Notes: generated by a model not told the origin, from the letters alone. 27,378 bases of DNA from a virus (IMGVR_UViG_3300046002_007054:1-27378), one strand, 5' to 3'. Counted from the stretch's first letter, positions 1-27,378 are shown. Translations and numbers: made by a program.

Positions 1-33
1 CGGGGGGCATGGCCACGGTGCGGCGCTCGGCGG

Positions 34-1197
34 TTAAGCGGCGAGTTTGGCTTTTTTGGCCTTCTTGGCGGGGGTGGCGGGCAGTTCGTCCTGCGGCTCG
101 GCTTTCGCGGCGATGTGGGTGCGGACGAGGTTGAGGATCTGCTGCAACTCCATCTCCCACTGGCGGAGTTCGCTGAGGTCAGCGATCTCGATGCAGTCCA
201 CCAGATCGTCCTGCAATCCGGCGATGGACTGCGTGATGATGTCGGTGGAAGGCACGCCATCCATGGCATCAGCGACGGCGGCGCCGACTTCCTCAGGGGT
301 GAGGTGATCTTCGGCATCGTCTTCGATTTCAGCGGGCTGCTCCTGTTCTTGCTCCTGCTCATCCTCTGCCGCTGGGGCGGTGAAGGCCACGATGTTGGCC
401 GGGGTTTCCTCGACCGTCTCGACCTCGTCTTCCTGATCGGCCTCATCGGGAGCGGCATCGGTCGCGGTGACGGTGGCCACGGTCACAACCGGAGCAACAG
501 CAGCCACGACCACAGGGGCGGTGACCACGGGTGGCGGCGGTGGCGGGTTGGCGGCAGCGTGGGCAGCCTGCGCGGCGATCTGAGCCTGCATGGCCACCAT
601 GGAGCTTTCCATGTCGATGATGCGCTGGCGTTCGGTGGCGGCTTCCTGGGCTTGGGCCACTTCACGGGCGGCGAGACCTGCGAGGGTGAGGCCGGTGTCC
701 AGGAAGGACTCCAGTTGGTCATCCCAATCGGCATGGCCTGCGCAGATGGCGCGGGACTCGGTGACGGTCGGGCGGTGTTTCACCGTGCCCATGAGGGTCA
801 GCGACTTGCGCAGGATCTCGCACTGGCGGAGCGTGAGCTGGTCGTAGAAACCTTCGGTGAAAGGCACGGTGGTGAGATCGCCTTCGCGGTTGGCCTGGAC
901 GGCGAACAGGACGGGCTTGTCGAGGGCGGGCAGGGTGCTGAGCACCCATTCAGCGCAGCGGGCGTTGCCGAGGCTGGTGGGTTTGATGCCAGCGGCCTTC
1001 AGCAGCGACTCCGCCTTGTCGAGTGTGCTGAGGATCTTGCCTTGCAGCAGGAAGCTCGCATTGACGCGGCGCTCGGTGGAGACGTAGAGGTTGACCCGTT
1101 CAGCGGGCGCCATCGTGGTGATGGCGGCGATGGAGAGCGGGGCAGAAGCGTCGGTGGAGGACGCCGTGGGGGTGGTAGCAGGTTTGGTTTTAGCCAT
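34..1197 (-). CDS. Hypothetical protein with acidic linker and basic KLAA tail
   Basis: 387 aa; function not recognised. I start it at the ATG ending at 1197 because the upstream in-frame extension is low-complexity Pro/Ser/Thr sequence. The first 190 residues look globular and mixed alpha/beta. A helical stretch rich in Gln, Glu and Ala follows (REVAQAQEAATERQRIIDM), then a run of six prolines, a Val/Ala-rich stretch and a strongly acidic linker (EDEQEQEQEQ). A short helical domain starting at HLTPEEV comes next, and the end is a lysine-rich tail, KKAKKAKLAA. The architecture suits a phage DNA-metabolism or scaffold-type protein, but no catalytic motif is visible. It is the last complete leftward gene here. 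A further ATG on the same strand ends at position 10, so another gene may continue off the left edge. Confidence 0.75.
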   Translation of the reverse strand: MAKTKPATTPTASSTDASAPLSIAAITTMAPAERVNLYVSTERRVNASFLLQGKILSTLDKAESLLKAAGIKPTSLGNARCAEWVLSTLPALDKPVLFAVQANREGDLTTVPFTEGFYDQLTLRQCEILRKSLTLMGTVKHRPTVTESRAICAGHADWDDQLESFLDTGLTLAGLAAREVAQAQEAATERQRIIDMESSMVAMQAQIAAQAAHAAANPPPPPPVVTAPVVVAAVAPVVTVATVTATDAAPDEADQEDEVETVEETPANIVAFTAPAAEDEQEQEQEQPAEIEDDAEDHLTPEEVGAAVADAMDGVPSTDIITQSIAGLQDDLVDCIEIADLSELRQWEMELQQILNLVRTHIAAKAEPQDELPATPAKKAKKAKLAA

Positions 1198-1314
1198 ATC
1201 GGTGGTGTTTGGGGTATGTGGGCGGCCGGATGGGGTGAATGAAACCGCTGTCCGGCAAGGCGGCGGCTCCAAAGTCGAAGTCACATGGGTTAAGTGTGAC
1301 GGAAAGTTATGCGG

Positions 1315-1620
1315 CTACGCAGCAAGCTGATCGGCGTGGTCGATCAAGGTTTTGCCACGCGAGGTCAGGTGGATGGCGTTGGCGCGGCGATCCTCTGAGA
1401 CGAGTTTGCGTTCGGTGAAGCCTTTGACCTCTAGGGCATCAAGTTGGCCGGTGATGGCGGCGGTGCTGATGTGCAGGCGGCGGGCCAGATCGGTCGGTCG
1501 GCGCGGACCTTCTTGGAGTAGGACGGTCATGAGCGCCAGTTGGCGCAGGGAGATGTCGTGTTCGGTGCAGTGCTTGTTGAGCACGATCAGGTTGCGCAGA
1601 GAGCGGAGATGGAGAGACAT
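1315..1620 (-). CDS. MarR-family winged-helix transcriptional regulator
   Basis: 101 aa, shorter than the usual 140-160 aa of MarR proteins. It begins at the winged-helix core and lacks most of the N-terminal dimerisation helix. The DNA-binding part is clear: PTDLARRLHISTAAITGQLD is the helix-turn-helix with its recognition helix. It is followed by LEVKGFTERK and the wing (SEDRRANAIHLTSRGKTLI), where the D-R-R and LT-x-x-G signatures of the family are present. Family members are dimeric repressors or activators that bind short palindromes. Here it probably regulates phage or neighbouring genes. Its ligand, if any, cannot be read. It ends in QLAA. A 24-bp gap separates it from the small Cys-containing gene upstream, which suggests co-transcription. 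Confidence 0.85.
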   Translation of the reverse strand: MSLHLRSLRNLIVLNKHCTEHDISLRQLALMTVLLQEGPRRPTDLARRLHISTAAITGQLDALEVKGFTERKLVSEDRRANAIHLTSRGKTLIDHADQLAA

Positions 1621-1644
1621 GGTGACGGCTTTTTCTGTTACAGT

Positions 1645-1791
1645 TTACTTAATGTTACGGATGAGAGCATTGAATTTTTTGCGGAACTGGCGGACGCGGT
1701 CGGTCACCCGCACTTGGCGGGTGCTGGTATCGGGTTCATGGTCGTGGCCGCGGCAGGCGATGCAGGCGCGGGAGCTTGGGCGTTTTTTCAT
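1645..1791 (-). CDS. 48-aa basic protein with a CxxC motif
   Basis: A short gene of 48 residues starting MKKRPSSRACIACRGHDHEP and ending FRKKFNALIRNIK. It has one CxxC pair (Cys10, Cys13) followed by Gly-His-Asp-His, so a small metal-binding knuckle is possible. The C-terminal half is an amphipathic, strongly basic helix (DRVRQFRKKF). It lies between the MarR-type gene (24 bp downstream) and a larger hypothetical gene upstream, on the same strand. Low-complexity content is absent and the reading frame has the balanced composition of a real protein. The call rests on composition and position, since I recognise no family. Confidence 0.5.
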   Translation of the reverse strand: MKKRPSSRACIACRGHDHEPDTSTRQVRVTDRVRQFRKKFNALIRNIK

Positions 1792-1803
1792 GGTGGGTGG
1801 AGT

Positions 1804-1920
1804 TAGAGGCAATCGCGGGCGAAGTCGGAGGCCTCGCGGATGAGGCGGGCCATGGTGCTGGCGGGTTCGATGCCAGCTTCAAGCTGGGCGGTGATGAAGG
1901 TGGACTGATCGGTGAACCAT
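1804..1920 (-). other. Possible gene remnant or tiny ORF
   Basis: The minus strand has an open frame that reads WFTDQSTFITAQLEAG and then IEPASTMARLIREASDF before a stop at 1804. This looks like natural amphipathic helical protein, but the frame is closed upstream by a TGA and has no ATG before the internal Met, 16 codons from the end. It may be a degenerate small gene, a gene with a non-standard start, or chance. A second ATG (ending at 1926) opens a different frame that stops after 15 codons. Confidence 0.25.
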
Positions 1921-1932
1921 GGTCATAGTGTT

Positions 1933-2604
1933 TCAAGCGGCGAGTTTACGTTTACCGAGGGTGGCGAAGGTGAGAGTGAGGCTGGTGCGTGCGGCGGCAA
2001 CTTCTTTTTCGGCCCGCTGGAGCAGGAGGTCGATGTCGGCGATGTCGAGTTTGGACACCGATACTTTGCCGGTGCGGAGCTGGTCGAGGGTGTGGACGAG
2101 GGTGAGCAGGCGGTGTTCCTGCGTCTTCTTGCGGGCCATGAACAGGTGCTCACAACCGGCGCGGATGGCGTCGAGATGCTTCTCATGGCGCTGCATGGCT
2201 TTGATGCTGACAAAACCTTGCAGTCGAGCCAGGCGGAGCTGACGGTCTTCGGCTTCGATGGCATTGGCCAGGTTGCGGGCACGGGTCACAGCATCGAGCA
2301 GCGGGGTGGTGATCCAGCACTTCGATTTTTGCGGGTAGTATTTGCCACGGCGGCGGCTGAATCCATTAAGGATGTCATGCGGTGCGCCGATGCCGTGGCG
2401 TCCATCGATGCGGGTGAGATCAAGGGCGTGGCTGGTTAGGTCGCCGTAGCGGTTGGTGGTGCAGCCTTTGGCGATGCGGGCGTGCTCGCTGTTGATGAGC
2501 TTGGCAGCGGTGGCGGCGGTGCGGCAGTATTTCATGCAATACCACCAGTCCTGATAGGTCAGGGCGGTGCTGTTAAGCACGCGCTGGAAAGGGGTGGGAG
2601 ACAT
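1933..2604 (-). CDS. Hypothetical protein, helical, KRKLAA tail
   Basis: 223 aa, not recognised. The N-terminal 90 residues are rich in aromatic and basic residues (YQDWWYCMKYCRTAATAAKL, then a region with RIDGRHGIGAPHD and SRRRGKYYPQKSKCW). This could be a nucleic-acid-binding domain. The C-terminal 120 residues are predicted to be long helices with many Arg, Glu and Leu (TRARNLANAIEAEDRQLRLA, LDIADIDLLLQRAEKEVAAA), probably a coiled coil. It ends in the basic tail GKRKLAA, the same ending as its neighbours on both sides. The gene starts next to three ATGACGA repeats and lies just downstream of the AAA+ ATPase gene in the leftward cluster. Confidence 0.7.
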   Translation of the reverse strand: MSPTPFQRVLNSTALTYQDWWYCMKYCRTAATAAKLINSEHARIAKGCTTNRYGDLTSHALDLTRIDGRHGIGAPHDILNGFSRRRGKYYPQKSKCWITTPLLDAVTRARNLANAIEAEDRQLRLARLQGFVSIKAMQRHEKHLDAIRAGCEHLFMARKKTQEHRLLTLVHTLDQLRTGKVSVSKLDIADIDLLLQRAEKEVAAARTSLTLTFATLGKRKLAA

Positions 2605-2609
2605 AGGAA

Positions 2610-2630
2610 ATGACGAATGACGAATGACGA
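2610..2630. repeat. ATGACGA heptamer repeat, 3 copies
   Basis: Three perfect tandem ATGACGA units fill the gap between two leftward genes. They lie directly upstream of the start codon of the 223-aa gene and downstream of the AAA+ ATPase stop codon. On the coding strand they read TCGTCAT. The same heptamer family recurs at 9100, 12016, 12302 and 19877. Confidence 0.9.
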
Positions 2631-2637
2631 ACGGGAA

Positions 2638-4170
2638 CTACGCGGCGGCGGCGAGTTTGCGGGTTTTGGGGGCGGTGGTGATGGCGAGGGTGGCGGTGGT
2701 GACGGGGCGGGCCTTGCCATTGAGACGGTGGCGGCGGGCCTCGATCTGTTCCTTCATGGTGGTGGCGGTCGGGGTTTCTTTGGCGAGCACGGCGAGCACG
2801 TCAGCGGTGGTGGGTTCGCGGACGTTGTCGTTGAAGGCGGCGGCCATGGCTTTGTGCCAGACACGTTCGATCTGACGGCCAGAGAAGCCATCGCTCGCGC
2901 GGGCCAGGGAGTTGAGGTCAAAGGTGGCGGGCTTGCGTTTGCGGCGGCGGATGTGGATGGCGAAGATCTCTTCACGCTCCTTGAGGTTCGGCAGTTCCAC
3001 GGACCAGACATCGAGACGGTCGATGAGCGGGTCAGGCAGGTTGTCGATGTCGTTGGCGGTGAAGATGAAGTAGATGCCGGTGCTGTCCTGGATGTCTTGC
3101 AGGAAGGCTTTGATCAGGCTGGCTGTGGTGCCGGCATCGGTCTGGCCGCTGGATTTGGCTCCAGCCGTCATGCCGTCGATCTCGTCAATGTAGAGGGCGC
3201 ATTTCTTGAGGGCGCGGGCGGTGTCCATGACACGTTTCCAGTTGCCTTCGGTCTGGCCGACGAGGCTGCCTTTCAGTTGGTCGGCGCGGACGCGGATTAC
3301 GGGGATGCCGAGTTCCTTGCCAACAATGGGGGCGATCAGGCTTTTGCCGGTGCCGGGCATCCCGACGAGCAGGCAGCCTTTGTTCGGTGTGAGGTGGTAG
3401 TCCTCAGCGGCTTTGGTGAACTGGTGGCGGAAGGTGTGCAGTTCATCTTTGAACGCATCCCAGCCGCCGACATCGGCCAGGGTGAGTGGGGAGTCGATGT
3501 ATTCGACCAGGCCGTTTTTGCGCAGGATGGCGATCTTTTCGCGCAGCACCAGAGCCGGGTCAAAGCTGCCGCTGACGATGATGGACAAGGCATAGGCATC
3601 CTCCGCTTCGGGGCTGGTGAGGCCAGCGGCGGCGTCGAGCAGGGCATCCAGCGCTTCGCCGGTGGGCAGATCACGGATGAGGGTGCGGGTGCCGCCTTCG
3701 TCGGTTTCGTAGCAGAGTTCGGTGGCGAGCGCGAGCAACTCGCTGCGGTCGGGCAGGGCGAAGTCGATCACGGAGAAGTTCTTCTCCAGGTCGATCGGCA
3801 GTTTCACCTCCGGCATGATGAGGACGAGGGAGATGAGGCGCTGCTTGGCGATGAGTAGGCTGTCCTTCATCTGGCGGTAGAGCATCGGGTTGGGGTCGGC
3901 CAAAATGAGATGGAAATCGCGCAGCAGGAGCACGGTTTTTTCCGGCAGACCTGCCACGGCTTTGAGGACGTCGAAAGCGTCCTCAGCGGAGACCGTGTGA
4001 GCACGGGTGTCGATGCGGCCGTTGGTGGTGGACCAAGTGTGCAGGCCGTAGGTCAGGTCGGTGCAGACGCGGTCGAGCAGTTGTTCGGCGCGTGATTCCT
4101 CGTGGGAGGCGAGGATGAGACCGGCATAGCCAGCTTGGATGCGTTGGGTGAGTAGAGTGGTGGTGTTCAT
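2638..4170 (-). CDS. Ycf46-like AAA+ ATPase
   Basis: 510 aa. The N-terminal 225 residues match the layout of Ycf46-type proteins: a degenerate P-loop-like domain with LLLRDFHLIL at 81-90. A complete AAA+ module follows: Walker A GMPGTGKS (270-277), a pore-loop-like GSLVGQTEGNWKRV (301-314), Walker B ALYIDEID (325-332), sensor-1 Asn373 in FTAND and a candidate arginine finger Arg385 in LIDRLD. A lid helix region (SDGFSGRQIERVW) comes after. Such proteins are ring-forming ATP-driven remodelling machines; the substrate is unknown. DUF1257 and DUF2997 genes lie 2-3 kb upstream in the same cluster, the usual company of Ycf46 as I remember it. The tail is basic and ends RKLAAAA. Confidence 0.9.
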   Translation of the reverse strand: MNTTTLLTQRIQAGYAGLILASHEESRAEQLLDRVCTDLTYGLHTWSTTNGRIDTRAHTVSAEDAFDVLKAVAGLPEKTVLLLRDFHLILADPNPMLYRQMKDSLLIAKQRLISLVLIMPEVKLPIDLEKNFSVIDFALPDRSELLALATELCYETDEGGTRTLIRDLPTGEALDALLDAAAGLTSPEAEDAYALSIIVSGSFDPALVLREKIAILRKNGLVEYIDSPLTLADVGGWDAFKDELHTFRHQFTKAAEDYHLTPNKGCLLVGMPGTGKSLIAPIVGKELGIPVIRVRADQLKGSLVGQTEGNWKRVMDTARALKKCALYIDEIDGMTAGAKSSGQTDAGTTASLIKAFLQDIQDSTGIYFIFTANDIDNLPDPLIDRLDVWSVELPNLKEREEIFAIHIRRRKRKPATFDLNSLARASDGFSGRQIERVWHKAMAAAFNDNVREPTTADVLAVLAKETPTATTMKEQIEARRHRLNGKARPVTTATLAITTAPKTRKLAAAA

Positions 4171-4179
4171 AAAAAGAAA

Positions 4180-4207
4180 GGATGAAGGGTGAAGGATGAA
4201 GGGTGAA
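4180..4207. repeat. GGATGAA/GGGTGAA heptamer repeat, 4 copies
   Basis: Four tandem heptamers alternate GGATGAA and GGGTGAA between the ATPase start codon (4170) and the stop codon of the zinc-ribbon gene (4210). On the coding strand they form a pyrimidine-rich TTCATCC/TTCACCC leader. Confidence 0.9.
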
Positions 4208-4209
4208 GG

Positions 4210-4749
4210 TTAGGCGTCTTCGCTGTGGGTTTCAGGTTCGGTGCTGGGCACTTGCAGGTCGCGGTAGCCGGTGAGGCGGAACTGGTCATACCAGTTTGCG
4301 TGGCAGTCCTGGCAATCGACCATCTGCTCAGCGATGTCCGCATCTTGTTCCAGCGCGCTGGCTTGGATGGAGGTGCTGCCGCAGTTCGGACAGCAGGTGC
4401 CGCCGTTCTCTAGGTATTGCTGTTGAGGGTCGGGGAGGCGGTCGCTAGGTTTATTGTGGCCCTGAATCCAGTGCCAGACGGGGTGGTCGTGCGGCATGTT
4501 ACGGCGCAGGAGTGTCCACAGCGGGTGGTCTGCGTAGCCGGGTAGGTGGCGCAGGTCGAGGAAGTCATTACCTTCCAGGATCGAGCCGATCAGGTAGCCG
4601 ACATGAGCGGTGGTCGACTGGTCGATTAACTGCCACTTGAGAGTGGTATAGACGTGCTTGGCGATCTCCGCGCGGCGGCTGACTTCAAGGGCGTCTCCGA
4701 CGATTACGAGTTGTTTGAGTAGGGCGGTGTTTAGAGCAGCAGAAGGCAT
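4210..4749 (-). CDS. Zinc-ribbon protein, phage/plasmid type
   Basis: 179 aa. The N-terminal 115 residues are helical and unrecognised (includes HPLWTLLRRNMPHDHPVWHW). The C-terminal part is a four-cysteine zinc ribbon: CPNCGSTSI is one knuckle and DCQDCHANWYDQF the other, closing with LTGY. The pattern CPxC, then CxxC, W, Y or F and LTGY is common in small phage and plasmid proteins that I associate with nucleic-acid handling, but the exact job is unknown. The protein ends SEDA and lacks the KLAA-type tail of its neighbours. It sits between the AAA+ ATPase and the WGR ligase and has heptamer repeats on both sides, so it may still be transcribed with them. Confidence 0.75.
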   Translation of the reverse strand: MPSAALNTALLKQLVIVGDALEVSRRAEIAKHVYTTLKWQLIDQSTTAHVGYLIGSILEGNDFLDLRHLPGYADHPLWTLLRRNMPHDHPVWHWIQGHNKPSDRLPDPQQQYLENGGTCCPNCGSTSIQASALEQDADIAEQMVDCQDCHANWYDQFRLTGYRDLQVPSTEPETHSEDA

Positions 4750-4764
4750 AGTTAGAAGGAAGAG

Positions 4765-4839
4765 GGATGAAGGATGAAGGATGAAGGATGAAGAATGAAA
4801 CGGGGAACTGAGAACTGAGAACTGGGAACTGGGAACTGA
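4765..4839. repeat. Two adjacent heptamer arrays (GGATGAA x5, GAACTGR x5)
   Basis: Positions 4765-4799 hold four GGATGAA units and one GAATGAA. Positions 4805-4839 hold five GAACTGA/GAACTGG units. Only a five-base linker separates the arrays. Together they occupy nearly the whole gap between the zinc-ribbon gene start (4749) and the ligase stop codon (4840). This is the clearest case here of two heptamer families side by side. Confidence 0.95.
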
Positions 4840-5928
4840 TTAAGCGGCTTTGAGTTTGAGTTGGGAGACGTGGCATTCCCGGCGGGTGACGTCGTCGCGC
4901 TGGCCGAGATAGACCGGTTGGAAGACGCTGCCGCCTGGGAAAGCGTAGAGGTAGCGGACCTCGACAATGGAGCCATTGGCAGGGACGGTGTGGTTGGGCG
5001 GAATGGTGACGTTGCCCACAGGACGCAGGACGGGACCGCCGGAGTAGAGGAAGAGGGGCACGCTGCGCAGGATGTTGGGAGATCCCGTGATGAAGCTGGC
5101 GGTCTCGGTGAACTTGAACTTGAGGGCCGGGCCGCCCGTATTCGGACGGCTGCTGGACCACCGGGCGTGCAGGTCTTTGAAGACGATGCCTTCGGCGTTG
5201 TCTTCGCGGAGTTGATCCAGCAGGGCTTGCTTGCCTTCGTAGTCCTCTTCGCAATCGACGCAGTTCAGGTAGGTTTGGCAGTTGCCTCCATCGTCGGTCA
5301 GGAGTTCGTAGAGCAGGCTGAACCGTGCGGAGTAGGAGTGGTGGCGGTAGTCCACGTTGTCGAAGCTGAGCAGGTCGAAGGCGTGGAAGGTATCGCCCAC
5401 CATTTCGCCGTCGATCACGCATTGGTGGTCGAGGCCAAGCATGGCGCGTTGGACGGTGGCGGGAAAGCCACAGGGCAGGCCGCGTTTGTTGAGTGCGGTG
5501 ACGACACCTTTGCCGCCGACACTGCTGAGGGTGAGCGTCATGCGTTTGCCATCGTATTTCTGCTGGGCGCAGTAGAGGTCATTGAGCAGGAGCTTGGTCA
5601 TCTCCAGATCGGTGATGCTGTTGAGCAGCATGGGCAGGGTCGGTTCGGGTGCCGGGGTGCTGCTGACGGGTGGGGCCACGGCGGCGGCGGTCTGGCCATC
5701 GGTGGCGATGACGTAGCCGCCTGCCTGCTTGGAGCGGATGAGTTTCTGGGCGATGTCCAGGGCGACGGCGTCACGCACGGGTTCCGGGGTCTTGGTGCCG
5801 GTGGCCAGGGTGCTGCCCCGGCGGCCATAGGCAAAGGTGACGATGGCCGTGCCGAGGCTGATCGGCTGGATGGTGACTTGGTAAACCTTGTCACTGCCAG
5901 CTTGGCGGTTGTAGAGAGTGGTGGTCAT
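4840..5928 (-). CDS. ATP-dependent DNA ligase with N-terminal WGR domain
   Basis: 362 aa. Residues 1-80 form a WGR-like domain (LYNRQAGSDKVYQVTI, FAYGRRGS), a DNA-binding module known from PARPs and bacterial ligase fusions. After a Pro/Ala linker (84-98), residues 105-362 form a compact nucleotidyltransferase plus OB-fold. Motif I is KYDGKR at 124-129, with Lys124 the predicted AMP acceptor. IDGEMV at 172-177 is motif III, EGIVFKD at 246-252 motif IV, and LKFKF at 269-273 motif V. The enzyme should seal nicks in duplex DNA using ATP during phage replication or repair. The short length suits minimal viral-type ligases. It ends KLKAA. It lies in the leftward cluster with the AAA+ ATPase. Confidence 0.9.
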   Translation of the reverse strand: MTTTLYNRQAGSDKVYQVTIQPISLGTAIVTFAYGRRGSTLATGTKTPEPVRDAVALDIAQKLIRSKQAGGYVIATDGQTAAAVAPPVSSTPAPEPTLPMLLNSITDLEMTKLLLNDLYCAQQKYDGKRMTLTLSSVGGKGVVTALNKRGLPCGFPATVQRAMLGLDHQCVIDGEMVGDTFHAFDLLSFDNVDYRHHSYSARFSLLYELLTDDGGNCQTYLNCVDCEEDYEGKQALLDQLREDNAEGIVFKDLHARWSSSRPNTGGPALKFKFTETASFITGSPNILRSVPLFLYSGGPVLRPVGNVTIPPNHTVPANGSIVEVRYLYAFPGGSVFQPVYLGQRDDVTRRECHVSQLKLKAA

Positions 5929-5936
5929 GGAAGAAA

Positions 5937-5973
5937 GGATGAAGGAAGAAAGGATGAAGGGTGGGGAACTGAT
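5937..5973. repeat. Degenerate GGATGAA/GAACTGA heptamers
   Basis: GGATGAA, GGAAGAA and AGGATGAA units are followed by a single GAACTGA. They occupy the gap between the ligase start codon and the next gene's stop codon at 5980. This is a decayed version of the array at 4765-4839, with the two families in the same order. Confidence 0.7.
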
Positions 5974-5979
5974 ATGGGG

Positions 5980-6315
5980 TTAGCCAAGGAGGGAGACTTT
6001 GGAGAGCAGATCGGCGGTCATCTCACTGATGAGGAAATTGACGCGGTCGGTTTGGTAGTAGTGCATCAGGCTTGAGAGACCTTTGTTAATGGTCTCACGG
6101 TGGGTGTGTGCATTGGGCCCTTTCAGGGATTTAGCGGCATAGTCATTCACCCTCATGTTGCTGTAGTGAAAATCCAGCCAGCCAGATTGGTCGGGCTTAG
6201 CGGTCGGGTGGGTGGACTGCCAGCTATGGATGAGATTGCGCAGATCCCGCATATCGGTCTCTGCCTGTGCCTGTGCCTTGGTTTTGATCAAGGCGTCGAT
6301 GGTGGTGGTGTCCAT
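5980..6315 (-). CDS. Hypothetical protein, 111 aa
   Basis: Not recognised. The N-terminal half is helical and charged (LIKTKAQAQAETDMRDLRNL). A central stretch carries SGWLDFHYSNMRVNDYA, and the C-terminal half is again helical (NKGLSSLMHYYQTDRVNFL). No signal peptide, membrane segment or metal site is visible. The start is only three bases from the stop of the DUF2997 gene (6319), so the two are surely in one transcript and probably translationally coupled. That places this protein in the DUF1257/DUF2997/Ycf46 group by context. Confidence 0.7.
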   Translation of the reverse strand: MDTTTIDALIKTKAQAQAETDMRDLRNLIHSWQSTHPTAKPDQSGWLDFHYSNMRVNDYAAKSLKGPNAHTHRETINKGLSSLMHYYQTDRVNFLISEMTADLLSKVSLLG

Positions 6316-6318
6316 GGT

Positions 6319-6507
6319 TTAAGCGTTGGCGTTTTGATAGGTGGCGGTGGTGGCCTGACTGTGGAACTCGGGTTTCTTTTTAACCGCAGTGACGACGCCG
6401 AGAGCAGCCTCGATCTGGGCGGTGGTGCTTTGGCAGGACTTGCCTTTGAAGCCGCTGGTTTCCACGACGGTGGTGCCGTTGTGTAGGGTGATGGTGATGG
6501 TTTTCAT
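6319..6507 (-). CDS. DUF2997-family small protein
   Basis: 62 aa, starting MKTITITLHNGTTVVETSGF. The pattern of a short beta hairpin followed by GFKGKSC and a helix with IEAALG matches DUF2997 as I remember it. That is a small family of unknown function usually encoded beside DUF1257 and Ycf46-type ATPases. Both partners are present here: DUF1257 is immediately upstream (6542-6997) and the ATPase is downstream. The ATG ending at 6507 is chosen because the in-frame upstream extension merely translates heptamer repeats. The start lies next to four GGATGAA-type repeats (6512-6539). Confidence 0.8.
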   Translation of the reverse strand: MKTITITLHNGTTVVETSGFKGKSCQSTTAQIEAALGVVTAVKKKPEFHSQATTATYQNANA

Positions 6508-6511
6508 TAAA

Positions 6512-6539
6512 GGATGAGGGGTGAAGGACGAAGGATGAA
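6512..6539. repeat. GGATGAA-type heptamer repeat, 4 copies
   Basis: Four variant heptamers (GGATGAG, GGGTGAA, GGACGAA, GGATGAA) fill the gap between the DUF2997 start codon and the DUF1257 stop codon at 6542. Confidence 0.85.
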
Positions 6540-6541
6540 GG

Positions 6542-6997
6542 TTAGGCGGCGCAGGTGACTTGGATGGCCCCGTTGGGTAGGGTTTTGCGGATGGGTGTGT
6601 AGCCTTTCTGGCGGAGCATCTGCATGGCGGTCTGGGCGCCATAGGCGTCCTGGAGTTTGACGAGGGCATCGCCAAAGCGGGCCTTGAGTTTCAGGCCGTC
6701 GTGTGCCGGGTTTTTGCCGCTGCCAAAGAAGTCCCAAGCAAGCGTGTAGTTGCCGGTGGTGGTGCGGCTGGCGACGACGCCAACCTCGTAATGCACGCCA
6801 GGGAGGCGGATGACATGGTCGCACTTGCCGAGATCGGAGAGCAACATGCCTTCCGGCAGGGGTTCATCTCCGACCTTCCTTCCATACCAGTTGTAGGTCG
6901 GGATGTTGCGGACGAGTTGGGCACCGAGTTCAGCGCAGGCGGCTTCGAGGGTGGTGAGGTCTTTGATCTGGAGCTTGATGGTGGTGATGTGGGACAT
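6542..6997 (-). CDS. DUF1257 (Ycf35-like) protein
   Basis: 151 aa, beginning MSHITTIKLQIKDLTTLEAA. This is the characteristic opening of DUF1257/Ycf35 proteins (MSHFTTIKTQI, a loop, then LxxAxxxLG). Conserved-looking features are VRNIPTYNWYGRKVGD and a beta-rich middle (VIRLPGVHYEVGVVASR). The family is known from algal plastids, cyanobacteria and many mobile elements, without an established function. It recurs with DUF2997 (next gene, 34 bp downstream) and Ycf46-type AAA+ proteins (2638-4170 here), which suggests a joint complex. The protein ends TCAA. Confidence 0.85.
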   Translation of the reverse strand: MSHITTIKLQIKDLTTLEAACAELGAQLVRNIPTYNWYGRKVGDEPLPEGMLLSDLGKCDHVIRLPGVHYEVGVVASRTTTGNYTLAWDFFGSGKNPAHDGLKLKARFGDALVKLQDAYGAQTAMQMLRQKGYTPIRKTLPNGAIQVTCAA

Positions 6998-7030
6998 GGG
7001 ATGAAGGGTGAGGGGTTAGGAGTTAGGAGG

Positions 7031-7264
7031 TTATTGAGCGAGGAGGAGGTGATCGTGGTCGGTTTCCCATTGCAGGCAGGCGCTGCGGTCGGGATGGCAG
7101 AAGAGAGGCGGGCGTTCAGCGTGGACGCGGACTTCCCATTCCTGGGAAGTGGGGTTGAAATCCACCGTGGAAGCGCGCTCGACTTGGCAGGGGCCGAGAT
7201 CGCGCAAGGGAATGGCGTCGGTCCACAGGGCGCGGACGCTGCCGTTAGCTATCATTAAGGTCAT
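7031..7264 (-). CDS. Small hypothetical protein
   Basis: 77 aa, not recognised. It contains one beta-rich region (WEVRVHAERPPLF) and two cysteines far apart, so no zinc knuckle is evident. It ends DHDHLLLAQ. The start at 7264 (MTLMIANGS) lies at the edge of an AT-rich block that is the only plausible strong promoter region for several kilobases. This may therefore be the first gene of the leftward transcript that continues into DUF1257, the ligase and the ATPase. A second ATG four codons in is an alternative start. Confidence 0.6.
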   Translation of the reverse strand: MTLMIANGSVRALWTDAIPLRDLGPCQVERASTVDFNPTSQEWEVRVHAERPPLFCHPDRSACLQWETDHDHLLLAQ

Positions 7265-7358
7265 GATGTTATTAGTTAAATTTAATTAATATTTAATTTA
7301 TCTTAAATAATAAAAATTAACGAGAATTAAAAAATTGATCTATCAACAATTAAAAAAT
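7265..7358 (-). promoter_or_regulatory. AT-rich block, probable leftward promoter region
   Basis: About 90 bp are almost pure A/T in an otherwise GC-rich window. It includes TTGATctATCAA (7335-7346), an inverted repeat with 5-bp arms, and two direct copies of AATTAAAAAAT (7325-7335 and 7348-7358). It lies immediately upstream of the leftward gene starting at 7264. A promoter with a regulator-binding dyad is the simplest reading. An origin-type DNA-unwinding element is the alternative. I do not assign -35/-10 boxes because too many AT hexamers fit. Confidence 0.5.
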
Positions 7359-7649
7359 CGGCAGGCTGGCCGCTGCGGGTAAGGGGAGTTTCGCGACTGC
7401 GCTGGCGGGAAAGGCGGCGCAGTGTAACCAGACCCATTGGGTGCTTGGCCGATCATAGACGCGGACGCGGCGGACGAAGCCATCAGAGGAGATGGAGACG
7501 GAGTCGCCTTCGCGGCCCATGAATACAAACGCGGCGGGTGGTCGGTAGCGTTGGGACACGCCGGTGCTAGCGGCTTGCAGGCTGGCATCGGTTAGGCTGC
7601 GGTGGATGCGGTCAGGAGCTTTACGAGGTGGTGTGTGACAGGCGAGCAT
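7350..7649 (-). CDS. Small hypothetical protein
   Basis: 99 aa, not recognised. The central part (RPPAAFVFMGREGDSVSISS, then GFVRRVRVYD) alternates hydrophobic and polar residues like a small beta barrel. The C-terminal part contains WVWLHCAAFP and ends LPLPAAASLPIF. The stop codon falls in the AT-rich block shared with the downstream promoter region. The first 25 residues are basic and low in structure, so the true start might be an internal codon. It lies between the 324-aa gene and the AT-rich block. Confidence 0.5.
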   Translation of the reverse strand: MLACHTPPRKAPDRIHRSLTDASLQAASTGVSQRYRPPAAFVFMGREGDSVSISSDGFVRRVRVYDRPSTQWVWLHCAAFPASAVAKLPLPAAASLPIF

Positions 7650-7699
7650 AAACGGAGGAATGGTGAAGGATTAAGTATAAGGGATTAAGGATGAATCGG

Positions 7700-8674
7700 T
7701 TAAGCGGCCATCGCGGCGGTGGGGGATGATGCACTGTTGGTTGGGGGCGGTGTGGTGCTGCGGGGGGGCGTAGATGGGGCGGCGAGCTTGCGCGGGGCCA
7801 AGTTGAGGCCGTAGGTGCTGCTCAGGGTGGTTAGGGCGGCTGCGGTGGCAGTGCGGGCCACGGCGCTGTCGCGCAGGTCATCCTTGGTTCGGTTCAACAT
7901 CCGTCGGGCATCGTTCACCAGACGGGAGATCCGGCTGTCATCCGTCATGTTGTAGCTGGGAGCCAGTTCCAGGATCTCGTTCAGGTTATCGAGCGTGGAG
8001 CTGTGAATCTGCGGGCTGGGCTTGAGGCGCGGCTGTCCGTCTGGACCGGCCTCGTAAAGCGTTTGGAACAGGCGGTTGATCTTGTCGGTGATGCGCTCCA
8101 TGAGTTGATTGCGGGCTTGAGTGCCAGCCAACTCGGCAGCACTTGCGAGCTGGTCTTTGAGCATCTGCACACGGGCATCGCTCAGGCCGGGAACACCATC
8201 CAACGCATCGGGGTTGGGCAGCGGCAGCAAACCGAAGTCAAAGCAGAACAGGTCGGGGAGCTGGGACGACGAAGGGTAGTCCTCTTCGCGGTAGGCATCC
8301 TTGAGGATCTCCAGTCGGGCACGCTGCTTGTAGCTGGCGTAATTGTCGATGAAGCGGCGCACGGCACCGTCCCACTGCACCTTCCATGCGGTCATGGAGC
8401 GCAGGTAGTTCTCCGAACGGGTGGCGGGCAGGATGCTGCCGAAGGGGGTGACCATCGTCTGCTTTTCGTGATCGCTGCGGGCTGCGCTGCGGATGTCGCG
8501 GATGGGTTTCAGGCAGTCAGCGGGGAGGAGACAGCGGGTGTATTTCCCGGCTTTGTCGCTCATGGAATGCTTGATGTGGACCTCAGCGGTGAGGTCGTCG
8601 TCTTTGACGTTGTTGCCGAAGAGAGAGAACTTTTGGCGGGCGAGCAGGGTGGTTTGGGACAGGGGAAGGGCCAT
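7700..8674 (-). CDS. Hypothetical protein, possibly DUF3150-like
   Basis: 324 aa starting MALPLSQTTLLARQKFSLFG. I chose this start because the upstream in-frame extension runs into repeat-like sequence and a structured intergenic region. The order of segments recalls DUF3150-type phage proteins: a short N-terminal strand region, a Phe/Tyr-containing loop (TMVTPFGSILPA), then a long helix with FIDNYASYKQRARLEIL. That link is remote and from memory. The rest is helical (LKDQLASAAELAGTQARNQL, then MERITDKINRLFQTL). The C-terminus is a Pro/Ser/Thr tail. It carries the peptide PRKLAA internally, the same sequence that ends neighbouring proteins, and the protein finishes TAAMAA. Confidence 0.7.
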   Translation of the reverse strand: MALPLSQTTLLARQKFSLFGNNVKDDDLTAEVHIKHSMSDKAGKYTRCLLPADCLKPIRDIRSAARSDHEKQTMVTPFGSILPATRSENYLRSMTAWKVQWDGAVRRFIDNYASYKQRARLEILKDAYREEDYPSSSQLPDLFCFDFGLLPLPNPDALDGVPGLSDARVQMLKDQLASAAELAGTQARNQLMERITDKINRLFQTLYEAGPDGQPRLKPSPQIHSSTLDNLNEILELAPSYNMTDDSRISRLVNDARRMLNRTKDDLRDSAVARTATAAALTTLSSTYGLNLAPRKLAAPSTPPRSTTPPPTNSASSPTAAMAA

Positions 8675-8706
8675 AAGGGTAGGGCGTGGAGGGTGGAAGG
8701 ATGAAG

Positions 8707-8742
8707 ATGTGTAACTGAAACAGTTTTTTAACAATGTGTGAC
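8707..8742. promoter_or_regulatory. Direct repeat plus dyad upstream of the 324-aa gene
   Basis: ATGTGTAAC (8707-8715) and ATGTGTGAC (8734-8742) are direct repeats 27 bp apart. Between them lies AACTGaaaCAGTT (8713-8725), a dyad with 5-bp arms. They stand 33-68 bp upstream of the leftward start at 8674, in a locally AT-rich patch. This is the right place for a promoter with a regulator site. No assignment to a regulator is possible. Confidence 0.4.
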
Positions 8743-8767
8743 AAACTCGGACAAAGCAACGGCAGAC

Positions 8768-8799
8768 GTCAACGCGCCGCCGTGAGGCGGACGCGTGAC
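8768..8799. other. Stable stem-loop with GTGA loop
   Basis: CCGCC/GGCGG closes a GTGA loop (8782-8785). The stem then continues through CGCG pairs and GTCA/TGAC pairs with one bulged A on each side. No T tract follows in either direction, so a classical terminator is unlikely. It lies in the 212-bp gap between the 61-aa gene and the 324-aa gene. Confidence 0.55.
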
Positions 8800-8833
8800 G
8801 CTGCGGCGGGAGGTTCAACGGTTCATGGAAGTA

Positions 8834-8878
8834 GGTGCTGGAGAACACGTTCAGTCTCCAAAACTCATAGCCAGCACC
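8834..8878. other. Inverted repeat with nested stem
   Basis: GGTGCTGG (8834-8841) pairs perfectly with CCAGCACC (8871-8878). Inside, GGAGA (8840-8844) can pair with TCTCC (8855-8859). The two stems share GG at 8840-8841, so a full outer stem and the inner stem compete unless the outer one shortens to six pairs. It starts 9 bp beyond the stop codon of the leftward 61-aa gene, so it may be a 3'-end structure, or part of a non-coding RNA together with 8768-8799. Confidence 0.5.
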
Positions 8879-8886
8879 CTTGGACG

Positions 8887-9072
8887 TTACGGTTTGTAGT
8901 AGGCGTTGAGGGCCACGGTGACCTGCTTCTTGCTGCCATCGTCAGCGGTGTATTCGGCGGCGTTCTTGGTGGTGTCGCTGGCGAGCAGGAAGGACTTGCC
9001 GGAGGCGGAGATCTTCGGTGCGTTCAGCGGGATTTCGATTTTCAGGATGTTGTTTTGGATGCTTGCTTTCAT
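8887..9072 (-). CDS. Small conserved hypothetical protein
   Basis: 61 aa. The opening MKASIQNNILKIEIPLNAPK, the central SASGKSFLLAS and the ending VTVALNAYYKP match a small family I remember from many phages and bacteria: strand, SASGK, LLAS, then LNAY. It has no known function and I have no name for it. Beta-strand-rich with no membrane segment. The start codon lies three bases from a very G-rich stretch on the opposite strand (9075-9096). The gene is flanked by structured DNA at its 3' end. Confidence 0.7.
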   Translation of the reverse strand: MKASIQNNILKIEIPLNAPKISASGKSFLLASDTTKNAAEYTADDGSKKQVTVALNAYYKP

Positions 9073-9074
9073 GT

Positions 9075-9096
9075 GGGTGGGTGGGGTGGGTTGGGG
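9075..9096 (+). other. G-quadruplex motif
   Basis: Five runs of three or four G are separated by loops of one or two T on the plus strand: GGG-T-GGG-T-GGGG-T-GGG-TT-GGGG. Short loops of this kind favour a very stable parallel quadruplex. The G-rich strand is the template strand of the leftward 61-aa gene, and the motif starts three bases upstream of its ATG. Confidence 0.75.
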
Positions 9097-9099
9097 TGA

Positions 9100-9113
9100 A
9101 TGACGAATGACGA
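9100..9113. repeat. ATGACGA heptamer repeat, 2 copies
   Basis: Two perfect ATGACGA units between the G-quadruplex motif and the stop codon at 9118. Confidence 0.75.
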
Positions 9114-9117
9114 GGGG

Positions 9118-9858
9118 TTACCAGTCCATGAGGAGACCGGTGCAGAAGCCGAACTCGCCTTGGTCAAGGTTGTGGGCGATCACGGCCTTGACCGAGGCTG
9201 CGGGGTTGGCGGTGGCGTGGATGAGGTAGCCAGCCTGCTCGACGCTATCGAAGCCTGCGGTCGGGTCGAAGGGGCCGAGTTTGGCCGCCAGGGCGCTGAC
9301 AGCGTGCTGTATGAGGTCGTCATTCTCACGGCCCAAGGATTGCTGGTCACGCAGTCGGACGAGGCAGTCGATCAGGGCCTTGTCCATGGCATCGAGCGTC
9401 GGGGACTCGGCGGCAGGGGTGATGGCGAAGATGCCGCATTCGTTTTCGGGGGTGACGACTTTATCCACCTCAGCCACATAGAGCGCGGTCCGTTGCAGGG
9501 CAGGAATCTCTGCCATCTGACGCACGGGGAATCGGTCGGGCTCGGGCGGCACAGGGTCGGGTGGGCAGGGCATACCGGGCGGGATGGCCTCGCGCTGGGA
9601 GAAGGTCGCGGTGGCTTCCTCGAAGTTGGGGCTGTCGAACAGGGACAGGTCGCCGTAGTAGTAGCCGTCGTAGTAGATGAGGCCTTCGACCTCGGTAAGG
9701 TAACCCTCGGAGTCGTCGGGGAAGAACAGGCGGGGGGCAGAGCCGTAGGTTGTGCTGATGCTGGCGAGTGGGCCGAAGGTGGGACCTTCGCGGCCCCAGT
9801 CATCGAGTTGGTCGTCGGGGTGAGATCTGCCGTGGAAGAGGTGTAGGTAGAGGGGCAT
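9118..9858 (-). CDS. Conserved phage hypothetical (DDWGxxGPxFGP protein)
   Basis: 246 aa from MPLYLHLFHGR at 9858; the upstream in-frame sequence is translated repeat and was excluded. The N-terminal 75 residues resemble a family I recall from phages and plasmids: LxLFHGRxxPDxxLDDWG, then GPTFGPLASISTTY, then LIYYDGYYYGDLSLF. No function is established to my knowledge. The rest is unrecognised. It includes a proline-rich turn region (PPGMPCPPDPVPPEPDRFP) and a helical C-terminal half (MDKALIDCLVRLRDQQSL). No transmembrane segment is visible. It lies between two small genes in the leftward arm. Confidence 0.75.
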   Translation of the reverse strand: MPLYLHLFHGRSHPDDQLDDWGREGPTFGPLASISTTYGSAPRLFFPDDSEGYLTEVEGLIYYDGYYYGDLSLFDSPNFEEATATFSQREAIPPGMPCPPDPVPPEPDRFPVRQMAEIPALQRTALYVAEVDKVVTPENECGIFAITPAAESPTLDAMDKALIDCLVRLRDQQSLGRENDDLIQHAVSALAAKLGPFDPTAGFDSVEQAGYLIHATANPAASVKAVIAHNLDQGEFGFCTGLLMDW

Positions 9859-9864
9859 GGGAAA

Positions 9865-9892
9865 GGGTGAAGGATGAAGGATGAAGGATGAA
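9865..9892. repeat. GGATGAA heptamer repeat, 4 copies
   Basis: GGGTGAA followed by three GGATGAA units, directly upstream of the leftward start at 9858. Confidence 0.9.
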
Positions 9893-9902
9893 GCTTGATG
9901 GG

Positions 9903-10118
9903 TTACCAGCAGAGGTGGAGGAAGCCTTGGGCCAGCTTCCAGAGGCCGGCTTTGCCAGCGGAGCGCGGGCGGAGTTCGCGGGGTTTCAGGCTGCCGTCCT
10001 GACGGCGGCGGGCGCTGCGCAGGATGTTGGCGGCGTGAGCACGGACGGCGGGTTCTTCGCCGATGCTTTCGGGCATGGCGACGGCGTTGCGGGTGGCGGG
10101 GGTATAGGTGAGTTTCAT
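9903..10118 (-). CDS. Small basic hypothetical protein
   Basis: 71 aa starting MKLTYTPATRNAVAMPESIG. The middle is Ala- and Arg-rich and helical (VRAHAANILRSARRRQDGSL), and the end is GLWKLAQGFLHLCW. The basic helix could contact nucleic acid, but no family is recognised. It lies 44 bp from the next gene and downstream of an intrinsic terminator for leftward transcripts (10157-10188), so it probably needs its own promoter or read-through. GATGAAGG-type repeat remnants (10119-10137) precede the start. Confidence 0.55.
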   Translation of the reverse strand: MKLTYTPATRNAVAMPESIGEEPAVRAHAANILRSARRRQDGSLKPRELRPRSAGKAGLWKLAQGFLHLCW

Positions 10119-10156
10119 GAAGGGATGAAGGGTGAAGGCTCTGACTTGTGGGCATG

Positions 10157-10188
10157 AAAAAGCCCGTGCGGCGGGGGCCGGACGGGCT
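10157..10188 (-). terminator. Intrinsic terminator for leftward transcription
   Basis: AGCCCGT (10161-10167) and ACGGGCT (10182-10188) form a 7-bp GC-rich stem. On the minus strand it is followed by a run of five T (AAAAA at 10157-10161 on the plus strand, one base shared with the stem). It lies 23 bp after the stop codon at 10211. Confidence 0.8.
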
Positions 10189-10210
10189 GTGGGTTTGGAG
10201 TGGGGTGAGA

Positions 10211-10648
10211 TTAAGCGGTGCAGCGGGCGCGGTCCATTTGGGCGGCGGTGCGGGGTTTCTTGCGGGCGGGTTCACGGGTGGTGGCCACGGTGGCGGGATC
10301 GACCAGACGGGTCATGACTCCGGCTTTGGTGGCCAGCCACCCGCGCTGGAATCGGTCCATCTTCCGCGCATGGGCCTCGCCTTCGGGGGCGAACCAGCGC
10401 TGGGACTTGATGGTCGCCACGGCGCTGGCTTTGCGCAGTTTGCCCTTGCGGCTGGCGAATGTGCCAGGGCTGGCTTTCTGGGCAAAGAGCAGGACAACTT
10501 TGCCGTCGTGATAGAACGGCTGGCCGTTGCTTTTGATGGCGATGTTCGTGTCGGCGAGATTCGCCGAGTAGCTCATGGGCGCGGTGAAGGCGTCGTCATG
10601 GCAGGCAGGGGCGGTGAAGCCGCGTGGGTGATCGAACGTGAATTTCAT
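10211..10648 (-). CDS. Hypothetical protein, 145 aa
   Basis: Starts MKFTFDHPRGFTAPACHDDA; the ATG ending at 10648 is preferred because upstream sequence is palindromic non-coding DNA. The N-terminal half looks beta-rich (GQPFYHDGKVVLLFAQK). The C-terminal half is basic (SRKGKLRKASAVATIKSQRW, then ARKKPRTAAQMDRARCTA). No family is recognised; the basic tail suggests nucleic-acid contact. Terminators lie on both sides (10157-10188 after it and 10812-10843 before it), so it is probably a single-gene transcript driven from 10649-10811. Confidence 0.65.
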   Translation of the reverse strand: MKFTFDHPRGFTAPACHDDAFTAPMSYSANLADTNIAIKSNGQPFYHDGKVVLLFAQKASPGTFASRKGKLRKASAVATIKSQRWFAPEGEAHARKMDRFQRGWLATKAGVMTRLVDPATVATTREPARKKPRTAAQMDRARCTA

Positions 10649-10665
10649 AGTCGGGGATGGGGGAG

Positions 10666-10790
10666 GCACGCCGAGCGTGCGGGGGTGGGTATGATTCTAG
10701 CTTGGTGCCGCAGAGCGGCGGACGGGGAGGCACGCCGAGCGTGCTATCGTGGGCACGGACCTACCTTGTGCCGCATCCTTGCGGACGGGC
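10666..10790. repeat. Tandem 64-bp two-hairpin repeat (REP-like)
   Basis: Palindrome A, GCACGCcgaGCGTGC, occurs at 10666-10680 and again at 10730-10744, exactly 64 bp apart. Each copy is followed by palindrome B: GTGCCGCAgaGCGGCGGACGGG-like at 10705-10726 and a variant with CCGCAtcctTGCGG at 10768-10789. Both B copies end GGACGGG. The whole is two imperfect tandem copies of a two-hairpin unit, like a bacterial REP/BIME element. It fills the promoter gap upstream of the 145-aa gene. Confidence 0.7.
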
Positions 10791-10811
10791 TGGCGGGAAC
10801 GTGGGCCGTTA

Positions 10812-10843
10812 AAAAGGCCGCGCTCTTTTGAGCGCGGCCTTTT
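10812..10843. terminator. Bidirectional intrinsic terminator
   Basis: A perfect 14-bp inverted repeat: AAAAGGCCGCGCTC, a TTTT loop, GAGCGCGGCCTTTT. The A and T tracts at the two ends make it work in both directions. It lies 13 bp after the stop codon of the leftward repeat-protein gene (10857). Confidence 0.92.
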
Positions 10844-10856
10844 CAGGCTTGGCAGT

Positions 10857-11630
10857 TTAGGCCGCTTGCTTGAATTCAATGATATCAGCGATGGGGGCCG
10901 CGCTAACGGTAGCGGGGGCCGTCATTTCATGGAGCATGGAGCGGGCCGCGAATGCTTGCTTGTCGCTCATGCGGGAAAGGGCCGCTTCCACGAATTCGAC
11001 AAGCTGTTTGGCCGTCATTTTTTCGGGGGCCGTAGCGGGGGCCGTAGCGGTAGCGGGGGCCGTAGCGGTAGCGGGGGCCGTAGCGGTAGCGGGGGCCGTA
11101 GCGGTAGCGGGGGCCGTAGCGGTAGCGGGGGCCGTAGCGGTAGCGGGGGCCGTAGCGTCAATGGTAACGGGGGCCGCGAATTTTTCGAGGATGTAGGCTA
11201 TCCAGCCAGCGCGGAATTTACAGGGGCCGCTGAGATACTTCGCGAGTTTTTCGAGCGTAGCGGTCTCTTTCTTAATGGCTGCCAGATACGCGCTCAAATC
11301 GCGAGACTCAGCGCGACTGATATTCTCGAAAGTTGCCTGACTTATGAGCGAACCAAGGGCCGCTAGAATATCGGCGAATGATTTGGAATCTTCAAATGCT
11401 TTACGGGTGGAAGGGCCATGAGTTTTGATGATGTCAGCAAGTGACAAGCCAGCGCGGGAAGCGTGATGACGAATCGCACCCATGTAGGGCAGTCGCGAAG
11501 TAGAAAAAGTATCGAACGCAGTGAACTCTGCAATGGCGAGTGATTTGATGGCGTCACTCGAAAGAGTGGCAAGGATTGCCAGATCAAGAGTGGCGAAGAC
11601 GGGGGCGGATTGAATGGGGGCGGATTTCAT
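10857..11630 (-). CDS. Ala/Pro/Thr-repeat protein
   Basis: 257 aa from MKSAPIQSAPVFATLD. I reject the longer start at 11792 because the extra coding region would span palindrome A (11643-11657), which is intergenic in its other two copies. The N-terminal 150 residues are helical (RAGLSLADIIKTHGPSTRKA, SAYLAAIKKETATLEKLAKY). Then follows an Ala-Pro-Ala-Thr-Ala-Thr repeat encoded by an 18-bp minisatellite. A short helical domain comes last (MTAKQLVEFVEAALSRMSDK), ending EFKQAA. The repeat is probably a flexible linker. No family is recognised. It has its own terminator and promoter region. Confidence 0.7.
   Translation of the reverse strand: MKSAPIQSAPVFATLDLAILATLSSDAIKSLAIAEFTAFDTFSTSRLPYMGAIRHHASRAGLSLADIIKTHGPSTRKAFEDSKSFADILAALGSLISQATFENISRAESRDLSAYLAAIKKETATLEKLAKYLSGPCKFRAGWIAYILEKFAAPVTIDATAPATATAPATATAPATATAPATATAPATATAPATATAPATAPEKMTAKQLVEFVEAALSRMSDKQAFAARSMLHEMTAPATVSAAPIADIIEFKQAA
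11037..11144. repeat. 18-bp minisatellite, 6 perfect copies
   Basis: Six identical GGGGGCCGTAGCGGTAGC units, with partial copies on both sides (a 12-bp unit at 11025 and a diverged one from 11145). It lies in frame within the leftward gene and encodes alternating Ala, Thr and Pro. Copy number is likely to vary between relatives. Confidence 0.97.
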
Positions 11631-11642
11631 GGGCAGTGGGAT

Positions 11643-11657
11643 GCACGCCAAGCGTGC
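11643..11657. promoter_or_regulatory. Palindrome A, third copy
   Basis: GCACGCcaaGCGTGC, 12 bp upstream of the leftward ATG at 11630. Its flank (TAT, 5-6 bases, GGCACGGAC) matches the flank of the copy at 10730. The palindrome also precedes the leftward start at 10648 by 17 bp. So two copies sit just before start codons, where they could act as an operator or fold in the mRNA leader. Confidence 0.55.
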
Positions 11658-12054
11658 TATTTTCGGCACGGACTTCCCGCCCGATTCCAGTATGGTTTCG
11701 AGAAAAACGGAAAGGCTCGCGGCCTCGCTCAGGTCTGACGCTTCACAGCGTGAACCACTAAAGAAGCTTACCACATCGCGAAAGCGTTGCAAGCTCAGAT
11801 CACTCTTTTCCTGATATTAAACCGCTCCTAGTTCCCGCTTATTCTCAAAATTGAGAGTGTCACTTGGCACACTTTATGAATGTGGGAAAGTGTGCCAAGT
11901 TCACAACTTTCTACCACTAGGTGAAACTAACTTATGTATAAGTATATTTCCTATAACGCCGGTTGGCGCGGGAACATGGGTGGTGCGTCCGCCGGTGGGC
12001 GGCGGGAGGTAGCCAATGACGAATGACGAACGGGGAACCGCGAACCGCGAAGCT
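11658..12054. promoter_or_regulatory. Non-coding control region with nested inverted repeats
   Basis: No convincing gene in about 400 bp. It holds three dyads. TCTCAAaaTTGAGA is at 11843-11856. A perfect 14-bp inverted repeat, ACTTGGCACACTTT / AAAGTGTGCCAAGT, is at 11862-11875 and 11887-11900 with an 11-bp spacer. ACTTATgtATAAGT is at 11930-11943. A possible rightward promoter overlaps them: TTGAGA (11851-11856), 18 bp, TATGAA (11875-11880). The local AT content is high. This is the best candidate in the window for a repressor-controlled switch, with the XRE-like gene next door. An origin or recombination site is possible. Confidence 0.55.
12016..12051. repeat. ATGACGA x2 and GAACCGC x2 heptamers
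   Basis: Two ATGACGA units (12016-12029), a six-base link, then two GAACCGC units (12035-12048), directly after the 3' end of the XRE-like gene. Confidence 0.8.
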
Positions 12055-12297
12055 TCACCGTCCGTCCTGCTGGGCTTGCAGCCAGGCGGCGATGTCGAGG
12101 AAGTAACCGGCCATGGGTTGCACCTTACCACTGGCAAAACGACTGACGGCGGCCTGAGCCGATTCAAGGGTGGCGAGGCCGCGCTGCTGCATGAGGTGAC
12201 GGGCCAGGGCGGTCTTGCTGCCGGGGTGGCGGTCGAGGTAGTCTTTGAACTCGGTGAGCCAGACGTCGTAGTTGGCGGGGAGGGTGAGAGTGCGCAT
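12055..12297 (-). CDS. XRE-like helix-turn-helix regulator
   Basis: 80 aa from MRTLTLPANYDVWLTEFKDY at 12297. Residues 20-60 form a lambda-repressor-type helix-turn-helix: SKTALARHLMQQRG, a loop, then ESAQAAVSRFASGKVQP. The second helix (AAVSRFASGK) has the recognition-helix look of Cro/C1 family proteins, and MAGYFLDIAAWLQAQ packs behind it. The length suits a Cro-like or small repressor protein. It is the last leftward gene before the divergent late genes, and the dyad-rich region 11843-11943 lies just past its 3' end. I infer that it binds those dyads or the 12298-12380 gap and helps decide between the two arms. Confidence 0.7.
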   Translation of the reverse strand: MRTLTLPANYDVWLTEFKDYLDRHPGSKTALARHLMQQRGLATLESAQAAVSRFASGKVQPMAGYFLDIAAWLQAQQDGR

Positions 12298-12301
12298 GAG
12301 A

Positions 12302-12345
12302 ATGACGAATGACGAACGGGGAACTGAGAACGGGGAACGGCGAAC
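12302..12345. repeat. ATGACGA x2 and GAACNGN x4 heptamers in the divergent gap
   Basis: Two ATGACGA units (12302-12315) followed by GAACTGA, GAACGGG, GAACGGC and a partial unit (12321-12345). They occupy most of the 83-bp gap between the divergent XRE-like and amidase genes. I see no clear promoter in this gap. Confidence 0.85.
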
Positions 12346-12380
12346 ATGCAAGAGGGAATGGGTGACAGGTGGCGGAGGCC

Positions 12381-12977
12381 ATGACGATTTCAGAAGATCA
12401 TTGGCTGGTGGGTGCGGTGCGGCGTCCGGTGCTGGGCGGCGCGGAGATGAAGGTGCGTCGCTTCCTGGTCTGGCATTTCACGAGCGGGGCCACGGCGATT
12501 TCAAGCATCAATTATTGGAACTCGCTGGACGCGCAGGGAGCGTGTGCGCATGTGGTGATCGACCGCAATGGCACGATCTACCAGTGCAGGCCATTCAACA
12601 AGACCTGTGGCCATGCTGGGCGCTCGAAGTGGCAGGGCTTTGATGGGCTGAACTCATGCAGTCTGGGCATTGAACTGGCGAACGCTGGGGATGATGTGGC
12701 GCTGGCGAAACGCTGGACCAAGCTGCCTCTGGTGAAGGCGAAGCATGGCAACGGCGGAGCCGTGCAGGAGTGGGAGGCGTATCCGCCTTTGCAACTGGCG
12801 GCGTGTGAGGAATTGTCGAAGGCTCTGGTGAAACGCTACAAGCTCGATGATGCCATGGGCCATGAGGATGTGGCACCAGCACGCAAGAACGATCCGGGTC
12901 CGGCCTTCCCGATGCAGGCGATGCGGGAAGCCTGTGGGTTCAAGGGGATGCCGGATTCAGTAACCTCTGATCGTTGA
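12381..12977 (+). CDS. N-acetylmuramoyl-L-alanine amidase (AmpD / Amidase_2 type)
   Basis: 198 aa. Zinc amidase motifs are complete: His32 in LVWHFTSG, the substrate-groove strand HVVIDRNGTIYQ (57-68), CGHAGRS (77-82), Glu98 in SLGIELAN, and the C-terminal ligands His161 and Asp171 in GHEDVAPARKNDPG. It should cut the bond between MurNAc and L-Ala in peptidoglycan, acting as an endolysin or virion-entry enzyme. There is no signal peptide, so it would need a holin or a virion location. A GTG at 12369 is an alternative start. It is the first gene of the rightward cluster. Its stop codon overlaps a TTGACG element that precedes the next ATG. Confidence 0.92.
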   Translation: MTISEDHWLVGAVRRPVLGGAEMKVRRFLVWHFTSGATAISSINYWNSLDAQGACAHVVIDRNGTIYQCRPFNKTCGHAGRSKWQGFDGLNSCSLGIELANAGDDVALAKRWTKLPLVKAKHGNGGAVQEWEAYPPLQLAACEELSKALVKRYKLDDAMGHEDVAPARKNDPGPAFPMQAMREACGFKGMPDSVTSDR

Positions 12978-12992
12978 CGCGGCGGGCGTGGC
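12974..12992 (+). promoter_or_regulatory. TTGACG start element, copy 1
   Basis: TTGAC (12974-12978) stands 14 bases before the ATG at 12993. The 27 bp CGTTGACGCGG[C/T]GGGCGTGG + CATGGGAA are repeated almost exactly at the portal gene start (13472-13498). The amidase stop TGA is inside the element. Confidence 0.6.
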
Positions 12993-13235
12993 ATGGGAAT
13001 GAGCGCACACATTGAGGTTTACCAGAGCTACACCGGACCGGAACTGGCGGCGGAGATCACTCGGCTCAAGGTGGCGCGGCAGGGTTTTTTGAGTCAATCG
13101 GTGGGCGGTAAGAGCTACACGCAGGATCTGCGTCGGGTCGATGACATGCTGCAAGCGTGCATCCGCGTGCAGAACCAAGGGGCGAGCAGCGGCAATGCGG
13201 CCATGAGAGGGAGGGCGGATTTTTCCGGCAACTGA
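12993..13235 (+). CDS. gpW-like head-tail connector protein
   Basis: 80 aa. Residues 12-55 (YTGPELAAEITRLKVARQGF, then GGKSYTQDLRRVDDMLQA) follow the gpW pattern: a first helix with a Lys/Arg-Ala-Arg turn, a two-stranded hairpin with K/R-S-Y, and a second helix. In lambda, gpW closes the portal after DNA packaging and precedes the portal gene B; here the portal gene follows one small gene later. The C-terminal tail (ASSGNAAMRGRADFSGN) is flexible. MGM at 12993 is chosen because of the conserved TTGACG spacing; Met at 12999 is possible. The TGA overlaps the next ATG (TGATG). Confidence 0.7.
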   Translation: MGMSAHIEVYQSYTGPELAAEITRLKVARQGFLSQSVGGKSYTQDLRRVDDMLQACIRVQNQGASSGNAAMRGRADFSGN

Positions 13236-13477
13236 TGCCAGTGATTGAAACCAGCACCGAGATCGAGCGTGCGGCGGGCCTGAGGACGTTCATGCTGGTG
13301 GGAGCGCAAACGCGCTGCCAGGTGCAGGTGAAGTGGGAAGAGGAAGTGGATTTTAGCGGAGCCGCTGAATGGCAACCGCTGCCAGCGGTGGGCAACCGGC
13401 TGGTGATCGAGGAATTGCTGGCGGTCATCACCGCGCTGCATCCGGTGGCGGCGGGTGGGAGTTTGCCGGCGCGTTGA
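13235..13477 (+). CDS. Small structural protein, unknown
   Basis: 80 aa from MPVIETSTEIERAAGLRTFM. Its ATG overlaps the stop of the gpW-like gene by one base, so translation is coupled. The middle is beta-rich (RCQVQVKWEEEVDFSG) and the end helical (RLVIEELLAVITALHPVAAG). There is no family I can name. Position between gpW-like and portal genes suggests a connector or head-completion component. Its stop TGA lies inside the second TTGACG element. Confidence 0.65.
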   Translation: MPVIETSTEIERAAGLRTFMLVGAQTRCQVQVKWEEEVDFSGAAEWQPLPAVGNRLVIEELLAVITALHPVAAGGSLPAR

Positions 13478-13492
13478 CGCGGTGGGCGTGGC
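13474..13492 (+). promoter_or_regulatory. TTGACG start element, copy 2
   Basis: TTGAC (13474-13478), then 14 bases, then the portal ATG at 13493. Almost identical to copy 1, with one C/T difference over 27 bp. Confidence 0.6.
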
Positions 13493-15217
13493 ATGGGAAA
13501 GCCGTCAAAAAAACTCAATCTACTGGATCAACTTATCACCTATGTGGCGCCGCAGGTGGCTCTGGAGCGGGGTCGGGCGCGGGATGCCATCACTCAGTTT
13601 GGTTATGATGGCGTCAATGGCGACGGACGGCGCGGACTGACGGGCGGCTCGGCGGGGCGCAATGGGTCGCCAGAGAATCCACGGCTGAGTCTGGATGTGG
13701 TGAAGCTGATGTGGGAGAGCCGGGATCTGGAGCGCAACTCGGCGCTGTGGAGCGGGATTCTGAGTCGCGTGGTGCGTTATGCGCTGGGCACGGTGAAGTG
13801 GCAGAGTCGCACTGGAGACAGTGAGGTCGATGCCGAGTATGAAGCCTACTTTGAGCAGTGGCAGAAAGACTGCGACTACAAAGGCCAGCACGGCTTTGCC
13901 AAGCTGCTGCAGCTTTACCTGCGATCGATGCTACGAGATGGCGATGTCGGCGTGCATTTTGTTGATGAAGAGGGCGAACTCAAACTGCAAGGGATCGAGG
14001 CCGACCGCATTGGTGATCCGAATCAGGCAGGCAACCAGAGCAACCAGGAAGTGCGGGGTGTGGTGCTCGATGAGAAGGGGCGGGCTAAAGGCTACAAGAT
14101 TTACAAGCGCAATCGCAACAACCAGTATGATCTGGATCAGGAGGTGCCAGCGGGCAACTTTGTGCTGCTGATGGATGCGCTGCGCATTGACCAGACACGC
14201 GGCGTCTGCTGGGCGGGCGGGGCGCTGACCGTGCCGAGGGATTTGAAGGAGCTGGATCAAGCCGAGATGGATGCCGCCAAGTTTGCCGGCAGTTTTGCGG
14301 GCTTCCTGAAATCGGACTCACCGTATGGCGCCAAGGGTGGTGCGGCCTGGGATGGCGTGAGTGCCGAGGGGGTGAACAAGATGGACATGAAGAGTGGTAT
14401 CATCCGCCGTCTGCCAGCGGGGGATGACATCATTTTCCAGCAACCGCCGTCGCGACCATCGGGGGCGTTCACCGCCTACTACGAAACCAAGATCCGTGAG
14501 CTGGCCATTCAGCTCGACATGCCGTTCGGGTTTGTCTGGAATCTGGCGATGCTGGGTGGCGTCACGGCACGCATCGAAGTCAATCAGGTCATGCGCACGT
14601 TGAAATATTTCCGCGAGCTGATGCGGTCGAAGTTGCTGGAAGAGATCGTTGGTCGCGTGCTGCGTCGCGGGGTGGCCGAGCGGGCGATCCGTCCACACGC
14701 CAAGCGCGGGTCGGGCAAGTGGACGTTTGGTGCCGAGATCACCGGAGATGTCGGCCATGACACGAGTGCGGACATCCAACTACTGAACGTCGGGGCGCTG
14801 GCGCTGAGTGATTTGGTCGAAGGCAAGCTGGGTGGGGACTTTGAGGAACTCTGCGACACGCAGGCGCGGGAGATGAACATCCGTCAGGCCACAGCCGCCA
14901 AGACCGGCGTGCCGATTGAGTTGCAGAGTGAGCGATTCCCACAGGCTACGCAACTGATGGCGGCGATGCAGACGCGCGGGGAGCCGGACGCCGAGCAGCC
15001 GGTGCTGGATGAGAACGCACCGGAGCAGATGCCTGGAGCCGAGCAGGGGCCGGTGCCCGCAGGGCTGGCAGCGGTGCATGGCAAGGACGCGGTGAAGGGC
15101 TTGCTGGACATCATGAAAAAACTCAACGCAGGGGAGTTGACTCGCGAGCAGGCAGTGACGGTGCTCGTGGCTAGCTATGGCATGGATTTGGCGGAAGCGG
15201 AGATGGTGGTGCCGTGA
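13493..15217 (+). CDS. Portal protein, lambda gpB type
   Basis: 574 aa, the usual size for lambda-type portals. Recognisable family features in order: WESRDLERNSALWSGILSRV (N-terminal wing), YLRSMLRDGDVGVHFVDEEG, LKLQGIEADRI, the stem region VPAGNFVLLMDALRIDQTRG, DLKELDQAEMDAAKFAGSFA, a crown and tunnel region with LAIQLDMPFGFVWNL and VNQVMRTLKYFRELM. The protein makes the 12-subunit ring at one capsid vertex through which DNA is packaged and ejected. The C-terminal 90 residues are acidic and end in a helical unit (LLDIMKKLNAGELTREQAVT). Downstream, a GAT-rich heptamer array separates it from the next gene. Confidence 0.92.
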   Translation: MGKPSKKLNLLDQLITYVAPQVALERGRARDAITQFGYDGVNGDGRRGLTGGSAGRNGSPENPRLSLDVVKLMWESRDLERNSALWSGILSRVVRYALGTVKWQSRTGDSEVDAEYEAYFEQWQKDCDYKGQHGFAKLLQLYLRSMLRDGDVGVHFVDEEGELKLQGIEADRIGDPNQAGNQSNQEVRGVVLDEKGRAKGYKIYKRNRNNQYDLDQEVPAGNFVLLMDALRIDQTRGVCWAGGALTVPRDLKELDQAEMDAAKFAGSFAGFLKSDSPYGAKGGAAWDGVSAEGVNKMDMKSGIIRRLPAGDDIIFQQPPSRPSGAFTAYYETKIRELAIQLDMPFGFVWNLAMLGGVTARIEVNQVMRTLKYFRELMRSKLLEEIVGRVLRRGVAERAIRPHAKRGSGKWTFGAEITGDVGHDTSADIQLLNVGALALSDLVEGKLGGDFEELCDTQAREMNIRQATAAKTGVPIELQSERFPQATQLMAAMQTRGEPDAEQPVLDENAPEQMPGAEQGPVPAGLAAVHGKDAVKGLLDIMKKLNAGELTREQAVTVLVASYGMDLAEAEMVVP

Positions 15218-15224
15218 GGGGCAA

Positions 15225-15273
15225 GGATGAAGGATGAAGGTAGAGGACCAAGAACTGAAAACTGAAAACTGAA
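15225..15273. repeat. GGATGAA x2 and AACTGAA x3 heptamers
   Basis: Two GGATGAA units (15225-15238) and, after a short link, three AACTGAA units (15253-15273), just before the ATG at 15279. GGATGAA is on the sense strand here, the opposite orientation from the left arm. Confidence 0.85.
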
Positions 15274-15278
15274 AATTT

Positions 15279-15623
15279 ATGGCGGAAGTAACACACAGAC
15301 TGGCGCTGCCCGTGGGGCAGTATTCCAAACAAGGCGCAGAGAAACCCACCGTCGAGTATCGTGAGATCGGGGTGGTGATGGAGTTCGCCGACAACGCAGG
15401 CAACAAGTGGAGCGAGGTGCGGCTGCATGTCGATGCGCTGAATCCGGTGCTGGCGACGCTGGCGCGGCAGCAGATGGAGAAGGGCACCAGCTCGGCACGG
15501 GTGAAGATGTTTGGCATGGAGACTCAGCGCGGGGCGCCGAGTCGGGTCAAGCCAGCGACACCGTCGGAGACAGGGCCGATGAATACAGCGGAGCCGCGTG
15601 AGGGTGACGACATACCGTTCTGA
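15279..15623 (+). CDS. Small protein with SSB-like DDIPF tail
   Basis: 114 aa. Residues 25-75 look like a small beta fold ([20 protein letters not shown], then VRLHVDAL). A disordered Pro/Ser/Thr linker follows and the end is EGDDIPF. That ending is nearly the conserved acidic tip of bacterial single-stranded DNA-binding proteins (DDDIPF), which docks RecO, PriA, exonuclease I and others. I cannot see a standard SSB OB-fold sequence, so it could be a short or divergent ssDNA-binding protein, or a mimic of the tip. Position in a head-gene cluster is unusual for either. The start is fixed by the upstream heptamer array. Confidence 0.6.
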
Positions 15624-15661
15624 CGGAGACCCGCGAACTACGAACCGAGAACCAAACTCCC

Positions 15662-15907
15662 ATGAAACAAACCCCTGATCAAATCCGCATCTACTTCACT
15701 GATCTCATCGTTGAGCAGCTCGGCGTGGATGAAGCCGCCGTCACCCCTCATGCTAAACTCGAAGCACTAGGGGCGGACTCCCTTGATGTAGTGGAACTTT
15801 GCATGGCCGTTGAACTGGAATACGGCATCGACATCGCTGACGACGAAGCTGAAAAACTCCTCACCGTCCAGGATTGGTTGACCCACATCGAGTCTGCGAG
15901 CGAGTAA
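15662..15907 (+). CDS. Acyl carrier protein
   Basis: 81 aa, the typical length of AcpP. The phosphopantetheine site is intact: [10 protein letters not shown] with Ser40, followed by the acidic helix II/III sequence ([20 protein letters not shown]) that holds acyl chains and contacts partner enzymes. It should carry acyl groups as thioesters on the 4'-phosphopantetheine arm added by the host holo-ACP synthase. No other fatty-acid or polyketide gene is present in the window. Upstream are the SSB-tail gene and a GAAC-type repeat (15628-15655). It is not a degenerate copy. Codon choice looks less G-rich than the genes around it, which hints at separate acquisition. Confidence 0.92.
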
Positions 15908-15934
15908 ACTGAGAACTGAAAATTGAAAATTGAA
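15907..15934. repeat. AACTGAG/AATTGAA heptamer repeat, 4 copies
   Basis: AACTGAG, AACTGAA, AATTGAA, AATTGAA. The array starts inside the ACP stop codon (TAA at 15905-15907) and covers the putative start of the next small gene. Confidence 0.85.
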
Positions 15935-16147
15935 AAACCAGAGGTGCCGAGAGGCGTGTGCTATGGAGGATTGCAGGATGGCGCCGAGTTTGCCCTGGTG
16001 CCCGCCAGTGAGCCGGGAGGAGATCCACCGTTTGCGCGGCGGGTGGTGATCCACAAAGAAACCTATGTCTGGCATGAAACCATGAGTCGCAGGCTGAGGC
16101 GGGAGGTGTTTGTGCATCAGAGGATTGAGGCGTGGAAGGTGGAGTGA
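15923..16147 (+). CDS. Small hypothetical protein, start uncertain
   Basis: 74 aa if translated from the TTG at 15923, which lies inside a heptamer array. A GTG start nine codons later (VPRGVCYGG) is the more natural choice and would give about 66 aa. The body is beta-rich (GLQDGAEFALVPASEPGGDP, RRVVIHKETYVWHE) and the end helical and basic (RLRREVFVHQRIEAWKVE). The mixed hydrophobic pattern suggests a real small protein, but there is no family I know. It sits between the ACP gene and the giant basic protein. Confidence 0.45.
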   Translation: MKIEKPEVPRGVCYGGLQDGAEFALVPASEPGGDPPFARRVVIHKETYVWHETMSRRLRREVFVHQRIEAWKVE

Positions 16148-16152
16148 GGGTT

Positions 16153-16225
16153 CCAGGATTTACAGGATAAGCAGGATTAACAGGTCAGAAAAATCTTGTT
16201 CATCCTCACAGGCTTGTAATCCTGT
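16153..16225. repeat. CAGGAT nonamer repeat with inverted copies
   Basis: CAGGAT recurs every 9 bp at 16154, 16163 and 16172, followed by a CAGG at 16181. Reverse-complement copies (ATCCT, ATCCTG) follow at 16202 and 16219, so the whole can fold into a hairpin. This pattern resembles the CAGGATTAACAGGATT-type intergenic repeat that I remember as widespread in bacterial genomes. It is one more repeat class beside the heptamers. Confidence 0.7.
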
Positions 16226-16238
16226 CGTTGGTTAAGGG

Positions 16239-16257
16239 TTGACGTGGAGCGGCCAAC
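16239..16257 (+). promoter_or_regulatory. TTGACG start element, copy 3
   Basis: TTGAC (16239-16243), then 14 bases (16244-16257), then the ATG of the giant gene at 16258. No upstream gene's stop codon overlaps it here, so the spacing is not forced by stop/start overlap. Confidence 0.55.
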
Positions 16258-19200
16258 ATGGCTGACAACTCCAAAATTTCAGGCGGCGATCGTGCCCGCA
16301 ATGCGCTCATCACCGGCACCGCCGGGGCTTATCTCGGTAGCATGGTGCTCGATGGCAAAGTGAAAATCCCACTGGCGCTGGCGCGGCTGCTACGCACACG
16401 CAAGCGCACCGTGAACGTGCATGGCGCACGGGCGGGTGGCGTGGCGGGCGCGGTGCTGGGGGCGACGAATAAAGGCAAGCGCAGTGAGACCGTGGACAGT
16501 GTTGGCAGCGGCGGCGACTGGAAGTTTTCGAGGGGTGATTTCCTTCGGCGTGCCAGCGCAGATGCGGGCTTTTTGCGGGTGGAGATTCCACGACGCAATC
16601 TCAACGGCACGTCAAAGAAAGCCGCTCAATGGCTAAAACTCAACAAGCGGGAACGTATTCCTGGGCAGACACGCCAGGCAAGCTCGTATGGATTTAGCGC
16701 GTTCATCGAAGACATGACGTTCAAGTCCCTGCCGAAAGACGTGCAGGGTGAGGTGACGCGCTTTGTCGATGCGAAAGCGGGCACACCGCTGGTGCATTAC
16801 GGCATGACCGTCACGGAACTGATCGGCAAGGCGGATGCTGAGAATTTGAAGTCGGCACGCAAGGCCTTGGGCACGCTGCGGGCGAGTCGCGCGTGGGAGG
16901 AAGTGAACGGCAAGATCAAGGCCGGCAGCAAATACATCCTGCTCATGAACGACCGCATTGTCGATGGCCATCACTTTTTGGCGAAAGCCGAGCGCGGCGC
17001 GATCACCAGTTCGTTGAACGTGTTGGATCTGACCCCGGCAAGGTTGAGCACAGGGAAGACCACGGAGTTCGCCGACAAGCCCTTCGTGGGTTATAATGCC
17101 AAGCGTCATGCGCGCACGGGAGGATTGAACGATGCATTCCGCAAGAGCTACAACCGCGAGCACGGCAGCAATCTCAAAGGTCCGGTGACGACGGCACCGA
17201 GCAAGCTCAAGGCAGGCAGCAAAGAGGCGGGCCGTCGCGCCAGCTTCTGTGCCCGCATGGGCGGGATGCAGGGAGCCACCAGCAAGGGTGGTCAACTCAC
17301 GCCGAAGGGCGCGGCTTTGAAGCGCTGGAACTGCGAGTCGGGGCAGCGTCTCACGGAGTTTGCTGAGGATAAGCACGCGGCGGAAAAAACGGGAGCCAAG
17401 ATTGGCGCGGCGACTTTAGGTGCCTCCATGACGGGGGGCGGACTGGCGGCGGTCGTGCATAGCACGCCTAAAGCTGGGAAACTGTGGAACACGTTGAAAG
17501 GCCGAGGGGTCACCAGGAATGAACGGCGGGTCGCGGCGTCCAAGCTCATGAAGTTTGTGGGCAAGCAGGTCAAAAAGGACGCGAAACTGCTGGGGGGTGT
17601 GGCCGCGCTGGGTGGGCTCTCTGGTGCCTTGATTGGGGCTGGCGCGGTGAAGGTTCACAAAAAGCTAGTATCGCGACTGGCACCCGCGAAAGAAAAAACC
17701 GAGTTTGCGGAGAGCAATCGGACGCGGGATCTGCGGGACAAGCTGGGGCTGGCGAAGGATGTCGGCACGCTGGGGTTGATCGGTGGCGCGGGCTACGGTG
17801 GCCACCGTCTCTACAAGCAGGGGCAGAAGGCGGTGGCCGATCTGACACCGGCTGTGCGGCGGACGCTGGCGCGGGCGAATGTCGGGCTGCGTCAGGCGGG
17901 TAAGATTGGCAAGAGCTGGCGCAAAGCAGCGATCACTACCAAGGAAACTCTGGGCACGGTGAATGATGCCGTGCAGCCAGCGGCGACGATGAATCGCGGC
18001 ATTGCCAAAGCAGGTCGCAAGATTGCGGTGGGAGCCAAGAAGATCGGCCAGATTAAACTGTGGGCGGATGGGCGGAAGCTGACGCGGTTTGAGGTCGCAC
18101 CGAAGCGTGACAAGCTGAGCCAGGCGCGAGACATCGCCGTGCTGGGCGGTGCGGCAGCGGCGGCGGGTGCGGCAGGGTATGTCGTGCATCAGGGTCGCAA
18201 GGTCGTGAAGGCTGTGGCACCGACCGTGCGGGAAGCGAAAGCAGTGTCGGGCAACGTCCGCAACGCCACACGCATCGGGGCGGATGTGGGGCGCATCTAT
18301 GGGGATCTGACGCAACCGCTGCGTGATCCGAAACGCTACGCGGCCAAGGTTAAGGGAGGGTTTCGTCGCGGAGCCAAGGCAGCGGCAGCGGCACCCACAG
18401 CAGGCTGGGCGAAGAAGGTCGTGCACATCGGCAAGAAGCTGCGCGTGCTGGAGGTCGGGCCAGCGGGCCAGATGAAGCTGACGCAGTTCAACGTCATCGG
18501 GGCCGCGATCGGCACGGTGGCGGGGGCGATGCTGGGCGGCAAGGTGCGGGCACCGATTTACCGTGCGCTGTTGCGGCGCAATCCTGAGAAGCCGTTGGGC
18601 AAGTGGGCCAAGCGTCGGGCGCGGGCCGGAGCTTATGCGATCGAGAATGGCGCACCGGCGATCGGTGGCGCGGTCGGTGGCATGATCGGGCGCAAGGCGA
18701 AACCTGAGACGCAGTTCGGTGGCAGTGAGCAGCAGGCGGATTTGCATGGCGGTCGTTATGTGGATGCCTGGGACACGTTTACCGGCAAGGCCAAGGGTTA
18801 TCGCAAACGTGACGTGAACGACTACAACCGGATGCGCAAGATGTTGAAGGATCATAGCACGGGGTCGCGCAAGTTTGAGCCGGACACCGTGAAGCGGATT
18901 CAGGAAGGGATGAAAAGCATTGAAGACAATCCGCTGGAAGCCACCACGGGGCAGGTCGGGCGCAGCATCATGCGCAAGGCCAACACCGTGCGCATGGTCG
19001 CAGAGCGCGGCGGTGGTCTGGCGCGGGATGTGGTCAAGCACGTCAAGGGCGAGAAGCGTGAGAAGGATGCCTGGGGTCGCGAGAAAAAGCGCGAGTGGGA
19101 GAAGCCATGGTTCCAGCGCAAGCGCAACCAGCTCATCGCGGGTGGGGCGATCTTGGCGACAGGGCTGGCGTATCGCAAATTCCCCAAGATTCAGCGCGGG

Positions 19201-19872
19201 GTGGAGTCGCTCAAAGCCAAAGGCAAAGACGCCGTGAACAAGGTCATGCCAGACGCCTTCCCTGATAAGGGCACGGCGGCCCATGCGGCAGCGCAGACGG
19301 GCAAGAAGCAGAGCACAGCAGCGGAGATTGCGGCAGACATCAAGGCCCAAGCCGAGTCACTGAAACAGCGGGCGGCCGCTGCCAAAGCAGCCGCAACGAA
19401 ACCGCTGGAAGTGGTCAAGCCACGGGTGCGCAAACCGAAGGCACAGCCAGGAGCAGGCACAGGCACGCTGGGGCTTTCGGCGTGGCCGCAGCGGGTGACA
19501 TCGTTCAATGATCCGCTGGATCACGGCTGGGATCTGCGGGATGCGCGGGGTCGCTCGGCGCGGGTGTTTGCACCGGGCAGCCAGGGGCGTGAGCGCAGGC
19601 CGAAGGAGTGGTATGAGAAGATCGACAACGAGCGCAAGCTGTGGGCGGGTGCGGCGCTGGCCGGCAGCGGGCTAACGGCGGCGGTCATGAAGAAACTCGG
19701 CGGCAAGAAGCTGGCGAGTGTCACGAACTCGGCTGTGCAAGCGGAGCGGGCGAAGGTCCGCACCGCGTTGCAGAAGGTGAACAAGATGCGGGCGGCGAAA
19801 GCGGCGGTGAAGCCTAAAGCCAGCAATGGTGGCGGGCCGACGATTCAACTGCATCCGAGGACGGCGGCGTGA
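16258..19872 (+). CDS. Giant basic modular protein, probable internal head polyprotein
   Basis: 1204 aa, extremely rich in Lys, Arg, Ala and Gly, with no enzyme motif. Eight T-x-F peptides mark it at intervals: VTRF 166, TTEF 268, LTEF 365, KTEF 480, LTRF 608, LTQF 741, ETQF 817, VTSF 1080. Several are followed within 10-50 residues by a short Gly/Ala hydrophobic helix and then basic residues, for example GGVAALGGLSGALIGAG 446-462, VGTLGLIGGAGYGG 502-515, IAVLGGAAAAAGAAG 626-640, VIGAAIGTVAGAMLGG 746-761, IAGGAILATGLAY 960-972 and LWAGAALAGSGLTAAV 1128-1143. It lies between portal and protease genes. Internal, protease-processed, membrane-active ejection protein is my inference. Ends TAA (Thr-Ala-Ala). 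Confidence 0.85.
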   Translation: MADNSKISGGDRARNALITGTAGAYLGSMVLDGKVKIPLALARLLRTRKRTVNVHGARAGGVAGAVLGATNKGKRSETVDSVGSGGDWKFSRGDFLRRASADAGFLRVEIPRRNLNGTSKKAAQWLKLNKRERIPGQTRQASSYGFSAFIEDMTFKSLPKDVQGEVTRFVDAKAGTPLVHYGMTVTELIGKADAENLKSARKALGTLRASRAWEEVNGKIKAGSKYILLMNDRIVDGHHFLAKAERGAITSSLNVLDLTPARLSTGKTTEFADKPFVGYNAKRHARTGGLNDAFRKSYNREHGSNLKGPVTTAPSKLKAGSKEAGRRASFCARMGGMQGATSKGGQLTPKGAALKRWNCESGQRLTEFAEDKHAAEKTGAKIGAATLGASMTGGGLAAVVHSTPKAGKLWNTLKGRGVTRNERRVAASKLMKFVGKQVKKDAKLLGGVAALGGLSGALIGAGAVKVHKKLVSRLAPAKEKTEFAESNRTRDLRDKLGLAKDVGTLGLIGGAGYGGHRLYKQGQKAVADLTPAVRRTLARANVGLRQAGKIGKSWRKAAITTKETLGTVNDAVQPAATMNRGIAKAGRKIAVGAKKIGQIKLWADGRKLTRFEVAPKRDKLSQARDIAVLGGAAAAAGAAGYVVHQGRKVVKAVAPTVREAKAVSGNVRNATRIGADVGRIYGDLTQPLRDPKRYAAKVKGGFRRGAKAAAAAPTAGWAKKVVHIGKKLRVLEVGPAGQMKLTQFNVIGAAIGTVAGAMLGGKVRAPIYRALLRRNPEKPLGKWAKRRARAGAYAIENGAPAIGGAVGGMIGRKAKPETQFGGSEQQADLHGGRYVDAWDTFTGKAKGYRKRDVNDYNRMRKMLKDHSTGSRKFEPDTVKRIQEGMKSIEDNPLEATTGQVGRSIMRKANTVRMVAERGGGLARDVVKHVKGEKREKDAWGREKKREWEKPWFQRKRNQLIAGGAILATGLAYRKFPKIQRGVESLKAKGKDAVNKVMPDAFPDKGTAAHAAAQTGKKQSTAAEIAADIKAQAESLKQRAAAAKAAATKPLEVVKPRVRKPKAQPGAGTGTLGLSAWPQRVTSFNDPLDHGWDLRDARGRSARVFAPGSQGRERRPKEWYEKIDNERKLWAGAALAGSGLTAAVMKKLGGKKLASVTNSAVQAERAKVRTALQKVNKMRAAKAAVKPKASNGGGPTIQLHPRTAA

Positions 19873-19876
19873 GGGA

Positions 19877-19897
19877 ATGACGAATGACGAATGACGA
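19877..19897. repeat. ATGACGA heptamer repeat, 3 copies
   Basis: Three perfect units immediately after the giant gene; they would be read as an N-terminal extension of the next ORF if its true start were ignored. Confidence 0.9.
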
Positions 19898-19940
19898 GCC
19901 GATTGACAACTTGAACCAAACTGACGGACACACTTTTTCT

Positions 19941-20708
19941 ATGAACACACAGCAGCTGATCCAACTTTCCTCCCAGCTCAATGGGGCACTCAATCAATTT
20001 TCACTGGCGGCGAATGCCAGTGGTGAATATCCGTGGCAGGCGCAGCAGCGTGAGAAGCGCAACAGCCGTCTCAAAAAAGTGGCAGGCGCGGGACTGGTGG
20101 GGGCGGCTGGTCTTTACGGGCATCAGAGCATCATGAACCGTGCCAGTGAGGCTGGTCCGGTGCGGGCGCGTGACGCCTACAAAGCCGTGGGCAATCAGGC
20201 GCTGAATAAGGTGGCGGGCGTCGAGCGTGCGGACAAGTTCAGGGCAGTGGCAGGTCCGATGGTGGACAAAGTCAAGGCCGCAGCGGCACCGGCAGCGGCG
20301 CGTGTCGGGGCGTATGGACAGAATTTGAAGTCGGCCACGCAAGCGGGCATGGCGGGATCGGCGGGCATGGGCTGGAAGAAACCGAAGCTGGGAATTGGCA
20401 AGGCCGCGATGGCCGCTCTCAAAGGCGTGCGTTTCTCCAGTGCTGAACGTCTGGTCGAACTCGAAGCGCAGTTGGATGGGGCGCTGGTGGAGTTGGGCTA
20501 TCAGAAGACAGACCGTGTCATGAAGTCAATCTCGCGCAAAATGCTCAAGTCCGCACGGGCTGGCAACATGTCTGAGGCAGACGTCTTGATGAAAAAAAAC
20601 AACGCACTTGTGCCGAAGCGTAAAAGCAAGGCGGATAGTGCGATGATGCGTTGGAGCAAATCAAATAAGGCAGGGCCAGCACGCGGCATCCAGCCAACGG
20701 ACTGGTAA
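19941..20708 (+). CDS. Basic head-associated protein with LNGALNQF N-terminus
   Basis: 255 aa from MNTQQLIQLSSQLNGALNQF; the upstream in-frame codons are repeat-derived. The N-terminal 20 residues form an amphipathic helix ending in NQF. Then come a basic linker, a short Gly/Ala helix (VAGAGLVGAAGLYG 47-60), an Ala/Lys-rich region, a second LDGALVEL peptide at 178-185 and a basic tail with Pro-Thr-Asp-Trp at the end. The design matches the giant protein and the next gene, which suggests a common origin and common fate: packaging into the prohead. No enzymatic motif. The gene ends just before four TTCATCC repeats. Confidence 0.8.
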   Translation: MNTQQLIQLSSQLNGALNQFSLAANASGEYPWQAQQREKRNSRLKKVAGAGLVGAAGLYGHQSIMNRASEAGPVRARDAYKAVGNQALNKVAGVERADKFRAVAGPMVDKVKAAAAPAAARVGAYGQNLKSATQAGMAGSAGMGWKKPKLGIGKAAMAALKGVRFSSAERLVELEAQLDGALVELGYQKTDRVMKSISRKMLKSARAGNMSEADVLMKKNNALVPKRKSKADSAMMRWSKSNKAGPARGIQPTDW

Positions 20709-20710
20709 CC

Positions 20711-20738
20711 TTCATCCTTCATCCTTCATCCTTCATCC
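20711..20738. repeat. TTCATCC heptamer repeat, 4 copies
   Basis: Four perfect TTCATCC units, eight bases before the ATG at 20747. This has the same sense orientation, relative to the gene, as the GGATGAA arrays of the leftward arm. Confidence 0.92.
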
Positions 20739-20746
20739 TTCCTGAC

Positions 20747-21772
20747 ATGACTTCCCTCACTCAACTCTCCCGGCTGCTGACGCAGTTCGACAAGCTCGAT
20801 CTGGGCTTCACCTATGACGATAGCTACGGCTGTATGCCATCATCGCTCGGCGACTCAAAGACGCCGAAGGTGCAGTATCCGAATCTGTATGTGAATCGGG
20901 TGAAGGATGATGTGATGGGGGTGCCGGAGACAGGCACGGCGCTGGTCGAATACAAGATCACCGGCCGCAACATGAGCAATCGGGACGGCAAAACCAAGTA
21001 TGGCATGGATGTGGAGATCCGCAGTTTCGATCCGCAGGCCGGGGCGAAAGCCAAAGCCAAGGAAAGCAAGCCAGGCGCGGCGAAAGCCGTGATGCTGGAG
21101 CGGTTGGATGGGGCGCTGACGGAGTTGGCGCGTGGGGATCAGGCATTGAAGCTGGTTCACGGTGGGAAGCCGCCTGCCGATTTGCTGAAACATTATCGGA
21201 TTCCGCAACGGCAACAATCAACATGGAAGGGAAATACCCCAGGGAGCCATCCAATTCCGAGTTCACGCCATGTGGCGAACACGATCCGCGACATTCGTTC
21301 CACGAAAAAGGCGGAGAAGGAATGGCACAAATCTTCACCCTCTAAAACACCTCATATCGGTTGGGGCTTGGAGCGGTTGAAGGGTAAGGAGCGTGCGCAG
21401 TTGGATAAGCAACTCAAGGGAACCGGGTTCTCCGAGTTCTCCGACCGTTCGCGTGACAATGACGGGCAGTTTGTTGGGGCGGCGACGGGTGGGGCAGATC
21501 CGGTGACGATGCGGCAGGCTTACGGGAAGAAGGCGCTGGTGGCAGGTGCGGGTGCGGCGGCACTGGCTGGAGCGGGGATGCTGGTTGGCACGCGCGGTGG
21601 GCGCAAACTGGTGAGCCAAGGGCTCAAGGCAGCGGGCGGTGGTCTGCACAAGCTGCGGGGGGCGGTGGTGTCGAAGAACAGTGGCGGGCGTGGCCAGGGA
21701 TTCATGAAATCTCCGTCGGAGAAGCCGGGGGCAGGAGCTTACATGCAGCGGCGGCGGATGCAGGGGGAGTAG
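20747..21772 (+). CDS. Head-associated protein with LTQF N-terminus
   Basis: 341 aa. The N-terminal helix (LTQLSRLLTQFDKLDLG) parallels the one in the 255-aa gene. Residues 40-95 form a beta-rich domain (VQYPNLYVNRVKDDV, LVEYKITGRNM) that I do not recognise. LDGALTEL lies at 120-127. A Lys/Arg-rich middle follows, then GFSEFSD (227-233) and a Gly/Ala hydrophobic helix (LVAGAGAAALAGAGMLVG 264-281). The tail is basic. By composition and place, immediately before the protease/scaffold gene, it belongs with the two preceding proteins. An internal or core protein is inferred. Confidence 0.8.
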   Translation: MTSLTQLSRLLTQFDKLDLGFTYDDSYGCMPSSLGDSKTPKVQYPNLYVNRVKDDVMGVPETGTALVEYKITGRNMSNRDGKTKYGMDVEIRSFDPQAGAKAKAKESKPGAAKAVMLERLDGALTELARGDQALKLVHGGKPPADLLKHYRIPQRQQSTWKGNTPGSHPIPSSRHVANTIRDIRSTKKAEKEWHKSSPSKTPHIGWGLERLKGKERAQLDKQLKGTGFSEFSDRSRDNDGQFVGAATGGADPVTMRQAYGKKALVAGAGAAALAGAGMLVGTRGGRKLVSQGLKAAGGGLHKLRGAVVSKNSGGRGQGFMKSPSEKPGAGAYMQRRRMQGE

Positions 21773-21905
21773 GGGAAAATGACAAATGACAGGAGCGGCG
21801 GGTTTGGTGAGCTAAGGCCCAGAGGGCGGCGGCGAGCCAGGCGAGGATGAGGAAGGCGAGGATGAGTTCGGATTCCAGAGCGGTGAAGTTGGGGATGGCG
21901 AGCAT
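21702..21905 (-). CDS. Possible antisense small membrane protein
   Basis: 67 aa from the minus-strand ATG ending at 21905. Residues 9-31 (LESELILAFLILAWLAAALW) make a convincing transmembrane helix, followed by a positive HQTRRS turn. It occupies the 158-bp gap between two rightward genes and overlaps the end of the 341-aa gene. A small holin-like protein or a chance ORF are both possible. The frame after residue 35 is low in structure and overlaps coding DNA, which lowers confidence. Confidence 0.3.
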   Translation of the reverse strand: MLAIPNFTALESELILAFLILAWLAAALWALAHQTRRSCHLSFSPTPPASAAAACKLLPPASPTEIS

Positions 21906-21930
21906 GAATTGACAATGGGCGGGGTTTGCT

Positions 21931-23277
21931 ATGAGCAAACCCCTTTATACTTTCTCGACGTTCGGTGCCGATGGTGCCGTTGATTCCGACAATGCCGTCA
22001 TCACCGGCGTGAGCATGATCACTGGCAGCCTGACCGCCAAAGGTCATGGGCTGGAGGTGGATGCGAAGACGCTGAAACAGATTTTTCTCTGCGCCAAGAA
22101 GATGGGCCAGGTGCCGGTGAAGACGAATCACGGCAGCGGCGTCGATGCCGTGAATGGATTCCTGACCAACTTCCGCATGGATGGCGACAAGGTGCGGGGT
22201 GACTGGCACTTGCTGCGGACCTATGCCACCACCGAACATTTGCTGGAGATGGCCGAGCGGATGCCATCGAGCATTGGCCTGAGTGTGGCGTTTCGCGGCG
22301 AGCCCGAAACGGCGGATGGCGAGACCATTTTTCAGGATGAGAAGACCAAGGAATACTACACGCTGGCAGCAGGCGGTCGCAAGGTGCCGTTGAAGGCGGG
22401 AGCCACGCGCCATGCCCGCTGCACCGAGCTGGTGAGCACCGATCTGGTGGCGAGTCCAGCGGCGAATCCAGGCGGCATGTTTGCCGAAGGTAATGCCTTG
22501 GGTGTTGACAGCGCCGAGAAGGGCATGGCTAAAACCCTCGAACAATCCCAACAGACAGCCGCCGAACCAACGATGGCGGACCTCATGAAAGCAATTTCCG
22601 GCATCAACGAGCGTATCGACGCGATGGAAGCTGGCGGTGAAGAAGAAGAAGGCGCTGAATCCGAACTTTCTGATGCTGAGATTCAGCAACTGATCGACAA
22701 CGGCACGCTGGTCGAAGACGGCGAGGGCGGTCTGGTGCTGGCCGAAGAGGCGGGCGAAGGCGAAGGTGAAGGCGAAGGCGAAGGCGAAGGCGAAGGCGAA
22801 GGCGAAGCTGCTGAAGCTGCCGAAGCTGAGCTGAGCCGCCGCGATCCGATCACCTACTTTGAGAATCGCATCAACATGCTTGAATCCAAGCTGGCCGGTG
22901 AGAAGCAGGCCAAGAAACGCGCTGCCGAACAAACGATGTTCAGCCAGATCGAAGCCAAGCAGGCTGAGTTGATCACGCGCTTTGAAGCCGTGGCCGCTGA
23001 GAATGAGGCGCTGCGTGAGTTGGTATCTGAGTATCAGGCTGGCGCGCCAGTGGCACTGTCCAGCCGTGGAGAGCAGATCATGTTCGATGAATCGGGCAGC
23101 GAAGTCGAAGGCACCGCTTTTGAGAAGCGTGTGGCGACCAAGTTCACCGAGATCCGCAAGAGCCAACCGACGCTTTCGGAGTTCTCAGCCAAGGCTGAGG
23201 CCATGAAGTTTGCCATCGGCACCTACCCTGGTGACTACACCGCGCACCAGAAGGGCAAGGGCGTCACGAACCTGTAA
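21931..23277 (+). CDS. Prohead protease fused to scaffold domain
   Basis: 448 aa. Residues 1-190 are an HK97/lambda-type prohead protease: catalytic-His candidate His67 in VKTNHGSG, catalytic-Ser candidates in MPSSIGLSVAF (111-121), and the family signature LVSTDLVASPAANPGG (167-182). Residues 230-300 are acidic with a Gly-Glu hexanucleotide repeat. Residues 310-365 form a scaffold coiled coil (FENRINMLESKLAGEKQAKK). The C-terminus carries ITRFEAV (348-354) and TLSEFSAK (414-421), the same type of peptide as in the internal proteins. It should assemble the prohead shell, cut itself and other head proteins, and then leave. Confidence 0.88.
   Translation: MSKPLYTFSTFGADGAVDSDNAVITGVSMITGSLTAKGHGLEVDAKTLKQIFLCAKKMGQVPVKTNHGSGVDAVNGFLTNFRMDGDKVRGDWHLLRTYATTEHLLEMAERMPSSIGLSVAFRGEPETADGETIFQDEKTKEYYTLAAGGRKVPLKAGATRHARCTELVSTDLVASPAANPGGMFAEGNALGVDSAEKGMAKTLEQSQQTAAEPTMADLMKAISGINERIDAMEAGGEEEEGAESELSDAEIQQLIDNGTLVEDGEGGLVLAEEAGEGEGEGEGEGEGEGEGEAAEAAEAELSRRDPITYFENRINMLESKLAGEKQAKKRAAEQTMFSQIEAKQAELITRFEAVAAENEALRELVSEYQAGAPVALSSRGEQIMFDESGSEVEGTAFEKRVATKFTEIRKSQPTLSEFSAKAEAMKFAIGTYPGDYTAHQKGKGVTNL
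22753..22806. repeat. GGCGAA hexanucleotide repeat, 9 units
   Basis: Nine tandem GGCGAA units (one GGTGAA), in frame within the protease/scaffold gene, giving a Gly-Glu run. It is a short microsatellite that can change length without shifting the frame. Confidence 0.93.
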
Positions 23278-23313
23278 TCCAGAGACACAAACTTTCACAA
23301 AAAACACACATAT

Positions 23314-24033
23314 ATGCAGCATTCCAATGTTTTGAGTCTGGTGGCCGATACCGGCGTGGCAATCACGATGGGCCGCCGAATCGCCAACGTGGCAGGTAAC
23401 GCCGTTCATGCCGGAGCTGCCCAGCAGTTCATGGGCAGCAGCGAGGCCGACTTCAACGGCAGTGAGCCGTCCGCCAACACGGTGGGCGTTCATGTCCGCA
23501 GCAACGGCAGCCACTACGCCACTCACAATGGCACTTCGGCCATCGCCGCAGGTGACGCCATCCAGGGCGCGGCCTTGGGCAAGATCGACAAGCACGCCGC
23601 AGTGGCTGCCGCTATCGCCATGCCAGCCGCCGCCGCAACCGCGGTGACTGCCAGCCATGACCTCTCGGTGAATCCGGTGAACGGCATTCAGCTTCAAGTC
23701 GCCATCCCTGCGTTGCCATCTTTGGTGGACACCAAGGTTGCGACCTTCACGGTGCAGGACAGTGCCGATGACATCACTTTTGCCACGATGGCGGGTGTGC
23801 CAGCCATCACCCGCACCGGCGTTGCCACGAGCCAAGGCTCTGCAGCGCTGACCACAAACATTGCGCTGGCCCCAACGGCCCGTCGTTATGTGCGTCTCTC
23901 CATCGCCGTGGAATCCGGTGGTGGCAGCAACATCGCCGTCACGGCCACTCTTAATCTCCTGTTGCCGAAGATCGGTCAGGCGCTCGAAGCGAGCACCACT
24001 GACGGCACCATCATCCGCGTCGTCTTCAACTGA
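23314..24033 (+). CDS. Capsid decoration-type protein
   Basis: 239 aa, between protease and major capsid protein, the place of lambda gpD. The N-terminal half is Ala/Gly/Asn-rich with alternating strands (LVADTGVAITMGRRIANVAG, GTSAIAAGDAIQGAALGKID), recalling capsid-surface DUF2190-like domains. The C-terminal half is a beta sandwich (TKVATFTVQDSADDITFATM, YVRLSIAVESGGGSNIAVTA) of the kind seen on phage head and fibre proteins. No enzymatic residue pattern. Placement and composition support a virion surface role; the family name is uncertain. The leader is AT-rich without a clear ribosome-binding site. Confidence 0.7.
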   Translation: MQHSNVLSLVADTGVAITMGRRIANVAGNAVHAGAAQQFMGSSEADFNGSEPSANTVGVHVRSNGSHYATHNGTSAIAAGDAIQGAALGKIDKHAAVAAAIAMPAAAATAVTASHDLSVNPVNGIQLQVAIPALPSLVDTKVATFTVQDSADDITFATMAGVPAITRTGVATSQGSAALTTNIALAPTARRYVRLSIAVESGGGSNIAVTATLNLLLPKIGQALEASTTDGTIIRVVFN

Positions 24034-24081
24034 TCGGGAAACTGAAACTGCAACTGCAAACACTCGAAAGAATCTAAAATT

Positions 24082-25053
24082 ATGGCATACGCAAACACAG
24101 CAGCCGTCTCCCGTTCTGACATCCGCGTCCTGCTTGAACAGGCCCGCGAAGCAGACAAAGGCCTGATCGGCGACAAGGTCCTGGGGGTTTACTCCAGCGA
24201 CGAACCCACTGGGCGCTACCCGCGCTACAACATCGGCAACGGCGGCCTTCTGGACGCTGACACCGACACCAAACGCGCTCCAGGCTCCGGCTACAAGCGC
24301 ATCAATCGCAGCTACGAATGGGACACCTTCGATTGCGAAGACCGTGGCCTTGAAGAAGCCGTCGATGAAACCGACGCCCGCAAGGTCAAGAAGTTCTTCG
24401 ACATGGAAGTTTCCGCCGCTCAAAAGCTCCGCCGCAACACCGCGCTGGCCTATGAGCAGCGCGTGGCGACGAAGGTGATGATCGCCGCCAACAGCGGGTT
24501 CCAAGCCGCCAACAGCGTCGTGGCCTACACGGAAGCCAATCTGGCGACCATTGACCTGGCTCGCGACATCCAGGAAGCCAAGCAATACCTGACCGCCCGT
24601 GGCGTGAATCAGGAAGACATGAGCCTGATCATGAGCAACGTGGTGTTTGACCGCCTGCGCCGCTCGGCCAAGCTGCTGTCCTATGTGTTCGGCAACCATG
24701 CCAACGTCGGCAACAAGCGTCTCACGCTGGGTGAACTGGCGGAAGCCCTTGAGGTCAAGGAACTGCTCATCGGCACCCGCAGTCGCAACACGGCTAAGAA
24801 GGGCGCAACGCTCTCCCTTGGCGCGATTTGGGGCACCAGCACCATCGTGCTGGCCAACCTGAAAAGCGGCGAGTTCAGCGAAGGCGGCATTGGCCGCACG
24901 GTCGTTTGGACCGAAGATGCCAGCGGGTTGTATGTCGCGGAGTCCTACCGCGATGAAACGAACCGCAGCGACATCATGCGCGTGCGCCAGAACAGCACTG
25001 AGAAGATCACCGATGTGAACGAGGGTTACTGCATCACGACGCAGTGGGCTTAA
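24082..25053 (+). CDS. Major capsid protein, lambda gpE type
   Basis: 323 aa, close to the size of lambda-type capsid proteins. The sequence VLGVYSSDEPTGRYPRYNIG near residue 33, then YEWDTFDCEDRGLEEAVDET and the helical spine with VSAAQKLRRNTALAYEQRVA are typical of this family in many bacteria. Later, GNKRLTLGELAEALEVKELL and SDIMRVRQNSTEKITD are recognisable. It makes the HK97-fold shell. No T-x-F peptide of the internal-protein type is present, so it may be excluded from the proposed processing. A strong terminator follows 24 bp after the stop. Confidence 0.93.
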   Translation: MAYANTAAVSRSDIRVLLEQAREADKGLIGDKVLGVYSSDEPTGRYPRYNIGNGGLLDADTDTKRAPGSGYKRINRSYEWDTFDCEDRGLEEAVDETDARKVKKFFDMEVSAAQKLRRNTALAYEQRVATKVMIAANSGFQAANSVVAYTEANLATIDLARDIQEAKQYLTARGVNQEDMSLIMSNVVFDRLRRSAKLLSYVFGNHANVGNKRLTLGELAEALEVKELLIGTRSRNTAKKGATLSLGAIWGTSTIVLANLKSGEFSEGGIGRTVVWTEDASGLYVAESYRDETNRSDIMRVRQNSTEKITDVNEGYCITTQWA

Positions 25054-25077
25054 TCGCCAAGCGAAGGATTATTCAGC

Positions 25078-25108
25078 AGCGCCGCCGGGAAACTGGCGGC
25101 GCTTTTTT
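25078..25108 (+). terminator. Intrinsic terminator after major capsid gene
   Basis: AGCGCCGCC (25078-25086) pairs with GGCGGCGCT (25095-25103). The stem extends by a G-T and a G-C pair and closes with GAAA (25089-25092). A TTTTTT run follows at 25103-25108. This is a textbook rightward terminator. Confidence 0.93.
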
Positions 25109-25113
25109 GTGGG

Positions 25114-25133
25114 TTGACGCAGAGGATTAAGGT
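25114..25133 (+). promoter_or_regulatory. TTGACG start element, copy 4
   Basis: TTGAC (25114-25118) directly after the terminator, then 15 bases, then the ATG at 25134. An AAGG just before the ATG may serve as the ribosome-binding site. Coming after a terminator, this element could well include promoter function. Confidence 0.5.
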
Positions 25134-26966
25134 ATGCGTTGTTTTATTAACTTAATGGATGGGACAGTGAGTGCAGAGCTGCCAGCCAGGGCGGGTGGTT
25201 ACCAGCAGCAAGTCAAAGCGCTGACTGGAGAGCGTGTCGAGATTCGCTGGATTGAAGTGGGGGAAGCGTATGGGATGCCCGCTGGCACGGAGATTAAACT
25301 GGTGGTGCGTGATGCCAAGGGTGGCACGCTGCTAGCAGAGATGACGGAGTTGAGTGTGCCGGCAAGTGTGGCTCAAGGATTCTACACGGGCAGACTGAGT
25401 TTTAACACCGTGGCCGTGGTGGACCTACTGGCCGAGCACCCGCTCAAACAGAGTCTGGCGGTCTTTGGAGAGATTTTGTGGAAGATCCCTGGAGCGACCG
25501 ATTGGGAGGCGAGTGACGACTTGCAACTGACGTTGCTACGAAAAGTGAGCACAGGAGACAGTGAAGGTAACCCGACCGAGAACGCCGAACCCGCCACCAG
25601 CCTGCCGGAGTGTGATGCACGATTTGTGCGCTACGACGGCCCACAGACACTGACCACGGAGCAGCAAGAGCAGGCGGTGGAAAATCTTGGGCTTGATGGT
25701 GCTGGCGTAGGTGGAGGCACACAAGGCCCACAAGGCCCAGCAGGCAACGATGGCTCGCAGGGCCCAAAGGGCGATCAAGGACCGCAAGGGCCGCAGGGTG
25801 AATATGGAGGCCCACAAGGCCCACAAGGCCCACAAGGCCCCGGCGGCCCAGTTGGCAACGATGGCGCGCAAGGTCCGCAAGGTCCCGGCGGCCCAGCAGG
25901 CAACGATGGCCCGCAAGGTCCGCAAGGCGCACAGGGAAACGATGGCCCGCAAGGCCCGCAGGGTGAATATGGAGGCCCGCAAGGCCCGCAAGGCCCACAA
26001 GGCCCCGGCGGCCCATCTGGCAATGATGGCGCGCAAGGTCCGCAAGGCCCCGGCGGCCCAGCAGGCAACGATGGCGCGCAAGGTCCGCAAGGCCCACAAG
26101 GCCCACAGGGCGATCAAGGTCCGCAAGGCCCGCAGGGTGAATATGGAGGTCCGCAAGGCCCAGCAGGCAACGATGGCGCGCAAGGCCCAGCAGGCAACGA
26201 TGGCGCGCAAGGTCCGCAAGGCCCAGCAGGTAACGATGGAGTCGGCGGCAGTATCCCTATTGACTTTGACAACGGCTCATTCCTCGCCGCTGGAGATCCG
26301 AGCTATGGCAGCATGGGCTCTGGAGGCGGCATCGAGCAGGTCTGTTCCCTTGATTACCGGCAACGCTGGGAAGGCGGGAGGCAGTGGTATTACGACCAAA
26401 GTGCGGGCGGCGTTCGCGAGGTGCGGATGAACTTTAGTGCCCCAACGATTTACGATGACGCCAAAGATTCGCTACGATTCCGCGTCGGATCACGATGGGT
26501 GCATGAGGATGGCCGGGAATGGGTGTGCAGCGATGCGACCGAAGAAGCTGCGGTTTGGGATCTGCGTGTTGATGAGCGCTACTACCGCGCAGGCGGCTCA
26601 TTTGTCGGGATGCCCGTTGAGTTTTCCGTTGCGCTAGGTGACGAAACATCTGCGGCAACGACTGGCACTAAAGTCACTTGGCGTGTGCCGTATGCGATGA
26701 CGGTGACGAGTGTGCGCATTGAGTGTGTCGCGGCGCCTACGGGATCTGTTGCGATCATCGACGTGCAGGAGGCAGGCACGACTATCTTCAGCGTGAGTCC
26801 GCAGATTGCCATCTCAGAGACCACCTCAGTCGGTGGGGCTGTCCCTGGCACGCTCTCAGATAATACACTGGAGGACAATGCTGTGTTGACTTTTATCATC
26901 GACCAGATCGGCAGCACCGAAGCGGGCGCAGGCTACAAAGTCACACTCATTGGCACCCGCGCATGA
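25134..26966 (+). CDS. Collagen-like fibre protein
   Basis: 610 aa. Residues 1-150 are a beta-rich N-terminal domain ([20 protein letters not shown]), probably the virion-binding part. Residues 165-190 carry [20 protein letters not shown] and then NLGL, a phage-fibre attachment motif (LTxxQxxQAxxNLG). Residues about 195-372 are a collagen-like stretch of Gly-Pro-Gln, Gly-Asn-Asp and Gly-Ala-Gln triplets with repeated QGEYGG breaks. Residues 375-610 form a C-terminal globular domain rich in aromatic residues, probably the receptor-binding head. A trimeric triple helix is expected. It is the first gene after the capsid terminator. The ATG of the next gene overlaps its stop (ATGA). Confidence 0.88.
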
Positions 26967-27378
26967 ATCTCCTGAATCCATATCGGTTTGCTGCCGCGCC
27001 GCCACCATTGGGCACCGTCCTTGGGTATACTTGCGACGGCACCGATAAATACAACACCGTGGCGGATGGATCGGGTGGCTCAGCTCCGGTTTTTGTGGAG
27101 TCCAACTCTCTTGATTGCGGCTACACACCGCCACCGCCGCCACCAGAAGCAGGCACCGTCCTTGGGTTCACTTGCGTCGGCATGGACAAATACAACACCG
27201 TTGCGGATGGATCGGGTGGCTCAGCTCCGGTTTTTGTGGAGTCCAACTCTCTTGACTGCGGCTACATACCGCCACCAGCAGCAGGCACCGTCCTTGGTTT
27301 CACTTGCGTCGGCACCGACAAATACAACACCGTTGCGGATGGCTCGGGTGGCTCAGCTCCGGTCTTTGTGGAGTCCAA
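26963..27378 (+). CDS. Cys-repeat fibre protein, partial
   Basis: Runs off the right edge; 138 codons seen from [20 protein letters not shown]. Three tandem copies of a 44-47 aa unit begin with GTVLG at 27011, 27152 and 27284. Each unit reads [20 protein letters not shown], then [18 protein letters not shown], then a proline linker (PPPPPP or PPP). Each unit has two cysteines that could form a disulfide or bind a metal. Similar C/ADGxGG/CGY repeats are, as I recall, found in phage fibres and baseplate proteins. The start overlaps the collagen-like gene's stop (ATGA), so it is co-translated. The copies differ at a few positions, so they are old duplications. Confidence 0.8.

Follow-up and report, generated by a model that had tools for sequence, protein, structure and literature searches.

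A putative polyvalent internal-head polyprotein with exchangeable cassettes and portable Phe-ending peptides in a phage family that probably infects Verrucomicrobiota

Why does a phage with lambda-type head genes carry, between its portal and its prohead protease, a block of several genes that includes one for a basic protein of 1204 aa, and what are the short, phenylalanine-ending peptides that recur along this protein? The window examined here is IMG/VR record IMGVR_UViG_3300046002_007054:1-27378 in full (27,378 nt), and its features are collected in Table 1; the giant protein is identical in two further records (L002 and L003). An earlier note on this DNA proposed that the giant and two smaller basic proteins (255 and 341 aa) form an internal-head system in which T-x-F peptides act in targeting or cleavage. 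All three proteins are present as described, and the comparisons reported here partly support that reading and sharpen it. In our judgment the locus probably encodes a polyvalent internal-head polyprotein, with junction peptides that are portable targeting and prohead-protease sites.

Table 1. Features of the window and of its cassette proteins (slashes within peptides mark cassette boundaries)
Feature	Coordinates	Strand	Remarks
Lambda-family portal	13493..15217	+	PF05136, E 9e-47; leader-like ITQF at 13589-13600
Giant basic cassette protein, 1204 aa	16258..19872	+	ORF and relatives; pI 10.9
Junction WKF/S, residue 90	16525..16530	+	Left edge of 56-aa insert missing in L004/L006; alignment, homology break
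Junction YGF/S, residue 146	16693..16698	+	Right edge of 56-aa insert
VDGHHFLAKAE cassette	16696..17046	+	Also in unlike backbones of L076/L077
Junction KTTEF (267-271)	17056..17070	+	T and F invariant, 4 relatives
DUF6321 cassette	17110..17328	+	PF19846, E 3e-13; other cassettes there in L004/L006
Junction LTEF (365-368)	17350..17361	+	Right edge of DUF6321 cassette
Junction KTEF (480-483)	17695..17706	+	Right edge of swapped region; LTAF, LHQF, LHLF in relatives
Junction LTRF (608-611)	18079..18090	+	F invariant, T not
Junction LTQF (741-744)	18478..18489	+	Exact insertion site in L006
Junction ETQF (817-820)	18706..18717	+	LRKF, IHEF in relatives
Junction VTSF (1080-1083)	19495..19506	+	T and F invariant, 4 relatives
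C-terminal core GWDxRDxRGRSARVFAPGS..RRxKxWxEK	19519..19650	+	Conserved family-wide; query for 67 loci
255-aa basic protein	19941..20708	+	Leader LIQLSSQLNGALNQF (ends 20000), internal RLVELEAQLDGALVEL (ends 20495)
341-aa protein	20747..21772	+	Leader MTSLTQLSRLLTQF (ends 20788), RLDGALTEL (ends 21127), GFSEF (ends 21439)
Prohead protease and acidic scaffold	21931..23277	+	Invariant His67 (22129-22131), Ser118 (22282-22284)
Major capsid protein	24082..25053	+	phrog_1005, E 3e-30; without peptide
7-bp repeats	4178-4202, 4756-4794, 6510-6548, 9856-9908, 15223-15247, 20706-20754 and others		
Junction peptide, putative protease site			VGPAGQMKLTQFNVIGAAIG

The head genes follow the lambda-type order of portal, protease/scaffold, decoration protein and major capsid protein (MCP), which is the order of L149 save for the inserted block. 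In five of five lambda-portal phages used for comparison, a protease or protease-capsid gene lies directly behind the portal. The giant stands among virion structural genes, with the portal upstream and the protease, decoration and MCP genes downstream. In loci with more distant relatives of the protease, the genes likewise run portal, giant, small proteins, protease, decoration, MCP. Its charge (about +140) is opposed to that of the acidic protease/scaffold (-33) and of the portal (-10). A long helical chain, rich in Ala and Gly, within a structural operon could also be read as a structural or external protein, for instance a tape measure, a scaffold or a head fibre, instead of cargo. We find this hardly credible, given that the gene lies between portal and protease, away from the tail genes and with its own scaffold adjoining, and that the architecture is mosaic and includes enzyme cassettes (see below).

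Several other elements of the window should be mentioned. An acyl carrier protein gene (15662-15907; PF00550, E 3e-12; phrog_5934, E 9e-17) lies inside the head block, downstream of the portal and upstream of the giant. Tandem 7-bp repeats of the types GAAGGAT, GAACTGA and GAATGAC recur between genes across the window, and look like the heptanucleotide repeats that occur in cyanobacteria. The probable fibre protein (25134-26966) has collagen-like GPQGPQ repeats, and an adjacent ORF (26963-27376) with long tandem repeats runs off the contig.

Relatives were collected with three queries, the giant itself (8 loci), the protease (55) and the C-terminal core of the giant (67), and 52 distinct giants of 286-1956 aa, with near-duplicates removed, were compared; one is from a Verrucomicrobiales MAG, and the others belong to uncultured phages. 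Searches with the protease and MCP found no cultured relatives among 50,697 phage records. In a genome collection, the C-terminal core matched that one MAG and the protease found no match. A protease profile matched five of 388 genomes of the MAG's phylum, two of them strongly, and two of the weaker ones are without a giant. Because of the MAG relative and the second strong match in another genome of the phylum, the host of the phage family is probably a member of the Verrucomicrobiota.

The eight T-x-F peptides counted previously in the giant are there, with Thr at residues 167, 269, 366, 481, 609, 742, 818 and 1081 (numbered from 1; the earlier positions were counted from 0 and are one lower). 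Shuffling of the sequence gives 1.48 (p 1.5e-4), so the excess is 5-fold; for [LIVKTM]T.F it is 13-fold (seven against 0.53 expected), and for [LIVKTM]T.F[AEDNGS] six are found against 0.23, with as many in none of 20,000 shuffles in either case. The protease/scaffold has seven T-x-F against 1.14 expected (p 5e-5), including the ITRF that had been pointed out, and TLSEFS besides; NQF, LTQF and GFSEF were likewise found in the small proteins. Replication genes and fibre are at chance level. Capsid and decoration proteins have none, as claimed, but the portal, which had been placed with them, carries ITQF. A per-genome EM motif search recovered the peptide above shuffles in L026, L076 and L100, and in the window and L134 returned composition or other motifs and no T-x-F motif; no conclusion drawn here depends on it.

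Comparison with homologues changes the definition of the peptide. What is conserved is the Phe that ends an amphipathic L-x-x-hydrophobic-x-x-F peptide, not the Thr; around it there is an excess of hydrophobic residues at -3 and -6, of E and N/Q at -1, and of acidic residues at +1 and +2. The expectation that T-x-F would be better conserved than the surrounding linkers holds for Phe and is partly contradicted for Thr, which is often replaced. In the closest relatives, Phe is invariant at five of the seven T-x-F junctions in the window, even where the flanks are 27-50% identical to L124, and Thr is not kept throughout; the two exceptions, at 366 and 481, flank a swapped region in which the aligned columns are not homologous. 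Seven of the eight peptides are plausible module borders. The eighth, at T167, was rejected as a junction, because the module around it is conserved as one unit. A single but telling case is L135, in which Leu replaces Phe throughout, at the junctions, in the small-protein leaders (RLRELG, RLRELS) and in the portal (LHLLGYDG). Given a motif this degenerate (Thr not conserved; Leu or Met possible for Phe), no strict cleavage consensus is established.

As judged from the alignments, cassettes are swapped, inserted or moved with their edges at these Phe-ending peptides. The backbones of the window giant, L004, L006 and L124 align with one another, and the stretches between junction peptides are unrelated. 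An insertion in L006 starts exactly behind MKLTQF and closes with its own VHFSEF, after which the backbone continues with GVIGAA; the insertion in the window is bounded by WKFS and YGFS/AFIEDM. The DUF6321 domain is found at residues 285-357 of the window giant with KTTEF on its left and RLTEF on its right, near the C-terminus of L007 with ALTQF on either side, and in a different gene of L026, flanked there by LSAR-type repeats of that phage. Similarly, the VDGHHF cassette of the window recurs in L076 (58/117 identical) in an unlike backbone, directly after VKE/F. L004 and L006 have a different middle cassette in the 341-aa protein, with the right edge kept between the window and L006 (GFSEF/SDRSRD and VIKF/SDRTRD).

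The same tendency can be measured across all 52 giants. For 147 of 221 homology starts, the 13 residues upstream include a Phe, against 65.8 +/- 6.8 for random positions, and the same holds for 87 of the 108 starts that recur in at least three comparisons, against 32.1 +/- 4.8; these breakpoints are not independent because the genomes are related. Right edges give a weaker signal (142 of 288 homology ends, against 105 +/- 8). Agreement of peptide flavour within a genome is weak (p about 0.013, with overlapping pairs removed). In the giants of L076, L077, L080 and L111, translated REP-like stretches (NHRGHRGHRGG, NHGGHGEHGG) occur just ahead of a number of swapped cassettes, and recombination may take place there.

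One and the same peptide, by sequence comparison, serves as cassette junction and as leader of N-terminal cassettes or of whole genes. The small proteins downstream of the giants begin with leaders such as LIQLSSQLNGALNQF, LTQLSRLLTQF and LSARVESQLHQF (for the 255-aa protein, the start at 19941 was chosen to match homologues; the ORF-finder start gives 274 aa). A solo gene of 95 aa in L087 starts MNPKIEARLALIEF/STGKRF and is identical at 69/85 positions to an internal cassette of L089 that starts NFSALKEF/TMKKRF. The N-terminus of the L109 giant (WLKEF/ARMIPEGY) corresponds to a cassette that is internal in L020, behind PLKEF/AGLLPKGY. Short N-terminal peptides of this kind are present on several unrelated proteins (the 255-aa and 341-aa proteins, the L087 solo gene, and the L109 and L121 giants). 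As a control, the solo DUF6321 gene of a pelagiphage consists of the domain alone, without a leader.

Could the peptides be recombination scars or hinge linkers, with cassettes recombining at short similar DNA and no role in assembly? A 29-nt direct repeat in the window (20468-20496 and 21100-21128, 90% identical) encodes LDGALVEL and LDGALTEL in two different genes, which together with the REP-like stretches flanking some cassettes is what such a process might leave behind. On the other hand, the peptide leads whole genes and sits in the portal, places that offer no cassette for exchange, and Phe is retained where the surrounding sequence diverges. We therefore regard this explanation as quite improbable.

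The portal peptide, ITQFGYDG, has its ITQF at residues 33-36 and is conserved in the family as L-x-x-F, which more than 30 family portals carry about 30-35 residues into the protein. Five lambda-type portals from other phages lack it and have R, G or other residues instead. KLTAF is also found in portals of a sister clade (L027, L036, L039) in which no giant is in view, so the portal site may predate the cassettes. As for the protease/scaffold, an AF2 model (pLDDT 80) predicts the fold of T4 gp21 and herpesvirus assemblins: Foldseek placed T4 gp21 (5jbl) first, with E 1.2e-4 and probability 1.00 at a TM of only 0.42-0.52, followed by herpesvirus assemblins as weak matches (E about 0.1). His67 and Ser118 are invariant in an alignment of 20 protease sequences, and would be the catalytic residues. 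All 20 also have an invariant F8 in a junction-like context (ADLKEFF, NQLIEFEV, GMKEFSS), which may be a site of autocleavage or else part of a structural strand.

The peptides might instead be scaffold-docking helices and nothing more, in which case the giant would be packaged whole, through many docking points, and remain uncut. The amphipathic i/i+3 pattern and the residue degeneracy would suit a binding helix, a very basic chain faces an acidic scaffold, and large internal proteins that stay uncut are known, such as N4 vRNAP (PMC5512222). Nevertheless, the peptide is present in the portal N-terminus and in the protease/scaffold too, and the adjacent protease, by its predicted type, belongs with the enzyme that does this kind of trimming in T4. 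Docking without cleavage is accordingly unlikely, in our opinion, but less so than scars or hinges.

At the level of the family, the giants are mosaics of several different domains. Polyvalent-type InPase cassettes (PF18823; E 1e-43 to 4e-51) occur in L020, L109 and L128, and their PHROG matches fall within DarB-like antirestriction proteins and virion proteins; L026 has an HNH_3 cassette, and many giants have DUF6321, the sole Pfam domain of the window giant. Pfam finds no built-in zincin peptidase, a frequent though not universal part of polyvalent proteins, in the window giant, and L022 has weak zincin-like matches. Weak HMM matches or motifs recognized by eye provide ART/KptA-like leads (L004, L089) and LRAT-like leads (L116, L124, L141). 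The VDGHHFLAKAE cassette has no match in the PDB, its AF2 model (pLDDT 54) is too weak for a fold assignment, and it looks ParB-like by eye only. By tblastn, DUF6321 is found in 388 phage records, mostly of cyanophages, and in T7-like pelagiphages it is a solo gene between the scaffold and capsid genes (L010, 7995-8240; L011, 7989-8234); a literature search found no paper on it. The earlier proposal of membrane-active or DNA-binding peptides fits the glycine-zipper-like basic modules, but is too narrow, as relatives hold enzyme-like cassettes.

Under the polyprotein reading that we prefer, a cargo-loading block has been inserted into a lambda-type head module, with the portal on one side and the protease/scaffold on the other, and the giant, 255-aa and 341-aa proteins would be internal-head, polyvalent-type proteins built from small basic cassettes. 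The peptide L-x-x-hydrophobic-x-[E/Q/R]-F (T-x-F in the clade of the window) would be a portable tag between cassettes, a leader where a cassette starts a gene and a junction where cassettes follow one another in frame. As the prohead assembles, the tags may bind the acidic scaffold or the protease and so draw the cargo in, after which the gp21-like prohead protease would make its cuts at Phe or beside it. Notional cuts at the Phe sites of the window giant give pieces of 56-263 aa with pI 9.3-11.7; cleavage of the 1204-aa chain would yield about 8-10 basic proteins with masses of 6-29 kDa. The portal N-terminus may be trimmed in the same event, and the released basic proteins would enter the cell together with the DNA. 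It is also possible, although here we lean slightly toward doubt, that any tag-flanked cassette is taken into the head and set free inside it, making this an exchangeable polyprotein cargo served by a protease with specificity for Phe (Leu in some lineages). We found no description of Phe or Leu specificity among prohead proteases, nor of such a junction peptide in the open-access literature searched.

If this is correct, injected phage effectors could be read by splitting a chain at its tags, and cargo would become readable in at least 52 distinct proteins in which only scattered domains are recognized. The one-leader idea of T4 capsid targeting would be extended to a true polyprotein, and an adjacent assemblin-like protease, rather than a built-in zincin, would be a likely processing route for polyvalent proteins. 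DUF6321, widespread as a solo gene of cyanophages and pelagiphages, would be suggested to be an injected protein.

T4 gp21 cuts after [LI]-x-E, whereas the present sites are L-x-[EQRKS]-F, cut presumably by a protease whose modeled fold is gp21-like. T4 internal proteins are directed to the core by a 10-residue leader, which gp21 removes; gp21 has an LIE site of its own close to the N-terminus (PMC9026906), and F8 of the present proteases recalls that site. The capsid targeting sequence of T4 IPI-III and Alt is likewise a short N-terminal tag, for packaging and then removed, on small internal proteins that are ejected, and it is served by the same predicted protease fold (PMC9026906). However, T4 has one leader per protein, and the present tag is also repeated within the chain and ends in Phe; Pfam and PHROG gave no matches to IPI-III or Alt. 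The head proteins of SPN3US and phiKZ that are cut by gp245 resemble the proposed system in that packaged and ejected proteins are each cut several times and the portal is processed, but there the multiple cuts remove propeptides, and here they would part cargo cassettes (PMC10052503). The Dar proteins of P1, which are large antirestriction proteins packaged in the virion, have an N-terminal targeting region, and the DarB-like PHROG has an InPase domain too; by contrast, no repeated junction peptide is described for DarB, a single protein of 250 kDa (PMC9024508).

Also close to the present system are the polyvalent proteins, which are mosaic and multidomain, are encoded beside virion genes, and are predicted to be packaged and injected (Iyer, Burroughs, Aravind 2017; PMC5512222). 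That article reports prophage examples in Verrucomicrobia and some proteins with an assemblin-like peptidase fused at the C-terminus, and in the sections consulted it proposes processing by built-in zincins, not through a junction peptide. The present family shares with those proteins the mosaic multidomain architecture, the virion-gene neighbourhood and the polyvalent-type InPase. It differs in that a short peptide, common to solo cargo leaders and the portal, separates its cassettes, and in that its assemblin-like protease is a separate, adjacent gene. Taken together, the locus fits a hybrid, with cargo of the polyvalent type, a T4-like tag reused between cassettes, and a gp21-like protease encoded next door.
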